Source: Halococcus salsus
Lineage (GTDB): Archaea > Halobacteriota > Halobacteria > Halobacteriales > Halococcaceae
Assembly: GCF_009900715.1 (NCBI RefSeq)
Contig: NZ_JAAAJC010000001.1
Location: 248,001-312,000 of the forward strand
Length of the DNA: 64,000 nucleotides
Direction: 5' to 3'
A program made the translations under genes and the position numbers. Positions 1-64,000 of this stretch are shown piece by piece. The notes beneath the pieces are model-generated. The model was not told the origin of the DNA. It saw only the letters and a program-made list of their open reading frames with translations, and did not search any database. How positions within the stretch are numbered: the stretch's first letter is position 1; each line of letters starts with the position of its first letter.

Positions 1-431
1 GTCTCCGGGTCGAGCGAGACGCCCGTCTTCGCCGGCACGTTGTAGAGGTAGATCGGGGGCGGGCTCTCGTCCGCGAGCCGACCGTAGTACGCCGCCAGCG
101 CCGCCTGGTCGTGGTCGAAGTAGTAGGGTGTGACGACCAGCGCGGCGTCGGCTCCAGCCTCGGCCGCCCGCCGTGTCTGTTCGCGCGTCTCCTCGAGGCC
201 CGGATGGCCGGTCCCGGCGAGCACGGGCACCGAGACCTCGTCGACGACGATCTCGGTCACTTCCGCCCGCTCGTCGAGGGTCATGAGCTCCGATTCGCCG
301 TTCGAGCCACACGGCACGACGAAGTCCACGCCGCACTCGACCACCCACGACGCGACCGCTCGAAGTTTCGATTCGTCGATCCCTCCGTCCTCGTCGAACG
401 GCGTCACCAGCGGGACACCTACACCTTCCAT
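1..431 (-). CDS. Dihydrodipicolinate synthase family protein (partial)
   Basis: This is the N-terminal 143 residues of a DapA/N-acetylneuraminate-lyase superfamily aldolase; the rest lies beyond the left edge. The start MEGVGVPLVTPF, the conserved PCGSNGE loop, the AGTGHP stretch and the YLYNVP motif (the Tyr that assists Schiff-base chemistry) identify the fold, a TIM barrel that adds or removes pyruvate. The catalytic lysine would fall beyond the edge, so substrate (dihydrodipicolinate, KDG or similar) cannot be decided. A TATA-like CTATAG at 454-459 lies about 25 bases upstream of the ATG, suggesting a leaderless transcript. Confidence 0.85.
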   Translation of the reverse strand, partial: MEGVGVPLVTPFDEDGGIDESKLRAVASWVVECGVDFVVPCGSNGESELMTLDERAEVTEIVVDEVSVPVLAGTGHPGLEETREQTRRAAEAGADAALVVTPYYFDHDQAALAAYYGRLADESPPPIYLYNVPAKTGVSLDPE

Positions 432-486
432 ATTTCACCCCTCGTCCGCCCCCGCTATAGCACTCGTGGCTGATCCTCCCTCGAAA

Positions 487-2556
487 TCACTCCCCGTCGT
501 CGTCGTTCTGCTCTACGGCCGGATCGTGCTTCTCGTACCACTCGGTGAGCTGTTCGAGCCGGTGGAGCGCGCGGTCCGGGTGGGTGACGTTGTGGTGTTC
601 GTCGGGATAGACCACGAGCTTCGCCTCGACGCCCTGCTTGCGGGCGCTGACGTAGAGCTGTTCGGACTGGCTGGGCGGACACCGCCAGTCCTGCCCGCCG
701 GCCATCACCAGCAGGGGTGTGTCGATGTTTCCGGCGTCCCGGATGGCGGAGGCGGCGTCGTAGGTCTCCTTGGCCTCCCACGGCAGCCCGAACTCGTTGA
801 CGAGCCCGACCTGGGTGTCGTCGGTCCCGAAGACCGACCGGAGGTCGTAGATACCGTGTTCCGGCGCGGCGGCGGTCAGGCAGTCGGTCTGGGTCACGAG
901 GAACCCCTGTGCGATGCCCCCGTAGGAGACCCCGCGGCCGAACACCCTGTCCGGATCGGCCCAGCCCCGCTCGCAGAGCGCCTCGATACCGGCGGCGATG
1001 TCCTCGACCTCGACGGTGCCCCACTGCCCACGGAGCTCCTCGGCGAACGCCCGCCCGTAGGAGGCCCCGCCGCGGTAGTTCGGACAGACCACGACGTAGC
1101 CCCGGCTCGTCCACGCCGCGTACTCGAAGCTGAACTCCGGCGTGTCGTAGTGGACCGGTCCACCGTGGATCGAGACGACCAGCGGATGGGGCTCGGGGTC
1201 CTCGGGATCGAAATCCGATGGCAGGTAGGTGATCGCGTCGATGTCGTGCCCGGCGCTCTCGTAGCGAACCCGCTCGCAGTCGGGGAGCGGGTGTTCGTCG
1301 AGCAGCTCCTCGTTCACCGCGGTGAGCGCCTCGAAGGCGTCCCTACCATCGTTTTCGAGGGCCGAGAGGCTCGCGGCGTGGAGATCCGCGCCCTGGGAGG
1401 GATGTGTCGACAGCGCGACCAGCGTTCCCGCGGCGAGGTCGAACGTCTGGAGGGTCCGGTGCTCGACCGAGTCGGGGAAGACCCGTTCGGCGGGCGTACC
1501 GTCGGGGTGGGCTCGAACGAACCGGACGTCGGCCTCGTCGGCGATGGCCGCCAGCACCGTCCCGTCGTCCCACCGGAGCGGCGCTTGCCGGGTGGGTCGC
1601 CGGTCCAGGTCGGTGGTCAGCGAGTCGTAGTCGTCGCCGTCCCACACGTAGATCTGACCGGGAACGGCGCTGTTCTCGGGGTCGCCCCCGACGAACGCGA
1701 GCCGGTCGCCGTCGGGGTGCCACTCCGCGCCGCCGACGACCAGGTCGCGCTCGGTGAGACGGCCGAGGTCGGTGCCGTCGGGCGCGACGGTGTAGAGGTC
1801 CAGCACCGCGTTGTCGTCGGGCCGTTCGGTCCGATTCGAGAGGAAGGCGATCCGGTCGCCCGCGGGGCTCCACGTCGGCTGGAGGCCGCTCATGGGTTCG
1901 TAGGCCCCACCGCCGTAGGCGTCGTCGAGGCGCGTCGACTCGCGGGTCTCGACGTCGACCACGAAGAGGTAGCTCGTCACCGAATCCAGCCAGCCCGCGC
2001 CGTCGGCCTTGTGCTGGAGGCGGTCGGTCTCGATCGGTCCGTCCCCTTCCCGGCGGGCGTCGAGATACTCGCGTTCCTCGTCGGTCGGGTCGCGCGCCGA
2101 GACCACGACCCGCTCGCCGTCGGGCCCCCAGTCGAACTCCCGAACCCCCTCGTCGCGGTCGGTGACCTGCCGCGCGTCGCCACCGAGTTCGAGGTCGAAG
2201 ACCCAGACCTGGGACTTCGGTTCGTCGCCGTCCCCGTTCGACTCGACCTCGTCATCGTCTTCGTCCGAATCGCCTGCCGCGACCGTCAGTCCGACGTCGC
2301 GCTCGCGCGCCGCGAGCACACCGAGTTTCGCGCCGTCGGGGCTCCACTGCGGCGACCCGGCACCCGAGGCGCGGGTCAGTCGGTGGGGCGGTCGGCTCCC
2401 GTCGGTCGGCACCACGAAGACCGAGCTGTGACGTTCGTCGTCGGCCCGACTCGACTCGTGGGCGACGAACGCGACCCGGTCGCCGTCGGGCGAGAGCGCG
2501 ACTCCCGTGATCGTCGTCACGTCGTAGACCGCATCGAGCGGTATCGGGTCCGTCAT
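487..2556 (-). CDS. S9 family prolyl-oligopeptidase-type serine peptidase
   Basis: The 689-residue protein has an N-terminal WD40/TolB-like beta-propeller (repeated SPDGDRVAF-type blades, residues about 1-400) and a C-terminal alpha/beta hydrolase domain. The Ser nucleophile is in GVSYGG (about residue 544), the Asp in GGQDWR (about 623) and the His in DEHHN (654-655), as expected for acylaminoacyl-peptidase or oligopeptidase enzymes that trim short peptides in the cytoplasm. There is no signal peptide. An acidic insert (residues about 95-110, EDDDEVESNGDGDE) is typical of halophilic surface loops. The gene stands alone; the next gene is divergent after about 250 bases. Confidence 0.92.
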   Translation of the reverse strand: MTDPIPLDAVYDVTTITGVALSPDGDRVAFVAHESSRADDERHSSVFVVPTDGSRPPHRLTRASGAGSPQWSPDGAKLGVLAARERDVGLTVAAGDSDEDDDEVESNGDGDEPKSQVWVFDLELGGDARQVTDRDEGVREFDWGPDGERVVVSARDPTDEEREYLDARREGDGPIETDRLQHKADGAGWLDSVTSYLFVVDVETRESTRLDDAYGGGAYEPMSGLQPTWSPAGDRIAFLSNRTERPDDNAVLDLYTVAPDGTDLGRLTERDLVVGGAEWHPDGDRLAFVGGDPENSAVPGQIYVWDGDDYDSLTTDLDRRPTRQAPLRWDDGTVLAAIADEADVRFVRAHPDGTPAERVFPDSVEHRTLQTFDLAAGTLVALSTHPSQGADLHAASLSALENDGRDAFEALTAVNEELLDEHPLPDCERVRYESAGHDIDAITYLPSDFDPEDPEPHPLVVSIHGGPVHYDTPEFSFEYAAWTSRGYVVVCPNYRGGASYGRAFAEELRGQWGTVEVEDIAAGIEALCERGWADPDRVFGRGVSYGGIAQGFLVTQTDCLTAAAPEHGIYDLRSVFGTDDTQVGLVNEFGLPWEAKETYDAASAIRDAGNIDTPLLVMAGGQDWRCPPSQSEQLYVSARKQGVEAKLVVYPDEHHNVTHPDRALHRLEQLTEWYEKHDPAVEQNDDDGE

Positions 2557-2804
2557 CGTGGATCGTCACCACACCACGGATATCACGCTGTCCCTTCGCC
2601 GACACCCTCCGGCGACACGCCACGACGATTCGACGTCGATCCCGCGACATCTCGGCAACCGCTCCGGAGCCGACCCGAGTCCACAGTAGCCCTCCCGAGA
2701 GAAGGGAGCGTAGCTTCAAGTCGCGGGCATCGAACGGTCGGCTGTAATGGCCCAGTCCTTCCACCCACGGGTCCGTCGACCCGTCACTCGCGCTCTCGCT
2801 CCCC

Positions 2805-3230
2805 ATGTCTCGGTCTGAACCCTCCCCATCGGCCGACGGCGAATCGCTCCACCGGGCGTACATTCTGGGTGTTCGGATCGTCGAGTGTCACCCGACCGAC
2901 GCCGACGGGGTCCGATACCGGTTCGAGGCTCCACACCACACGGGGATCACCTTCGAGAACCCGGAGACGGCCGAACTCTACGCCGACGTCTACTTCGACG
3001 TCAACGGCTTCGAGGAGGCCGGCACCGGTGACCGAGGTGTTCCGCCCGAGATCATCCAGGCCGGCCGCGACACCCTCGTGGCGTACTTCCTGACCCAGCC
3101 CGGCGTCGACGTCAACTGGGTAGCGTCGTTCTACGGGGTGAAACCGGAGAAGGTCCGGCGGTACGCCTCCCGGGTCGAAAAGCGCGCGGCTGGGATCCGG
3201 GAGGGTGCGAAAGAGCACGGTATGGAGTAG
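2805..3230 (+). CDS. Conserved haloarchaeal protein of unknown function
   Basis: A 141-residue cytoplasmic protein with no signal or membrane segment. The N-terminal half (IVECHPTDADGVRYRF) looks like a small beta domain; the C-terminal half (about residues 80-130) is helical, with NWVASFYGVKPEKVRRYASRV resembling a helix-turn-helix. Codon use and acidity match its neighbours, so it is very likely expressed. I do not recognise a named family. The ATG chosen here is preceded by overlapping non-coding sequence only, and MSR... gives the most typical haloarchaeal N-terminus. Confidence 0.75.
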   Translation: MSRSEPSPSADGESLHRAYILGVRIVECHPTDADGVRYRFEAPHHTGITFENPETAELYADVYFDVNGFEEAGTGDRGVPPEIIQAGRDTLVAYFLTQPGVDVNWVASFYGVKPEKVRRYASRVEKRAAGIREGAKEHGME

Positions 3231-3416
3231 TCGACGGCCGGTTTTCGTTCTCGACGTACTGATTCACGTGCTCGTCGTCCGATGCCGAGTCTCGACCGTC
3301 GCACTCGCGAGCGAACGGACCACTATGTAGCCCTCATAGCCGTTCGTTCGGAGAGGTATGTCTCCGGTGTTTATGCCGCGAAGCTACTTCCCTCGGGCCT
3401 TTGCGTGGTCATCTGC

Positions 3417-5894
3417 ATGGTCGAATTCACGCGACGGAAGCTGATGGCGACGTCAGTCGCGGCCACGCTCGGTGCCAGTGTGGTCGGCACGGCGAGCGCC
3501 GCGCACTCTGAAGAAGTGGAGGAGACGGATACGCCGGGGGCCCCGAGCGTCAAGGGCGAACTCAAGCGTTTCTCGACGACCGCCTTCGGGGCCGAGGTGA
3601 CGGGTCCGTTCGTCTTCGACGACGGTGGATTGCTCTATAGCCTCCAGCACCCGAGCGAGGAGAACCCCGAGCCGTTCAACCGGTCGGGTGTCGGCTACTT
3701 CAGCGGTTTCACCTTCGACCTCGACGGCGACAACGACGACTTCGAGGAGGTCTCGACACCCCAAACCGAGGACGAGCAGGGGCGCGTCCGGTCGGGTAAC
3801 GGCGAGTACACGCTGCTCGCACAGGGCCGCGAGCCGATCAACGGCGGCACGGAACGCCTCGGCGTGACTCAGACGCCCGATGGCACCGACATCGTTCGAG
3901 CGGACACCGCCGACGCCGAATCCAACCGAGAGAACCAACCCTACTTCGCGGGCACCCAGTACGGCCTGGCCGCGAGCAACCCCGACTGTAACCAGTTCGT
4001 CCCCACGGACGACGGCACTGCAGGATATCTCTTCACCAACTGGGAGAACAGCCCCGGGAACATCTCCCGGATCCCGATCAGCCAGAACGACGACGGCGAG
4101 TGGGAGGCCGACCTGGAGAACGCGATCAACCTCGCGAACACCGACGCGCTTCGTGACCTCGGCGGCACGCGCATCAACTGCTACGGCGACCTCAGTCCGT
4201 GGAACACGATGCTCTCCTCCGAGGAGAACTACGCCCACCCGCGCGTCTCGCTCACCCACACGGTGGGCGACATCGTCGAGGCCGGCAGCGGGAAGGACCT
4301 CATCGGTGGCTGCCAGTTCTGGAACCGGCCGAACCCCAACGGGATCGGCGAGGCGATCGTCGAGTACTACGGCGAGGACGAGGCGTTCGAGCCGCAGGGC
4401 TACTGGGCGCTGACGGGCGTCGAGTTCCTCGCGTACTACCTGGGTGCCGAGCAGGTCGACCAGCCCGACGCCGACCAGCCCGACGAGGAGACGCTCAGCG
4501 ACACGACGCCGATCGGCGACGTCTACCCCAACCCGTACCGCTACGGCTACCACGTCGACGTCCGCGAGCCGACGGCCGACGAACCCCAGCCGGTCAAGTA
4601 CCACGTGATGGGCCGGGCGGCGTGGGAATCGCCGAACGTGCAGGCCGACGAACGAACCGTCTACGGCTGTTCCGACGGCGACAGCAAGGGTATCTACAAG
4701 TTCGTCGCCGACGAGCCGATCCCGAGCTACGAGGACCCGATGGACGTCGCGGGCACCCTGTACGCCCCGAAGATCACCAACGACGCCGCCTCCGCGGCCG
4801 AGGCCGGCACGCGCAACTCCCCGGCGAACACCAATCTCGAAGTCGAGTGGATCGAACTCGGGCACGCGACCAACGCCGAGGCCGAGGCGTGGATCGCCGA
4901 GTACGACGACGTGACCCAGGAGGACTACCTCGCGCACGCCGAGACCGACTGGCAGGACGACCCCGAAGCGGCGCTCGAAGAGGCCGACAAGGAAGTCATC
5001 GAGAACGGGAACCGGAACTACATCACCAACGAGGAGATCGTCGAGTGGGCCGCCCAGTACGAGGCGAACGGCCCGAACGGGGTCGACGAGGACCTCCGGA
5101 AGGTCCCCTTCCTCGAGATGCGAGCGGCCGCCAAGGAGATCGGGGCGTCCATCGAGTTCAACAAGGCCGAGGGCGTCGACAGCGTCGACGGGGCGCAACC
5201 GGGCGACTACGTCTACTTCGGGATCTCCGAGTTCAACGACGACATGGCCGACAACACCGGCGACATCCGGATGGACCGCGTCGACGGCGGCGTGGTCTAC
5301 CGCGCGGAACTCGAGGACGACTACAACGTCTCGACGCTCGAACCGGTCATCGTCGGTCCCGACTTCACCGACCCGCCCGCGGACGCCGACGACGCGCTCC
5401 GCAACGTCGACAACGTCTACGCGATGGACGACGGCCGGCTGATCTGCTGTGAGGACGGCTTCGGCGGTCCCGCCCGCTCGTACCCCAACGACGGGCTCTA
5501 CGTCTACGACCCCGACCCCGATGGTGAGAGCGGTGACGGGGACGACGCGGGCTTCCACACCCCGCCGGCGGACGACCCGCTGAACGCCCGCTTCCGGGAT
5601 TGCTGTGCCAACACCGTCGACACGCCGCCGGAGAACGGGATCCTCAACCTCGACCTCGTCTACGGGGCGTACAAAGGGCCGTACGACGTCGAGATCACCT
5701 CGCCGGAGCTCTCCGCCGCGGAGCTCGACGAGATCGTCTTCGACAACGCCGACGACGACCGGCACGACCTCACCCGCGACGACATCGTCGGGATGGACTT
5801 CTCCGACGTGTCGGCCGGCGAGTACGAGTTCACCATCAGCGTCGTCGACGCGGACGCGACGGCCACGGTCTCCCTCGAAATCGCCGAGGACTGA
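3417..5894 (+). CDS. Alkaline phosphatase PhoX family protein (Tat-exported)
   Basis: An 825-residue secreted protein. The chosen ATG gives a twin-arginine signal (TRRKLM, residues 5-10, then a hydrophobic run to TASA near residue 28), so export of a folded, metal-bearing enzyme is expected. An upstream in-frame ATG (3282) would bury the signal behind about 45 unrelated residues and is rejected. The body matches the PhoX/DUF839 family, a beta-propeller phosphatase that uses Ca and Fe ions: long segments such as GGCQFWNRPNPNG, the EEN stretch before AHPRVSLTH, and GCSDGDSKGIYKF. It probably releases phosphate from organic esters outside the cell. It stands alone, and no phosphate-regulatory site was identified. 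Confidence 0.85.
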   Translation: MVEFTRRKLMATSVAATLGASVVGTASAAHSEEVEETDTPGAPSVKGELKRFSTTAFGAEVTGPFVFDDGGLLYSLQHPSEENPEPFNRSGVGYFSGFTFDLDGDNDDFEEVSTPQTEDEQGRVRSGNGEYTLLAQGREPINGGTERLGVTQTPDGTDIVRADTADAESNRENQPYFAGTQYGLAASNPDCNQFVPTDDGTAGYLFTNWENSPGNISRIPISQNDDGEWEADLENAINLANTDALRDLGGTRINCYGDLSPWNTMLSSEENYAHPRVSLTHTVGDIVEAGSGKDLIGGCQFWNRPNPNGIGEAIVEYYGEDEAFEPQGYWALTGVEFLAYYLGAEQVDQPDADQPDEETLSDTTPIGDVYPNPYRYGYHVDVREPTADEPQPVKYHVMGRAAWESPNVQADERTVYGCSDGDSKGIYKFVADEPIPSYEDPMDVAGTLYAPKITNDAASAAEAGTRNSPANTNLEVEWIELGHATNAEAEAWIAEYDDVTQEDYLAHAETDWQDDPEAALEEADKEVIENGNRNYITNEEIVEWAAQYEANGPNGVDEDLRKVPFLEMRAAAKEIGASIEFNKAEGVDSVDGAQPGDYVYFGISEFNDDMADNTGDIRMDRVDGGVVYRAELEDDYNVSTLEPVIVGPDFTDPPADADDALRNVDNVYAMDDGRLICCEDGFGGPARSYPNDGLYVYDPDPDGESGDGDDAGFHTPPADDPLNARFRDCCANTVDTPPENGILNLDLVYGAYKGPYDVEITSPELSAAELDEIVFDNADDDRHDLTRDDIVGMDFSDVSAGEYEFTISVVDADATATVSLEIAED

Positions 5895-6138
5895 GCACCA
5901 GCCCGTCGACGCGCCTCGAAACTCTCACTTTTTGTGTTCACGAGTGGGACCGAGCGCGGCGACGTCCATCGATCCGTCGGCCATACCTCGACGAACCCCC
6001 CGGGTATCGGATAACGTCGGGGGCGAACCGATGCCGTCAGGAACCGCTCCCGTCAGCGGCCGCTGGGCGGACCCGACGCTTCGATCCTACGCGATGGATT
6101 CCGACAACCGTTTTAGTCACCGGCCGTTGCCTCCGGTA

Positions 6139-8256
6139 ATGGGTAGCTGTATCATCTGCGGCACCTCCACGGATGGCCACATCTGCGAGAGCCACCAGGA
6201 GGACGTCGTCTTTGACTTCGAAGGATCGCACGCCAACCAACTCACCGCCGGCCGCTTCTACCGCGGCTCCGTCGACGGCTTCGCCGACTTCGGCGTCTTC
6301 GTCGACATCGGCGACAGCGTCACCGGGCTCCTCCACCGGAGCGAACTCGACAGTCGGCTCGAAAGCCTCGACTGGGACTCCGGCGACGAGGTCTACGTCC
6401 AAGTTACGGATGTTCACGACAACGGCAACGTCGACCTCACGTGGTCGATCCGCCAGTCCGACCGCGAGTTCCGGGGCGCGCTCGTCGACACCCCGGAGGG
6501 CGACGAACTCCCCGCGGAGGCTGACGACCCAAATGAAGACGCGGCTGCCGGGCGTCCGGTAGCCGACACCGCCGACGAAACCACGGAGACGTCGACCGCC
6601 GACGCGGAATCGACGACCACCGAGACGGAACCGACGACCGACCGGACCCGCGCCGACGGCGACAGCCCGGTCGAGACGACGTCGACCACCGATACAGTCG
6701 GTTCGACGGCCGATGCCGACGGTTCGACTGCCGATGCGGGCGGCGCGCAGCTCGTCGACCCCGAACCGGAATCGACCTCCGAGACCGACTACGAGACCGT
6801 TCGCACCGACGACCTCGACGAGCACGTCGACGACCCGGTTCGTATCGAGGGCGAAGTCGCGAGCGTTCGCCAGACGGGCGGTCCGACGGTGTTCACCCTC
6901 CGCGACGAGGCCGGAACCGTCGAGTGTGCAGCCTTCGAGGAGGCGGGCGTTCGAGCGTACCCCGGCATCGAGGCCGGCGCGTTCGTCGCGGTCGAGGGCC
7001 ACGTCGAGCGCCACCGGGGCGGTCTGCAGGTCGAATCCGACGACCTCTCGGTGCTCGACGAGTCGGGGCGCGAGGCGGTCGAGACGCGGATGGCGGACGC
7101 GCTCGCCGCGGAAGCCGAGGTCGAGTCGGTCGACCTCCTCGCCGAGGACGGCGTGGTGGCGGACCTCGCGGACGAGATCCGCGACCTCGCGGGGACGATC
7201 CGACGTGCGGTGTTGGAGTCCCGACCCGTCGTGGTGCGCCACGACGCGAGCGCCGACGGCTACCTCGCCGCGGCGGCCATCGAGCGCGCGACGTTGCCGC
7301 TCGTGGAAGCCGAACACGCCCGGAGCGACGCCGCCTACCACTACTTCGACCGGCGGCCGCTCGCCGAGGGCGTCTACGACATGGATTCGGCGACGCGCGA
7401 CGTCACCACGATGCTCGACGCCCGCGAGCGCCACGACGAAGCGATCCCGCTGTTCGTCTTCTGCGGCGTCGGCGGGACGAGCGCCTCGGCCGACGGCCTC
7501 TCGCTGCTCTCGGTTTACGACGCCGAGCGCGCGGTGCTCGACGTCGGTGTCGAGAAACGGGCGGACGTAGACGCGTTCGTCGGGACGGACGGGGACGGGA
7601 CCACGACGGCCGCGCTCGCGGCGAACGTCGCGGTCCACATCGACCCCGAGGTCCGCGAGGACCTCGCGCACCTGCCGGCGGTGAGCTTCTGGGAGCACAC
7701 CCCGGCGGCCTACGCCGACCTCGCGAACGAGGCGGGCTACGACGCCGAGCGCGCGCGGGAGGTCCGCGAGGCGGTCGCGCTGGTCGCGAACTACCAGTCC
7801 TACGAGGACAAACGCGAACTCGTTCGCGATCTCGTCTTCGAGGGTGGCGAGGCGCTCGCGGCGGCCTTCGCCTCGCGCTTCCGAACCAAGCGCGACGCCG
7901 CCATCGAGACCGCGCGCGCTCACCTCGACTACCGCGAGACCGACGCGGGGACGATCGGCGTGCTCGACACCGACGCGTTCACCCACCGTTACGACTTCCC
8001 GCCGACCGCGCTGCTCTGTGACGAACTCTATCGTCGAACTCGCGAGGCGGCTTCGGTCCTGGTCGGTGTCGGCGAGGACGAGCTGTTCGTCCGCGGCGAC
8101 GTGGACATCCACGCCATCGCCGAGGAAACCGCCGAGCGCGTCCCCGACGCCGACGTCTCCGTTGGCGCGGCGCGCGACGACCGGTTGGAGTTCCTGCTCG
8201 GCGAGCGCGATGCGGTGCAGGAAGCGGTCATCGACGTCGTCGCCGAGCAGATCTGA
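6139..8256 (+). CDS. S1/OB-fold/DHH-like nucleic-acid-binding protein
   Basis: A 705-residue modular protein. Residues 1-18 form a small Cys cluster (C4, C7, C15); 33-110 is an S1 RNA-binding domain (YRGSVDGFADFGVFVDIG); 115-215 is a Thr/Asp/Glu-rich linker; 225-305 is an OB fold (PVRIEGEVASVRQTGG...); 340-705 resembles a DHH phosphoesterase, starting with RHDASADGY (367-375), a variant of the RecJ motif I. The later DHH triad is not visible, so exonuclease activity is doubtful. The first ATG that places the Cys cluster at the N-terminus was chosen; a longer in-frame extension has no support. Its last 66 bases are duplicated at 9093-9158. Role: probably RNA or DNA end metabolism; exact substrate unknown. 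Confidence 0.8.
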   Translation: MGSCIICGTSTDGHICESHQEDVVFDFEGSHANQLTAGRFYRGSVDGFADFGVFVDIGDSVTGLLHRSELDSRLESLDWDSGDEVYVQVTDVHDNGNVDLTWSIRQSDREFRGALVDTPEGDELPAEADDPNEDAAAGRPVADTADETTETSTADAESTTTETEPTTDRTRADGDSPVETTSTTDTVGSTADADGSTADAGGAQLVDPEPESTSETDYETVRTDDLDEHVDDPVRIEGEVASVRQTGGPTVFTLRDEAGTVECAAFEEAGVRAYPGIEAGAFVAVEGHVERHRGGLQVESDDLSVLDESGREAVETRMADALAAEAEVESVDLLAEDGVVADLADEIRDLAGTIRRAVLESRPVVVRHDASADGYLAAAAIERATLPLVEAEHARSDAAYHYFDRRPLAEGVYDMDSATRDVTTMLDARERHDEAIPLFVFCGVGGTSASADGLSLLSVYDAERAVLDVGVEKRADVDAFVGTDGDGTTTAALAANVAVHIDPEVREDLAHLPAVSFWEHTPAAYADLANEAGYDAERAREVREAVALVANYQSYEDKRELVRDLVFEGGEALAAAFASRFRTKRDAAIETARAHLDYRETDAGTIGVLDTDAFTHRYDFPPTALLCDELYRRTREAASVLVGVGEDELFVRGDVDIHAIAEETAERVPDADVSVGAARDDRLEFLLGERDAVQEAVIDVVAEQI
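8191..8256 (+). repeat. 3'-end of DHH-like gene, left copy of direct repeat
   Basis: This is the final 66 bases of the preceding gene, coding FLLGERDAVQEAVIDVVAEQI and stop. A diverged copy lies at 9093-9158 in the same orientation, with the toxin-antitoxin pair between them. Confidence 0.85.
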
Positions 8257-8322
8257 TCCGAGGCAGTTCTTCCGAACACACTGCTTTCGACGGCGATCCG
8301 TTCGAGGGCTCGATTCTCGTGC

Positions 8323-8757
8323 TTAGACCGAATACGGATCGGTATCGGTGTTCAACCGGTCGACTCCATCGACGCTATCGAACCCATCGTCGAACGAGTA
8401 GATGTATTCGGTCTCTGTTGTTCGAGCGTACGCGACGAGGACCGAATCCACGAACGAGAGATGGGCCTGCGCCTCGTACACACCGAGGCCAGCGGTCCAG
8501 ACGTCGTCATCCGTTCGCCGGATCTCGAATCCGGCACTCGCTCGAAGCATCGAGAGTGCCTCGATCGTCTCGTCGTGGGCGATATCTAACGTCAACGCGT
8601 TCATCGTCTCGGCGAGGACGAAATCGAGCACGACGCAGACGGGAAGCGCCCGACTGTCGGCACCCCTGACGATCGCCAGACCCTCGTCGTGAAACTGATC
8701 ACGTCTCTGAAACGCGCCGTACAGCACGTTGGTGTCGACGAGCGCGTGCTGGGCCAT
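8323..8757 (-). CDS. PIN-domain ribonuclease toxin (VapC-like)
   Basis: A 144-residue PIN protein. The acidic metal-binding set is present: D8 (LVDTNVLYG), E50 (VLAETMN), D104 (SFVDSVL) and D123/D124 (YSFDDGFD). Such proteins cut tRNA or rRNA and are held inactive by a cognate antitoxin. The start chosen (MAQHALVDTN) sits one base after the stop of the upstream AbrB-type gene, so the two are cotranscribed. Length agrees with VapC proteins. The codon use is less biased towards GC than that of the surrounding genes, in keeping with an acquired module. Confidence 0.88.
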   Translation of the reverse strand: MAQHALVDTNVLYGAFQRRDQFHDEGLAIVRGADSRALPVCVVLDFVLAETMNALTLDIAHDETIEALSMLRASAGFEIRRTDDDVWTAGLGVYEAQAHLSFVDSVLVAYARTTETEYIYSFDDGFDSVDGVDRLNTDTDPYSV

Positions 8758-8758
8758 A

Positions 8759-9034
8759 CTACTCCTCGCCGGCGTCGAATTCGCCCGCGGGTTCGAGACC
8801 CGCGTGGTCGTGGTCGAGGGATTCGTGTTCGCCCTCGAAGCCGTCGAAATCCGCGAAGACCCCGGTTCGCTGACGAACGACCTCCACGGAGAGTTCACCG
8901 TTCTGCCACCGCCAGCGGATCGTATCGCCGTCCTCGATGTCGGCCCGTTCGCGGATCGACGCCGGGATCGCGGCGCGGTCACCGGAGACAGCGCTTTCGC
9001 CGACCGCCTCGGTACCCGCGTCCGATTCGCTCAT
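8759..9034 (-). CDS. AbrB/SpoVT-type antitoxin (VapB-like)
   Basis: A 91-residue acidic protein with an N-terminal swapped-hairpin AbrB domain (SGDRAAIPASIRERADIEDGDTI, about residues 17-40), which would bind the promoter of its own operon, and a disordered acidic C-terminal half that would wrap the PIN toxin. It ends one base before the toxin start. The ATG at 9034 was chosen because an upstream in-frame extension consists of unrelated basic sequence. Promoter DNA probably lies in 9035-9090. Confidence 0.85.
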   Translation of the reverse strand: MSESDAGTEAVGESAVSGDRAAIPASIRERADIEDGDTIRWRWQNGELSVEVVRQRTGVFADFDGFEGEHESLDHDHAGLEPAGEFDAGEE

Positions 9035-9092
9035 ACGGGAACGTTGTCGATGCAGGTATCTATCTTTTGTCGTGGCTGTCGTCCGTGCTGTG

Positions 9093-9158
9093 TTCCTGCT
9101 CGGTGAACGCGATGCGGTCCAGGAAGCCGTCGTCGAGATCGTGGCCGAGCAGGCGTAA
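9093..9158 (+). pseudogene. Duplicate 3'-terminal fragment of DHH-like gene
   Basis: The 66 bases code FLLGERDAVQEAVVEIVAEQA then TAA, matching 17 of 21 residues of the C-terminus of the DHH-like protein at 8191-8256. No start codon or remaining gene body precedes it. Together with the left copy it brackets the toxin-antitoxin pair, as expected for duplication during insertion or for loss of a second gene copy. Confidence 0.8.
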
Positions 9159-9316
9159 GGCTCGACCGACCGCAATTTTGCCTGCGAGAAGACATATTTC
9201 ACTTACACCGGGCTAGCATTCGATTTATACCGGCAATTATCGTACATCCACCTATGTCCGTGAGATGACTCGAACCGGGTCACATATCTCAGAAGGATAC
9301 GGGAGGTGAAATCAAA

Positions 9317-9496
9317 ATGGCATCAGTCAAATCACAGATGCGTCGCGAAATGAAGAAAGAGGGGCGGCGACAAATCCGAGAGTACAAAAAACAACTCCGG
9401 AAACGGGGTGTTCCGTCTAAAGAACGAAATCGGTTGGTTCGAGAGTTCAAGAAACAGCTCCGAAAGCAGCGGCGGAAAGTGCTCAGAAACGTCTGA
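9317..9496 (+). CDS. Small, very basic protein with internal repeat
   Basis: A 59-residue reading frame preceded by a strong ribosome binding site (GGGAGGTGA at 9300-9308, about 8 bases before ATG). It has 25 Lys/Arg against 5 Glu, extreme for a haloarchaeon with an acidic proteome. Residues 20-30 (IREYKKQLRKR) and 41-51 (VREFKKQLRKQ) are near repeats, linked by a GVPSKERN turn, so a helical hairpin is likely. Base composition is AT-richer than its neighbours. A nucleic-acid or ribosome-binding role is plausible but is inference. It resembles no family I recognise. Confidence 0.6.
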   Translation: MASVKSQMRREMKKEGRRQIREYKKQLRKRGVPSKERNRLVREFKKQLRKQRRKVLRNV

Positions 9497-9527
9497 GCAT
9501 TAACTCGGGATTCTCGGAATAAACGAA

Positions 9528-10136
9528 CTACGAAACTTCGAAAACACGCAACGTATCGCGTTTCGTACGTTCGGAAAACCGCTGGACGAGTCCGAGGTCG
9601 GTGAATATCCCCTTCCAGTTCCGGTAGTAGAGCGGGAAGTCGTCGTTGACGTAGTTCACGTCGCCGTGGTCGTCTGAATCGTCCCCCTCGTTCTCGACGG
9701 TGACGAGCAGGTCCGCCGTGACGCGGGCCACCTCCTCGAAGACACCAGTGTTCTCCGGCGGGACGTGCTGGAGGGTCTCGACCGAGTAGACCACGTCGAA
9801 GGCGTCGTCGGGGAACTCGGGGAGGACGTCTTCGATCGCGCCGGTGTGGAACGTGCCCGCCGCGGCCAAGTCGGGGTACCCGTCGGCCATCGCCGCGAAG
9901 GACTCGTCGTTGATGTCGATGCCCGCGAGGTTCGAAAAGCCCGCCTCCTGGAGGTGGGCGAGGTGTCGACCGGCGCTACAGCCGAGTTCGAGGATCGTCG
10001 CGTCCTCGGGGACGGCAGCCGTACAGACTTCGGCGAGGCGTTCGCTCGTCGCGTTCGGGCCCAGGTGTGCGTAGTACGCGGGTGAGAACTCCCCGGAACG
10101 GCCGGCCCAGCAACGGTGGTTCTCGGCCGGATCCAT
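9528..10136 (-). CDS. Class I SAM-dependent methyltransferase
   Basis: A 202-residue Rossmann-fold methyltransferase: motif I ILELGCSAG (48-56), acidic loop GIDINDE (strand 2), then DVVYSVETLQHVPPE for motif IV. The C-terminal part (NVTFPLYYRNWKGIF-like region, here DFPLYYRNWKGIFTDLGLVQRF) probably shapes the substrate pocket; the substrate is not known. It occupies the place downstream of sdhB where haloarchaea usually carry sdhA, but shows no relation to succinate dehydrogenase. Confidence 0.85.
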   Translation of the reverse strand: MDPAENHRCWAGRSGEFSPAYYAHLGPNATSERLAEVCTAAVPEDATILELGCSAGRHLAHLQEAGFSNLAGIDINDESFAAMADGYPDLAAAGTFHTGAIEDVLPEFPDDAFDVVYSVETLQHVPPENTGVFEEVARVTADLLVTVENEGDDSDDHGDVNYVNDDFPLYYRNWKGIFTDLGLVQRFSERTKRDTLRVFEVS

Positions 10137-10202
10137 ACCCCGCCCTTCGGCGAGGGTAGTTAAATACTCGTCAGGATCGAGTGGTGTCGGCGGCGGTCGA
10201 GA

Positions 10203-11057
10203 TTACCAGAACTTCAGGTTGTCCTTCACGGCCTCGCGCTTCAGCTCCTGGATGTGCTCGGTCAGCGGGATGTCCTTCGGGCAGACCTCCGTACACGAGA
10301 ACTGGGTCTGGCACCGCCAGACACCGTGTTCCTGTTCGAGGATGTTGAGGCGGTGTTCCTTCAGGTCGTCCTCCTCGCGCTCGTCCATCGCGAAGCGGTA
10401 GGCTTTGTTGATCGCCGCCGGGCCGAGGTACTTGTTGTCGCCCGCCGCGATGTTGCACGAGGACTGGCAGGCACCACACCAGATACAGCGCGTGCTCATC
10501 TTGATCTTCTCGCGGTTCTCGCGGCTCTGGAGCTGCTCCTCGCCGTCGGGGGTCTCGCCCTGGAAGTAGGGTTCGACCGCGTGCATCTGGTCGTAGAAGT
10601 GCTCCATGTCCACGACTAGGTCCTTCTCGACGTCCTGGTGGGGCAGGGGTTCGACCCGGACGGTGTCGGCGTCGAGGTCCGCGATCTGGGTCTGACAGCC
10701 GAGGCGCTGCGAACCGTTGATGAACAGCGCGTCGGAGCCACAGACGGCCTGGCGACAGGAGTGCCGGAAGGTCAGCGTCGAGTCGTAGTGGTCGCGGGCG
10801 TAGATCAGGGCGTCGAGCACCGTCATGCCCTGCTTGAGCGGCACCTGGAACTCGTCGAACCGGGGTTTCGTCTTGCCCTCGACCTCGGGGTCGTAGCGGT
10901 AGACGACGAGGCTGACGTGCTCACCTTCCTCGTCGGCGGCCGACTCCGCGCGCGCCTCGCGCTCCTCGGCGTCGACCCGCTTGCGTTCGAGCCGGCGTTC
11001 CTGCGGGGAGTCGCCCTGTTCGCTCTCGGCGTCCGATTGCTGTATCTGTGTACTCAT
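10203..11057 (-). CDS. sdhB: Succinate dehydrogenase iron-sulfur subunit
   Basis: A 284-residue electron-transfer subunit of complex II. An acidic N-terminal extension (residues 1-45) precedes the ferredoxin domain with [2Fe-2S] ligands C101, C106 and C121 (CRQAVCGSD, the Asp variant also known from bacterial SdhB) and the C-terminal helical domain with CIWCGACQSSC and CTEVCPKDIPL for the [4Fe-4S] and [3Fe-4S] clusters. It passes electrons from the flavoprotein to the quinone site in SdhC/D. It is the last sdh gene here: no flavoprotein (sdhA) gene follows. Confidence 0.96.
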   Translation of the reverse strand: MSTQIQQSDAESEQGDSPQERRLERKRVDAEEREARAESAADEEGEHVSLVVYRYDPEVEGKTKPRFDEFQVPLKQGMTVLDALIYARDHYDSTLTFRHSCRQAVCGSDALFINGSQRLGCQTQIADLDADTVRVEPLPHQDVEKDLVVDMEHFYDQMHAVEPYFQGETPDGEEQLQSRENREKIKMSTRCIWCGACQSSCNIAAGDNKYLGPAAINKAYRFAMDEREEDDLKEHRLNILEQEHGVWRCQTQFSCTEVCPKDIPLTEHIQELKREAVKDNLKFW

Positions 11058-11069
11058 TGGTTGTGTCGG

Positions 11070-11435
11070 TTAGCTCATTCCCGTCATCGCGAGCGCGAGC
11101 CGAACGCCCTGGATTATCAGTGCCGCGCTGGCGACCACCAGCACGCCGGCGACGACCTTCTTCTGGGTTCCGTCGAGGCCCTGGTTCACGAGCGCGTTGT
11201 AGACCCCGTTGACACCGTGGAAGGTCGCGGTGATCAAGAACAGGATCATCGTCGCGAAGTAGCCCACCTGGCTCATCCGGGCGCTCGACCCCATGAGGGT
11301 GATCTCGTAGGCGTGGTTCACGAAGTGGAGGAGCATGAAGTGGAAGGCGAGCACGACGATCAGGAACGCCGCCGTGACCCGCTGGAGGAACCACCGCCAG
11401 CCCCGTCGGTCGAACGAGGAGTACTGTTCGGCCAT
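11070..11435 (-). CDS. sdhD: Succinate dehydrogenase membrane anchor subunit
   Basis: A 121-residue protein with three hydrophobic helices (about residues 18-40, 55-78, 97-118). The HFMLLHFVNHAYEI segment in the first helix carries candidate haem/quinone-side histidines. It follows sdhC directly (start next to the sdhC stop) and precedes sdhB by 12 bases, the usual haloarchaeal order C-D-B. It anchors the complex and contributes to the quinone pocket. Confidence 0.92.
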   Translation of the reverse strand: MAEQYSSFDRRGWRWFLQRVTAAFLIVVLAFHFMLLHFVNHAYEITLMGSSARMSQVGYFATMILFLITATFHGVNGVYNALVNQGLDGTQKKVVAGVLVVASAALIIQGVRLALAMTGMS

Positions 11436-11828
11436 CTAGAAGGCCCCCGAGAGGAAGGTTGGGACGCTGGCTACGGCGATGATCCCGGTCAGGACCAGCG
11501 ACGCGTAGAAGCTCTTGTCCTGGGATTCGAGCCCGACCCCCAGGTCGACGAACAGTAGTCGAATGCCGTTCAGGATGTGGAAGGCGGCCACCGCAAGCAG
11601 GCCGACCTCGAGGATGCGAACCAACAACAGCCCCTCCAGACTCTGGAGGGTCGTGTTGTAGGTGTTCGCCCCCGACATCGCCGTGCTCAGAACCGAGATG
11701 TGGACGAAGAGATAGCCGATCAGCACCCAGCCCGTAAACTTATGAAAAACCCAGGCCCACATCCCGGCGGAGAACTCCCGCCACCGGCCGAAGTCCTCCA
11801 CGAGGCCCCGTTTGTACGACTGACTCAT
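11436..11828 (-). CDS. sdhC: Succinate dehydrogenase cytochrome b556 subunit
   Basis: A 130-residue membrane subunit with three helices (about 25-50, 65-90, 105-128). [19 protein letters not shown] and the later [12 protein letters not shown] are the SdhC family signature, with His ligands for haem b. It is the first gene of the sdhC-sdhD-sdhB operon; an ACTAAAC-type TATA element in the 107-base gap shared with divergent rfcL probably drives it. Confidence 0.94.
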
Positions 11829-11935
11829 GCGTTCGGACTCTCGTACCCGCCGGGTTTAGTCGTTACGTACCCGGCACACGTTCCGTCGGGATCGCGTTCG
11901 CAACCACTAAACCCGACTCGATCCTGATCCACGCA
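11829..11935. promoter_or_regulatory. Divergent sdhC / rfcL promoter region
   Basis: The gap between the divergent starts holds an ACTAAAC-like TATA element on each strand (about 11855-11862 reading towards sdhC, 11906-11912 reading towards rfcL), each about 25-30 bases from its start codon. This is the spacing expected of leaderless haloarchaeal transcripts. Confidence 0.55.
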
Positions 11936-13381
11936 ATGGACTGGACCGAGACGTACCGCCCGTCGACCCTCTCCGAAGTCCGGGGCAACAACAAGGCCCG
12001 CGACGCCCTCCGGGAGTGGGCCGAGACCTGGGAGGACCACCGCGAGGCGGTCATCGTCCACGGCGCGCCGGGCGTCGGCAAGACCAGCGCGGCCCACGCA
12101 CTCGCGAACGACATGGGCTGGCCGACCATCGAGCTCAACGCCTCGAATCAACGGATGAAAGCCATCATCGAGCGGGTCGCGGGCGAGGCCGCCAAATCCG
12201 GCACCCTCTCGGGCGGCAGTGCGGGCCGGCGGCTCGTCGTGATGGACGAGGCCGACAACCTCCACGGGAACGTCGACCGCGGCGGCTCGCGCGCGATCAC
12301 GAGCCTCGTGAAGGAGGCGGGCCAGCCGATGATACTCATCGCCAACGAGTTCTACGAGATGTCGAACGCGCTCCGGAACGCCTGCGAGACCATCGAGTTC
12401 CGCGACGTCTCGGCGCGCTCGATCCTCCCCGTGCTCCGGGACATCTGCCGTCAGGAGGGCGTCGAGTACGAGGACGACGCCCTCGAAGCCATCGCCGAAC
12501 AGAACTCGGGGGATCTTCGTGGCGCAGTCAACGACCTCCAAGCGCTCGCCGAATCCACCGAGAGACTCACCGTCGACGACGTGGTGACCAGCGACCGCGA
12601 CCAGACGACGGGGATCTTCGACTTCCTCGACGCGCTGATCAAGGAGGAGGACGCCGAGGGCGCGCTCCGGATGTCCTACGACGTCGACGAGACGCCCGAC
12701 GACCTCATCAACTGGATCGAGGACAACGTCCCGAAGGACTTCCATGGAGCGGAACTCGCCGACGCCTACGACAACCTCGCGAACGCCGACCGCTGGCTCG
12801 GTCGGGTGCGCGCGACCCAGAACTACTCCTACTGGCGCTACGCGGGCGACGCGATGACCGCCGGCGTGGCCGCCTCGCGCCGCGAGCCGAAAGGTGGCTG
12901 GACGCGCTACGGCCCGCCGAGCTACTGGTCGAAGCTCGGGCGCTCGCGCGGCACGCGCGACAAGCGCGACTACATCGCCCAGCGGATCGCCGAGACCGCC
13001 GGCGTGAGTATGGCGAGCGCGCGCCGCGAGGTCATGCCCTACCTCGCGACGATGACCCACCACTGCACCAACCGGGAGCTGACCGTGGCGATGACGGCCC
13101 GCTACGACCTGGAGGCGAAACACGTCTCGTTCATCACCGGCAGCGGCGAGAGCACCAACAAGGTCCAGTCGATCGTCGAGGACGCGGCCCGGCTCCGCGA
13201 GGAGGCCGCCGTCGAGGGCTCACAGGGCGCGTTCGAGGGCGCGACCAGAACGGACGACGACCCGCTCGCCGACGACCCGAACGAGGGTGACGAACCGGAC
13301 GACGTCGACGAGCCGGAAGCCGAGGACCCCGCCGAGACCGAAGCGGACGACTCTCAATCCGGCCTCGCGGATTTCTACTGA
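11936..13381 (+). CDS. rfcL: Replication factor C large subunit
   Basis: A 481-residue AAA+ clamp-loader subunit that, with RfcS, loads PCNA on primed DNA. Walker A is GAPGVGKT (43-50), Walker B VVMDEAD (101-107); the start MDWTETYRPSTLSEV is the family hallmark. After the AAA+ and lid domains comes the RfcL collar, then an acidic tail (about 430-472) ending in QSGLADFY, a PCNA-interacting (PIP) motif. Length is normal for haloarchaea. It is divergent from sdhC with its own promoter. Confidence 0.97.
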   Translation: MDWTETYRPSTLSEVRGNNKARDALREWAETWEDHREAVIVHGAPGVGKTSAAHALANDMGWPTIELNASNQRMKAIIERVAGEAAKSGTLSGGSAGRRLVVMDEADNLHGNVDRGGSRAITSLVKEAGQPMILIANEFYEMSNALRNACETIEFRDVSARSILPVLRDICRQEGVEYEDDALEAIAEQNSGDLRGAVNDLQALAESTERLTVDDVVTSDRDQTTGIFDFLDALIKEEDAEGALRMSYDVDETPDDLINWIEDNVPKDFHGAELADAYDNLANADRWLGRVRATQNYSYWRYAGDAMTAGVAASRREPKGGWTRYGPPSYWSKLGRSRGTRDKRDYIAQRIAETAGVSMASARREVMPYLATMTHHCTNRELTVAMTARYDLEAKHVSFITGSGESTNKVQSIVEDAARLREEAAVEGSQGAFEGATRTDDDPLADDPNEGDEPDDVDEPEAEDPAETEADDSQSGLADFY

Positions 13382-13426
13382 CCCCGCCACCTGCGAGCTT
13401 TTCCCCCACCCACGCGAGATCCGGCC

Positions 13427-14482
13427 ATGCGTGCCGCAGTCCTCACCGAGTACGGCGAACCGCTCGACATCCAGGAGATAGACGACCCCGAACCCGCGAG
13501 CCACGGGGTCGTCGTTGACGTCGAGGCCTGCGGGATCTGCCGGAGCGACTGGCACGCCTGGCACGGCCACGGCGAGTGGGCCGACGACCGGGTCCCGCTG
13601 GGGCAGGTCCTCGGCCACGAACCAGCAGGCGAAATCGTCGCGGTCGGCGACGAGGTCACGGCGCGCGCGGTCGGCGAGCGGGTCGCGGTGCCGTTCAGCC
13701 TCGGCTGTGGCTCGTGTCCCACCTGCCACAACGGTCACGGCAACGTCTGTGCGAACGACCGTGCGCTCGGGTTCGAAGCCGACGCTCCGGGGGCGTTCGC
13801 CGAGCGGGTCCACGTCCCGAACGCCGAGTACAACGTCACGCCGCTCCCCGACGGTGTTTCACCGGTGGCGATGGCGGCGCTCGGCTGTCGGTACGTCACC
13901 GCCTACAACGCGCTCGCGCGCCGCGCCGACCTGCAGGCCGGCGAGTGGCTCGCGGTCGTGGGCTGTGGCGGGGTCGGTCTCTCGGCGGTCCAGTTGGGCG
14001 CGGCGCTGGGCGCGCGGGTGATCGCCGTCGACCTCGACGAGGCCGCACTCGCCCTCGCGACGGACCTCGGCGCGCGGGCGGCGGTCGACGCGACCGACGA
14101 TCCAGTGAGAGCGATCCGCGACCTGACGGACGGCGGCGCACACGTCGCGCTCGACGCCCTCGGGAGCGCCGAGACCTTCCGCACCACCATCGACTGCCTC
14201 CGGCGGCGCGGCCGGCACGTCCAGGTCGGGCTCACGGGTGAGGCCGAACGCGGTGAAGTCTCACTCCCGGTCGACGAACTCACGCGCAACGAGATCGATC
14301 TCCTCGGAGCCCGCGGCCTCTCGCCGACGCGCTACGGCGACCTCTTCGACCTGCTCGCAGGTGGTGAGATCGACCCCGGCGAACTCGTCACTCGTGAGGT
14401 GAGTCTCGACGAGGTTTCGGACCGACTGGCGGCGATGGACGAGTATGGAGTGACGGGGATCGAGGTCGTCACCGACTTCTAG
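13427..14482 (+). CDS. Zinc-dependent alcohol dehydrogenase family protein
   Basis: A 351-residue medium-chain dehydrogenase/reductase. Catalytic zinc ligands C36 and H64 with E65 (GHE), structural zinc cysteines C94, C97, C100 and C108, and the nucleotide-binding GCGGVGL motif (about 174-180) are all present. It oxidises an alcohol or polyol with NAD(P); the substrate cannot be read from sequence. The gene overlaps the convergent transporter ATPase gene by four bases at its 3' end. Confidence 0.92.
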
Positions 14483-15222
14483 AGGATCTTCGAGAGGAAC
14501 TGCTGGGCGCGGTCGGTGTCGGGGTCGGCGAAGAAGCGTTCGGGCTGGGCGGTCTCGACCACGCGACCTTCGGACATCAACACGACCCGGTCCCCGACCT
14601 CGCGGGCGAACCCCATCTGGTGGGTCACCACCAGCATCGTCATCCCCTCCTCGGCGAGCCCGCCCATGACGTCGAGTACTTCCCCGACCAACTCGGGGTC
14701 GAGCGCGCTCGTCACCTCGTCGAACAGCATGACGTCGGGCTCCATCGCGAGCGCGCGGGCGATGGCGACGCGCTGTTGCTGGCCGCCCGAGAGCTGGCTC
14801 GGATACGAACCGGTCTGGTCCGAGAGCCCGACGCTGGCGAGGAGCTCCTCGGCGCGCTCGGTGGCCTCTCCCTTCGAGATCCCCTTCACCTTCCGCGGCC
14901 CGAGCGTGACGTTTTCGAGCGCGGTCTTGTGCGGGAAGAGGTTGAAGCTCTGGAAGACCATCCCGATGCGCTGGCGGAGCCGGTTGATGTCGGCGTCCGG
15001 GGCCGAGATCGCCTCGCCCTCCAATCTGATCTCGCCCGACTGGATCTCCTCCAGTCTGTTGGCACACCGCAGCAACGTCGACTTCCCGCTGCCGCTCGGG
15101 CCGATCACCACACAGACCTCCCGGTCCTCGACGTCGAGGTCGACGTCCCGCAGGACGTGGGCGTCGCCGAAGTACTTGTTCACGCCGTCGAACTCGAGGA
15201 TCGGCGTCGACGGGGTGCTCAC
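14479..15222 (-). CDS. Amino-acid ABC transporter ATP-binding protein
   Basis: A 247-residue ABC ATPase of the GlnQ/HisP type. Walker [10 protein letters not shown] (41-49), Q-loop [10 protein letters not shown] (about 89-98), signature LSGGQQQ (144-150), Walker B VMLFDEV (164-170) and the H-loop in VVTHQMGFA are intact. A GTG start overlaps the permease stop by four bases (GTGA), implying translational coupling. With the permease and lipoprotein genes upstream it forms an importer for a polar amino acid. Confidence 0.95.
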
Positions 15223-16046
15223 GAGTTCCCTCCGGCGGGGTCGGCACGGCGTTCGAGGTAGCTCACGACCCGGCCGAGCGGGATGGTGATCATGAGGTAG
15301 GCGACCGCGACGATCACGATCGGGGTCCAGGGGTCGAACGTGTTGCTGTTGACGTTCCGGAAGGCGCTGATGAGTTCGGGGACCGCGAGCACCGTCAGGA
15401 GGGAGGTGTCCTTCACGAGGATGACCTGGTCGTTGCCGATGGCGGCGAGCGCGTTGCGCCAGGCCTGCGGCAGGACCACCTCGCGCATCGACTGGATGTA
15501 CGAGAGCCCGAGCGACCGCGCGGCCTCCATCTGTCCGCCGGGCACCGACTCGATCCCGCCGCGGATCGCCTCCCCGATGTAGGCCGCGTGGTTCAGCGTC
15601 AGCCCGATGATGGCGGCCGGAACCGAGAAGTCGGAGAAGGGGAACTGGCCGGCCGGCCAGAGCGTCGGCACCCCGAAGTAGATCACGAACAGCTGGAACA
15701 GGAGGGGCGTGCCGCGGAAGAACTCGATGTACCCCCGCGCGACGTTCCGCGTGAAGCCGGTCCGCGAGACCCGCCCGAGACCGACGAAGACGCCGGCGAC
15801 CACCGACAGCACCGAACTGATGACCACGATCTTGAGCACCGTGATGAAGGCGTCCGTGAACTGCGGGTAGACCACCTCGATCAGGAGTCCGAGGTCGACC
15901 TGGAAGACGACGATGTAGCCGATGAACACCGCGATCAGGAGCGTGAACAGCCCCGTGACCACCATCCCGACCCACTTCAGGGTCGTGTCGTTGAACAGCC
16001 GGCTCTCGGCGGCCCCGTGCGTCGCGTTCGTTTGCGTGTCGGCCAT
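15219..16046 (-). CDS. Amino-acid ABC transporter permease
   Basis: A 275-residue HisMQ-family permease. It has about five or six membrane helices, the diagnostic [17 protein letters not shown] stretch (about 128-144), and the EAA-type cytoplasmic loop [17 protein letters not shown] that contacts the ATPase. It lies 40 bases downstream of the solute-binding protein gene and overlaps the ATPase gene. A single permease suggests a homodimeric channel. Confidence 0.95.
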
Positions 16047-16086
16047 TGCGGGGAGTTAGCAGGAGGCAGTGATAGGTGTAGGTGGT

Positions 16087-17052
16087 TTAACTGTCGAAGT
16101 ACTCGTTGTAGATCTCGTCGTAGGTGCCGTCGTCGCGGATGGTCGAGAGCGCCTCGTTCACCCGCTTTCGGAGCTCGTCGTCGTTCTGCCGGAACGCGAT
16201 GCCGTACTCCTCGACGGTGAGGGTGAGGTACGACGGCGCGTTCTTGCCCTGGTTCGCGGCCTCGCCGTCGCCCTCGACGAACCGGACCGCGTCGGAGTTC
16301 TCGTTGACGAACCCGGCGTTGACGGTGTTGTCGTTGATGACCGCGGCGACCTGGTTGTTCATCAGCGCGCTGAACGCGTCGGGGATCTGGTCGTAGCTCT
16401 CGATCGAGAGGTCGCCGCCGAACTCCTCCTTCAGCTCCGCGGCGGCGTCGGCCCCGGTCGTCCCCTTCTGGACGCCGACCGTCTGCCCCTTGAGGTCGGA
16501 CTTCCCCGAGATATCGCTGTTCTGGAGGGTGATGATCGTCTGGTAGGCCGTGAAGTAGGGGTCCGAGAAGTCCACCTTCTTCGCGCGGTCGTCGTTGATC
16601 GTCATCGCGCTCATGATCACCCGGAAGTTGTTGTTGTTGAGCGAGGGGATGATGCTGTCGAACGAGGTGGCCTGGAACTGCGGGGTCATCCCCAGCTGCT
16701 CGCCGAACACCGCCTTCGCGATGTCGACGTCGAACCCGACGAGCTCGTCGTCGTTCGTCCGGTACTCGAACGGTTTGTAGGGGATGTCCGAGCCGATGGC
16801 GATGCGCTGTTGGTTGTTCGACCCGCCGCTCTCGTTGCCGCTCGCCGCGCCGCCGGACCCGTTCCCCGCCGCGCCGCTGCCGTTCCCGGCGCTGCCACTT
16901 CCGTTTCCACCACCGCTGCCGCCGCTCCCGCCCTCGCTGCTGTTGTTTCCGCCGTCGCCACCACCGATACACCCCGCAAGGGAGAGCGCCGCGACCCCCG
17001 CACCGGTCGCCTTCAGATAGCCGCGCCGCGTCGCCGAGCGATCCTTTACCAT
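16087..17052 (-). CDS. Amino-acid ABC transporter substrate-binding lipoprotein
   Basis: A 321-residue exported lipoprotein: twin arginines at 9-10 (ATRRGYLK), hydrophobic core, lipobox LAGC with C28 as the anchor, then a Gly/Ser/Asn-rich tether to about residue 75. The rest is the bilobed SBP_bac_3 domain (GFDVDIAKAVFGE, KVDFSDPYF, GVQKGTTG). Ligand is probably a polar amino acid or glutamine-like compound; the exact choice is not readable. First gene of the three-gene operon. Confidence 0.94.
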   Translation of the reverse strand: MVKDRSATRRGYLKATGAGVAALSLAGCIGGGDGGNNSSEGGSGGSGGGNGSGSAGNGSGAAGNGSGGAASGNESGGSNNQQRIAIGSDIPYKPFEYRTNDDELVGFDVDIAKAVFGEQLGMTPQFQATSFDSIIPSLNNNNFRVIMSAMTINDDRAKKVDFSDPYFTAYQTIITLQNSDISGKSDLKGQTVGVQKGTTGADAAAELKEEFGGDLSIESYDQIPDAFSALMNNQVAAVINDNTVNAGFVNENSDAVRFVEGDGEAANQGKNAPSYLTLTVEEYGIAFRQNDDELRKRVNEALSTIRDDGTYDEIYNEYFDS

Positions 17053-17280
17053 ACCCCGTCTGGGGAGATGAGGCTTTTCACTCTTTCGTCACGGACCGGC
17101 ATTCGGGCCGGGTTCCTCGTGTTCCCCGCCGAAAGAACGAACGAACCCGCACGGCGGGCGGGTCTTTCCGGATGAACGGTCGGTCGGGCGTCGGCGGACG
17201 ACTCGGATCGGGGGTCGGGTCGCGCGAAGCGTCGCTCGGCGGTCGAGCGTCGATGGCGGGTCGATGAAAAGCGGAGGTGT

Positions 17281-17574
17281 CTACGCGACCGTGTAGCCCT
17301 TCTCGCGAAGGAACTCCTCGATCCGGCCGGTGTGGTTGCCCTGAAGTTCGATGGCGTCGTCCTCGATGGTGCCGCCACAGGCGAACTTGGATTTCAGGTC
17401 CGAGGACAGACTCGACATGTCGACGTCCTGTGGGTCGAACCCTTCAACTATCGTTACCTCCTTTCCGTATCTGCGCTCGTCGATGCGGATGGTGATCTGC
17501 TGGGACTCTCGCGCCACGTCTTCGCAGACGCAGAGTTCCTGAGGCAGGCCGCACGTCGAGCAGACTTCCGACAT
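17281..17574 (-). CDS. Translation initiation factor aIF-1 (SUI1 family)
   Basis: A 97-residue SUI1/eIF1 protein. A Cys-rich N-terminus (C6, C9, C14, C16 in [13 protein letters not shown]) is followed by the SUI1 fold ([44 protein letters not shown]). It checks start-codon choice on the small ribosomal subunit. A clear TATA box (TATTTAATA, 17600-17608 read on the minus strand) lies 26-34 bases upstream, inside the end of the transglutaminase gene, so it has its own promoter. Confidence 0.95.
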
Positions 17575-17599
17575 TACACTGGGAAATATGAAGTCATCG

Positions 17600-17608
17600 T
17601 ATTAAATA
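17600..17608 (-). promoter_or_regulatory. TATA box for aIF-1 gene
   Basis: TATTTAATA on the minus strand, 26-34 bases before the ATG at 17574. It overlaps the 3' end of the upstream gene. Confidence 0.65.
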
Positions 17609-19920
17609 CTGTCGGGACCTCGCTCGCGCCGATTCCGGCGGAACCGACCCACCACCGGGGTGCGCTCGGCCACGAGCTGGTCGACCAGCCCGGCGGCCTC
17701 GTCGGCGTCGGCCCGGCTCACCTCGCCGGCGTAGTGGGCGCGCTCGAAGATCTCGCCGACCCGCTCGACCCGCTCGTCGGTGCTCACGACCGCGAGGTAC
17801 TCCCGCGGGGTCTCGCCGGCCCGCCGGGGTCGGTGGTCGCGCGCGAGGAGGTATTCGAGCCGGTCGAACGACCGCTCGACCGCCGCCGCCGGCGTGCCAC
17901 TCGGGTGGACCCGGAGCCAAAGTTCGCGGTAGAGCCGTTCGAGCACGCCGGTCCGGTGGGCGGCGGCCGCCAGCCCGACGAGCACGACCAGCACGAAGAG
18001 GAGTTCGCGCGGCGACGGCGAGGGGAGTTCCAGGTCGAAGCTCGCTGCCCCGTCGCCGGAATCGGCCGCACCGCCCGTGGTCGTGGTGTTCGTCGCGTTC
18101 GTCCCGTCCGGCCCGTCCCGGTTCGCGGCCTGTTGGAGCTGGTCGTCGACCCCGGCTGGAGCGCCGTCGGTCGTGTTCGAGTCGTTCGGGGTGGTCGTCT
18201 CCGTCGGCGTCGCGCCGACCGGTGTTGGTGTCGGCGTCGGCGTCCACTCGCCCGCTTCGGAGCCGTTGACGTCGACGTTCGAGTCGTTCCCCGCACGGGC
18301 GTCCTCGAGGTTCGACTGTTCGACGGCGCTTCGCGGCGCGGCCGGCGTCGGGTCGAACTTGACCCAGCCGGTCTCGGGGAAGTAGACCTCGACCCAGGCG
18401 TGGCTGTCGTAGCCACGGACCACCCACTCGTCCTCGGCGACCCGCTGGCCCTCGGTGTAGCCCGTCACGAACCGCGCCGGGATGTCCTGACTCCGGAGCA
18501 TCGTCACCATCGTGGTGGCGAAGTACGTACAGTAGCCCGCGTCCATCTCGAAGAGGAACGCGTCCGCGATGTCGCCGTCGGGCCGGTCGACGTCGAGCGA
18601 GTAGTTCTTGGTGGTCTCCAGCCACCGCTCGACCGTCCGGGCGGTGTCGTAGGGGTTGTCGGCGTTCGCGGTGACGCGGTCCGTTCGGGTCGCGACCCGG
18701 TCGGGCGTGCTCTCGGGGAGCTGGGTGTACTGGCTCGCGACCTCGTTCGGGTAGGCCGTCCCGGCCGCCCGGAGCTGGGCCGGCGTCGCGTTCGGGCGCT
18801 GGCTCTCGACCGCGTAGGTCGTCCCGTTCCCGAGCTCGCCGTCGGGCTGGAGCCCGCCGAGCGCGGTCACGCTGGCGTCGTCGGCGACGTCGCCCGAGAG
18901 CTCGGTCGGCTTCCACGCCGCCGGCAACACACCGACCTCGGACCTGAGCTCGTAGGTCTGGTCCACCTCGGTGGTGTTGCCCGGCGGGCCGGCGAGCGAG
19001 CCGTCGTAGGGGTCGCTGCTCCCTGTCTTGACCCACCCCTGTCCGGTATAGCGGTCGTAGCCCGCGACGCGCCAGTAGTCCTCCCGGTCGCTCTCGACGG
19101 TGAAGCGGACCTTCGGCGAGAGGGTGATCGCGCCCTGGACGTTCACCTCGTCGCCCGCCGAGAGCAGCCCACCCTCGATGGTCGAGGCCCCGCTCCCGTC
19201 GCCGGCCCCGGAGGTGACGAGCGGCTGGGAGGTCCCACCGGGGACCACGCTCAGGAACGGCGCGACCACGACCATCGCCGCGAGCACCACCACGAGCGTC
19301 TCGGCCTGTCGCGCGCTCCCGCCGTTGCGGTCGAGTTCGCCGAAGCCGACCACACCGGCCGCGCCGGCGGTCCCCGCGAGCACTGCCCCGATGCCCGCGT
19401 CGCCGGTCAGGACGAAGAAGCCGAGCGCCGCGCTCCCCACGGCCGCCGCGCTCACGTAGTGCCGCCGGAGCGAGAGATACCAGACGAGGAACGTCGGCGT
19501 GGGCGCGAAGCCGACCGCCCACGTCCCGGCCGCCATGATCCGGAGCACCGAGAGCCCGGTCAGCAGCGCGAGGATGTCGGTCTTCACCGCGTCGAGCGAC
19601 TGGAGCAGGAGCGCGCCGTTCGGCACCGCCTGGATGTAGCTCCAGATCCCGGCCCCGAACAGCACGGCCGCGAGCACGACCGCGCCGGCCGCCGGCAGGA
19701 AGCGAGCCAGCACCGTCGCCGCCACCAGACTCCCGGCGACGAACAACCAGAGCGTGTCGGTGCCGCCGGCGACGTCGGTGACGGCCGTGAGCACCCGGAG
19801 GATCGACCCGATGAGGACGAGGGTCGCGGCGAGCGCGAGCGCGCGACGCGAGCGCGGCCCGAACCCGACCGACAGCCGCCGATCCGAGCGCTCGTCGTCT
19901 CGGTTCTCGAGCGTGCTCAC
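17602..19920 (-). CDS. Membrane transglutaminase-like protein
   Basis: A 772-residue protein of the DUF3488/transglutaminase/DUF4129 type. The N-terminal 200 residues hold five to seven membrane helices; a large external domain follows with the Cys-His-Asp triad: C464 (AGYCTYF), H507 (YDSHAWVEV) and an Asp in KFDPTP about 15 residues later. A Thr/Asn/Gly-rich linker leads to another helix (about 655-675) and a cytoplasmic domain. These proteins accompany MoxR and DUF58 proteins; possible roles are surface-protein modification or protease-like activity. Its start overlaps the DUF58 stop by four bases. Confidence 0.88.
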   Translation of the reverse strand: MSTLENRDDERSDRRLSVGFGPRSRRALALAATLVLIGSILRVLTAVTDVAGGTDTLWLFVAGSLVAATVLARFLPAAGAVVLAAVLFGAGIWSYIQAVPNGALLLQSLDAVKTDILALLTGLSVLRIMAAGTWAVGFAPTPTFLVWYLSLRRHYVSAAAVGSAALGFFVLTGDAGIGAVLAGTAGAAGVVGFGELDRNGGSARQAETLVVVLAAMVVVAPFLSVVPGGTSQPLVTSGAGDGSGASTIEGGLLSAGDEVNVQGAITLSPKVRFTVESDREDYWRVAGYDRYTGQGWVKTGSSDPYDGSLAGPPGNTTEVDQTYELRSEVGVLPAAWKPTELSGDVADDASVTALGGLQPDGELGNGTTYAVESQRPNATPAQLRAAGTAYPNEVASQYTQLPESTPDRVATRTDRVTANADNPYDTARTVERWLETTKNYSLDVDRPDGDIADAFLFEMDAGYCTYFATTMVTMLRSQDIPARFVTGYTEGQRVAEDEWVVRGYDSHAWVEVYFPETGWVKFDPTPAAPRSAVEQSNLEDARAGNDSNVDVNGSEAGEWTPTPTPTPVGATPTETTTPNDSNTTDGAPAGVDDQLQQAANRDGPDGTNATNTTTTGGAADSGDGAASFDLELPSPSPRELLFVLVVLVGLAAAAHRTGVLERLYRELWLRVHPSGTPAAAVERSFDRLEYLLARDHRPRRAGETPREYLAVVSTDERVERVGEIFERAHYAGEVSRADADEAAGLVDQLVAERTPVVGRFRRNRRERGPDSI

Positions 19921-20894
19921 GAGACCACCCCGGCGTCGGCCGTGGGTTCGATCCGGGGGCCGGCGAGGTCACTGAAGGCTATCTCGCGGTTCTCGACGGT
20001 CACGCGCGTGCCACCGGCGTCGGCGACCACCCGGACGTCGGCGTCGCGCTCGACCCGTCCCGGCCCGGTCCTGGCGAGCGCGGCGAGGACGCGTTCGCGC
20101 TGGGATTCGCCGCCGTCGCGTTCGACCTCGGTCCCGGGGAGCGCGAGGCCGACCGCGAGCCCCGCGTCGAGCAGCGCGGTGACGACGCTCGCGGTCGCCG
20201 CCGCCATCTCGTCGTCGTAGCCCGCGACCGCCTCGGCCGCGACCGTCAGCCCCGTGACGTCGCTCGCGGTGTCGAACTCCATCACCACGAGGTCGTCGCG
20301 TTTCGCGCTCGACGCCCAGTGGATGTCACGCAGGCTGTCGCCCGGGACGTACTCCCGGAGTTCGTCGAACTCGTCGCGCTGGTCGACGGGGTCGGGCGCG
20401 CCGAGCGCACCGCCGGCCCCCGCGACCTCGAAGAGCGGTGGATACACCAGGAGGGGCGTCCGTTTCGGGTAGTCGTACGTCGTCGTCCAGAGCCCGAGCA
20501 CGTCCGTCACTTTCAGTGTCGCCGGCCCGAGCCGCCGTTCGCCACGGGAGCCGAGCCGGACGTCGTACTCGACGGTGGCCGGCAGCCCGCGCTTCGCGCT
20601 CGAAAACGAGCTCTCGAGCCCGTCGCCGACGGTTTCGGTGATCCGCCCCGACAGCGCGTCGCCCCCCTCGACGGTGAGTTCGACGGCTCGAATCTCGTCC
20701 GGAAACCCGGGTGCGGGTCGGCTCCGGCGGACCGTCGGCCGGTCGGCGAGAACTAACTGTATCGCCCCCGCGACGAGCGCGACCAGCGCCGGTACCACCA
20801 CCGCGTTGAGCGAGCGCGCGCCGAAGCGGACCGCGAGCCAGACCGCGAGGCCGCACAGCCCCGCCACCGCGACCGCCCGGCGGGTGGGTCTCAT
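19917..20894 (-). CDS. DUF58 domain-containing protein
   Basis: A 325-residue protein with two N-terminal membrane helices (about 8-45), a beta-rich middle, and the DUF58 core with PGDSLRDIHWASSAKRDDLVVMEF (about 190-215), the family hallmark, followed by a VWA-like region. It is thought to act with MoxR ATPases as a metal-ion-adhesion partner. Four-base overlaps on both sides place it in the moxR-DUF58-transglutaminase operon. Confidence 0.92.
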   Translation of the reverse strand: MRPTRRAVAVAGLCGLAVWLAVRFGARSLNAVVVPALVALVAGAIQLVLADRPTVRRSRPAPGFPDEIRAVELTVEGGDALSGRITETVGDGLESSFSSAKRGLPATVEYDVRLGSRGERRLGPATLKVTDVLGLWTTTYDYPKRTPLLVYPPLFEVAGAGGALGAPDPVDQRDEFDELREYVPGDSLRDIHWASSAKRDDLVVMEFDTASDVTGLTVAAEAVAGYDDEMAAATASVVTALLDAGLAVGLALPGTEVERDGGESQRERVLAALARTGPGRVERDADVRVVADAGGTRVTVENREIAFSDLAGPRIEPTADAGVVS

Positions 20895-21883
20895 TCGACG
20901 CGAACCGTCGAGAGCGCCGTCCGAACGACCTCGCGACCGGTCTCGTCGGTGCTGGAGACCGGTCGGATCCGATGGGCGAGCGTGACCTCGGCCTCGCGCT
21001 GGACGTCGTCGGGCGTGACGTACTCCCGACCGTCGAGCGCCGCCCGGGCCTGGCCGGCGCGCAACAGCGCCAGCGACCCGCGGGGGCTCACCCCGAGCTG
21101 GGCGTGTTCGCGGGTGTAGTTCGCCAGCCGCGTGACGTACTGTCTGACGGGGGCTTCGACGGTGATCTCAGCGACCGTGGCGCGCGCCCCGCGGAGCTGG
21201 TCGAGGCTGGCGACGGGGTCGAGGGTCTCGATCGGGTGGGTGCCGGCGACCCGCCCGAGCATCGCGGCCTCGGCGTCGGGCGAGGGGTAGCCGAGCCGGA
21301 GGCGCTTCATGAACCGGTCGACCTCGGCGATCGGGAGCTCGTAGGTCCGGTTCCGCTCGACGGAGTTCTGCGTGGCGATCACCGTGAAGGGCTCGTCGAG
21401 CTGGTGGGTGGTGCCGTCGACCGTGACCTGGGTCTCCTCCATCACTTCGAGGAGCGCGCTCTGGGTCTTCGGCGGGGCACGGTTGATCTCGTCGGCGAGC
21501 ACGACGTTCGCGAACACCGGCCCGGGCCGGAACTCGAACTCGCGCGACTGCTGGTTGAAGACGTTCACTCCCGTGACGTCGGCGGGCAGGAGGTCGGGCG
21601 TGAACTGCACCCGGGAGAAGGAGGACTCGAACGAGCGGGCGACCGCACGCGCGAGCATCGTCTTGCCGACTCCGGGGACGTCCTCCAGCAGGACGTGCCC
21701 GCGCGCGAGCATCGTGGTCACGATGTGTTCGATCGCGTCGTGGCTCCCGACGATCACGTCCTCGACGTTCTCGATCACGGTCCGAGCGAGGTCGCCGACC
21801 TCCTCGACCGAGAGCTGGCGGGTCGGTTCGGCGCGGGCGGTTCGCGGGCGGCTGGTATCGGTGTCGATGTTCGCGTCCGTCAT
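20891..21883 (-). CDS. MoxR family AAA+ ATPase
   Basis: A 330-residue AAA+ chaperone-like ATPase. Walker A is EDVPGVGKT (67-75), followed by FSRVQFTPDLLPADVTG and Walker B VLADEINRA with APPKTQSALLEVMEE, the MoxR hallmarks. It probably remodels or activates the VWA/transglutaminase partners encoded next to it. The start MTDANIDTD was chosen over an in-frame upstream ATG whose extension is not conserved-looking. It opens the three-gene operon. Confidence 0.94.
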   Translation of the reverse strand: MTDANIDTDTSRPRTARAEPTRQLSVEEVGDLARTVIENVEDVIVGSHDAIEHIVTTMLARGHVLLEDVPGVGKTMLARAVARSFESSFSRVQFTPDLLPADVTGVNVFNQQSREFEFRPGPVFANVVLADEINRAPPKTQSALLEVMEETQVTVDGTTHQLDEPFTVIATQNSVERNRTYELPIAEVDRFMKRLRLGYPSPDAEAAMLGRVAGTHPIETLDPVASLDQLRGARATVAEITVEAPVRQYVTRLANYTREHAQLGVSPRGSLALLRAGQARAALDGREYVTPDDVQREAEVTLAHRIRPVSSTDETGREVVRTALSTVRVE

Positions 21884-22101
21884 GGATTGAGAGAGCGGGC
21901 CGAGGACGGGCGTTCGCGCCGACCCATTGACACGTTTGTGGGGTTGAGCGCTTGTAACGTTACTGTTTCCGTGTGTCACTGCCGCATGGAGGGCTATAGA
22001 GCGCTCCCGAGTCGGCGTCGGTGTCGACCGCGCCGTGAGGTCCCGCGGCCGGTCGATCGATTCCAGAAGGTCGATATAGCCGGTTTCCCTACCGCCGCGC
22101 G

Positions 22102-22590
22102 ATGGCCCTCTCCGACGAGGCGACCGAGCGCCTCGCAGACGTGGTCGCCCTCCAACCGACCAAGAACAGCGAACTCGAGGACCGATGGGACATGGACAGC
22201 GGCAGCGAGGTCCACCAGTACCTCGAAGCCGAACTCAAGGAGTACTACTACCGCGACGAGAACAGCCTGATCCGCGCGACCGCCGACGCCGCCGAACTCG
22301 TCGGGGCCGAACCCGACGACGACGGCCCGCGGACCGTCCGCGTGCCCGCACTCGAAGTCTCGGTGTTCGACGTCGTCGCCGGTCAGGACGACGACCCCGA
22401 GAGCGTGGTCTCCGTGCTCCACAAACTCCGCGAGACCCACGACCTCGACCCCGAGCCCGACGACGTCCGGTCGGCGCTCCGCGGGCTCGAACGCCGCGGC
22501 GTGGTCGAGGTCGTTCAACGAACCGTCCCGGTCTTCCGGCTCGCGGTCGAGCGCGATTCGGTGGTCGTCGAGTCGATCGACGAGGACTAA
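22102..22590 (+). CDS. DUF5797 family protein
   Basis: A 162-residue acidic cytoplasmic protein. The start MALSDEATERLADVVALQPTKN and the SGSEVHQYLE stretch match the haloarchaeal DUF5797 family as I know it. Two winged-helix-like segments are visible (15-60 and 105-150, ending in RRGVVEVVQRTVPVFRL), so DNA binding is plausible. It converges with the DUF5787 gene, overlapping it by four bases. Confidence 0.8.
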   Translation: MALSDEATERLADVVALQPTKNSELEDRWDMDSGSEVHQYLEAELKEYYYRDENSLIRATADAAELVGAEPDDDGPRTVRVPALEVSVFDVVAGQDDDPESVVSVLHKLRETHDLDPEPDDVRSALRGLERRGVVEVVQRTVPVFRLAVERDSVVVESIDED

Positions 22591-23630
22591 TCGAGATCGG
22601 GTCGATTGCGTTCGCGCTGGTCGGCGAGCAGCCGCTTGATGGCCTTTCCCGGCCCGCCCTCGATCGGCCAGCCCCGCGAGCGCCAGGCGGGCGGCTCGGG
22701 TTCGAACGACCCGCACGACCACGCGCACTCGGTGGCGCTCTGGTGGTATCCCTTCGCCGCACACCAGGGGAGGGTGGTTCCGTTCTCAACACGGAGCTCG
22801 AAGTGCCGGCAGTCGGGTCGCATCGTGTCGACGTACGACCGCCAGCCGCGTTCGTAGGCGCGCTCGGCTATCCCGAGGCGTTTCTCGGCCTTCCACTCCC
22901 GGCTCGCGTACTCGAACTCGGCGGCGTTCCCGCTCGTCGCGCGCTCGGTGATCCGGGTTCCGGGTTCGCGGGCCGCGAGGGTTCGCGGGTGCCAGACGAC
23001 CTCGGCGTCCGTTCCGCTCTCTCCATCGGTGTCGACCACCAGCACGCCCGCCTCGACCGGGAAGTCCCGGAGGAGAACGGGTTCGACGGCGTCGTCGGTG
23101 CGGGCGGTGGCGACCCAGACCTCGTCACAGAGCCCGAGCGCGACGTCGCGTTCGATCTGGCCGGCGAGGGCGCGGGCGGCGCTCGCGGTGAGGTCGGGTT
23201 TGTTCTCGATCGCGACCACCCGCTCGACCCAGTCGGGGTAGGCCCACTTCCGACGGAGCTCGATCCGGTTGTTCCGGCGGCGGGTTTCGACGATCCCACG
23301 GCCCGCCGCGCGGTGGACCGCCTCCCGGACGTATCTCCAAGGATAGTCGGGCTCGGGGAGGCACTCCCGGTACCACGCCCACTCGGCCGGCGCGTTTCGA
23401 ACCACACCGAGCAGGTCGCTATCGAGCCGCTTCGTGCCGAACCGCGCCCGCTCGGCGAGCTTTCGGGTGTTCGCCTCCACGACCACCGTGTCCCACCGCC
23501 GGTACTTCGTCCCGAGCTGGCGCGCGACGATGGCGGTGGTGCCGGGCGGCAGCGTCCCCTCGGGCGGCCAGTTGCGCTCGGCCCACGCGCACACCCCGAG
23601 TTCGAAGACGAACTCGCTGTCGACGTTCAC
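22587..23630 (-). CDS. DUF5787 family protein, nuclease-like
   Basis: A 347-residue protein. An N-terminal segment (FELGVCAWAE), then PDWVERVVAIENKPDL and a Gln-containing IERDVALGLCDEVWVAT strand resemble a PD-(D/E)XK nuclease core (E-x-K in IENK). The C-terminal third is Trp/Cys-rich (CAAKGYHQSATECAWSCGSF). A GTG start was chosen because it places VNVDSEFVFELG at the N-terminus; a longer in-frame extension overlaps the promoter of the next gene. Function unknown; nuclease activity is inference. Confidence 0.78.
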   Translation of the reverse strand: MNVDSEFVFELGVCAWAERNWPPEGTLPPGTTAIVARQLGTKYRRWDTVVVEANTRKLAERARFGTKRLDSDLLGVVRNAPAEWAWYRECLPEPDYPWRYVREAVHRAAGRGIVETRRRNNRIELRRKWAYPDWVERVVAIENKPDLTASAARALAGQIERDVALGLCDEVWVATARTDDAVEPVLLRDFPVEAGVLVVDTDGESGTDAEVVWHPRTLAAREPGTRITERATSGNAAEFEYASREWKAEKRLGIAERAYERGWRSYVDTMRPDCRHFELRVENGTTLPWCAAKGYHQSATECAWSCGSFEPEPPAWRSRGWPIEGGPGKAIKRLLADQRERNRPDLD

Positions 23631-23724
23631 GTTCTGCGTCCCCCTTCGACCGGCTAATCGGTTCGGTTTTTGGGTGATTCCACCCGACGAGCCTTTATCT
23701 GAACCCCAACCCACGCTCCACCCG

Positions 23725-23949
23725 ATGGTCGTTCTCGAAGCGTTAGTCGTCGGCGCGGTCACCGCGCTCGTCGTCCGTCACTTCACCCACGACGGCCCTG
23801 ACGACCGGGGAGACGGTTTCAGCCTCCTGAAGTTCTGGTTCTTCTGGCCTCTACAGCTCGTCGAACTGGCTGGCAAAGCCCTCGTGTGGTTCGTTCGCGG
23901 GTCGGTGCGGCTCGTCCGACGGTGGCGGTCCGATTCGGAGACGGAGTGA
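23725..23949 (+). CDS. Small membrane protein
   Basis: A 74-residue protein with one hydrophobic N-terminal helix (VLEALVVGAVTALVV, 3-17) and a second (LLKFWFFWPLQLVELAGKALVWFV, about 35-58), ending in a basic RLVRRW segment. No family recognised. The start ATG follows about 35 bases after an AT-rich CTTTATCTG element. Confidence 0.65.
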   Translation: MVVLEALVVGAVTALVVRHFTHDGPDDRGDGFSLLKFWFFWPLQLVELAGKALVWFVRGSVRLVRRWRSDSETE

Positions 23950-24035
23950 ATCGACCGTCGACCGCCATCGGTCTCGGTCGCGACGACCGTGCCGGAACCC
24001 GGCCGGTTTAGTATCGACTGCCCGACCGTTCGGTC

Positions 24036-24971
24036 ATGCAGGCCGACGAGATCCACCCTCAGGCGAAGGCGGCGGTCGAACGGCAGGACCGATTCTCGCT
24101 TCCGCACAGTCGCCGTGCGACGACGGTCCTCCGCTTCGTCTCGCGCGTGACGATGCGGATTCAGAACCGGCACAACCCGCGCGTCGGGACGGTCACGGAC
24201 CTCACGATCCCCGGTCCCGCGGGCGACCTCGACGCCCGCCTCTACCGACCGGACGCGGACGGTCCGTTCCCCACGGTCGTCTTCTTCCACGGCGGCGGGT
24301 TCGTCTTCGGCGACATCACCACCCACGACTGGCTCTGTCGCCACCTGGTTCGCGAGAGCGGCTGTGCCGTCCTCTCGGTCGACTACCGGCTCGCGCCCGA
24401 ACACCCCTTCCCGGCGGCGGTCGAGGACGCCTACGCCGCGACGGAGTGGGCGGCCGCGAACCCCGAGGCGCTCGACGGCACCGGCGACCTCGCGGTGGCG
24501 GGCGATTCGGCCGGCGGGAACCTCGCGGCCGTCGTCGCCCTCCTCGCCGCCGACCGTGACGGCCCCGAGATCGACCATCAGACCCTCCTCTACCCCGGCG
24601 TCGGGTTCGCCGACGACCATCCCTCGATGCGGGACCACGCCGGCATCGTGCTCTCAGAGGCAGACATGGCGTGGTTCAACGAGTGTTACTTCGTGAACGA
24701 CATCCACATGCGGAACCCCTATGCCGACCCGATCAACGCCGCCGACCTCTCCGGGGTCGCGCCCGCGACGGTCGTCACCGCGGGCTTCGACCCGCTTCGG
24801 GATGGCGGGCGGGCCTACGCCGAGAAACTCGTTCACGACGGGGTCTCGACACGCTACGAGAACTATCCGGACATGGTCCACGGCTTCATGACGATGCGCG
24901 AGGTCGACCGGGCTCGCGAGGCCATCGCCGCCGTCGCCGACGACCTCGCGGGCGCGCTCACCGGGAACTGA
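24036..24971 (+). CDS. Alpha/beta hydrolase, hormone-sensitive-lipase type esterase
   Basis: A 311-residue carboxylesterase-type enzyme. The oxyanion motif HGGG (85-88), nucleophile S158 in GDSAGG, D252 in AGFDPLRD and H282 in VHGFM form the complete HSL-family active site. It lacks a signal peptide and so hydrolyses short acyl esters in the cytoplasm; natural substrate unknown. Convergent with the NUDIX gene. Confidence 0.92.
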   Translation: MQADEIHPQAKAAVERQDRFSLPHSRRATTVLRFVSRVTMRIQNRHNPRVGTVTDLTIPGPAGDLDARLYRPDADGPFPTVVFFHGGGFVFGDITTHDWLCRHLVRESGCAVLSVDYRLAPEHPFPAAVEDAYAATEWAAANPEALDGTGDLAVAGDSAGGNLAAVVALLAADRDGPEIDHQTLLYPGVGFADDHPSMRDHAGIVLSEADMAWFNECYFVNDIHMRNPYADPINAADLSGVAPATVVTAGFDPLRDGGRAYAEKLVHDGVSTRYENYPDMVHGFMTMREVDRAREAIAAVADDLAGALTGN

Positions 24972-24992
24972 TCCGTCCCTCGAGCCGCCGAC

Positions 24993-25418
24993 TCAGTAGC
25001 CCTTCTCGTTGAGGAAGTCGTGGGCCTCGACGAAGATGTCGCGCGGGCCGTCCTGGGTGATGGTGTTCACCGCCTGTTCGTAGTCGCGCCACTGGTGGTC
25101 GTGGTGTTCGTTCGAGAGCTCGGCACTGGCCTCGTTCGACTCCGCGACGAACAGGTGGACGGTCTTGTGGATGGTGTCGCCACCGGCCTGGAAGACGTAG
25201 TCGTACTCGCGCCGAAACCCGTCGATCAATCTGAAATCCTGAATCCCGGATTCCTCCGTTACCTCTCGAATCGCCGTCTGCTGGAGTTCCTCGTCCCCCT
25301 CGACGCCGCCTTTGGGGAACTCCCAGTCCCCGGGACGGCTCTTCAGGAGGAGGTACTCGCGGCGGCCCCTCGTATCGCGAAAGAGGATAGCCCCCGCACT
25401 CGTCGCTTCGACTGCCAT
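24993..25418 (-). CDS. NUDIX hydrolase
   Basis: A 141-residue NUDIX enzyme. The box GGVEGDEELQQTAIREVTEE, completed by SGI, lies at about 38-60 and fits the G-x5-E-x7-REUxEExGU signature. AILFRDTRGRREYLLLKSR and WEFPKG resemble the diadenosine-tetraphosphate hydrolase branch (Ap4A pyrophosphohydrolases), which would remove dinucleotide alarmones. The C-terminus carries the HHDHQWRDYEQA stretch. Confidence 0.9.
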   Translation of the reverse strand: MAVEATSAGAILFRDTRGRREYLLLKSRPGDWEFPKGGVEGDEELQQTAIREVTEESGIQDFRLIDGFRREYDYVFQAGGDTIHKTVHLFVAESNEASAELSNEHHDHQWRDYEQAVNTITQDGPRDIFVEAHDFLNEKGY

Positions 25419-25884
25419 TACCCGGTTTATTCGGGCCGCCTTTAATTGGGTGTTGTTTCAACTCCCACCTTTTGCTGCGGTCGCTCGCTAGCGCTCGCTC
25501 CCTAGCAAAATGTGGATCAAAAGCCCGCGTCACCCCACTCGCTCCGCTCGGGGGTTCCTCGGCCCGCTCGCTCCTTTCAGTCGCTCGCGGCACAATCACT
25601 ACCGACTCCCGCTCCGCCCCGCGGCGGCCACATGCCTCCCCAGCCGATTCGTTCGCTCCCTCCAGTCGCTCACTCATCCCTCGCACAGTGTCCGCAACCG
25701 GCCCTCACTGTCGTTCGGACCGGTCGCAAGCGCGCGCCACAGCATCCGTACCGCTACCCCACCCGCACCGCCACACCATCCGCATCACTCGCACCGCCCT
25801 CACAACCGAGCCACCCGTGCTCGACACACACACCGACTCCACACGGGTGCGTTTTTGGTGCGTGGCCTCCCAGACCGGACACCA
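25419..25884. other. Long intergenic region with GC-rich dispersed repeat
   Basis: No convincing gene is visible in these 466 bases: the open frames lack haloarchaeal amino-acid bias and are rich in Pro/Arg/Ser/His. The left part has repeated GCTCGCT runs (25482-25520). Positions about 25600-25740 match, in the same orientation, the repeat at 40129-40319 (shared CCTCCCCA, TCATCCCTCGCAC and GCGCGCCAC blocks). The promoter of the uS10-like gene must lie at the right end. Confidence 0.6.
25600..25740 (+). repeat. Dispersed intergenic repeat, copy A
   Basis: Shares ordered blocks with the inverted pair at 38972-39175 and 40129-40319: CCTCCCCAGCCGA, TCGCTCACTCATCCCTCGCACAG and GCGCGCCAC. It is more diverged than those two copies are from each other. 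Confidence 0.5.
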
Positions 25885-26211
25885 ATGCCTTTCGTCACGA
25901 CACTCGAACTCACGAGCGGCGACCGGGGCGCGCTCGACCGCGTTGTCGAGGACATCAAGGAGAGCGCCTCGCGGAAGGGCGTCGAGTTCGGCGGCCCGCA
26001 CCCGGGCCAGCCCCACGAACAACACGCCCCGCAGTCCAAACGCCTCTCGGCGACCGGCGACCGGTTCGCCGACTGGACCTACACCGTCTACTCGCGCACC
26101 ATCGAGATCGTAGGCCACGACGAGTTCGCCCGGAGCGTCGCCGGCGGGGCGTTCCCTGCGGGCGTCCACGTCGAGGTCGAGATCGACCAGGTCCGACAGG
26201 CCGGTCACTGA
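25885..26211 (+). CDS. uS10/mL48-family ribosomal-protein-like protein
   Basis: A 108-residue protein resembling ribosomal protein S10: MPFVTTLELTSGD, the central SKRLSATG segment and YSRTIEIVGHDEFARSV follow the S10 strand-helix order. It has a charged insert (GGPHPGQPHEQHAP) in the S10 loop. It is not in an elongation-factor operon where true rpsJ resides, so it is likely a paralogue with an unknown role. The start follows directly on a CACCA sequence without a Shine-Dalgarno motif. Confidence 0.7.
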   Translation: MPFVTTLELTSGDRGALDRVVEDIKESASRKGVEFGGPHPGQPHEQHAPQSKRLSATGDRFADWTYTVYSRTIEIVGHDEFARSVAGGAFPAGVHVEVEIDQVRQAGH

Positions 26212-26248
26212 CCGAAAGGTTACGTCACCGGCGGTCGCCACACCCCTC

Positions 26249-27526
26249 ATGCAACGGACCCGCCACGACCGACTCGTCGACCTCCGCCGCGACCTCCACC
26301 GTCACCCCGAACCCGCCTGGCGCGAGTTCTACACCACCAGCCGGATCGTCGAGGAGTGCGAACGCATCGGCGTCGACGACCTCCTCGTCGGACCCGCGAT
26401 CCTCGCCGACGGCGAACGCACCGCCGTCCCGGACGACGAGGAACTCGCGACGTGGTACGAGCGGGCCCGCGCCGCCGGCGCGCGTGAGGACGTCCTCGGA
26501 AAATTGGAGGGGGGCTACACCGGCGCGATAGCGGTCCTCGAACGCGGCGAGGGTCCGACCGTCGCGCTCCGGGTCGACATCGACGGCCTGCTCCGCGAGG
26601 AATCGGATTCCGAGGCGCACGTCCCCGCGAAGGAGGGCTTTCGCTCGGAGACCGGCGCGATGCACGCCTGCGGCCACGACTCACACGCAACCATAGGCAT
26701 CGGCGTGCTCGAAGCGGTTGCCGAGAGCGACTTCCAGGGGACGTTCAAGGTCGTCTTCCAGCCCGGCGAGGAGATGGTCGCGGGCGCGAAGCCGATCGCC
26801 GAGAGCGGCCACCTCGACGACGTGGACTATCTTTTAGCTACCCACATCGGCCTCGATCATCCCACCGGCGAGGTCGTCGCGGGCATCGACGACTTCCTCG
26901 CGGTGCACCACTTCCGAGCCGACTTCTCGGGCGAACCCGCCCACGCCGGGGCCGACCCCCAGGAGGGGAAGAACGCCGTCCAGGCGATGGCGGCGGCGAT
27001 CCAGAACCTCTACGCCATCCCGCGTCACGACGACGGCCCGACCCGGATCAACGCCGGGATGGTCGGCGGCGGGAGCGCGACCAACATCATCCCCGAGGCG
27101 GCGTTCATCGAGGGCGAAGTCCGGGGTCAGACGACGGCGCTCATGGAGTACATGCGCGAACGCGCCGAGCAGGTGGTCGAGTCCGCCGCCGAGATGCACG
27201 GCTGCTCGGTCGACCTCTCGACGGTGGGCGGCGCGCCGAGCGCGACCAGCGACGCCGAACTCGTCGAGATCGTTCACGAGGTGTCGACCGAAGTGGAGGG
27301 GGTCGACACCCCCACCGAACGCGACGGCCTCGGCGGGAGCGAGGACGCGACCTACCTGATGCACCGGGTTCAGGAGCGCGGCGGGCACGCGGCCTACGTC
27401 TGCATCGGCACCGACCACCCCGGCGGCCACCACACCGCGACCTTCGACGTCGACGAACGCTCGATCGACATCGGCGTCGACGTGCTGACCGAATCGGTGC
27501 TCCGGATCGCCCAGGAGACGCCGTAG
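26249..27526 (+). CDS. M20 family amidohydrolase (AbgA-like)
   Basis: A 425-residue metallo-amidohydrolase. RRDLHRHPEPAWREF (13-27) and the metal ligands in ACGHDSH (140-146) mark the M20D group; PGEEMVAGAKPI carries the catalytic and bridging glutamates. An insertion at about 50-88 before GGYTGAIA resembles the large subunit type of p-aminobenzoyl-glutamate hydrolase (AbgA). It removes an acyl or amide group from an N-acyl amino acid; the substrate is not certain. Confidence 0.9.
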   Translation: MQRTRHDRLVDLRRDLHRHPEPAWREFYTTSRIVEECERIGVDDLLVGPAILADGERTAVPDDEELATWYERARAAGAREDVLGKLEGGYTGAIAVLERGEGPTVALRVDIDGLLREESDSEAHVPAKEGFRSETGAMHACGHDSHATIGIGVLEAVAESDFQGTFKVVFQPGEEMVAGAKPIAESGHLDDVDYLLATHIGLDHPTGEVVAGIDDFLAVHHFRADFSGEPAHAGADPQEGKNAVQAMAAAIQNLYAIPRHDDGPTRINAGMVGGGSATNIIPEAAFIEGEVRGQTTALMEYMRERAEQVVESAAEMHGCSVDLSTVGGAPSATSDAELVEIVHEVSTEVEGVDTPTERDGLGGSEDATYLMHRVQERGGHAAYVCIGTDHPGGHHTATFDVDERSIDIGVDVLTESVLRIAQETP

Positions 27527-27579
27527 CCACCGACCCCACGTCGTCTGCCGGCGAACATCGAAGACGCGTTTCGTATCGC

Positions 27580-27804
27580 CTACCGGCCGAAACGCTTGGC
27601 GACCGTCTCGCCGATCCGTTCGCCCACGTAGAAGCCGTAGAGGCGGGACAGTCCGAGCCAGATCAGAATCACGCCCAGCACGAGCCCGACGAGCCCGGTC
27701 CGAGCCACGATGTCGAATATTCCCACGAGGATGAACAGTATCGAGACCGTGAGATACACGATGTCCCGCTGGAAGAACGCCCGCACGCTGTCGAGTGTGC
27801 CCAT
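27580..27804 (-). CDS. Small membrane protein
   Basis: A 74-residue protein with two hydrophobic helices (YLTVSILFILVGIFDIVA, 17-34, and GLVGLVLGVILIWLGL, 37-52), a basic tail (ERIGETVAKRFGR) and no signal peptide. Function unknown. Its frame is acidic-poor but uses the codons of its neighbours. Confidence 0.65.
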   Translation of the reverse strand: MGTLDSVRAFFQRDIVYLTVSILFILVGIFDIVARTGLVGLVLGVILIWLGLSRLYGFYVGERIGETVAKRFGR

Positions 27805-27888
27805 CGTTCGGGCTTACACCCCCTCCCTCATAAGGAATGCACAAACGACCGGTCGAGGGGTGGTCCCGACCGGAACGGAGCCCGGACC

Positions 27889-28038
27889 CTACTCGGACTT
27901 CGACGTCTCGAACTCCTCCTCGCAGTCGAGGCACTCGTAGTGCGACTCGTCGGCGTCGGCGGTGGTGTCGGCTATCTGGACGTTGTTGGACTCACAGCTC
28001 GGACAGGTGACGTCGCTCGATGTCGGTGTGGAGCTCAC
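27889..28038 (-). CDS. Small zinc-ribbon protein
   Basis: A 49-residue protein with two knuckles, CPSCESN (about 11-17) and CLDCEEEF (about 36-43), in an acidic background. It resembles the many tiny haloarchaeal zinc-finger proteins; partner unknown. The GTG start at 28038 was chosen because the in-frame upstream extension is basic and lacks haloarchaeal character. Confidence 0.65.
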   Translation of the reverse strand: MSSTPTSSDVTCPSCESNNVQIADTTADADESHYECLDCEEEFETSKSE

Positions 28039-28157
28039 GTTCGCCCGTGTTCGTCGTCGTCTATAAGCTCCCACCACGCTGCTGCCTGCTCGTCCGCTCG
28101 GACGGACCGGTGTGTCGGCGTGCTCGAAGGGCGTGCAGTCCTCGCCCCCTCCCTCGA

Positions 28158-28355
28158 CTACGGCGAGACACCGGCGGGGAGCGTACACTCCGTCCCACAC
28201 CGCGAACACCGCCAGCGCATCCGGAGCGGATAGCGGTCGTCGCCGAGGCCGATCGCGTCCATCCTGACGACGTACTGGGGTTCGTAGTCGTGGTGGCCGA
28301 ACCGACAGAGGGGGACGAGGAGCGACCCGAGGAGTTCCGTTCCCGTCTTATTCAT
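28158..28355 (-). CDS. Small zinc-finger protein
   Basis: A 65-residue protein with C18 and the pair CSRC (50-53) plus C57, arranged as CRFGHHDYEP...WRCSRCGTEC. The layout resembles short phage-type proteins with a CxxC plus His/Cys pair. It may bind one zinc ion. Function unknown; the case for expression is moderate. Confidence 0.5.
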   Translation of the reverse strand: MNKTGTELLGSLLVPLCRFGHHDYEPQYVVRMDAIGLGDDRYPLRMRWRCSRCGTECTLPAGVSP

Positions 28356-28504
28356 GCGACACCACTGTTGGTTTCACCTCGGCACGCGTTCGCAAAAGCG
28401 TTCGTACCCCACTCCCGGTGTGACCTGACCGATTCCGGTCCGACCACGACCGTCTCGGGCGCGTGCGACGGGTTTATGGGTGGCGGTTGCCGTGTTGGAA
28501 CCGT

Positions 28505-29362
28505 ATGCGTATTAACGAATCTTCGTCTTTTGTTAATTCCGGGAGGCCGCCGTGGGTCGGAGTCGGGGCGACGGCCGCGTTCGTCGTGTTGAGCGGGCTC
28601 GGGGCGGTCGCGGGGCTGTGGAAGGTGCTCGTGATCGGCTGGGTCGCCTTCGTCGCGATGGCGGGTGCGGCAGTCGTGGCACGGGTTACGGTCGCCGACC
28701 CGCATCCCCGTCGGGTGGTCTGGAGCTACGGGCTCGCGAGCGGCGCGATGGTGACGAGCGCCGCGGTGTTTCTGGTTCCACAGGCGGTCGGCTACGACCC
28801 GCAGGTCGGCGGGTTCGGGGTGGCGGCGGGGCTGCTGGCGGGCTACGCCGGCCACGTCATCGGCCACCGGTTCAGCCACCGCGACCTCCCGATCGAGACC
28901 ACGACCGCCCAGCTCACCGCACACGCGCTCACGGCGGGGCTCGTCATCGGCGCGGTCTACTCGCTGCTCCCCGACCTCGGGTTGCTCCTGGGACTCGGGA
29001 TCGTCTCGCACAAGGGGCCCGCGGGCTACGCCGCCGCACGCCGGCTTCGGACGAAGGGCCGCTCGGTCGGTTCGCTGTTGCTCCCGGCGGCGGGGGTCGG
29101 GATCACGGCCACCGCCGTCGGCCTCCTCGACCCGTCCACCTCGATGGTGGCGAACGCCGCGGTGTTCGGGTTCGCCGCCGGTATCTTCCTCCACATCGCG
29201 ATGGACTTCCTGCCCGAGTGCGAGGTCGGCAGCGAGGTCGCGGCCCTCGTCGGCAAGGGCGAGGACGACCACGCGCTGCTCGACCGCCTCCGGATCCACG
29301 GCGTCGCGAGCACCGCGGTCGGGGCGGGCGCGGTCTTCCTCGCGTGGCTCGTCGTTGGCTGA
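28505..29362 (+). CDS. ZIP-family-like metal transporter
   Basis: A 285-residue polytopic membrane protein with about eight helices. Helix IV/V signatures AHALTAGLVIGAVYS, SHKGPAGYAAARRL and the late HIAMDFLPECE follow the ZIP pattern of histidine- and glutamate-bearing helices that carry zinc or other divalent metals. The start MRINESSSFVN was chosen because it lies just after an AT-rich stretch and before the first helix. Substrate metal unknown. Confidence 0.75.
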   Translation: MRINESSSFVNSGRPPWVGVGATAAFVVLSGLGAVAGLWKVLVIGWVAFVAMAGAAVVARVTVADPHPRRVVWSYGLASGAMVTSAAVFLVPQAVGYDPQVGGFGVAAGLLAGYAGHVIGHRFSHRDLPIETTTAQLTAHALTAGLVIGAVYSLLPDLGLLLGLGIVSHKGPAGYAAARRLRTKGRSVGSLLLPAAGVGITATAVGLLDPSTSMVANAAVFGFAAGIFLHIAMDFLPECEVGSEVAALVGKGEDDHALLDRLRIHGVASTAVGAGAVFLAWLVVG

Positions 29363-29433
29363 ACGGATGTGGGTTGTGAGCACGTCTCTGTGAGGAGCCG
29401 TGGGTTCTTGTGGGCCGACCCCCAAACGCGCGC

Positions 29434-29910
29434 ATGGTATCCGAAGGCGATTCCGCGCCCGACTTCACCGTCACGCTCGCCGGCGACGACCCCGAGGCGT
29501 TCACGCTCTCGGAGCACCTCGACGAGGCTCCGATCGTGCTCGCGTTCTTCCCCGGGGCGTACACGCCGCCGTGCACCAACGAGATGGTCGCCTTCCAGGA
29601 GGAGTACGACGGCTTCGACGGGGTCGGCGGCACCCTCTACGGTGTGAGCGCCGACTCGGCGTTCAGCCAGGCCTCCTTCGCCGACGAGTACGGTTTCGAG
29701 TTCTCGCTCCTCAGCGACATGGACCGCGAGGCGATCGGTGCCTACGACCTCGAGATCGACATCGGCGACCTCGGCCTCTACGGCGTCTCCCAGCGCGCGG
29801 TGTTCGTGGTCGATTCGGATGGCGAGGTCACCTACGCGTGGGTCGCCGACGACCCGACCAACGAGCCGGACTACGACGAGGTTCAAGAGGCGGTCGAGGC
29901 GGCGGCCTGA
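29434..29910 (+). CDS. Peroxiredoxin (AhpC/TSA family)
   Basis: A 158-residue thioredoxin-fold peroxidase. The active-site motif PGAYTPPCTNE has the peroxidatic cysteine C47; SAPDFTVTLA is the conserved start. No second cysteine is visible, so a 1-Cys or BCP-like mechanism that uses an external thiol is likely. It is paralogous to the protein at 48183-48659 (same length and architecture). Confidence 0.92.
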   Translation: MVSEGDSAPDFTVTLAGDDPEAFTLSEHLDEAPIVLAFFPGAYTPPCTNEMVAFQEEYDGFDGVGGTLYGVSADSAFSQASFADEYGFEFSLLSDMDREAIGAYDLEIDIGDLGLYGVSQRAVFVVDSDGEVTYAWVADDPTNEPDYDEVQEAVEAAA

Positions 29911-29957
29911 GAAGCCAACTCACACCGATTTTCGCACACTATCCTGAGTAGCCCCGG

Positions 29958-30464
29958 CTACGGCTCGATCGCGGTCTCGGGGTTCGCGATCGACCAGAGC
30001 CGTTCGGGCAGGAAGTCGTCGAGGTGGTCGATCACCCGGCGCTCACTCACGTCGAGGCCCTCGCAGTGGTCGTGGGCCTCCTCGCGGATCGAGATGTGGA
30101 GGTCGTCGTCTTCGAGTTCGACGGAGAGCGGAAACACCGAACAGCGGACTGGCTTCCAGTCGTGTTCGGCGTGGAGCGCACAGAGGCCGTCGTCGCGGAG
30201 GAAGAAGCAGGCCGCGCCGTCGAGGGCCACGTCGTTCTCTCGGTCCTTCGGCTCGCGTTTGACGGCCTGCTGGCCCCGAAAGTCCACGGTGGCCTCGTTG
30301 ACGTTCGCGCGTTTCGCGAGCCCCACGAGGTCGGGGTCCGAGAGTAGTACGCCGTGTTGACAGCACCAGGTACACGAATCGATGCACTCGAAGGTGAGGT
30401 CGGGGTCGAGCTCCACGACCGCCTCACAGCCGGGATGCACCTCGATCCGCTGTCCGTCGGTCAC
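29958..30464 (-). CDS. YkgJ family cysteine-cluster protein
   Basis: A 168-residue protein with the YkgJ (CxxxCxxC...) pattern: CIDSCTWCCQHG near the N-terminus, CFFLRDDGLCALH and CSVFPL in the middle. These cysteines are thought to bind zinc or an iron-sulfur cluster; the biochemical role is unknown. The GTG start at 30464 (VTDGQRIEV) was chosen because upstream sequence is AT-rich and not acidic. Confidence 0.85.
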   Translation of the reverse strand: MTDGQRIEVHPGCEAVVELDPDLTFECIDSCTWCCQHGVLLSDPDLVGLAKRANVNEATVDFRGQQAVKREPKDRENDVALDGAACFFLRDDGLCALHAEHDWKPVRCSVFPLSVELEDDDLHISIREEAHDHCEGLDVSERRVIDHLDDFLPERLWSIANPETAIEP

Positions 30465-30545
30465 GAGGGCTCTCCGCGACGCGCCCGCCAAAACCTTCCG
30501 GTTGATGGCGATTACTGTGCTATTCTGGTGAATTATTGGGAAAGA

Positions 30546-30554
30546 ATTTTGATA
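30546..30554 (+). promoter_or_regulatory. TATA-like element before the Mrr/PH gene
   Basis: An A/T-rich AATTTTGAT element lies about 25-30 bases before the ATG at 30577, consistent with a leaderless transcript. Confidence 0.5.
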
Positions 30555-30576
30555 GCGTGACACGCCTGTTAACAAT

Positions 30577-32214
30577 ATGGGGCTATTCGACCGAGGAAAT
30601 TCTAATGACGAACTCCTCGTCGTAACGGAACTTCTCGAAAATGGAGAGGGCAACTCCGTTACGAAGAAAAATCTCACTGGTAGAGAGGTCGGAGGAGAAT
30701 CGCTTCTATCCTACATTCGAAATGGCGAACAGCCACACTACATTCTCAACAACCGAAACAAGGGACTCACCTACAATGAACGAGGGACAAAGGATACCAC
30801 TCAACCTTCTAGTAGTGGCTGGGCGTTTTGTCTGTTCACTGACCAGCGCGTTCTATTCATAATCGATACCGACTCTGGGATTGACCAGCGAAGTATCGAA
30901 TATGATGATGTCGAAAGTGTCGAAGCATCCACAGGCTTTCTGAAAAATCAGATCACGATCAAAACCCTCTATGCGAATTACCGATTCTACGTGAGTGGTT
31001 CTATCTCTTCGGATGAATTCGAGAATTCTATCGCGTTCGTTCGACGTCAGGCGGGTCTCGAAAAACCAGCGGTAATGAACACACCAACTACCACGCCCAC
31101 ACAATCGGCAACTCCCTCTCTGTCGGAAGATCGGGACAAAAAGACAGTACTACAACGACTCAGGAGTATGGACCCGTACGAGTTTGAACATTTCGTCGCG
31201 GATCTCTGGGAGGCTCAGGGATGGGAGGCCGCGGTTTCGCAGGCGTCTGTTGACCAAGGGGTGGATATCGTTGCGACGAAGCAGAATCCGTTTCCGCAAA
31301 AGCAAGTGATCCAAGCGAAGCGATACGCAGCGAATAATACGATCGGTAGTCCGAAGATACAACAGTACTCTAGCCTTCGACAACAAGAACCTGGAGCGGA
31401 CGTTTCTGTAGTCGTTACGACCAGTGGTTTCAGTCGCCAAGCCGAAGAACTAGCGCAGAACCTGAATGTAAAGCTGGTCGATGCTGAAGGGATCTATCGA
31501 TTACTGAAAGAAGTCGATCGTTTCGATCTTGTAGCAGAGTACTCACCGGTCCAGATCGAATCCGTATCGGGGCCAGCGATCGGGCAAGAACAACAGACGT
31601 TCCAAGGAGAGAGGGATATAGAACGGAACATAACCGATGCGGAACCGTCTTCTGTTATTGTTGATTCGCATTCCGAAGCGGATTCCTTCTTAAAAGAATA
31701 TACTGAATGTCCTAACTGTGGAGAATTTGTGCCCATGAAGCGAATTTGGCGTAAAGATTTGATTTTTCCGAAGCTGCAATGCACTCAGTGCCAGACCGTG
31801 TTCGCCGAGGATGATGATGTACTCATTCTGCTGAAGAATATCCGAACAGAGAGGACACAGAGCGCGAGTAAGTACGGTTACTACGGCGTTGCAGTTGGTG
31901 TCGTACTGGCAACTATTGGTGTCGTCACACCGACTCTTGCCATTCTGACATGGCTCGCTCTCCCGATCGCGATCAGCAGAGACACACGCTATGTTCGCGC
32001 TAACAGCAGCAGAAATCCCTCAACTGGATATTGGGTGTGGGGAGCTGTGGCTCTCCCACTCATTTCTGCAGTTGTTATCGGAGGTATCGGTATCGGGGCT
32101 GCATCACTCATTACGGGCGGGGCTTATCTCGTTCAGAGGCATCGAAACGATACTACGGAATCTGGAATTCATCAAAAAGGAATCAGATCCTATATCACTC
32201 AGAAGCGTAGTTAA
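30577..32214 (+). CDS. PH-like/Mrr nuclease/zinc-ribbon membrane protein
   Basis: A 545-residue accessory protein with four parts. Residues about 40-158 look like a bacterial PH-like beta domain (WAFCLFTDQRVLFII, RSIEYDDVESVEASTG). Residues 195-315 are an Mrr-type PD-(D/E)XK nuclease: E204, D230 in DQGVDIVA and Q246-A-K248 in QAKRYA are the catalytic set. A zinc ribbon follows (C378, C381, C402, C405). Two or three membrane helices lie at 433-466 and 487-520. The DNA is clearly AT-richer than all neighbours, indicating recent acquisition. It overlaps the convergent transcription factor S gene by four bases. Likely role: membrane-linked nuclease, perhaps defence; this is inference. Confidence 0.85.
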   Translation: MGLFDRGNSNDELLVVTELLENGEGNSVTKKNLTGREVGGESLLSYIRNGEQPHYILNNRNKGLTYNERGTKDTTQPSSSGWAFCLFTDQRVLFIIDTDSGIDQRSIEYDDVESVEASTGFLKNQITIKTLYANYRFYVSGSISSDEFENSIAFVRRQAGLEKPAVMNTPTTTPTQSATPSLSEDRDKKTVLQRLRSMDPYEFEHFVADLWEAQGWEAAVSQASVDQGVDIVATKQNPFPQKQVIQAKRYAANNTIGSPKIQQYSSLRQQEPGADVSVVVTTSGFSRQAEELAQNLNVKLVDAEGIYRLLKEVDRFDLVAEYSPVQIESVSGPAIGQEQQTFQGERDIERNITDAEPSSVIVDSHSEADSFLKEYTECPNCGEFVPMKRIWRKDLIFPKLQCTQCQTVFAEDDDVLILLKNIRTERTQSASKYGYYGVAVGVVLATIGVVTPTLAILTWLALPIAISRDTRYVRANSSRNPSTGYWVWGAVALPLISAVVIGGIGIGAASLITGGAYLVQRHRNDTTESGIHQKGIRSYITQKRS

Positions 32215-32531
32215 CTGTAGCCCCGCCAGCGATGCCCGCACTCGGTGCACTTGAAAAATCGCGTCGGAGGTTCGTCGGCCGATCCGGTTTGCTTGATGGT
32301 GTACCACGCCATGTCGTTGCCGCACTCCTCGCACTCGATCTCGACTGTCGGTTTCCCCTCGTCGGCGGCGTCCTCGGTGGTCTCGATCACGTCGTCGAAG
32401 GTCTGGTCCTCGGTGCTCACGAACGCCGCCGCGCGCTCCTCGTCTTTGGCCACTCGCGCGCCACAGCCCGCACACACCATCTCGTCGCCGTCGGCGTGCA
32501 TCATCGACCCGCACTCGTCGCAGAATTGCAT
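32211..32531 (-). CDS. tfs: Transcription factor S (TFIIS/RPB9-like)
   Basis: A 106-residue two-zinc-ribbon protein. The N-ribbon uses C4, C7, C20, C23 and the C-ribbon C67, C70, C95, C98, with the acidic tip SADEPP (D86, E87) that enters the RNA polymerase pore and stimulates transcript cleavage. The usual QTRSADEP is QTGSADEP here. It rescues arrested RNA polymerase. Length is normal for archaeal TFS. Confidence 0.92.
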   Translation of the reverse strand: MQFCDECGSMMHADGDEMVCAGCGARVAKDEERAAAFVSTEDQTFDDVIETTEDAADEGKPTVEIECEECGNDMAWYTIKQTGSADEPPTRFFKCTECGHRWRGYS

Positions 32532-32579
32532 ACTGGAACTCGTCCCTCCGGCGGCAAAAGCACCCGGTCGGCGGTCGAG

Positions 32580-33008
32580 CTATCGCGACTCGGCCTCGAA
32601 CTCGTCGAATAGACTCGCCACGCGCTCGCGGACCTCCTCTCGGATCGATCGGACGGTCTCGACGTCTGCGCCGTGCGGGTCCGGCAGGTCCCAGTCGCGA
32701 ACGTCGATCCCCGCGTCGAGGTCGAGCGTCGAACAGCCCATCGTCGCCACGTAGTCCGCCGAGTCGAGTTCCTCGTCGGTGATCTCGCGGGGGGTGCGGC
32801 CCGAGAGGTCGATCCCCGCCTCGTGCATGACCTCGACGACCTCGTCGTGGACGCCGTCGGCGGGGTGTGTGCCGCCGGTGAGGATAGTTATCTCGTCGAG
32901 CCCTCGCTGGTCGCGCTCGCGTTCGGCGAACGCGCTCGCCATCTGGGACCGCCCGGCGTTCTGGACACAGACGAACGCGACTCGGGGCCCGTCGCTTCTG
33001 TTGGACAC
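32580..33008 (-). CDS. ArsC-type low-molecular-weight phosphatase/arsenate reductase
   Basis: A 142-residue protein with the CX5R loop CVQNAGRS (C14 to R20) and the later aspartate in DWDLPDPHG. This family includes thioredoxin-linked arsenate reductases and protein tyrosine phosphatases; the PDPHG ending favours the arsenate reductase or LMW-PTP branch. No arsenite exporter is adjacent, so the arsenic role is not supported by context. Confidence 0.85.
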   Translation of the reverse strand: MSNRSDGPRVAFVCVQNAGRSQMASAFAERERDQRGLDEITILTGGTHPADGVHDEVVEVMHEAGIDLSGRTPREITDEELDSADYVATMGCSTLDLDAGIDVRDWDLPDPHGADVETVRSIREEVRERVASLFDEFEAESR

Positions 33009-33070
33009 GGCTGCTCGTCACGGGGTTGGGTCGCAGCGAGAATGAACGTTTGGGCCTTTGGCCCCTCCGG

Positions 33071-33739
33071 CTATCGCTCGCCGTACCACTCCGCCTCGAA
33101 ACGTTCGACGAAGCGCTCGGTGAACGCGTGGCGTTCCTCGGCGAGCGCCCGCGCCGCCTCGGTGTTCATCTCGCCTGGGAGGTGCTGGAGTTTGTCGTAG
33201 TAGTGTTCGATCCCCGAGTACCCACCGTCGGGGTCCCAGAGCGGCGTGCCGTGGACCCCGCCGTAGGCGAAGTTCCGCGCGACCCCGACCGCGCCGATGG
33301 CGTCGAGGTTGTCGGCGTCCCGGAGGACCTCGGCCTCGACCGTCTCGGCGGATCGTTCGATCCCTCGAAATTCGTACTCGTCGTGGACCGCGACACAGTG
33401 ACAGACCGCGGGGACCTTGCTCGGCGGGAACTCGGTCGCGCCGAGCACTTCCCGTACGTCCGGGAGGGTCTCCTCGGGATGGACGTCCTCGCCGTCGGTG
33501 CCTACCGTCCGGTGGATGTCGTGGGTCAGCGCGGCCGCGCCCACCACTTCGACGTCGGCCCCCTCCGCGTCCGCGAGGCGGGTCCCCAATCGAAACACCC
33601 GCCACGCGTGGTCGAGGTCGTGGCCCGATGAGTCCCCGTCGTACCACGCCACCATCTCGTCGGCGATGGCCCGAAACAGCGCCCGCTCCTCGTAGTTCTC
33701 GTCCGATTCGTCCCTCGAAAAGGCGTCGAGATTCGTCAC
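33071..33739 (-). CDS. HD domain-containing phosphohydrolase
   Basis: A 222-residue metal-dependent HD hydrolase. HDLDHAWRVFRLG (about 41-53) and ALTHDIHRTVG (about 73-83) hold the H...HD metal ligands; RDADNLDAIGAVGVAR gives the final aspartate. These enzymes hydrolyse nucleotides or phosphate esters. Adjacent genes on the same strand (RFAP-type kinase upstream) need not be functionally linked. Confidence 0.9.
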   Translation of the reverse strand: MTNLDAFSRDESDENYEERALFRAIADEMVAWYDGDSSGHDLDHAWRVFRLGTRLADAEGADVEVVGAAALTHDIHRTVGTDGEDVHPEETLPDVREVLGATEFPPSKVPAVCHCVAVHDEYEFRGIERSAETVEAEVLRDADNLDAIGAVGVARNFAYGGVHGTPLWDPDGGYSGIEHYYDKLQHLPGEMNTEAARALAEERHAFTERFVERFEAEWYGER

Positions 33740-33773
33740 GAAAGTTCCTCGGTCGGGACGAGGTAGCTACAAC

Positions 33774-34766
33774 TCAAGTGGGTTTCGGCGGTCGGTCCCG
33801 CTCGACGTGTGCGCCCTCGTTGCGCGGCGCACACACGAGCACGTCGCCGTCGACGCCCGCCGCCGACAGCACCTCGTGGGCGACCGTCCGTGCTTCGTCG
33901 GCACGCGCCTCATCGGTGAGACCGTAGACGGCGGGGCCCCAGGACGACTGGCCCGCACCCGCGACCGCGGGCGAGGCCGACAGCGAGTCCACGATGTCGC
34001 CGAGCGGCGGCCGGTAGACCCCGCCCTGTTCGTCGGCGTACCAGGTGCCGTTGAGCCGGCTCACCGCGGCGACCGCCCCACCGAAACCCGCCCAGTCACC
34101 TTCGGCCGCGGCCGGAAGCAACCGCTGGGCGACGAGTCGGGCCACCTCGTCGGCGATGGCGGGGTCGGCGCGCTCGACCACCCGACCGATGCTCTCGGTC
34201 TCCTCGTCCCCGCATCGGCCCGACTCGATGTCGGGGATGACGACCACGAACCGCCACGAGCCGGGGAGCGCGTGACGTGCGACCGGTACGGGGACCGCCC
34301 ACTCGCCCTCCGCCGGTGGCTCCGTGGTGAAGCGCTCGGCGTGGTGGCCGGCGTCGGCGACGAATCCCCCTTCCCGAAACGTCGCACAGCCGACCCCGCT
34401 CCGGCCGCCGCGGCCGAGCGCCGGCGCACGCTCCCTGACCCGTGGTTCGCGGTCGTGGGCGCGCGCGACGGCCGTCAGGACGGCGAGCGCGAACTGCGTG
34501 CCGCTCCCGAGCCCAACGTGGTGGGGGATGCGTTCCTCGACCGTGAGTTCGACCCCGGGAACGTTGAGGAGGTCGACGACGCGCTCGGCATACGTCGCTG
34601 CTCGCGCGTCGTCACAGCGGACCGTGTCGGCGGGTTCGGCCACGAGCACGACGCGCGGCGCGTCGAGCGCGACTCCGAGCCCGCCGTAGAGCCGCTCGCG
34701 AGCGAGCGAGAGGTTCTGGAACCCGAAGTGAACCCGCCCGCCGGCCGCGACCCTGACTCGCGTCAT
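33774..34766 (-). CDS. Beta-RFAP-synthase-type GHMP family protein
   Basis: A 330-residue GHMP-superfamily protein. GRVHFGFQNLS at the start and HHVGLGSGTQFALAV (about 88-102, the phosphate loop) match beta-ribofuranosylaminobenzene 5'-phosphate synthases, the first committed step of methanopterin synthesis in methanogens. Haloarchaea use folates, so the real substrate here is unclear. It lies 36 bases from the glycosyltransferase gene on the same strand. Confidence 0.85.
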   Translation of the reverse strand: MTRVRVAAGGRVHFGFQNLSLARERLYGGLGVALDAPRVVLVAEPADTVRCDDARAATYAERVVDLLNVPGVELTVEERIPHHVGLGSGTQFALAVLTAVARAHDREPRVRERAPALGRGGRSGVGCATFREGGFVADAGHHAERFTTEPPAEGEWAVPVPVARHALPGSWRFVVVIPDIESGRCGDEETESIGRVVERADPAIADEVARLVAQRLLPAAAEGDWAGFGGAVAAVSRLNGTWYADEQGGVYRPPLGDIVDSLSASPAVAGAGQSSWGPAVYGLTDEARADEARTVAHEVLSAAGVDGDVLVCAPRNEGAHVERDRPPKPT

Positions 34767-34802
34767 GTCGGGGACTCCGTGGGAAAGAGGGAAAGGTCGT
34801 CG

Positions 34803-35834
34803 TTACTCGATGCCGTCGAGGACCGCCGCCGCGGTTCGTGCTGCACCGTTCTCGTACTCGGGGGCGTCGAGCGGCTGGCCGACCGCGCGGACCACGTGGC
34901 GGATGGAGTGTTCGACCTGGAAGCCGTCCAGCCCCGTGCGCTCGATCACGCGCGAGACGCCGTGTTGTTCGTCCGTGAACGGGTAGACGACACAGGGCGT
35001 GCCCGCGACGGCGGCCTCCATCACGGTCGAGTAACCCGAACACACTACCTTGTCGGCGGCCCGGAGGTAGGGGAGGAGCGCCGGCACGCACTCCCAGTCG
35101 GGACCGCCGACGAGGGTGACGTCGTGCCCCGCCTCCCGAAGGCGTTCGGCGAGCTCGCCGAATCCGGTCGAGTAGGCGCTCGGGACCACCAGCACCTCGG
35201 ACGGCTCCGGCGTGCCGGCGTCGTTCGGTACGGCGGCCGACCCGTCGGCGAGCACGCGCGTCGGCTCCCCCGTCGGCGACCGCACCCGGTCGTCAGACGA
35301 GAGGTCGAGCGCGATGGGCGGGACGTGGGTGATGCCGGGCGGGTCGCCGTGGTCGGGCGGCCAGATCGCGGGATAGAGGAACGCCTCGGCGGCGTGGATC
35401 TGGTGGCGGTGTAACAGCCAGGTGAACCCCTGTTCGATGACCGCGTCGTAGTACGACGAGGCGTTGTGCGAGCAGATGTAGAGCGGGATGTCGACGAACT
35501 CGCTGGCCATCGCGGCGAACATGTCGTCGGTGATCAGCGCGTCGGGGGACTCACGCCGGAGCCAGCCGACGTAGTCGGCGACGCGGCGGGCGCTGTTCGG
35601 GAGGCTGTGAACGAGGACATCGAGCAACGACCCGCCCTGGTAGTCGCCGATGAAGTCGACGCCCGCCGGCTCGAACTGGTCGTAGTCGTTGTGCTCGACG
35701 AAGCGTGCGCCCGGCCCGCCGCCGGCGAGCGTCACCTGCGCGCCGCGGGCTTCGAGCGCCGCTGCGACCGCCAGCATCCGGGTCGCGTGACCCGCCCCCT
35801 CGGGGTAGTATGCGACGGCCACCGTCGGAATCAT
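34803..35834 (-). CDS. Glycosyltransferase (GT-B fold, MGT-like)
   Basis: A 343-residue GT-B transferase. AYYPEGAGHATRMLAVAAAL at the N-terminus resembles MurG-like acceptor sites, and the C-terminal half (VVCSGYSTVMEAAVAGTPCVVYPFTDEQ) is the nucleotide-sugar donor motif. It transfers a sugar to a lipid or small molecule acceptor; neither partner can be read from sequence. Same strand and close spacing with the GHMP gene suggest cotranscription. Confidence 0.85.
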   Translation of the reverse strand: MIPTVAVAYYPEGAGHATRMLAVAAALEARGAQVTLAGGGPGARFVEHNDYDQFEPAGVDFIGDYQGGSLLDVLVHSLPNSARRVADYVGWLRRESPDALITDDMFAAMASEFVDIPLYICSHNASSYYDAVIEQGFTWLLHRHQIHAAEAFLYPAIWPPDHGDPPGITHVPPIALDLSSDDRVRSPTGEPTRVLADGSAAVPNDAGTPEPSEVLVVPSAYSTGFGELAERLREAGHDVTLVGGPDWECVPALLPYLRAADKVVCSGYSTVMEAAVAGTPCVVYPFTDEQHGVSRVIERTGLDGFQVEHSIRHVVRAVGQPLDAPEYENGAARTAAAVLDGIE

Positions 35835-35904
35835 CGTCCCTTTCTGTCACCGGAGGCCTCAAAACCTATTCGAATCGGCGGGAGAACCGCTTTCGGTCGG
35901 TCGC

Positions 35905-36180
35905 TCACACCTCGACGTACTGGGTCTCCCACTCGCGACGCGCCTCGATCTCGCGCTGGCCCCGCCGCGTGATGTTGTAGTAGTTGGTCCGTCGGTCGAT
36001 CTGTCCCTTCTCGACCAGCCCCTTCTCGACCAGCGTGTCGAGGTTGGGATACAGCCGACCGTGATGGATCTCGGTCTCGTAGTAGTCCTCGAGCTCCTCC
36101 TTGATCGCCAACCCGTGTGGTTCGTCCTGACCCGCTATCGCGTACAACAAATCGCGCTGAAATCCCGTGAGGTCGTACAT
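35905..36180 (-). CDS. PadR family transcriptional regulator
   Basis: A 91-residue winged-helix regulator: GFQRDLLYAIAGQDEPHGLAIKEELED gives the recognition helix region and HHGRLYPNLDTLVEKGLVEKG the wing and dimer helix. The start MYDLTGFQ is preferred over one five codons upstream. An imperfect inverted repeat upstream (36197-36221) is a candidate operator for autoregulation. No ligand-binding extension is present, so effector sensing, if any, occurs in the DNA-binding domain or dimer interface. Confidence 0.9.
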   Translation of the reverse strand: MYDLTGFQRDLLYAIAGQDEPHGLAIKEELEDYYETEIHHGRLYPNLDTLVEKGLVEKGQIDRRTNYYNITRRGQREIEARREWETQYVEV

Positions 36181-36196
36181 CGTCGTCCAACCCACG

Positions 36197-36221
36197 TATG
36201 TGTTTGAATATCATAAACATA
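36197..36221. promoter_or_regulatory. Candidate PadR operator with embedded TATA element
   Basis: The 25 bases run from TATGTGTTT to ATAAACATA, an imperfect inverted repeat bounded by ATGT and ACAT, the ends expected for PadR-type sites. Read on the minus strand, the central TTTATGATATTC is a TATA-like element about 24-40 bases before the padR start. Confidence 0.45.
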
Positions 36222-36489
36222 ACGGAGCTGTCGCTGTCGGATACTCGACTGGTTTCGGCGTCGTCCCGACGACGGTTCGTCTCACGGTGTCGCGCCCTCG
36301 AGATCGGGAGTTGGGATACTCACGTCTCGTTGAGATGTCGTGTTCGAAGGATGGAAAACGCCCGCGCGGGAGAAAAGCCCGCGGCGAGCGTTTGCCGCCC
36401 TGAATTGGTCCCCGCTGACGCTTCGGCCCTCCAAGCGAAGCGTCACTCGTATGCAACGGACAGTCACACTTAACCCTATCGACTGTGGG
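36222..36489. other. Intergenic region with hairpin
   Basis: No coding frame is convincing. A perfect 10-base inverted repeat, TGACGCTTCG (36416-36425) and CGAAGCGTCA (36436-36445), is separated by a 10-base loop. It could be part of a small RNA or a 3' end of transcription; neither can be decided from the sequence. Confidence 0.4.
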
Positions 36490-36636
36490 TTACATGTGCT
36501 CCTCTTCGAGCACCCAGCCGAGCGCCCGCCGGTAGTAGGTGAACATCCGCCGGACGCCCTCGTGGTTCATCGCCTCGTCGTCGAGCTCTTCGGCGAGGAA
36601 CTCGTACTGCTCGCGGATCTCGGACTCGTCGCGCAT
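36490..36636 (-). CDS. Small conserved helical protein
   Basis: A 48-residue acidic frame (MRDESEIREQYEFLAEELDDEAMNHE-type composition) that fits two amphipathic helices. It is too short for the usual gene caller; the composition is strongly haloarchaeal. It diverges from the citrate-synthase-like gene. The reading frame extends further upstream without haloarchaeal composition, so the internal ATG at 36636 was chosen. No family is recognised. Confidence 0.55.
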   Translation of the reverse strand: MRDESEIREQYEFLAEELDDEAMNHEGVRRMFTYYRRALGWVLEEEHM

Positions 36637-36752
36637 ACACTCGTTTCGTCGTCGGACGGGTATCAAACCGGCGGCCCACGACCCATCGCTCGGTAGGTCG
36701 TCGCCTAATGGCCCAGAGGTGGAGCTAAGCTCACTCGACGCGAACGAACGGT

Positions 36753-37889
36753 ATGACCGACAGCGACCTACAGCGCGGTCTCGAGGGCGTCGCGGTCGCG
36801 GAGACGCGACTGAGCCGGGTCGACGGCGCGGCGGGGGAACTGGTGATCGGCGGTTTCCCGGTGGCGGAGCTGGCGACGCGCGCGACGTTCGAGGAGACGC
36901 TTCACCTCCTCTGGACCGGTGACCTCCCGGACGCGGACGAGCTCGACTCGGTGCGCTCGGCGCTCGCGGCCCACCGCGACCTCCCCGAGGAGACGTACGC
37001 GCTCCTCCGGGCCGCCGCCGAGGGTGGATCGACGGCGATGGACGCCGCCCGCATCGGAGCCGCCGCCGCCAGCGTCGCACGGACGGACGCGGCCGACCCC
37101 GAGCGTGACGCCCGGCTCGTCGTCGCGCAGCTCCCGACGGCGGTGGCCGCGTACTGGCGATACTGGAACGGCGAGGAACCGATCGCGCCCGATCCGAGCC
37201 TCGGTCACGCCGCCAACTATCTCTCCATGCTGACCGGCGAGGAGCCCGCCCCGGAGACGGTGCGGGGGCTGGAGACGTACCTCAACGCCGTCGTCGACCA
37301 CGGATTAAACGCATCGACGTTCGCCGCGCGGGTCGTCGTCTCCACCGAATCGGACGTCGTCTCGGCGGTCACCGCCGCCGTGGGTGCGCTGAAGGGGCCG
37401 CTCCACGGCGGCGCGCCGGGGCCGGTGCTCGACATGCTCCGAGAGGTCGGCGAGTCGGGCGACCCGGCGGGATACGTCCGTGCGAAACTGGACGATGGCG
37501 AGCGGCTGATGGGGTTCGGTCACCGCGTCTACCGGGTTCGGGACCCGCGGGCGGCGGTGCTCCAGTCGGCGGCCGAGCGATTCTACCGCGACCGCGGCGA
37601 CGAGGCGTTCCTCGACCGGGCGCAGGAGCTGGAGTCCGTCGCCGTCGACGCCCTCGCGGCACACAGGCCCGACCGCCGACTGGAGACGAACGTCGAGTTC
37701 TACACGGCCGTGCTCCTCAACGGACTCGGCGTCCCACAGGAGCTGTTCACCGCGACCTTCGGGGTCGCTCGCGTCGGCGGCTGGACGGCACACTGTCTCG
37801 AACAGTACGCCGACAACCGAATCGTCCGCCCACGGGCGGTCTACGTCGGCGACGAGGGACGGACGTGGACGCCGATCGAGCAACGCTGA
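36753..37889 (+). CDS. Citrate synthase family protein (atypical paralogue)
   Basis: A 378-residue citrate/methylcitrate-synthase-fold protein. Residues H183, H218 (GPLHGG) and H257 (GFGHRVYRVRDPR) correspond to the conserved histidines, and R340 is present. The position usually held by the catalytic aspartate (NVDFYS in family members) is E315 (NVEFYT), so activity as a genuine citrate synthase is uncertain. It ends in the RPRAVYVGDEGRTWTPI stretch known from haloarchaeal citrate synthases. Probably a paralogue acting on another acyl-CoA. Confidence 0.85.
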   Translation: MTDSDLQRGLEGVAVAETRLSRVDGAAGELVIGGFPVAELATRATFEETLHLLWTGDLPDADELDSVRSALAAHRDLPEETYALLRAAAEGGSTAMDAARIGAAAASVARTDAADPERDARLVVAQLPTAVAAYWRYWNGEEPIAPDPSLGHAANYLSMLTGEEPAPETVRGLETYLNAVVDHGLNASTFAARVVVSTESDVVSAVTAAVGALKGPLHGGAPGPVLDMLREVGESGDPAGYVRAKLDDGERLMGFGHRVYRVRDPRAAVLQSAAERFYRDRGDEAFLDRAQELESVAVDALAAHRPDRRLETNVEFYTAVLLNGLGVPQELFTATFGVARVGGWTAHCLEQYADNRIVRPRAVYVGDEGRTWTPIEQR

Positions 37890-37926
37890 GACGCACCCGC
37901 TCGATCGGCTGACGGTGCTCGCGAGC

Positions 37927-38856
37927 TCACTTCCGATCGAGTCGGGACAGCCCGTGCCAGACCGCGTTCACTAGACGGTCCTCACTGGTTCCGTCGGCAT
38001 CGTCCCAGCCGCGCGCGAGCGCGTCCTCCAGCGCCCGAATCTCGTGGTTCTCGAAGTTGTTCGCGCCGCTGAAGGCCGCGAGCGCCGTGTCGCCCTCGCC
38101 GAGCGCTGTCGACGTACCCTCGCAGAAACCGGCCTCGTCGAGCGCCGCGGTGACTGCTTCGGCGGTCTCGTCGTCGAGTTCGTGGTACTCGTCGGGTGGT
38201 TCGCGTTCGAGCAGCGTGACGTCGTAGATCCGGAAGACGCGTTCGAGTTCGTCGATGGGGTGTTCGTGGTCGTCGACGCGGACGTCGATCCAGCGGTCGT
38301 TGCCGCCGTCGTAGCCGCCCTCGGGTTTGACGACGTAGAGCGCCGCGGCCTGCTCGCCACGCGCGTCGCCACCCGCCTCGTTACCGGCGTGGAGCGCCGC
38401 GAGGAGGCGGTCGGGGAGACCGCCGTCGGCCGATTCGTAGGTCTCGGCCATCGCCTCGATGGTCGCGCGGTTCTCGAGAATGTTGCCCTGCACGGTATAA
38501 TTCTCGCCCTGAATGTCGCCCGCGAACTCGAAGCAGCCCGCGCCGGTGAAGCCCGCGACGGAGCCGTCCTGGCCGACGACCCCGACCTGGCGCTCGTCCG
38601 AGTCGTCGTCCGACTCGGTGAGTTCGGCGACGACCTCGTCGGCCGAGCGCCCCGCTCGGAGCAGGTCGAGACCGTCGGGGCCGTAGGCGACGTTCGCGAA
38701 GCTCTGGGTGGCGACCGCGCCCGCGTCGGCGCTCGCGAACGGGACGACCGAGCCGACGCTGACGAACTTCGACTGGACGGCGACCCCCACCGCGTCGGTC
38801 GCGGGGTCGCGCGCGACGATGGAGAACGTGCTCGTACGTGGTGGCCGGGCTGGCAT
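37927..38856 (-). CDS. DUF1028 domain-containing protein
   Basis: A 309-residue protein of the DUF1028 family (Ntn-hydrolase-like fold): TFSIVARDPATDAVGVAVQSKFVSVGSVV at the start, ATQSFANVAYGPDGLDLLR, and VGVVGQDGSVAGFTGAGC are hallmarks. It is possibly an aminohydrolase. A C-terminal region (about 235-309) of helical peptidoglycan-binding-like character is present in many members. Cytoplasmic by sequence; substrate unknown. Confidence 0.88.
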   Translation of the reverse strand: MPARPPRTSTFSIVARDPATDAVGVAVQSKFVSVGSVVPFASADAGAVATQSFANVAYGPDGLDLLRAGRSADEVVAELTESDDDSDERQVGVVGQDGSVAGFTGAGCFEFAGDIQGENYTVQGNILENRATIEAMAETYESADGGLPDRLLAALHAGNEAGGDARGEQAAALYVVKPEGGYDGGNDRWIDVRVDDHEHPIDELERVFRIYDVTLLEREPPDEYHELDDETAEAVTAALDEAGFCEGTSTALGEGDTALAAFSGANNFENHEIRALEDALARGWDDADGTSEDRLVNAVWHGLSRLDRK

Positions 38857-39333
38857 ACCGCCCGCTCCGCTCTCCCGACAAAAACCTGCTTCGCACGGCC
38901 GCGCACCGGGATCCTTTCGGGAAATCGCTTCGATGGCGTCTTCGGGGCGGTGCGGTTGCGGTGGGAGTGGTTGGCGCGCGCTCGCGGTCGTGCGCGAGTG
39001 AGACGAGCGCCGACCGCGGAAATTGTGCGAGGGATGAGCACCGCAGGGTGTGAGCGAACGCGAACGACCGAGGAGCGCAGTCGGCTGGGGAGGCGTGTGG
39101 CGCGTTGCGGGAGCGGGGCGGTGGCGGTCGCGGTGCGGTGGCGGTCTCTCGTTTGCACCGGGCTACTGGTGGTCATCGCTCGCTACAGCTACCCCCATTC
39201 CACCCGTTGTACCCCACATTCCAACACTCGTATCCGAAACGAAAGTCGAACTCGGACGCGAACCGGTCGGTCACTCACTACCCAACGAACCGACATCCCC
39301 AGCGTTATGGTCGTACCCCGCCACCACCGACCA
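38857..39333. other. Intergenic region with inverted repeat arm
   Basis: No gene is supported in these 477 bases. The left arm of a long inverted repeat lies at 38972-39175 and the promoter of the methyltransferase gene at its right end (TATA-like GTTATGG, about 39304-39310, 25-30 bases before the start). Confidence 0.6.
38972..39175 (-). repeat. Dispersed intergenic repeat, copy B (left inverted arm)
   Basis: About 200 bases that match 40129-40319 in reverse orientation. The best-conserved section (39025-39175) differs by a few substitutions and one short indel of about 16 bases. The two arms flank the methyltransferase gene. Shared blocks include GTGCGAGGGATGAGCACCGC and TCTCTCGTTTGCACCGGGC. 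Confidence 0.85.
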
Positions 39334-39954
39334 ATGGGCGTCCTCGAAAACAAGGCTCGGGCGCGGGTGTTCTACAAGTACCTCTCGCGGGTCTACGACG
39401 AGATCAACCCGTTCGTCTGGAACGAGGCGATGCGCGACGAGGCCCTCGATTGGTTCGACGTGCACGAGGACGACCGCGTGCTCGACGTGGGCTGTGGCAC
39501 CGGCTTCGCCACCGAGGGGCTCCTCGAACACACCGACGACGTCCACGGGCTCGACCAGAGCCCCCACCAGCTCGAACGCGCCTTCGCGAAGTTCGGGAAG
39601 AACGACCGAGTCAAATTCTACCGCGGCGACGCCGAGCGGCTCCCGTTCGACGACGACGCCTTCGACGCCGTCTGGTCCTCGGGTTCGATCGAGTACTGGC
39701 CCGACCCCGTCGAAACGCTTCGGGAGTTCCGGCGCGTGGTGAAACCCGGTGGCCCAGTACTCGTCGTGGGTCCCGACGCACCCCACACCTCGGTGTTCGG
39801 CGCGCTGGCCGATTCGATCATGCTGTTCTACGACGAGGACGAGGCCGACCGGATGTTCGACGCCGCGGGCTACGAGACCTTCGAACACCGCATCCAGCAA
39901 GCCAAGCCGGGGAGCCCGCGCGCCATCACGACGCTCGCCCGCGCGCCGGAGTGA
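39334..39954 (+). CDS. Class I SAM methyltransferase, MPBQ/MSBQ methyltransferase-like
   Basis: A 206-residue methyltransferase with motif I VLDVGCGTGF (49-58) and the stretch SSGSIEYWPDP (115-125), which is a distinctive feature of the plant MPBQ/MSBQ (VTE3) methyltransferases acting on quinone precursors, as known from that family. A role in menaquinone-ring methylation is therefore an attractive inference. FYKYLSRVYDEINPFVWNEAM at the N-terminus suggests a membrane-facing helix. The gene stands alone between inverted repeat arms. Confidence 0.85.
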   Translation: MGVLENKARARVFYKYLSRVYDEINPFVWNEAMRDEALDWFDVHEDDRVLDVGCGTGFATEGLLEHTDDVHGLDQSPHQLERAFAKFGKNDRVKFYRGDAERLPFDDDAFDAVWSSGSIEYWPDPVETLREFRRVVKPGGPVLVVGPDAPHTSVFGALADSIMLFYDEDEADRMFDAAGYETFEHRIQQAKPGSPRAITTLARAPE

Positions 39955-40072
39955 ATCGCGACGAGTGTTCCTGATCCCGAGTTCGTGAGGTCTTCCGTCG
40001 TGCAGAGGACAGCGACCGTAGTGGTTCGTCACCGCCAAAAAATTCCGCCGAGAGGGTGGACGACCGCTGGAA

Positions 40073-40110
40073 GGGCGTGGTGACCGCCGAAGGGCATGGT
40101 GACCGCCGAA
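40073..40110 (+). repeat. Two 19-base tandem units
   Basis: GGGCGTGGTGACCGCCGAA followed by GGGCATGGTGACCGCCGAA, 18 of 19 bases identical. A related partial unit, GGCCATCTTGACCGCCAG, is found at 40121-40138 next to the inverted-repeat arm. Confidence 0.75.
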
Positions 40111-40128
40111 AGACTCCGAAGGCCATCT

Positions 40129-40319
40129 TGACCGCCAGTAGCCCGGTGCAAACGAGAGACCGCCACCGCCACCGCTCCCGCAACGCGCCACACACCTCCC
40201 CAACCGACTGCGCTCCTCGGTCGTTCGCGTTCGCTCACTCCCTGCGGTGCTCATCCCTCGCACGGTGTCCGCCGTCGGCGACTCGCGGTCGCTCGTCACC
40301 GACGACGAGCGCGCGCCAC
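40129..40319 (+). repeat. Dispersed intergenic repeat, copy C (right inverted arm)
   Basis: Inverted partner of 38972-39175, also related in direct orientation to 25600-25740. Shared ordered blocks include TGCAAACGAGAGACCGCCACC, then TCATCCCTCGCAC and GCGCGCCAC. It ends 32 bases before the pilin gene. Confidence 0.85.
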
Positions 40320-40351
40320 GGTGGATGGTTCGGATTCGTCGAGCGCGCTCG

Positions 40352-40804
40352 TCAGGTCCGTGCCGTCGCGACCGCCTCGCCGTCGACGGAGATCCGGACG
40401 GTCACCGTCGACCCGGCGGTGGGCTGTGGCGCGTTCGTGGTCGTCGCGATCGTCACCGACGCGACCTCGCCGGCGCTCCAGATGTCGTCGCTCCTGCTGT
40501 TGAACGGGCCGCTCGGCGCGCCCCTGAAACCCACCATCCCCGCCGCCGGAACCCGCGGCTGGTGGTCGAGCGCCCGTCCGTCGACGAAGAGTCGAACGGT
40601 GAGGTCGTTCACGTCGAGGCTGTCGCCGCCTACGTGGGTGAGGATGACCTCGTTGCCGTTCCGGTCGGCGGTGATGGCGGCCGTCGGTGTGTGGTCCGCG
40701 CCCCCGAGACCGATGACGAAGGCTCCGACGACCGCCGCGAGCACGAGGGTGACGACCACCAGTACTGCGACACCGACGACCGGGGCGACGCCACGCCGGG
40801 ACAC
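40352..40804 (-). CDS. Type IV pilin-like protein
   Basis: A 150-residue archaeal pilin/archaellin-type subunit. RRGVAPVVGVAVLVVVTLVLAAVVGAFVIG is the prepilin signature of haloarchaeal DUF1628 pilins: basic n-region, cleavage before a hydrophobic helix that packs in the filament core. The remainder is beta-rich and exposed. It would be processed by prepilin peptidase and assembled with PilB/PilC encoded elsewhere. It lies 27 bases downstream of the secreted protein gene, probably in one operon. Confidence 0.88.
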   Translation of the reverse strand: MSRRGVAPVVGVAVLVVVTLVLAAVVGAFVIGLGGADHTPTAAITADRNGNEVILTHVGGDSLDVNDLTVRLFVDGRALDHQPRVPAAGMVGFRGAPSGPFNSRSDDIWSAGEVASVTIATTTNAPQPTAGSTVTVRISVDGEAVATART

Positions 40805-40831
40805 GCGACGGCATGGCTTCGTGTCCCTACT

Positions 40832-42256
40832 TCAACCTTCGGCGGGGCGGACGGCGGTGCTGGCGACCGCGGCCGTGGCCGTTCGCTCGGTCGTGCTGTT
40901 CCCACCGGTCGCGTTCGTCTCGGCGCTGGTGTCGGATCCGGCGGTTGCGTCGGTCCCGATGGTGCTGTCGGTCCCGACGGCGATGTCCCGTCCGACGGTC
41001 GCGTTGGTGGTCACGGTGACGGCTCCCTCGCCCGTTCTCGCGGTCACCGAGAGGTTCCCGTGGGGCGCGACCGTCCAGAGCCGGCCGTCGTCGCCGGTGG
41101 CACCGACCGACTGGTTGTCGATCGCTATTCGGCCGTCGGCTGGCTCACCGTCCGCGGTCGAGAGCGAGAGTTCGAGCGGGCCGGTGGGGTAGGTCCGGTT
41201 CACCTGCAACCGAAGGTCGTCGGTTCGGTTTCGCACCGGGCTCGCGGTCGGGACGCTCGATACGTCGATCCGCTGGTCCTCGGCGAACACCCGCCCGGAG
41301 GTTCGGTTGAGATAGGTCGTCAGCACGCCCTGGTCGTGATAGAGCGTGAACGCGTAGATCCCCGCGCGGCGGTCCCCAGTGGAGGTCGTCGAGGAGGAGT
41401 GGTTCCAGGCCCACGGGTAGCTCGCCTGGACCCGATCCAGCGCGTCCTGGATCCCGGTGAGTTCGCCGGCCGTGGTGTTGTTCCGCTCGCCGGGGAGGGA
41501 GGCCTCCCGGAGGTAGGTACCGTCGTCGACCGTCGCCAGCACGACCCCGACGTCGGTGGTCTCGACGTAGACCTGGAGGGGTTCGAGCCGCGTGGCGCGG
41601 GTCGCGTTGACGCCGTCGATCCCCACCGGCGCGTTCTCGATCCGGATCGTGTTCTCGCCGCGGAGCGCGCTCGCGATCCGCTCGCGGACGGGTCCTTCGA
41701 GCGCGCCGAGCTGGACCTGACGGTTCTGCGCCCAGTTGTCGACGGGTTGGCCGTCGATCTGGGCCCCGGCGAGCGAGTCCGCCCGGTCGGCCACCCGGTC
41801 CGCCGCGGTTCCGAGCCGTCCCGCCGCGGTGTCGATGTACGCGAGCTCGACGACGAACTCACGGTCGGTGAGCGTGCCGTTGTTGTAGCCACGAACCGCC
41901 GCGGCCTGGCGGGCTCGGAGCCGGGCGATGCCGGTCTCGACCCGGGCGGCGCTGCGGTCGAGCTGCGTGCGGCGGGCGCTCGCGGCGTCGAGTTCGTTGG
42001 CCCGTTCGTCGAGCACGCGCTGTTCGAACCGGCCGTCGAGGCTGCGTGTGGCGAGGGTGAGTGTGGCCGAGACGTCGAGGGTCGCCCGTCGGTACGACGC
42101 GGTTTCGAGCGCGTCGGGATTCACGGTGAGCGACCCCGTGGTGTTCGACGACGGTGTCACTCCCGCCACACTCGGTGACGCGGCTCCGTCGGCGACCGCG
42201 AACGCGGTTCCGGAGAGCAGACAGCAAACCAGCACCAGCGCGAGCGCGCGACGCAT
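40832..42256 (-). CDS. Secreted haloarchaeal protein of unknown function
   Basis: A 474-residue protein with an N-terminal signal (MRRALALVLVCCLLSGTAFA). After it come a helical region rich in Ala/Arg (about 60-200), a beta-rich region and a Thr/Asn/Ala-rich tail with several N-X-S/T sequons, typical of glycosylated surface proteins. No C-terminal membrane helix is obvious. No domain I can name with certainty. Divergent from the membrane winged-helix gene (103-base gap) and upstream of the pilin, so these three form a surface-linked set. Confidence 0.72.
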   Translation of the reverse strand: MRRALALVLVCCLLSGTAFAVADGAASPSVAGVTPSSNTTGSLTVNPDALETASYRRATLDVSATLTLATRSLDGRFEQRVLDERANELDAASARRTQLDRSAARVETGIARLRARQAAAVRGYNNGTLTDREFVVELAYIDTAAGRLGTAADRVADRADSLAGAQIDGQPVDNWAQNRQVQLGALEGPVRERIASALRGENTIRIENAPVGIDGVNATRATRLEPLQVYVETTDVGVVLATVDDGTYLREASLPGERNNTTAGELTGIQDALDRVQASYPWAWNHSSSTTSTGDRRAGIYAFTLYHDQGVLTTYLNRTSGRVFAEDQRIDVSSVPTASPVRNRTDDLRLQVNRTYPTGPLELSLSTADGEPADGRIAIDNQSVGATGDDGRLWTVAPHGNLSVTARTGEGAVTVTTNATVGRDIAVGTDSTIGTDATAGSDTSAETNATGGNSTTERTATAAVASTAVRPAEG

Positions 42257-42359
42257 CCATCGGGACGGGTGCGCCGAACGCACAAAAACCATCGGGCCGG
42301 CGGTCGGCGGACACTTCAAGGATGGAAAACGTTTTCGCCGCGGCCCGAACAGACGGGGT

Positions 42360-43460
42360 ATGCGCTCCCGGGCGGTGTTGGGGCTGGCGATCGCCGTCGT
42401 TGCCGTCGTCGCGCTCGCTGCACCTGTATCCGTCGCCGCGCAGTCCTCCGCGGACGAGCCGACGGCGACCAACGCCACGTCGACGACCACTATCGTCATC
42501 CAGCCCCAGCCCAACGGCGACGCACGGTTCAGCTTCGAAACCCGGTTCGTCCTCGACGACGCCAACGACACCGCGGCGTTTCGAACCCTGGGCGAGGCGT
42601 TCGAAGCCGGCGACGCCGGCATCTCCGCCTCGACGTTCCGGCGGGCCGCGAACACCTCCAGCGTCGCCACGGGTCGGTCGATGAACGTCACGAACGTGAG
42701 CCGAAACGCCACGATCGCCGCGAACGGGTCGGGCAGCGACGTCGGTCGCCTCACGCTCGGGTTCACCTGGGCCGAGTTCGCCCGGACCGACGACGGCCGA
42801 ATCATGGTCGGCGACGCGTTCAACGGGACCCAGGGGACGTGGCTCCCAGGGCTGACCGAGCGCCAGACGCTGCTCGTCAAATCGCCGTCGGGCTACGGCG
42901 TCACCCGGTCGCCGACGGGGGCCGGGTTCGCGAACGGCACCGTGCGGTTCGAGGGCCCGGCATCGTTCTCCGAGGGGACCCCGGTCGTCTGGTTCGAGCG
43001 TCGTGGGAGCCAGCCCGCGACGTCGACACCGGGTTCCGACCCCGGCCTCTTCGGCTCGATCCCCCCGATCGCGGTTGGGAGTGCCCTGGTCGTGGTCGGT
43101 GCGGTGGTCGTCGGTGCCTACGCCATGACGCGACGCGACGATGACGAGCCGACTGGGTCGGATGACGGCACGGTGGAGGCAGCGCCGGCGGGGGCCGCCG
43201 ACCCACCCGACCCGCCGGACGAGCCCGACGAGACGACCGTCCTGGCCGACGTGGACGAGGAGCTCCTCTCGGACGAGGAGCGCGTCGAGCGGCTGCTCGC
43301 GGCGAACGACGGCCGGATGAAGCAGGCCTCGATCGTCGACGCCACCGGCTGGTCGAACGCGAAGGTCTCACAGCTCCTCTCGGCGATGGACGAGGACGGC
43401 CGGGTGAACAAACTCCGGATCGGGCGCGAGAACCTCATCAGCCTCCCCGACGAGGAGTGA
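42360..43460 (+). CDS. Membrane-anchored winged-helix protein
   Basis: A 366-residue protein with a signal peptide or first helix (about 8-28), an extracellular region with many N-X-S/T sequons (NAT, NDT, NVT, NGT; about 38-235), a transmembrane helix (PPIAVGSALVVVGAVVVGAYAM, about 240-260) and a cytoplasmic tail with an acidic linker ending in a winged helix (DEERVERLLAANDGRMKQASIVDATGWSNAKVSQLLSAMDEDG). It may sense an external signal and control genes directly. Start chosen at the signal peptide. Confidence 0.8.
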   Translation: MRSRAVLGLAIAVVAVVALAAPVSVAAQSSADEPTATNATSTTTIVIQPQPNGDARFSFETRFVLDDANDTAAFRTLGEAFEAGDAGISASTFRRAANTSSVATGRSMNVTNVSRNATIAANGSGSDVGRLTLGFTWAEFARTDDGRIMVGDAFNGTQGTWLPGLTERQTLLVKSPSGYGVTRSPTGAGFANGTVRFEGPASFSEGTPVVWFERRGSQPATSTPGSDPGLFGSIPPIAVGSALVVVGAVVVGAYAMTRRDDDEPTGSDDGTVEAAPAGAADPPDPPDEPDETTVLADVDEELLSDEERVERLLAANDGRMKQASIVDATGWSNAKVSQLLSAMDEDGRVNKLRIGRENLISLPDEE

Positions 43461-43503
43461 GGCTTTCGGAACGGTTAACATCCGCGCGGCGACTGGATTT
43501 TTC

Positions 43504-44298
43504 ATGAAGATCCTCGTGACGGTGGCGGAGGTGGCGGAGGTCGAGGACGACTTCGAGGTCGACGGCCTCGCTGTCGACGACCGGTACTTGACCTACGACC
43601 TGAACGAGTGGGACGACTACGCCGTCGAGGCCGCAGTCCAGATACAGGAAGCCGGTGAGGACGTCGAGGTGGTCTCGGTGACCGTCGGCCCCGAGCGCGC
43701 CGACGAGACGATTCGGATGGCGCTCGCGAAGGGCGTCGACCGCGCGATCCGAGTCTGGGACGACGACCTCGCGGGGACCGAGTACCTCGACAGCGCGACC
43801 AAAGCCGAAATCCTCGCCGCGGTCGCCGAAGAGGAGGACCCGGATCTCGTACTGACTGGCGTCCAGTCGGGCGATTCGGCCTTCGGGGCTACGGGTGTGA
43901 GCCTCGCCGAGCGGATCGGCTTCGAGTGGGCCGCGGTCGTCAACGACCTCGACTACGCCGCGGGCGACGACGAGGCGTCGGTCCGCCGCGAGCTCGAAGG
44001 CGGCGTCGAGGAGCTCACCGACGTCGAGACCCCTGCGGTGCTCACGATCCAGACCGGGATCAACGACCCGCGCTACGCGAGCCTGCGAGGCATCCGCCAG
44101 GCCCAATCGAAGGAGATCGCGCCGAAGAAGCTCGCCGACCTCGGGCTCGATGCCGACGTGACCGAGGGCGCTGTCTCGTTGACCGAACTCTACGAACCGG
44201 AGACCGTGAGCGACGCCACGGTCTACGAGGGGAGCCCCGAGGAGACCGCCGGGCAGCTCGCCGACCTCCTCCGCGATAAGGGGGTGGTCGAGGGATGA
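43504..44298 (+). CDS. etfB: Electron transfer flavoprotein beta subunit
   Basis: A 264-residue EtfB/FixA protein with the AMP/FAD-binding fold: MKILVTVAEVAEVEDDFEV..., ALAKGVDRAIRVWDDDLAGTEY and ILTGVQSGDSAFGATG-type loop (LTGVQSGDSAF). It couples acyl-CoA dehydrogenase or other flavoenzymes to the quinone pool as a heterodimer with EtfA, whose gene overlaps it by four bases (ATGA). No FixC/FixX gene is adjacent. Confidence 0.95.
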   Translation: MKILVTVAEVAEVEDDFEVDGLAVDDRYLTYDLNEWDDYAVEAAVQIQEAGEDVEVVSVTVGPERADETIRMALAKGVDRAIRVWDDDLAGTEYLDSATKAEILAAVAEEEDPDLVLTGVQSGDSAFGATGVSLAERIGFEWAAVVNDLDYAAGDDEASVRRELEGGVEELTDVETPAVLTIQTGINDPRYASLRGIRQAQSKEIAPKKLADLGLDADVTEGAVSLTELYEPETVSDATVYEGSPEETAGQLADLLRDKGVVEG

Positions 44299-45263
44299 CA
44301 GTGCTTGGGATCGCCGAACACCGCCGGGGCGACCTCCGCGACGTGAGCTTCGAACTCGCCTCGGTCGGGCGCGAACTCGCCGACGCCACGGACAGCGAAC
44401 TCCACTTGGCCGTCATCGGCGGCGAGGTCGAGGCTTTCGCCGATGACCTCGACCGCGAGGGCGTCGACGTGATTCACACGATCGACGAGGGCGAGGAGTT
44501 CAACCACGATATCTACGTCCAGGCGGTCGAGGCGCTCCACGACGACCTCAGTCCTGATGTACTCCTGATGCCCCACTCGGTGAACGGGCTGGACTACGCG
44601 CCGGCGGTCGCGAGCCGGCTCTCGCTTCCGCTCGTGACCGACGCGATCGGCGTCGAGCGGGACGACGGCCTCGCGGTCACCCGCGAGATGTACGGCTCGA
44701 AGGTCGAGACGGTCGTCGACGTCGACGCCGACCGGGTCGCGCTCACCGTCCGGCCGGGTGAGTGGCCACCCGTCGAGGGTACCGGCGATGCCGACGTCTC
44801 CGCGTTCGCGGTCGACATCGACGAGTCACAGGTTCGTTCGACGGTGACGGGCTTCGAGGAGGTCGGCGGCGGCGACGTCGACATCACCGACGCCGACGTG
44901 CTCGTCTCGGTGGGTCGGGGTATCGAGGAGGAGGAGAACCTCGCACTGGTCGAGGCGCTCGCCGACACGCTCGGCGCGACGCTTTCGTCCTCCCGCCCGA
45001 TCGTCGACAACGGCTGGCTCCCGAAGAACCGGCAGGTCGGCCAGTCCGGGAAGGTCGTCACGCCGGACGTCTACATCGCGATCGGTATCTCGGGGGCGGT
45101 CCAACACGTCGCCGGGATGAAAGGAGCAGAGACCATCGTCGCGATCAACGACGACCCGAGCGCGCCGATCTACGACCTCGCGGACTACGGGATCGTCGAC
45201 GACCTCTTCGACGTCGTCCCCGCACTGATCGAGGAGTTCGGCGGCGAGCCGCCCGAGATATAA
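44295..45263 (+). CDS. etfA: Electron transfer flavoprotein alpha subunit
   Basis: A 322-residue EtfA/FixB protein. The C-terminal FAD-binding motif is complete: VSVGRGI, SSRPIVDNGWLP, QVGQSGKVVTPDVYIAIGISGAVQH and NDDPSAPIYDLADYGIVDDL. Its start overlaps the etfB stop. It is followed, on the opposite strand, by the toxin-antitoxin pair. Confidence 0.96.
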   Translation: MTVLGIAEHRRGDLRDVSFELASVGRELADATDSELHLAVIGGEVEAFADDLDREGVDVIHTIDEGEEFNHDIYVQAVEALHDDLSPDVLLMPHSVNGLDYAPAVASRLSLPLVTDAIGVERDDGLAVTREMYGSKVETVVDVDADRVALTVRPGEWPPVEGTGDADVSAFAVDIDESQVRSTVTGFEEVGGGDVDITDADVLVSVGRGIEEEENLALVEALADTLGATLSSSRPIVDNGWLPKNRQVGQSGKVVTPDVYIAIGISGAVQHVAGMKGAETIVAINDDPSAPIYDLADYGIVDDLFDVVPALIEEFGGEPPEI

Positions 45264-45289
45264 CTCAAAAGACAGTCGTTCTCTACATC

Positions 45290-45628
45290 TCAACCGTTCT
45301 TCTCTGAAAGGTACAGTTCGTTCGGAAGGTCGTTCTGTGACGGATAGTATTCTGTGAGTTCTGCAACCAGCGCCGCGAGTTCGTAGGCCGGGATCCGGTT
45401 GTTCGTATAGAAGCGTACCGTCCGATCGAGGTGCAATGACGGATCGAGGAAGTCGGTGTCGTTGGTGAGGACCACCATTTCATTCTCGTGAGCGTAGGCC
45501 GCGACTTCATGATCGTCGACACCCAGTGCAAGCGCCTGTCCAACGTGGATGGCTTCGTGGCCCTCGCGTTCGAGATACTGAACGGTATGTGGGTCGACGT
45601 TCTCGTCACGGAGTATTCGATAGGCCAT
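45290..45628 (-). CDS. DUF5615 family PIN-like toxin
   Basis: A 112-residue PIN-like protein of the Mut7-C/DUF5615 type. Acidic residues D8 (RILRDENVD), D38/D39 and N56-D57/D59 (VVLTNDTDFLD) form the putative metal site. Proteins of this kind are the toxic or RNase half of a two-gene module with a DUF433 partner, as here: the DUF433 gene lies 66 bases upstream on the same strand. Confidence 0.85.
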   Translation of the reverse strand: MAYRILRDENVDPHTVQYLEREGHEAIHVGQALALGVDDHEVAAYAHENEMVVLTNDTDFLDPSLHLDRTVRFYTNNRIPAYELAALVAELTEYYPSQNDLPNELYLSEKNG

Positions 45629-45694
45629 TGTTCGACCGTCTCCCGATGGGATGTTTTGCGTGGCCCGAACGCGTGCCTGCGCTGGCGCGTGGAT

Positions 45695-46012
45695 TCATTC
45701 GTCGGTTGCTCCAGCGTGCTCCTCGCGGAGCTCACTCAGCGTTTTCATGCCCCTCTCTCGTGCGGCACTGATTCGTTCTCGACGACGACGCCGTACTGCG
45801 GCCATCTCACCGGGGTGCTCGTGGTAGTACGTCAGCGCGCGGTAGACGTCCGCGATGTCGAGGTCGTAGCGGTCGGCGACGGTCTTGGCCGACAGGTCAC
45901 CCTCCTCGACCCAGTCGGCGACCTGACGGACGCTGATGCGGCGACCCTCGATTCGGGGTTCACCACCCATCACGTCGTCGTCGCGGACGATGTGGGCGGT
46001 TCGCTGGGACAT
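45695..46012 (-). CDS. DUF433 domain antitoxin-like protein
   Basis: A 105-residue protein. The DUF433 winged domain (VMGGEPRIEGRRISVRQVADWVEEGDLSAKTVADRYDLD, about 15-55) binds DNA; the basic helical tail (RRRRRERISAARERG) likely embraces the PIN-like partner. The start MSQRTAHIV was chosen over an upstream ATG with a poorly conserved extension. It probably autoregulates the module. Confidence 0.85.
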   Translation of the reverse strand: MSQRTAHIVRDDDVMGGEPRIEGRRISVRQVADWVEEGDLSAKTVADRYDLDIADVYRALTYYHEHPGEMAAVRRRRRERISAARERGMKTLSELREEHAGATDE

Positions 46013-46127
46013 CTCGGTAGCTCTACCCTCCGCTTCGGATTTAAGCCTTCGGCGCAACGGGTCCATCGAGTTCGGTCGTCGAATCCGGGACCGTCACCTA
46101 CTTTCACGCGCCGTTCGTACCCCAGCT

Positions 46128-46976
46128 ATGGCGATGGAGTACCTCGAACACCGCCGAGGGATGGTCGAGGAGCGCCTCGAAGCGGTGTGCGAGGTGGTCG
46201 ACCCGGACGAGCTGAGCGAGCGGATCGCTCACGTCGCGCTCTCTGACGGCAAACGGGTTCGGCCGACCGTCACCGTGCTCTCCTGTGAGACGGCCGGTGG
46301 CGAGGCGGCCGACGCGGTGGACTTCGCCGTGGGGATCGAACTCGTCCACAACGCCTCGTTGGTGGTCGACGACATCATCGACGACTCCGCCGTGCGGCGC
46401 GGGACCGACAGCGCGTGGGCCGCCTTCGGCTACGGTCCGGCGCTGATCACCTCCGACGGGTTGCTCGGCGAGGCGTTCGCGCTGTTCCTCGACGACGAGC
46501 GCGCGACGGAGGTCGTGAGCGAGGCGATGGTCGAGCTCGGCGAGGGCGAAGCCACCGAGCTCGTCGCCCGGCCCACGAACGAGGAGGAGTACCTCGCGCT
46601 CGCCCGCCGGAAGACGGGAGCGTTGTTCCGGGCCGCCGCCGAGCTCGGGGCGATCGCCGCCGACGCCGACGCCCGCACCGTCGAGGCCTTCGGCGAGTAC
46701 GCCGAGGGCGTCGGGGTGGCCTTCCAGATCCGTGACGACGTGCTCGACGCCACCGCCGACGCCGACGACCTCGGGAAACCAACGGGCCAGGACAGCGCGA
46801 TGGACCGGCCATCCCTCGTGGAAGTCACCGACCTCACGCCCGAGGAGGCCAACGCGTTGGCGCGCGAGACGGCGGACGGGGCGCTCTCGGCGCTGGAGTC
46901 GGTCGACGTGGCCGACGAGCGGGCCGCCGAATACCTCCGAGACCTCGCGGAGTTCGTGGTGGTTCGCGAGCGGTGA
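46128..46976 (+). CDS. Polyprenyl (geranylgeranyl-type) diphosphate synthase
   Basis: A 282-residue isoprenyl diphosphate synthase. First aspartate-rich motif DDIID (81-85), second DDVLD (203-207), GKRVRP (41-46) for diphosphate binding. In haloarchaea such enzymes make C20/C25 chains for membrane lipids or longer quinone side chains; chain length cannot be read here. The protein is somewhat shorter than the typical 350-residue IdsA, so it may be a secondary paralogue. An ATG six bases later is an alternative start. Confidence 0.9.
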   Translation: MAMEYLEHRRGMVEERLEAVCEVVDPDELSERIAHVALSDGKRVRPTVTVLSCETAGGEAADAVDFAVGIELVHNASLVVDDIIDDSAVRRGTDSAWAAFGYGPALITSDGLLGEAFALFLDDERATEVVSEAMVELGEGEATELVARPTNEEEYLALARRKTGALFRAAAELGAIAADADARTVEAFGEYAEGVGVAFQIRDDVLDATADADDLGKPTGQDSAMDRPSLVEVTDLTPEEANALARETADGALSALESVDVADERAAEYLRDLAEFVVVRER

Positions 46977-47319
46977 GCCGCCGCTTGCGGCGGCGGTGCG
47001 GATGCCGCCGCGGGTGCGGTCAGCGGTGCAGCTGCCGTCCGGCGGTTGTGGCGCGGGTTCGGTTTGGGCCTGGCGTCTCGGTGAGCGCCGCAGGCGCGAA
47101 CCGAGGCTCAGGAGAGCTGTGCTCTCCTGGCGGATGAAGGGCGAGCGCCGCAGGCGCGAGGGCTTCGGCGGAGGCGGTGCGGTTGCGGTGCTGTGCGGCT
47201 GTGGGTAGTGGTTGTACTGCGAGCGCCAGAGGCGCGAGCAGCCCTTTTTAGTCCAGGTTTTTGGACGGGGGTTGAGCGAGCCGAAGGCGAGCGATTCCCC
47301 CGTCTAAAAAAGTGGTTGC
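46977..47319. repeat. Intergenic tract with repeated GC-rich units and hairpins
   Basis: No gene is supported. GAGCGCC(G/A)(C/G)AGGCGCGA-type units occur at about 47084, 47144 and 47221. A perfect 9-base stem with a TGT loop (CAGGAGAGC/GCTCTCCTG) lies at 47109-47129. A longer structure, GACGGGGG...CCCCCGTC, spans about 47263-47305 and is flanked by T-rich and A-rich runs, so it may act at 3' ends. Confidence 0.6.
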
Positions 47320-48141
47320 TTAGAGCTCGACGCGCTCGACGAGGCGTTCCTCCGGGTCGCGGGTGGTGACCGCGACGATACGGACGTCGTCCTCGAGCCC
47401 CGACGCGTCGAGTTTGGACTTCAGGAGGGTGTCGACCTGGTAGACGCCGGCGGCGTCGGTCATCTCGATCTCGACCAGAACGGGAACACCGTCGCCTTTC
47501 TGGAGCGAGACCTTCCGGATGGCCTGGCTGGAAACGGTGTTGATGCCGCGGCCACCCTCCTCGTAGGGGCGTCGCGACCGGCCGTGTTCCATGTCGAGGG
47601 CGTCCGAGACCCGCACGATCCCGGCTTCGAGCGTCAGCGGCGTCTCGCTGGTGTCGTGGGCGACGATGGCGTGGAGCACCTCGCCCTTCATCCGGACGCG
47701 CTCGCCGACGTCGTACCACTCGAACTCGGGGAGGAGGCGGTCGAGGAGGTCGGCGGCGAGCGGGATCGAGTAGTAGGGGTGGTCGGTCCGGTGGACGACG
47801 TGGCCGATGTCGTGGAGCGTGGCGGCGAGCGCGATGATGACGGACTCGTCGGCCTCGTCGAGTCCTTGGTCGGCCGCACCGTTGAAGGCCACGTTGCCGG
47901 CCTTGAGGAGGTCGTAGAGACAGAGCGCGCGGTTCCTGACGATCGAGATGTGCTGGGAACCGTGGTCGTTGTAGCGCTTTCTCGCCACCGGGTTGACGTT
48001 CTGGGCGTCGAGGTAGGCTTGGATCTCCTCGTCGGATTCGATGACGTCGAGCACCCGATTCAGGCGTTCGTCGGGGAAGGCGTGGTCGGCCTCGGGGTCG
48101 TAGACCCGGCCGTTCGCGCCGGGATCCGCGTCGTCACTCAT
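47320..48141 (-). CDS. HD superfamily metal-dependent phosphohydrolase
   Basis: A 273-residue HD-family hydrolase. YNDHGSQHISIVR (about 57-69) and LAATLHDIGHVVHR (about 105-118) carry the metal ligands, HDTSETPLTLEAGIVRVSDALD the later residues. The C-terminal domain (VSLQKGDGVPVLVEIEMTDAAGVYQVD) resembles a ligand-binding beta domain. Similar archaeal proteins hydrolyse nucleotides or cyclic nucleotides. It is next to, but 41 bases from, the peroxiredoxin gene on the same strand. Confidence 0.88.
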   Translation of the reverse strand: MSDDADPGANGRVYDPEADHAFPDERLNRVLDVIESDEEIQAYLDAQNVNPVARKRYNDHGSQHISIVRNRALCLYDLLKAGNVAFNGAADQGLDEADESVIIALAATLHDIGHVVHRTDHPYYSIPLAADLLDRLLPEFEWYDVGERVRMKGEVLHAIVAHDTSETPLTLEAGIVRVSDALDMEHGRSRRPYEEGGRGINTVSSQAIRKVSLQKGDGVPVLVEIEMTDAAGVYQVDTLLKSKLDASGLEDDVRIVAVTTRDPEERLVERVEL

Positions 48142-48182
48142 GGGATGGGGTTGGGTCCGCGTGGGAAAACCGATTCTGGTTC

Positions 48183-48659
48183 CTACGCGTCGCGCACGGC
48201 GTCCTCGATCGCGTCGTAGTCCGGCTCGACGCCCGGGTTCTCGCTCGTCCACGCGTAGGCCACCGTCCGCTCGCCGTCGACGACGAACACCGCGCGCTGG
48301 GCTACTTCGTCGATCCCGAGGTCCTCGAAGCCCATCGTGGCGTCGTAGGCCTCGACGACCTCGTGGTTCGGGTCGCTGATGAAGTCGAAGTCGAGCCCTT
48401 CCGCCTCGCGGAAGGCGTTGAGCGCGAACGGTGAGTCGACGCTCACACCGTAGACCGTCGCGCCCGCGTCCTCGAAGCCGTCGCGTCGTTCCTGGAAGGT
48501 GTTCATCTCGCCGGTACAGACCGACGAGAACGCGCCGGGGATGAACGCGAGCACCAGCGGAGCCTCGTCGAGGCGGTCGGTGAGCGTAAACCGCTCGCCG
48601 ACGTCGCCGTTCGCGAGTGGGGCGGTGAACTCGGGGGCCGTGTCGTTCTCGGAAAGCAT
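48183..48659 (-). CDS. Peroxiredoxin (AhpC/TSA family)
   Basis: A 158-residue redoxin with peroxidatic C48 in PGAFSSVCTGE. TAPEFTAPLANG at the N-terminus and RAVFVVDGERTVAYAW later are shared with the paralogue at 29434-29910. It removes hydroperoxides. It diverges from tatA with an 86-base gap. Confidence 0.92.
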   Translation of the reverse strand: MLSENDTAPEFTAPLANGDVGERFTLTDRLDEAPLVLAFIPGAFSSVCTGEMNTFQERRDGFEDAGATVYGVSVDSPFALNAFREAEGLDFDFISDPNHEVVEAYDATMGFEDLGIDEVAQRAVFVVDGERTVAYAWTSENPGVEPDYDAIEDAVRDA

Positions 48660-48745
48660 CGTCTGCGGGTCGTTCGCCGTAACGAAGACGCTTCTGCTCG
48701 CTGAGCAAAAAGCCTATAACTCACACATCGTAAGCTGGAGACACA

Positions 48746-49063
48746 ATGGTTGGACTATCGCTGCTCCAGATCCCCGGTATCCCGGGTGGACCGGAGGTGT
48801 TGATCGTTCTCGTGATCATCGTCCTCCTGTTCGGTGCGAACAAGATCCCAGAACTCGCCGGCGCGCTTGGACAGGCCCGTGGTGAGTTCGACAAGGGCCG
48901 AAACGAAGTCGAGGACGAACTCGAGGAGATGCAGACCAGTAACGTCGACGCCGACTCGGGTGCGGCCGGCGACTCGACCGACGCCGCCTCGCAGGACAAC
49001 GACGTCGATTACGACCCACCCGAGGTCAACGAGCGCAACACCGAAGTCGAGAGCAACCAGTAA
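48746..49063 (+). CDS. Sec-independent protein translocase TatA/E family
   Basis: A 105-residue TatA-type protein: a short N-terminal helix (GPEVLIVLVIIVLLFGANKIPELAGALGQA, about 14-43), amphipathic helix RGEFDKGRNEVEDELEEM, then a long acidic disordered tail. It forms the protein-conducting oligomers of the Tat pathway, which in haloarchaea exports most secreted proteins, including the PhoX, ABC lipoprotein and others in this window. A TATA-like CCTATAAC lies 27-34 bases upstream. Confidence 0.93.
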   Translation: MVGLSLLQIPGIPGGPEVLIVLVIIVLLFGANKIPELAGALGQARGEFDKGRNEVEDELEEMQTSNVDADSGAAGDSTDAASQDNDVDYDPPEVNERNTEVESNQ

Positions 49064-49107
49064 CGGAACGGTACGGTTTTTCACCTCGCGCCCACAGTTT
49101 CCGTCGG

Positions 49108-49180
49108 GGGCGTGTGGCCTAGCGGAGAGGGCGAGAGGTTCCTAACCTCTAGACCGCGGGTTCGAATCCCGTCACGCCCG
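49108..49180 (+). tRNA. tRNA-Arg (anticodon CCU)
   Basis: A 73-base cloverleaf: acceptor stem GGGCGTG/CACGCCC, D arm GCC...GGC, anticodon stem AGAGG/CCTCT with loop TTCCTAA (anticodon CCT, decodes AGG), variable loop AGACC, T arm GCGGG TTCGAAT CCCGT. The discriminator base is G; the CCA end is not encoded. No intron. Confidence 0.94.
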
Positions 49181-49246
49181 CTGTCCACCCGAGCGCAGCG
49201 AACCGCGTCCGACCGCCGTCCGGATTCGCTTCACCTTCGACGGTCT

Positions 49247-50281
49247 TCAGTTGCCGTGTTCGTCCGGGTACGCGTTCGCGAGCAGCTCCGGCTCCGCCTC
49301 GAACCGCTCACGTACCGGCGCGATCACCGACGAGATGGCTTCCGCGGCGGCGTTCTTGAGGTCCTGTGGGTGGAGCTCCTCGCTCACGAAGTCGGCTTCG
49401 AGGTCGTCGTACGTCTCGTAGGTCAGGTCGCCGCCGTACTCCGCGGGTCGTTCGACGACGAACGACTCGCCACGCTCGTCGAGCACCGGGAAGACGAGGT
49501 ACTCGAGGTATTCGAGCACGCCGTTGCCCGTGACCTCGCCCTGCGGGCAGTAGGCACCCTGAAGCTTCTCGGCCACAGTGCTGGAATCGTCGGAGAGGTT
49601 CACCTTCGAACTCGCGTCGGAGGCACTCATCTTCCCGCCCGCGAGCCCCGAGAGCAGCGGCGCGAACACGCACACAGGAGGGGTCTCGCCGCGGTCGGCG
49701 AACAGCTCGCGGCTCAGCATGTAGATCCCACGCTGGTCGATCCCCCCGTACGCGATGTCGGCGTCGAGCGCCTCGATGTCGAGGGTCTGCATCAGTGGGT
49801 AGATCAAGCCACCGAGTTTGGGGTTGTCCGACTGGCGGACGACCTCGCTGCCGGCGCGCTGGACGCGGGAGATTGTGGTGTCGGCGGCGGTTCTGAGCAG
49901 GTCGAGCGAGTAGTCGGGGTCGAGTTCGAAGTCGCGGCCCTGCGAGAACTCGATCTCCTCGGGGTCGGCCCCCGCCGCCTCGACCATCGCCTCGATGGCC
50001 TCGCGGTAGTAGGTCGCGCGCGCGTCGAGCAGGTCGAACGGGCTCTTCTCGTCGTCGAGGTGGGCGTGGAGGTCCGCGATCAGGACCTTGACCTCGAGCC
50101 CCGCCTGCAGGAAGTCGGCGAGCTTTCGGATCGTGGTGAAGTGGCCGATGTGCATCTCGCCGGTGGGCGCGTAGCCGATGTACACGGTCGGATCGTCGCC
50201 CAGGAGTTCGTCGAGTTCGTCGTCGGTGACGACCTCGGCGGTGTTGCGCCGTACGAGGTCCGCGCGCTCGGCGTCGTTCAT
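49247..50281 (-). CDS. tyrS: Tyrosine--tRNA ligase
   Basis: A 344-residue archaeal TyrRS. HIGH motif HIGH (44-47), KMSAS (217-221), YIGYAPTGEMHIGH and the tyrosine-binding YGGIDQRGIYMLSRELF are intact. It charges tRNA-Tyr. No tRNA-Tyr is in the window. The adjacent convergent tRNA is for arginine, so the proximity has no functional meaning. Confidence 0.96.
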   Translation of the reverse strand: MNDAERADLVRRNTAEVVTDDELDELLGDDPTVYIGYAPTGEMHIGHFTTIRKLADFLQAGLEVKVLIADLHAHLDDEKSPFDLLDARATYYREAIEAMVEAAGADPEEIEFSQGRDFELDPDYSLDLLRTAADTTISRVQRAGSEVVRQSDNPKLGGLIYPLMQTLDIEALDADIAYGGIDQRGIYMLSRELFADRGETPPVCVFAPLLSGLAGGKMSASDASSKVNLSDDSSTVAEKLQGAYCPQGEVTGNGVLEYLEYLVFPVLDERGESFVVERPAEYGGDLTYETYDDLEADFVSEELHPQDLKNAAAEAISSVIAPVRERFEAEPELLANAYPDEHGN

Positions 50282-50379
50282 ACCCCTCCTGTCCCGTGCG
50301 CGCTGTTAAGCGATTCCCTTCGGGCCACGACGGCTGCCGCAACGAACAGCTCCATGCGGGTTCGACACGTAGTCAGAAC

Positions 50380-50838
50380 GTGTACACCGGCAAGACCGAA
50401 CAGCCGTGCTGTCTCTGTGCGAACCCCGAGACCACGTCCCGGCTCGACCTCCCGCCGCGAGCGGTGCGGGAGATGAAGCACGCCGGGTCGATCGCGTGGC
50501 GCGACATCGTGGGCGAGGTCTCGATCCACTTCTGTGCGAACGACTGGGCGCTCGTGCGGGACCTCGTCGTGGACCTCGACCAGAACCCGCTCTCGCGGTG
50601 TAACGTCGCCTACGCCTCCTTCGACATCCGCGAGGACTTCGAGGCGCTGTTGAACGACGTTCGCGACGAACCCGACCACACCGAGGCGGACGCCGAGATG
50701 ATCGCCGAGAGCCGGCGGGTCGTCGAGGCGTTCGACGAGGACGACCTCATCGAGACCCGCGACCTCGTGGAGGCGAAGATCACCCTCTGGACGCTGCTCG
50801 ACCTCGACGCGCCCGCATACGAAGAAATCTCCCGATAG
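50380..50838 (+). CDS. Conserved haloarchaeal protein with Cys cluster
   Basis: A 152-residue acidic protein. An N-terminal CCLCANPE motif and HFCANDWALVRDLVVDLDQNP resemble a degenerate zinc-binding site. The rest is helical. The GTG start at 50380 (VYTGKTEQPC) was chosen because upstream sequence is Arg/Cys-rich and uncharacteristic. It ends 10 bases from the convergent DHH gene. No family I can name. Confidence 0.7.
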   Translation: MYTGKTEQPCCLCANPETTSRLDLPPRAVREMKHAGSIAWRDIVGEVSIHFCANDWALVRDLVVDLDQNPLSRCNVAYASFDIREDFEALLNDVRDEPDHTEADAEMIAESRRVVEAFDEDDLIETRDLVEAKITLWTLLDLDAPAYEEISR

Positions 50839-50848
50839 TACCTCCGCC

Positions 50849-52276
50849 TCACGCCAACTGCTCGGCGACGAGCGCGTCGGCGCGCTCGACGAACGCCGCC
50901 TTCGAGTCGGTTGGGATCGTGGCCCCCGCAGCGACGTCGTGGCCACCGCCGTCGCCGTCGAGCGCCCGCGCGGCCTCGCCCACCACCGCCGAGAGGTCGA
51001 GCCCGGACCGGACTAATCTGTGGGTGCCGCGGGCCGAGACCTTCGTTTCGGTCTCGTTCTTCGTCGCGAACGCGATCACGGGTCGATCGCCACGAACCCC
51101 GTCGGTGCCCATCGCCATCCCGGCGACGATGCCGACGATGGTATCTCGAATGGTGTCGCCCGCGTCGAACCACTGGAGGTGGTCGGCCTGGGTCACGCCC
51201 TCGCGTTTCACCCAGTCGATACCGGTCGCGAGGTTCCGGCGGTGGTTCGAGAGCAGCGTCTCGGCCTCCGCCAGCGCCTCGTCGCGGTCGCCACAGCAGA
51301 CCGCGAGACCGACGTCGGCACGCTCGTAGCGCGCGGTGGCGTTGAGGAGGGTCGAGAACTCACTCGCGTCCCGGAGCTGGCTGCCCGCGGGTTCGTCCGT
51401 GAGGAGGTAGGTCGTCCCGACGAGGTCGTCGATCCGGTCGGCGGGCACCCCGCGGGCGACCGCACGCTGGAGCAGTCCGCTCGCCACCCGCTGGCGCTCC
51501 TCACTACTGAGGTCGACCCACCGCCGCCAGCCGTTCTCCCCTTCGAGATCGATCTCGAGCTCCGAGAGGAACGCGGTCGCGCCGCGCTGGCTCCCCGAGA
51601 TCCCCGGGATCCGCACGTCGTTCGCGTATTCGAGGAGTTTCGGGAGCGGACGGGTCTGCTTGCCGTAGAGCGTGAGGTCGGTGGTCTCTTCGAGCACGCC
51701 CGCCGCGACGCCCTCCGCGACGATGCCGCGGTTCGCGCCGACGAGTTCCCCCGTCGAGTTCTGCATGTCGCCGACCGCGCCGACCACGGCGAGGGCCGCG
51801 AGGTCGCGGTTGTCCGCCCCCATCTCGTCACCCTGTGTTTCGCCGAGCGCCCGCGCGAGGACGTAGGTCGTGCCGGCTCCCGAGATCTCGGTGGAGCCGT
51901 CGAGGTCGAACAGCAGCGGGTTCAGGTGAAACTCGGTCTCCGCCTCGGCTGGTCGGTGGTGGTCGGCGACCACGGGCGTGAAATCGCCGTCGGCTTCGTG
52001 TTCCGTGATGACGTCGAGCTGGCCGCTCCCGAAGTCGGTGAACAGGACCGTCTCGAACTCCCGTGCCGCCATCCCCGCTATCGCGTCGGCGTCGAGCTGT
52101 TTCTCGAACACTACCTCGTGGTCGATCCCGGCGCGCGAGAGCGCCGTCGTCGCCACCGCGGCGCTCGTGAGACCGTCGGCGTCGATGTGGGAGGCGAGGA
52201 GGACCGACTCCGCCGTGCGGAGCGCCTCCGCACACGCCGTCGCGCGCGTCGTGAGTTCGGGGACCGGACCAGCCAT
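50849..52276 (-). CDS. DHH family phosphoesterase (RecJ-like)
   Basis: A 475-residue DHH-DHHA1 protein. Motif I HIDADG (30-35), the DHH triad in VADHHR (106-108) and the C-terminal GGGHDVAAGAT motif of DHHA1 are all present, so, unlike the S1/OB protein at 6139, this looks catalytically complete. Archaeal members are 5' or 3' single-strand exonucleases that work with the CMG/GINS replisome or in RNA decay. Cytoplasmic; single-gene unit. Confidence 0.92.
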   Translation of the reverse strand: MAGPVPELTTRATACAEALRTAESVLLASHIDADGLTSAAVATTALSRAGIDHEVVFEKQLDADAIAGMAAREFETVLFTDFGSGQLDVITEHEADGDFTPVVADHHRPAEAETEFHLNPLLFDLDGSTEISGAGTTYVLARALGETQGDEMGADNRDLAALAVVGAVGDMQNSTGELVGANRGIVAEGVAAGVLEETTDLTLYGKQTRPLPKLLEYANDVRIPGISGSQRGATAFLSELEIDLEGENGWRRWVDLSSEERQRVASGLLQRAVARGVPADRIDDLVGTTYLLTDEPAGSQLRDASEFSTLLNATARYERADVGLAVCCGDRDEALAEAETLLSNHRRNLATGIDWVKREGVTQADHLQWFDAGDTIRDTIVGIVAGMAMGTDGVRGDRPVIAFATKNETETKVSARGTHRLVRSGLDLSAVVGEAARALDGDGGGHDVAAGATIPTDSKAAFVERADALVAEQLA

Positions 52277-52378
52277 TCGTCGTCGGGTACGACGGGATCG
52301 GATTTAAGCTTCCGGACGGCGGCCCGACCGCCGACGGACTTCCGCCGTCGCTCGGTCCGAACCGTGATGCCGAAAGCG

Positions 52379-52384
52379 TTTAAG
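52379..52384 (+). promoter_or_regulatory. TATA-like element before MATE transcription unit
   Basis: TTTAAG, placing a start of transcription about 25 bases downstream, just before the palindrome at 52411-52428. Confidence 0.45.
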
Positions 52385-52410
52385 CTACTGGACGGCTACT
52401 CACGCCAACC

Positions 52411-52428
52411 ACTGACTGTACAGTCAGT
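52411..52428. promoter_or_regulatory. Perfect 18-base palindrome, candidate repressor operator
   Basis: ACTGACTGTACAGTCAGT is identical to its reverse complement. It lies about 27-44 bases after a TTTAAG element and in front of a short frame and the MATE gene, the position of a repressor site. TetR-type sites are often of this form. No TetR gene is within the window. Confidence 0.75.
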
Positions 52429-52442
52429 ATCGAACGAACACG

Positions 52443-52592
52443 ATGAATCACGAACTCACCTACACCCAGACATCGCTCGCATCGGTTCCGACGAGGAACG
52501 GCGGGCGGCGGACCGAATCGACCACGAACCACGACCGCCCGTCGGACGATGAGGTCCGGTTACGGTCCCGTCCGGGAGGCTTCGCGGAGTGA
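52443..52592 (+). CDS. Short upstream reading frame overlapping the MATE start
   Basis: A 49-residue frame (MNHELTYTQTSLASV...) that ends TGA at 52590-52592, overlapping the GTG start of the MATE gene by three bases within GTGA. It contains the ribosome binding site of the MATE gene. It is Arg/Thr/Ser-rich and less haloarchaeal in composition than real proteins, so it may be a leader peptide or a chance frame. If translated it would couple translation to the exporter. Confidence 0.4.
   Translation: MNHELTYTQTSLASVPTRNGGRRTESTTNHDRPSDDEVRLRSRPGGFAE
52574..52579 (+). promoter_or_regulatory. Ribosome binding site of MATE gene
   Basis: GGGAGG, nine bases before the GTG at 52589. It supports this start, although no ATG is available. 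Confidence 0.65.
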
Positions 52593-54085
52593 GCCGCAGG
52601 GGCAGCCTGCGGGGACTGTTCAAGACCCGTGACGAGTTCGACCTGACGTCCGGTGGCATCGGCCGACCGCTGTTCTATCTCGCGCTGCCGATCGTCATCA
52701 CCAACCTCTTCCAGACCGCCTACAACCTCGCGGACACCTTCTGGCTCGGCCAGTACAACACGAACGCGCTCGCGGCGATCAGCTTCGCGTTCCCGATGGT
52801 CTTCCTCGTGATCTCGCTCGCGATCGGGCTCTCGGTCGCGGGCAGCGTGCTGGTGGCGCAGTACGTCGGTGCGGGCAAGGAGCGCCGCGCCGAGTACGCC
52901 GCCTCGCAGACGATCGCCTTCTCGATACTCGTCTCGTTGGTCCTCGGTGTAGTCGGCTACTTCTCCGTTGACGTGCTCGTCGACCTCCTGGGCGCGAACG
53001 ACGCGATCGCCCCGCTCGCGGCGGGCTACATGCGGGTGTTCATGGTCGGCCTCGTCTTCGTCTTCGGCTTCGCGATGTTCATCTCGCTGATGCGTGGCTA
53101 CGGCGACACGGTGACGCCGATGGTCGTGATGTTCGTCTCGGTCGTGATCAACATCGTGCTCGACCCGTTCCTGATCTTCGGCTTCGAGTCGAACCCGCTG
53201 TTCGGCTTCTTCGGGCTCGGCGGGCTCGAAGCCAGCCTCTACGCCGCGACCGGCTACGCGGGGAGCGGTATCCAGGGCGCGGCGGTCGCCACGATCGGTT
53301 CGCGCGCCATCGCGTTCGTGATCGGGCTCTGGATCATGTTTCGTGGGGATCAGGGCGTGCGGATCCGGCTCTCCCAGATGGTGCCGGACCTCGACTACGC
53401 CCGGAAGATGCTCGCGCTTGGCGTACCGGCCTCGGTCGAGGGGACCGTTCGGGCGGTCTCGATCAACCTCCTGCTGGTGGTCGTGGCCTCCTTCTCGACC
53501 ACGGTGGTCGCCTCCTACGGGATCGGCACCCGCATCTTCTCGGTCGTGTTCCTCCCGGCGATCGCGCTCTCACAGGGCGTCGAGACCATGACCGGCCAGA
53601 ACATCGGGGCCGGGAAGGCCGACCGCGCGGACCGAACGAACCACGTCGCCGCGGCGGTGCTGTTCGTGATCCTCTCGGCCGTGGGCGTCGTCGCGTGGCT
53701 CTTCGCCCGGCCGATCGCCGCGGTGTTCACGACCGATCCCGCCGTCGTGGCGACCAGCGCGACGTTCATCCGCTACGCCGCGCCGACGTTCGGCTTCATC
53801 GGGATCATGCGGGTCTACACCGGCGGCTTCCGCGGTGCGGGGCTGACGATGGTCGCCGCGGTCATCGCGGTCGGTACCCTCGGACTGATCCGGCTCCCGG
53901 TCGCCTGGTTCGGCGCGGGCCTCCTCGGCGTGAGCGGGCTCTGGCTCTCCTTCCCGGTCTCGAACGTCCTCGGCGCGCTCGCCTCGTACCTCTGGTTCCG
54001 CCGCGGGACGTGGCGCGACCGCAACCTCGCCGCCGACGACCAGGCCCCCCACCAACGCACCACGAGTTCGACGACCGACGACTGA
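52589..54085 (+). CDS. MATE family efflux transporter
   Basis: A 498-residue exporter with 12 predicted helices arranged as two repeated bundles. LPIVITNLFQTAYNLADTFWLGQ (helix 1), AAISFAFPMVFLVISLAIGLSVAGSVLVAQYVGAGK (helix 2-3), and the second-half equivalent SFSTTVVASYGIGTRIFSVVFLPAIALSQGVETMTGQNIGAGK are MATE hallmarks. It exchanges Na+ or H+ for cationic drugs or metabolites. A GTG start with GGGAGG upstream is used; the acidic C-terminal tail is short. Regulation by the upstream palindrome is likely. Confidence 0.94.
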   Translation: MSRRGSLRGLFKTRDEFDLTSGGIGRPLFYLALPIVITNLFQTAYNLADTFWLGQYNTNALAAISFAFPMVFLVISLAIGLSVAGSVLVAQYVGAGKERRAEYAASQTIAFSILVSLVLGVVGYFSVDVLVDLLGANDAIAPLAAGYMRVFMVGLVFVFGFAMFISLMRGYGDTVTPMVVMFVSVVINIVLDPFLIFGFESNPLFGFFGLGGLEASLYAATGYAGSGIQGAAVATIGSRAIAFVIGLWIMFRGDQGVRIRLSQMVPDLDYARKMLALGVPASVEGTVRAVSINLLLVVVASFSTTVVASYGIGTRIFSVVFLPAIALSQGVETMTGQNIGAGKADRADRTNHVAAAVLFVILSAVGVVAWLFARPIAAVFTTDPAVVATSATFIRYAAPTFGFIGIMRVYTGGFRGAGLTMVAAVIAVGTLGLIRLPVAWFGAGLLGVSGLWLSFPVSNVLGALASYLWFRRGTWRDRNLAADDQAPHQRTTSSTTDD

Positions 54086-54139
54086 GGGCCGAACCGAACC
54101 CGACGGAACGTTCAAACCGATTCGCGGCCGCCGTTCGCT

Positions 54140-54682
54140 ATGGAGAAGACGCCCGCCGGCACGTCGGTCGGCGTCGCCGACCCGTACGCGTTCGTCGAGC
54201 GGTGTGACCACCTGACCGACGACGGCCGGTGTCGATACGCGCTCGAACACGGCTCCCACGACCCCGGGTTCGCCCGCGAGCGCGAGGCCGACGACTTCGC
54301 CTGTCCGGTCGTGACGGAGGCGGGCCCCGACTGGGATTGGCGGGACTGCCTGCAGTTCCGCGCCCGAAACCGCTCGCGCGAGTGTGTCCGGTGTGGCCTC
54401 GACGAGCGCCGGATGGCACATAGTACGGATCGCCCGCTGCTCGAAGAACACCACCTCTCCTACGCCGACGACGACTCGCGCGAGGTGAGCCACGAGATCA
54501 CGGTCTATCTCTGCCGGTGGTGTCACGCCAAGATCCACTCGTCGTGGGCGCGGATCGACGACGACGCCACTCCCGATCCCGAGGCGCTCGCCGCCCGCGA
54601 GGGCCGCCGAAGCCAGGAACAGGCGGAGTTCGGGTTCGCCTCGGCCGCCGAGCGCCGCGAGTCCTCGGGTGACGAGACGTGA
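54140..54682 (+). CDS. HNH-type zinc protein
   Basis: A 180-residue protein. The C-terminal part carries an HNH-endonuclease-like site: C82 and C85 (ECVRCG), H104-H105 (LEEHHLSY), C125 and C128 with H129 and H133 (LCRWCHAKIH). The N-terminal part has another Cys set (C22, C31, C55). HNH proteins cut DNA, but many haloarchaeal ones of this length are uncharacterised. The frame is strongly acidic. Confidence 0.82.
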   Translation: MEKTPAGTSVGVADPYAFVERCDHLTDDGRCRYALEHGSHDPGFAREREADDFACPVVTEAGPDWDWRDCLQFRARNRSRECVRCGLDERRMAHSTDRPLLEEHHLSYADDDSREVSHEITVYLCRWCHAKIHSSWARIDDDATPDPEALAAREGRRSQEQAEFGFASAAERRESSGDET

Positions 54683-54736
54683 CGGAGCCGCACACGTTTC
54701 GGGGGATTTTAGCCGGCGCGTCGCCAGCCTCAAGGC

Positions 54737-55315
54737 ATGACCCGGATCGTCGTCGTCGACAACCACGGCCAGTTCACCCACCTCGAAGGCCGGGCGCTCC
54801 GCGACATCGGCGTCGAGACCGAGATCGTCGACAACACAACGCCCCCCGAGGAGATCGAGGCCGACGGGATCGTGCTCTCCGGCGGTCCCGACTCGGCCGA
54901 CGACCCCGACGCGGGCGGGCGGTGTGACGAGTACCTCGACATGGGGATCCCAGTGTTGGGGATCTGTCTCGGGATGCAGATGATGGCGGTCGAGCGCGGC
55001 GGTCGCGTCGAACCCGGCGAATATGGGGGGTACGCCGACGTCACCGTCGAGATCGACAGTCCGGAGGACCCGCTGGTCGGTTCGCTCGCGCCCGAGACAC
55101 GGGTGTGGGCGAGCCACGCCGACCAGGTGGTCGAACTCCCGCCGGGCTTCGAACGAACGGGGAAGAGCGACATCTGCGGGATCGAGTCGATGAGCGACAC
55201 CAGCGAGGACCTCTTCGGCGTCCAGTGGCACCCCGAGGTGGCCCACACCGAGGAGGGTGAGGCGGTGTTCGAGAACTTTCGGGCGGTCTGTGACGCCACC
55301 GAAAGAGGGATTTAG
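54737..55315 (+). CDS. guaA: GMP synthase subunit A (glutamine amidotransferase)
   Basis: A 192-residue class I amidotransferase. Cys nucleophile C77 (GICLGMQ), H165 and E167 (QWHPEV) form the triad. It supplies ammonia to the separate ATP-pyrophosphatase subunit (GuaAb, encoded elsewhere) to convert XMP to GMP; such a split enzyme is characteristic of archaea. Immediately followed by the DUF2070 gene. Confidence 0.94.
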   Translation: MTRIVVVDNHGQFTHLEGRALRDIGVETEIVDNTTPPEEIEADGIVLSGGPDSADDPDAGGRCDEYLDMGIPVLGICLGMQMMAVERGGRVEPGEYGGYADVTVEIDSPEDPLVGSLAPETRVWASHADQVVELPPGFERTGKSDICGIESMSDTSEDLFGVQWHPEVAHTEEGEAVFENFRAVCDATERGI

Positions 55316-55338
55316 CCGCCACTGGGTGGTTCTCCCGA

Positions 55339-57189
55339 ATGACCGAGACCCAGGGCGACCTCGCGGCGCTCTCGCGGTTCATCTTTCGCGCCCCGAAGTG
55401 GTACGCGAGCCTCGGCTTCGCCCTCGTGGTCGCGGCGCTCGCGGGTGCGGCGGCGTTCGACTCGCAGTTCGTTCTCGAGGACGCCTGGCAGGGTGTCTTC
55501 TTCATCGGCGTGCCGACGGTCGTCGCGGCGGTCGCCACCCCCCCGATAGACCGACGGCTCGGCGGCCAGCTCACGCCGAACCGCGCCTCCCTGCTCGCGC
55601 TGGTCTGTGAGGTCTTCCTGGTCGCGGTCCTCGTGGTCGCGGGGACGATCGCCGTCCTCACGCCGCTCGGCCAGCGGTTCGTCTTCGACGCGCTCACCGT
55701 CGGGCTGGCTGCGGTCGGCGGCATTCGATTGGCGGTCCTGCTCGCGGTCTCGCGGAAGTCGCTCGTCGTCACGGCGATCCCGGCGGGGATCCAGACCGCG
55801 ACGGCGGCGTTCCTCGTCTTCGTCTACAGCGGCACCGCGCGCTACGTCGAGGTCGGTGGCCCGCTCGTTCAGTCCTTCCTCTCGCGGCCGAGCCGCGGCC
55901 CCGCCGAACTCGGGGCGGTCAAACCGCTCGACTTCGCCGTGCTCGCGCTGCTCTGTGCGCTCTACGCACTCGCCGTCGTGGTGTTCGTCCGCGTCATCGA
56001 CCGGCCGTGGCGACGGAGCCTCGGCGTGAGCGTCCTCGACTTCGGTCGGGGGTTCGTCGGCCACATCGCGGAGGGCTCCGACGAACTCGAGGAGTTCTTC
56101 GCGGCGCTCGGCGAGGAGGCGGTGGTGCCGGTGAGTGTGCTCTCGGCCCGCCGTCCCGACGGCTCCGAGAAGGCGCGGTTCGTACTTCCCATGATCCACC
56201 CGGGCCCGATGGGCGAGATCGGCGGCGGCAACCTCCCGAAGCGCGTCGCCAGGAGCGCCGACGGGCTCGGCTTCCCGCCCCACGCGACCGCGGGTCACGA
56301 CTTCAACCTCGTCTCCGAGCGCGAGGTCGACACCCTCCTCGACGCGGTCTCGCGTGCCCACGACCGGATCGAGTACTCGAAAACGGGGACACCGCCGGTC
56401 CGACGCCGCGTCGGCGAGGCTACCGTCACGGGGCAGGCGATGGGCGACGGTGCGATGGTGGTCGCGACCTACGCGCCGGGGCTCGCCGACGACATCGACT
56501 ACTCGGTGGGGCTGTCGGCGGTCGCCGAGGCGCGGTCCCACGGCGTCGACGCGATGGTGGTCGACGCCCACAACGCGAACGACGGGCTCGCGGGCGACGA
56601 CCTCGGCCACGTGGTCCCCGGCAGCCAGCGTTCGTTCGACCTCATCGAGGGCGTCGGCGAGGTCTCGGCGGCGCTCGCGAACGCGCCGCACGGTCGGCTC
56701 GAACTCGGGGTGGCGTGGGACGAGACGCCGTGGACGGCGAGCGAGGGTATCGGCCCGCTCGGGGTCCGGGTCGCGGCGTTCACGGTCGCGGGCGAGACCG
56801 GGGTCTCCGTACTGATCGACGGCAACAACATGGAACCGGGGCTCCGGGAGGCGATCCTCGACCACATCGACGCGGACCCGGCGGAGGTGATGACGACCGA
56901 CACCCACGTCGTCAACACCGTCGAGTCGGCGAATCAGGTCGGCGGGGCCATCCCACACGATGAGCTCATCGCGCTCGTCGCGTCGCTCGTCGAGGAGGCC
57001 CTCGCCGACCGCGAGCCGGTCGAGGCGGGGATGGCGACCGAACGCGCCCGCGTCACCGTGTTCGGCAACGACAGAACCGAGACCCTCGCGAGCCACGCCA
57101 ACGCGATGCTCGGGATGGGGAGCGCGCTCGCGGGTGCGTTCGCCGTCGCGCTGCTCGCGGTGAGTATCGTTGTCTTCCTGTTCACCTAG
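55339..57189 (+). CDS. DUF2070 family membrane protein
   Basis: A 616-residue archaeal DUF2070 protein. About six helices fill residues 28-225, a large extramembrane domain follows (about 226-590; MIHPGPMGEIGGGNLPKRV and MVVDAHNANDG are hallmark stretches), and the last helix is LAGAFAVALLAVSIVVFLF. The MVVDAHN motif suggests metal-dependent chemistry. Function unknown. It starts 23 bases after the guaA stop, on the same strand. Confidence 0.9.
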   Translation: MTETQGDLAALSRFIFRAPKWYASLGFALVVAALAGAAAFDSQFVLEDAWQGVFFIGVPTVVAAVATPPIDRRLGGQLTPNRASLLALVCEVFLVAVLVVAGTIAVLTPLGQRFVFDALTVGLAAVGGIRLAVLLAVSRKSLVVTAIPAGIQTATAAFLVFVYSGTARYVEVGGPLVQSFLSRPSRGPAELGAVKPLDFAVLALLCALYALAVVVFVRVIDRPWRRSLGVSVLDFGRGFVGHIAEGSDELEEFFAALGEEAVVPVSVLSARRPDGSEKARFVLPMIHPGPMGEIGGGNLPKRVARSADGLGFPPHATAGHDFNLVSEREVDTLLDAVSRAHDRIEYSKTGTPPVRRRVGEATVTGQAMGDGAMVVATYAPGLADDIDYSVGLSAVAEARSHGVDAMVVDAHNANDGLAGDDLGHVVPGSQRSFDLIEGVGEVSAALANAPHGRLELGVAWDETPWTASEGIGPLGVRVAAFTVAGETGVSVLIDGNNMEPGLREAILDHIDADPAEVMTTDTHVVNTVESANQVGGAIPHDELIALVASLVEEALADREPVEAGMATERARVTVFGNDRTETLASHANAMLGMGSALAGAFAVALLAVSIVVFLFT

Positions 57190-57554
57190 CTCGCGGCCTG
57201 CTCCTCGTCCCCATCGAGTTCGACGGTCTCGACCACCGAGAGCGGGACGTCCCGGAGCGCGCCGCCGACCTCGCTCTTGGCGATCCGCTCGGCGTGCTGT
57301 TGGCCGTCGGCGTTGAACACGTCGATCTCGAGGACCAGTCCCACGAGTGCCGTGCCGGCGGCGACGTAGGCCGAGTCGAACGGCTCGCCACAGGCCGGAC
57401 AGCCCGTCGCGCCGACGTTGACCTCGACGTAGGACTTGTCCTGGTCGTTGAGTCGTTTGCCCGCTTCGCTCACCGCGACGCCGATCGCGTCGTCGATGTT
57501 GTCGACGTCGCGAACCAGCCACGCGGCCTCCATCGCAACGAGGTAGTCAGTCAT
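57186..57554 (-). CDS. DUF555 domain-containing protein
   Basis: A 122-residue archaeal protein of the DUF555 family: MTDYLVAMEAAWLVRDVDNIDDAIGVAVSEAGKRLN, then a CxxC pair (CPACGEPF) and VGLVLEIDVFNAD. It is conserved in archaea but its role is unknown. The start MTDYLVAM was chosen because the in-frame upstream DNA is promoter region shared with psmB. Confidence 0.92.
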   Translation of the reverse strand: MTDYLVAMEAAWLVRDVDNIDDAIGVAVSEAGKRLNDQDKSYVEVNVGATGCPACGEPFDSAYVAAGTALVGLVLEIDVFNADGQQHAERIAKSEVGGALRDVPLSVVETVELDGDEEQAAS

Positions 57555-57619
57555 AGCTGGTCGTCGTTGTGTAGAGGGTCGAACCTTGTGGTTTCGAGTG
57601 ACGCACGGAAGGACTGGTC

Positions 57620-57626
57620 TTTTAAG
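57620..57626 (+). promoter_or_regulatory. TATA box of psmB
   Basis: TTTTAAG, centred 25 bases before the psmB ATG, typical of a leaderless archaeal transcript. Confidence 0.6.
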
Positions 57627-57647
57627 CGTCGGGCCGGTAACGGTGGT

Positions 57648-58361
57648 ATGCAAGACTTCCCGAACAGCCCGGATCTCGGCCGGCCGGGACAGGCGGAGAC
57701 GGAGGGTCTCTACGGTCCGGAACTCGGCGACCTGCCGACGCACGACATGTCGGACGAGCAGATCACCAAGACCGGTACCACGACCGTGGGCCTCACCACG
57801 ACCGACGGCGTCGTGCTCGCCACCGACCGCCGCGCGAGCGCGGGCAACCTCGTCGCGAGCAAGCGCGCCGAGAAGATCGCGGAGATCCACCCCCGCGGCG
57901 CGCTCACCATCTCCGGGGCCGTGAGCGCGGCCCAGGCGCTGATCAACAACCTCCAGGCCGAGGTCCGCCTCTACGAGGCCCGCCGCGGCGAGGAGATGTC
58001 GATCAAGGCGCTCGCCACGCTGACCTCCAACTTCCTCCGGAGCGGCGCGTTCTACATCGTCCACCCCATCCTCGGTGGCGTCGACGACGAGGGCAGCCAC
58101 ATCTACAGCATCGACCCCGCGGGCAGTATCATGGAAGAGCCCTACAACGCGACCGGCTCGGGCTCCCCGTTCGCCTACGGTGTGCTCGAACAGCGCTTCG
58201 AGGAGGGCCTCTCGAACGAGGAGGCCAAGACCGTCGCCACCGACGCCGTCAAGAGCGCCGTCGAGCGCGACACCGCGAGCGGTAACGGCATCATCATCTC
58301 CGAGATCACCGACGCGGGGGTCGACATCGACGTCCACGACGATTTCGACGACCTGCTCTGA
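57648..58361 (+). CDS. psmB: Proteasome beta subunit
   Basis: A 237-residue 20S proteasome catalytic subunit. A 43-residue acidic propeptide ends at ITKTG; self-cleavage gives a mature protein starting T44 (TTTVGL), the N-terminal nucleophile. DRRASAGN, RAEKIAEIHPRGALTISGAVSAAQ and GGVDDEGSHIYSIDPAG follow the usual order. It assembles with alpha subunits and is fed by PAN ATPases. Confidence 0.97.
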   Translation: MQDFPNSPDLGRPGQAETEGLYGPELGDLPTHDMSDEQITKTGTTTVGLTTTDGVVLATDRRASAGNLVASKRAEKIAEIHPRGALTISGAVSAAQALINNLQAEVRLYEARRGEEMSIKALATLTSNFLRSGAFYIVHPILGGVDDEGSHIYSIDPAGSIMEEPYNATGSGSPFAYGVLEQRFEEGLSNEEAKTVATDAVKSAVERDTASGNGIIISEITDAGVDIDVHDDFDDLL

Positions 58362-58428
58362 GTCAGGCCGACCACTATCTCTTCCTCGCCACACCCCGTA
58401 GCCGCACGGCCGTCGTCCGGCGACCCCG

Positions 58429-59568
58429 TCACTCGGGCTGTTCGCTCGGCTCGTCGGCGATCCCGGTGCCGATGCGGGCGGCGACGCCGACGCCGACGAA
58501 CGTGACCAGCACCCCGGCGAGCACGAACCCGAGGAGTCGGGTGTCGGCGGTGACCGCGAAGCCCCGAACCGAGATCACCCCGAGCGAGAGCGCCGGCACC
58601 TGGAGCGGGGCGGTCACGCCGGCGCGTTCGAGGAAGTAGGCCGCGAAGCCACGGACGACGAGTGCGACGGCGACCGCGACGAACGGCAGGTTAAGCGCCG
58701 AGGTCCGAACGCGGTCGTTGGCGAGCCACTCGTCGGCGGCGAGGCCGATGCTCGCGGTCAGCGCCGCGGTCGCGAGCCACGGCACGCTCGCGAACAGGAA
58801 GGCCATGACCGTGACGAGCGGGCTGGCGGTTCGCGCGAGCGGCGAGGCGTTGATCCCGCCCGCGACGACCCCGACGAGCGCGAGCCCCACGGCGATGACA
58901 CCCGTCACCACCGACACCCGACCGGTGTAGAACCCGCCGCGGAGCCCGCGGGCGATCGCGCCGAACGCGTCGTCGACCCCGAAGCCCTTATAGAGCAAGA
59001 ACAGCCCGGTGACGGCGGCGACGACCGCGACCGCGACCGCCGCGCTCCGGGCGAGCACCACCAGCACCGGGGCCACGAGCAACGCGATCCCGATCGGCAC
59101 GAGCACCGTCTGCCGGAGCTCCTCGTCGTCGAGGAACTGCTTGAGGTAGTGGTAGGTGGATTCGAGGTCGCGCGACTGGCGGACGACGACCCGCGAGACG
59201 CCGTCGACGCGAACCCGGCTCTCGACGACGTGGACCAGGCCCTCGTCGGCGCTGTCGGTCACCACGACCGACGAGTCGATGTCGTGGGCCGCGAGGAGTT
59301 CGTCGACCTGGCGGGCGACCGCCCGGTCGGCGTCGACCGAGTCGTCGGCCCCCGAGACCACCGCGACCACCGGGTCCTCGCCCGTCTCCCGGAGGTCGCG
59401 CGCCACCCGCAACCCTTCGAGGAAACAGTTGGTCCGGCTGCTCTCCGGATCGTGTAGGCCGGCCTCGGTCACGAGCGACCGGACCGCGCGCTCGCCGACC
59501 ACCGGCACCTCGTCGGCGACCGCCGCGACGGTCTCGCCGCGGTCGAGACAGACCACGAGCGTACTCAC
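58429..59568 (-). CDS. DUF373 family membrane protein
   Basis: A 379-residue DUF373 protein. The first 150 residues form a soluble Rossmann-like domain (STLVVCLDRGETV, DPVVAVVSGADDSVDADRA), followed by about seven membrane helices. The GTG start VSTLVVCLDRG is preferred over the ATG four codons upstream because other members begin so. Conserved across archaea, function unknown. Confidence 0.88.
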   Translation of the reverse strand: MSTLVVCLDRGETVAAVADEVPVVGERAVRSLVTEAGLHDPESSRTNCFLEGLRVARDLRETGEDPVVAVVSGADDSVDADRAVARQVDELLAAHDIDSSVVVTDSADEGLVHVVESRVRVDGVSRVVVRQSRDLESTYHYLKQFLDDEELRQTVLVPIGIALLVAPVLVVLARSAAVAVAVVAAVTGLFLLYKGFGVDDAFGAIARGLRGGFYTGRVSVVTGVIAVGLALVGVVAGGINASPLARTASPLVTVMAFLFASVPWLATAALTASIGLAADEWLANDRVRTSALNLPFVAVAVALVVRGFAAYFLERAGVTAPLQVPALSLGVISVRGFAVTADTRLLGFVLAGVLVTFVGVGVAARIGTGIADEPSEQPE

Positions 59569-59623
59569 GTCCCGATGCACGCCACGATGGAATAAAAACG
59601 CTCGTCATGGCCGCCGTTCGGTC

Positions 59624-60526
59624 TTACAGTCGGAGCTGGAACTCCTCGTCGACGTCGAACGCGCTCGCCGCGCCCGCGCCGACCGCGTAGGCCATCCCCT
59701 GGGAGCTGTTCCGGAGGCGCTCCATCAGACTGCGTTCGGGCTCGAACTCCTCGACCTCGACCTCGTGGCCGAGGCGGTCTTCCAGTCGGTCCTCGACGTC
59801 TTCGCGGGTGCCGAGTTCGTCGACCAGCCCGTTCTCGGCCGCGTCGGTCCCAAGGTAGACGCGCGCCTCGGTCTCCCTGATGGTGGCCTCGTCGAGGTCG
59901 CGGCCCGCCGCCACCCGCTCGACGAAGGTCTCGTAGTAGTCGTCGACGATCCCCTGGAGGTAGGCCTCGTCCTCGGCTTCCGGCTCCTTCAGCGGGTAGC
60001 CCGCGTCCTTGAACTCGCCCGCCGTCATCGGGCGGTAGTCGAGCCCGAGCTTGTCGGCCAACCCCTTGGCGTTGACTTGGGAGCCGCGGACGCCGATGGA
60101 GCCGACGATGCTCGCCTCACGCGCCCAGAGCTCGTCACAGCCGCTCGCGATCCAGTAGCCGCCGCTCGCGCAGGTGTCGGTCGCGTAGGCGACGGTCGGC
60201 CCGTCGAAGCGCTCGGCCGCGATCCGGATGTCCTCGCTCGGGAGCACCTCCCCGCCGGGGGTGTTGAGCTTCACGATCAGTGCCTCGACGTTCGGGTCGT
60301 CGTCGGCGTCCTCGATCTGTTCGACGACCTTGTCGGCGGGTATCGACCCCCGACCCGCGCCCGGGACGCGGCTCCCGTCGCGCGTGATCGGCCCTTCGAC
60401 GGCGACCTCGGCGACGTTGTAGCCGTTCGTCGCCTGAGCTCGGAATCGTTTGACGGTACCCCAGAGGCTCGCCCCCGCCGTCGCTCCGACGACCGCACCC
60501 GCGAGTCTGTCTGCGTTGGTCGGCAT
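59624..60526 (-). CDS. sppA: Signal peptide peptidase SppA (S49 family)
   Basis: A 300-residue S49 peptidase. The nucleophile S121 (TCASGGYWIAS) and the general-base lysine (K173 or K180 region, EFKDAGYPLKEP) are conserved. A short N-terminal hydrophobic segment (about 8-25) could be a membrane anchor. It degrades signal peptides left in the membrane. Lys-Ser dyad catalysis. Confidence 0.93.
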   Translation of the reverse strand: MPTNADRLAGAVVGATAGASLWGTVKRFRAQATNGYNVAEVAVEGPITRDGSRVPGAGRGSIPADKVVEQIEDADDDPNVEALIVKLNTPGGEVLPSEDIRIAAERFDGPTVAYATDTCASGGYWIASGCDELWAREASIVGSIGVRGSQVNAKGLADKLGLDYRPMTAGEFKDAGYPLKEPEAEDEAYLQGIVDDYYETFVERVAAGRDLDEATIRETEARVYLGTDAAENGLVDELGTREDVEDRLEDRLGHEVEVEEFEPERSLMERLRNSSQGMAYAVGAGAASAFDVDEEFQLRL

Positions 60527-60598
60527 GGGCGCTCTCGGTGCGGAACGCGGATTAAGGGTTCGCTCGCGGAGCGCTGCCGGAACGATGTCGCTTGCGGT

Positions 60599-61489
60599 TT
60601 AGAGCTTGCCGGCCTTCTGGAGCTTCATCAGGTCCTCGGTGTCGAGGGTCTCGCCGTCGAGGAACTGCTGGTAGATCTCGTCGGCCTCCTCCTCGGCGGC
60701 CTCGCGGCGCTCGTCGCGCTCGGACTTGCGCTCCTGTTCTTCCTCCTTGTCCATCTCGCGGAGGCGCTTCTGGACCCGGACGAAGTCCTCGTGGTGGCGG
60801 TCGGCGGCCTCCTGGGCCTCGACGAACTTCTCGTGCCACTCGTCGGCGTCGTCGCGGACGTCGTCGGCCTCGCGGTAGGCCGAAATCATCTCGTTGTGGT
60901 GCTCCTGGGCCTCGTCGGCGAGCTCGGTGACCTTCTCGTGGTGCTCGGAGGCTTCGGCGCGGACCTCCTCGGCTTCGGCCTTGACCTCTTCGAGCCCCTC
61001 GGTGTCCTCGAGGGCGTCCTGGCGCTTGCGATACTGCTCGCGCTTGTCCTCGATCTTCTCGATGAGCTCGCGCTCGTCCTCGGCCGAGAGGACCTCGGTC
61101 TGCTGGCGGAACTCGAGGTCCTCGATCTCGGATTCGAGCGTGTCGAGGTCCTTGCCCTCGTCGAGGTCGAGGTCGCCCTTCATGTCGTCGACCTCGTCGA
61201 AGAGCTCGTTGGCCTTCGCGTTGAGCTCGTTTCGTTGCTGTTTGTGTTCTTGGACCTTCTCGTTCAGCTCGTCGCGTTTCTCGCGGTGCTCCTGTGCGAG
61301 ATCGACCTGCTCTCGCGTCTTCGCGTTGAGCTCGTCGCGTCGCGAGGCGCGCTCGGAGGCCGCCTGGTTCAGCTCGTTCCGGCGGTCGCGGAGCTTGCCG
61401 GCGAGCTTGATGAGCTTGCCTTTCGAGTCGCTTTCGAGGTCGTTATCGGTGAGTTCGACGTTCGCTGATTGGTCTATTGTGCTTGCCAT
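60599..61489 (-). CDS. Long coiled-coil protein
   Basis: A 296-residue protein almost entirely heptad-patterned (EQVDLAQEHREKRDELNEKVQEHKQQRNELNAKANEL type repeats, about 20-260), with an acidic character and no catalytic domain. Similar haloarchaeal coiled-coil proteins are sometimes misnamed as phosphatases. It may be a structural or chromosome/RNA-organising protein; function unknown. Start ATG follows a 193-base divergent gap. Confidence 0.85.
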   Translation of the reverse strand: MASTIDQSANVELTDNDLESDSKGKLIKLAGKLRDRRNELNQAASERASRRDELNAKTREQVDLAQEHREKRDELNEKVQEHKQQRNELNAKANELFDEVDDMKGDLDLDEGKDLDTLESEIEDLEFRQQTEVLSAEDERELIEKIEDKREQYRKRQDALEDTEGLEEVKAEAEEVRAEASEHHEKVTELADEAQEHHNEMISAYREADDVRDDADEWHEKFVEAQEAADRHHEDFVRVQKRLREMDKEEEQERKSERDERREAAEEEADEIYQQFLDGETLDTEDLMKLQKAGKL

Positions 61490-61682
61490 GGTTCGGTTGC
61501 GATCCCAGTCGCGCCGGATGGTCGCCGCTCCTCGTCGGTCGCTGACTGCTCGGAGGAGAGGCCCGTATCATTCGTTTGCGATACCACAGTGATGCCGGCG
61601 GCTTCTGGCATCTGCGCATAGTGGCAGAACCACTTTAAACGTTGCGATGGTGAGAGGTCGTCACACGGTCTCTCGGCCCGGT

Positions 61683-63368
61683 CTACCGGGGATAGCTGGT
61701 TTCGACCGTCCGCTCCCCGACCGAGAGCACGAGGTCGACGCTATCGGCCTCCGCGGGCGGGTCGACCGTCCCGACCGTCGCCCGCGCGGCGGGTCCGAGG
61801 TCGACCGCGACCGTTCCCGACCGCTCACCCGCTTCCCACTCGACCTCGCCCGCGACGGGGTCGGCGGTGTCGTTGCTCACCACGACCGCGGGTTCGGGTC
61901 CGGTCGGGTCGTCGAGGAACACGGTCACCGGCTCGAACCCGGTCGCGAGCGTGGCGTCGACCGACGCGGCGTTCGGCGGCGCGAATACGGTGAGGAACGG
62001 TATCCCCGACCGGCGGAGCGCCGCGACCGTCCGTTCCGCGTTCGTCGCCGCCGCCGCGTCGGTTCCGGCCACCGCGTAGCGGGTGTGGGTGCCCGGGTCG
62101 AGGTCGCCGGCCGCCCCCGTGTAGCCGTCGACCACCCAGCACTCGGTCCCGTCCTCGACACCGGCATCGAGGCCGGGAACGGCGAGCGCGGGGATGGAAC
62201 CCGGCAGCGCACCCGCGGCCGCCGTCGCGGTCGCCGCGTGCTCGCGCCCACCCACCGCGCGAAGCACCCGCCACGAACCCCGGTCGGTGGCCGTCTCGAA
62301 CTCGTAGGCGTCGTCGTGGACCCCGAAACACGTGAGGCTCGCGTGGTGGCCGTAGGCCCCCGAGAGCCGGCGTGCAAGCGACCGGGCGCGTTCGGCGTCG
62401 AGCGCGCCCGGACTCATCGGCAGGTCCTGCACGAGGAGCACGCCCGCCTCGTCGGCGGCGTCGTAGGCCGACTCGGGCGGGACGTGGCCGTACCATCGGA
62501 CGAGGGTCGCGTTCGTCTCGGCCGCGTGTTCGACGGCCTCGACCGCGTCCTCGGGGTCGGTCGTCGGAAGCACGACCCGGCCGCGAACCGGGATCCGGGT
62601 TCCGTTGACGACCAACCCGTCGGAGCCGTACTCGACGGTCCGAAAGCCGGTCGTCGCGGTGCGTTCGTGGTCGCCGAGGGCGGCCCGCACCGTATAGCGC
62701 CGTTGCGAGCCGAACCCGCGCGGCCACCACCGGTCGGGGTCGCGAACCGAGAGCCGCCCCTGCACGGTGACGCGCCCACCCGCCTCCGCCGCGACCCCGA
62801 CGGAGGTCATCGCGCTCGTGGCCTCGCCGTCCGCGGGGTGGAGCGTGAGCCGGACCCGGCCCGAGAGCTCCGTCCCGGCGTCGACGGTGACGATAGCGTT
62901 GATCCCCGTCTCGTCGCCCTCGGCCGGTCGAACCGTGAGGTCGGTGAGCGCGATCTCGGGGACGGGTTCGACGGTGGCGTCCCACCGGATCCCCGGGACG
63001 CGGTCCCGCGGCGGGAGGCGATCCGTCTCGAAGACACCGCCGAAGCGGTCGTCGGACGCCCGACAGACCACGACGAGTTCGTTCTCGTCCGCCGGGTCGA
63101 CGACGGCGCTGAACGGTGTGAAGTAAGCGTCGTGCTCCCCGAGGAACTCGCCGTTGAGCCAGACGCGCGCGTGGGCGTAGAGCCCACCGAGGCGGAGTTC
63201 GGCGCGCTCCCCACCGGGGTCGGCGAAGTGGGTTCGGTAGGCGACCGTTCGCTCACCGGTGAAGCGCGCCGGGCTTTCGGGCCCCTCGACGGCGACCCAC
63301 TCGTCGGGCGTCGGTGGATCGCGCCCGTCCGGGTCGACCGCGGCCGCGCTCCACTCGCGGAGGTTCAT
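61683..63368 (-). CDS. Glycoside hydrolase family 2-like protein (degenerate)
   Basis: A 561-residue protein with the GH2 layout: N-terminal jelly-roll (VAYRTHFADPGGERAELRLGGLYAHARVWLNGEFLGEH, about 45-85), immunoglobulin-like domain (about 150-250), a TIM-barrel-like region and a C-terminal beta domain. The expected acid/base Asn-Glu of the HPSV...NE motif is replaced by HASLTCFGVHD, so catalysis by the usual GH2 mechanism is doubtful. The start MNLREWSAA was chosen; an ATG nine codons upstream is possible. Cytoplasmic. Confidence 0.78.
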   Translation of the reverse strand: MNLREWSAAAVDPDGRDPPTPDEWVAVEGPESPARFTGERTVAYRTHFADPGGERAELRLGGLYAHARVWLNGEFLGEHDAYFTPFSAVVDPADENELVVVCRASDDRFGGVFETDRLPPRDRVPGIRWDATVEPVPEIALTDLTVRPAEGDETGINAIVTVDAGTELSGRVRLTLHPADGEATSAMTSVGVAAEAGGRVTVQGRLSVRDPDRWWPRGFGSQRRYTVRAALGDHERTATTGFRTVEYGSDGLVVNGTRIPVRGRVVLPTTDPEDAVEAVEHAAETNATLVRWYGHVPPESAYDAADEAGVLLVQDLPMSPGALDAERARSLARRLSGAYGHHASLTCFGVHDDAYEFETATDRGSWRVLRAVGGREHAATATAAAGALPGSIPALAVPGLDAGVEDGTECWVVDGYTGAAGDLDPGTHTRYAVAGTDAAAATNAERTVAALRRSGIPFLTVFAPPNAASVDATLATGFEPVTVFLDDPTGPEPAVVVSNDTADPVAGEVEWEAGERSGTVAVDLGPAARATVGTVDPPAEADSVDLVLSVGERTVETSYPR

Positions 63369-63471
63369 GTCGACCGAAGTGGGCGCGCCGGGCATAGCCC
63401 TTCCGTGTGTTTCTTTCAGTTTCACTCCGAGGTTGCCGCCGGTTCATAGTCCCTGCGGGCGTTCTCCCGGT

Positions 63472-63624
63472 ATGTTCGAAGAACTCACGCTGACCTGCGA
63501 GGCCGAGGGGTGTGGCCGCGACCTCGACCCGGAGCCCGCGTTGGTCTTCCGGGACGCCGGCGGCGAGCGCCGGGCCTACGAGTGCGTCTGCGGTGCCGTC
63601 ACGGTGACCGTCGCGAAGACGTAG
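63472..63624 (+). CDS. Small zinc-knuckle protein
   Basis: A 50-residue protein with four cysteines in CEAEGC (9-14) and CVC (about 38-40), a likely single zinc site, acidic. The ATG at 63472 is the only start that lies after the divergent GH2 gene. No named family. Confidence 0.6.
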   Translation: MFEELTLTCEAEGCGRDLDPEPALVFRDAGGERRAYECVCGAVTVTVAKT

Positions 63625-63654
63625 CCCTAAGTGCGGCTCCCGCCGACGACCGGC

Positions 63655-64000
63655 GTGGAAGAAATCGTCCGCGCACGCGGCCACGAAAACGTCACCGCCC
63701 GCCACGCGAGCACGCTCGAACTCACCGCCGACGACTACCTCACGCCCGCCGGCGACTGTATCCTCGGGATCGAGGCCGACCGGACACCCGCCGACTTCGA
63801 CCCCGCGTTCGTCGACGCCTGCCGCGACGCCGACGCGACCATTAGCCTCGAACTCGCCGTTGACGGGCTGACCCGAACCGTCCGTGGACGCGGCCATCCC
63901 GACCTCGACTGTACGAACGATCGGAGCCTCGTCTGTCGGACCAGCGACTACGTCGACGATCGGACGGTGATGGTGGGTGCGGACCGGGCGGCCGGCGATC
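63655..64000 (+). CDS. DUF371 family protein (partial)
   Basis: The N-terminal 115 residues of a DUF371 protein (EEIVRARGHENVTARHASTLELTADDYLTPAGDCILGIEADRTP). It is conserved in archaea and of unknown function. A GTG start is used, 30 bases after the upstream gene. The remainder is beyond the right edge. Confidence 0.85.
   Translation, partial: MEEIVRARGHENVTARHASTLELTADDYLTPAGDCILGIEADRTPADFDPAFVDACRDADATISLELAVDGLTRTVRGRGHPDLDCTNDRSLVCRTSDYVDDRTVMVGADRAAGD

Follow-up and report, generated by a model that had tools for sequence, protein, structure and literature searches.

Apart from CRISPR and classical restriction, the immune systems of archaea are poorly mapped, and the main text of a survey of archaeal immunity (PMC12988326) does not mention Mrr nucleases. 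The canonical Mrr enzymes, those of Escherichia coli and Haloferax volcanii (HVO_0682, 1005 bp, PMC5867850; compared here by description), contain the Mrr_cat nuclease domain, which in E. coli Mrr is accompanied by an N-terminal Mrr_N winged helix (PMC3874153). The H. volcanii enzyme restricts GATC-methylated plasmid DNA (PMC7776575, PMC6471742). MspJI and AspBHI share the nuclease fold, carry an SRA-like recognition domain (PMC3874153) and have no membrane part. Similarity of the nuclease domain does not dictate modification dependence (PMC3874153). Membrane-bound forms are found in bacteria, where TM-Mrr_cat-Zn_ribbon_Top1 proteins such as WP_180896647 of Priestia megaterium pBMG5 (plasmid examples named here were picked by similarity, not at random) combine a membrane helix, an Mrr domain and a zinc ribbon. 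They are also found in haloarchaea, where a RefSeq 'restriction endonuclease' family, exemplified by the 481-aa WP_227778021 of Haladaptatus pallidirubidus, has many members with a C-terminal membrane tail; in some, a short PH-like region stands at the N-terminus. No experimental study of the haloarchaeal family was found, and the literature searched yielded neither a study of a PH-Mrr or membrane-anchored Mrr protein nor a function for archaeal PH domains.

An ORF of Halococcus salsus, located in the 64,000-nt stretch of contig NZ_JAAAJC010000001.1 that we analysed (positions 248,001–312,000; hereafter the window), encodes a 545-aa protein that fuses, in this order, a PH domain, an Mrr-type nuclease domain, a Cys4 zinc ribbon and a C-terminal membrane part (Table 1). 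The ORF list and the translation reproduce the coordinates and length given in a preliminary description of the locus. The Mrr core is ~45–55% identical to those of the haloarchaeal membrane-tailed family and has the same invariant E/D/QxK residues. The Priestia protein, in contrast, has 212 aa, a one-helix N-terminal anchor and a topoisomerase-type ribbon, and lacks a PH domain. Because such bacterial proteins exist, membrane anchoring is not unique to the H. salsus protein; what is new is the fusion to a PH domain and the four-part order. Among the relatives found, the full order is confined to this protein and that of Saliphagus infecundisoli (locus L036), the one full-length relative (51% identity), and no activity is known from the literature searched for any protein of this architecture. 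Identity to the Saliphagus protein is 76% in the Mrr domain, 55% in the PH domain, 45% in the zinc ribbon, 39% in the membrane part and 23–29% in the linkers.

Table 1. Features of the nuclease gene and its insertion (window coordinates)
Feature	Position	Strand	Evidence
PH-Mrr-zinc ribbon-membrane nuclease gene	30577..32214	+	ORF, translation, Pfam, AlphaFold2 model
PH domain, residues 9-158	30601..31050	+	Pfam bPH_3, model pLDDT ~95, VIA-align
Mrr-type PD-(D/E)xK nuclease domain, residues 183-322	31123..31542	+	Pfam Mrr_cat, VIA-align
E204, helix glutamate of nuclease	31186..31188	+	Invariant in 36/36 relatives
D230, catalytic aspartate	31264..31266	+	Invariant in 36/36; aligned with corresponding Asp of 1y88
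Q246-A-K248, QxK catalytic motif	31312..31320	+	No variation in Q or K among 36 relatives; paired with ExK of 1y88
Cys4 zinc ribbon, residues 373-412 (C378, C381, C402, C405)	31693..31812	+	Paired CxxC, model beta strands
Membrane part at the C-terminus (residues 413-544), with four predicted helices	31813..32208	+	Hydropathy, model helices, tail model
TATA-like TTTTGATA, ~27 bp 5' of ATG, within insert	30547..30554	+	Read from sequence
Single-gene insertion, 1,705 bp	30503..32207		blastn alignment of L038 (G000) with L039 (G085)

The nuclease domain matches Pfam Mrr_cat at residues 195–309 (E 7.6e-27, over the curated cut-off). In VIA-align comparisons it gave Z scores of 15.7 with AF1548 (1y88), 14.2 with AspBHI and 13.2 with MspJI. 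A PDB sequence search with the protein alone returned nothing significant, and a search with a profile of the Mrr domain recovered 1y88; in a profile of 39 Mrr domains, D230 pairs with the aspartate of AF1548, and QxK falls on its ExK motif. The Mrr_cat fold, the D...(E/Q)xK site and Z scores of 13–16 place the domain in the Mrr-type PD-(D/E)xK superfamily. The catalytic residues sit where the preliminary description had placed them, and the superposition on Mrr that it had set beforehand as a test holds. E204, D226, D230, Q246, K248 and R249 show no variation in the 36 relatives aligned. A Pfam scan at E <= 1 detected neither an Mrr_N winged helix nor an SRA-like or other modification-reading domain. 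The protein thus differs from canonical type IV Mrr, with its N-terminal Mrr_N winged helix, and from the MspJI family, with its N-terminal SRA-like reader; its own N-terminal domain matches PH folds.

This N-terminal domain scores as a bacterial-type PH domain, bPH_3, at residues 49–156 (E 4.5e-7; 30.7 bits against a curated cut-off of 23). Structurally it resembles bacterial PH domains and domains of the GRAM type, with Z of about 10–11 (10.6 to 3dcx, 10.5 to 3hsa and 10.9 to MTMR2), so that the PH-like beta domain seen earlier by eye is borne out by Pfam, model and solved structures alike. Because solved bacterial PH domains of the bPH_3-type fold are reported to form oligomeric rings (PMC2817789), the domain may, by analogy, serve oligomerisation. 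The PH module by itself occurs in 109 of 293 haloarchaeal genomes and is also fused to HNH-repeat/PadR/HHH proteins and SHOCT proteins. In three haloarchaeal proteins of 830–1,050 aa (L051, L052, L058) it is joined to helix-hairpin-helix domains and HNH repeats of the homing-associated type; L051 and L052 also contain PadR.

The zinc ribbon and the C-terminal membrane helices of the preliminary description are likewise recovered, from the paired CxxC motifs, the strands and helices of the model, and hydropathy. Both cysteine pairs are retained in the Saliphagus protein, and cysteine pairs are present C-terminal to the Mrr domain in three further relatives (L014, L125, L128). Helices are predicted at residues 413–446, 452–476, 483–501 and 503–544, two of which exceed the hydropathy threshold. 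The Mrr core together with the tail motif DxRxVR...YxxxRR assigns the protein to the haloarchaeal Mrr-membrane family. A model of the membrane tail (A6) finds the same tail in the Saliphagus protein and other haloarchaeal proteins, small ones among them, and matches the H. salsus protein at E 1.4e-21, a partly circular value since that tail is among the rows of the model. The AlphaFold2 model, built from an alignment of 54 haloarchaeal sequences, has a mean pLDDT of 80.6 and ~95 across the PH and Mrr domains; its low pTM of 0.40 fixes no relative placement of the domains.

The gene is a foreign single-gene insertion. In the sister genome G085, 14 bp stand in place of the insert: homology to the H. 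salsus locus runs up to window position 30502 (92.5%) and resumes from 32208 (89.4%), and the flanking genes, 97–98% identical, lie 55 bp apart. As the preliminary description had noted, base composition changes sharply here: GC content is 0.487 in the insert, whereas non-overlapping 1,705-bp pieces of the window average 0.683 (SD 0.026), with a minimum of 0.591. A second congener, G061, also lacks the gene at this site, and four others (G005, G034, G099, G133) have ~1–1.5 kb of normal GC at the junction, judged by eye to hold an aldo/keto reductase-like gene in the first three and apparently in G133 too. Given its absence from G085 and G061 and the different gene in G005, G034 and G099, the nuclease gene is not a core gene of the genus. 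Both outcomes that the preliminary description had named as telling against it, a failed domain match and a core gene at this locus, are therefore absent. Nor is the insert a prophage or plasmid remnant, as it contains the nuclease gene alone; no target-site duplication was seen. The gene was more likely gained in the H. salsus lineage than lost elsewhere, because no full-length relative was found other than that of Saliphagus infecundisoli. The TATA-like TTTTGATA, judged from its sequence and position, is a possible promoter of the gene's own leaderless transcript.

On the right, the gene overlaps that for transcription factor S by four bases (32211–32214), as described before, and Pfam (Zn_ribbon_TFIIS) supports the identity of this neighbour. 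The label YkgJ that had been given to the left neighbour (29958–30470, minus strand) was assigned by eye, and no Pfam family matched the gene even at E 1; this cysteine-rich gene is kept in 7 of 10 congeners. Within the window, the second lowest GC content, 0.591, belongs to positions 8216–9920.

A survey of 293 haloarchaeal genomes of the order found matches at E <= 1e-30 in 43 (~15%). The family is widespread, patchy and unstudied in haloarchaea. Most members end in a C-terminal membrane tail. Around the Mrr core stand, in varying combinations, a PH-like domain on the N-terminal side, zinc ribbons at either end or other C-terminal extensions; members in G061 and G069 have PH domains on both sides of the core, and the long C-terminal extensions of some look propeller- or TPR-like by eye. 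More than a quarter of the family genes compared (8/31) are >8 GC points below their flanks. Phage records gave three distant Mrr matches only, and IMG/VR one locus. Two pairs of relatives have dN/dS values of 0.20 and 0.19. The family is under purifying selection and is therefore functional; with the intact frame and catalytic residues of the H. salsus gene, this rules out a dead nuclease or pseudogene. A paralogue in the same genome (G000:C2:204679-205083; L002, L143) encodes 273–286 aa with an Mrr domain and membrane tail. It has a GC content of ~0.51 versus 0.70 around it and splits a cytidine deaminase-nucleoside phosphorylase gene pair; a search for a target-site duplication showed a 4-bp overlap at its insertion site. 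Its site is occupied in three of ten congeners (G000, G061, G077), and the flanking genes abut in the other seven, including G085.

In PADLOC, the H. salsus protein matches best to the candidate defence family PDC-S02 and to models of type IV mREases. Some relatives adjoin a DISARM/Hma-like SNF2 helicase (in G061), type I-B cas genes (Halomontanus) or McrBC (Haladaptatus), and several family copies lie among ordinary core genes. Within ~5 kb of 14 family loci, a PADLOC tally at E <= 1e-20 showed no excess of known defence genes (95 neighbours versus 101 proteins from control loci of the same genomes), on crude gene calls that may miss AT-rich genes. Residence in defence islands, which the preliminary description had proposed to look for, thus applies to some relatives but is unsupported as a rule for the family.

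We favour the view, at a probability of roughly 0.55, that the gene was acquired horizontally and encodes a single-protein, membrane-anchored nuclease of restriction type that likely cuts foreign DNA near its entry point. The C-terminal helices would keep the protein at the membrane, on the cytoplasmic side; the Mrr domain would cleave DNA, and the zinc ribbon would probably help to hold it. The PH domain would probably drive oligomerisation or sense a partner and so gate the nuclease. Viral, plasmid or transformed DNA near the point of entry would be the likely target. A fold and catalytic residues matching those of modification-dependent restriction enzymes argue for this role, as do the empty site in G085, the patchiness of the family, the paralogue whose fixed site is also filled in some congeners and empty in others, the PADLOC matches, the dN/dS of ~0.2, the defence genes beside some relatives and the plasmid restriction by H. 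volcanii Mrr. Against it stand the failure to detect a modification-reading domain (SRA, Mrr_N, winged helix), the flat PADLOC tally and the membrane anchor, which limits reach to DNA away from the membrane. If it is correct, one easily transferred gene can station restriction at the archaeal membrane, and archaeal PH domains gain a simple, testable function. More tentatively, haloarchaea might use a family of one-gene immune nucleases at the membrane, in which interchangeable sensor modules (PH, zinc ribbon, other C-terminal extensions) would detect incoming DNA or a disturbed membrane and the Mrr core would cut at the site of entry.

Swappable sensor-like modules (PH, zinc ribbons, long C-terminal extensions) around one nuclease core would also suit an abortive-infection effector, whose PH or membrane part would sense infection or membrane damage and release a nuclease until then held inactive to cut the cell's own DNA, the resulting growth arrest or death ending the infection. 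The Mrr domain matches the Avs4 nuclease domain (Z 9.6), and E. coli Mrr is capable of damaging the chromosome of its host (PMC3874153). However, the sensing step is wholly presumed, and the locus has no immunity or antitoxin partner; we consider this explanation rather unlikely. Less probable still is a housekeeping or envelope nuclease that handles DNA at the membrane, in uptake, recycling, repair or plasmid transfer, with no part in defence, which the copies among core genes, such as the paralogue, and the PADLOC tally would allow but which does not fit low GC and patchy presence even between sister genomes. A selfish homing-like gene that spreads its single-gene insert by cutting empty alleles would account for the clean inserts, exact sites, empty alleles and fusion of the PH module to homing-associated repeats in other proteins, but is very improbable given the unexpected membrane anchor, the unrelated insertion sites of family members and the fact that high sequence specificity is not a known trait of Mrr nucleases (PMC3874153).

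The absence of a partner gene noted in the preliminary description is right for the H. salsus locus, and some relatives have recurrent neighbours. In G061 (L067:10029-16308), a DrmD/Hma-like SNF2 helicase and a DUF499-like ATPase lie beside the PH-Mrr-PH gene and may represent an incomplete or variant DISARM-like system. In Haladaptatus and Halalkalicoccus, a PDDEXK_1 and AAA_11/12 helicase of 1,450–1,510 aa (L124:2755-7287, L135:517-4881; 42% identical to each other) lies directly upstream of the Mrr-membrane gene, with which it possibly forms a two-gene system.
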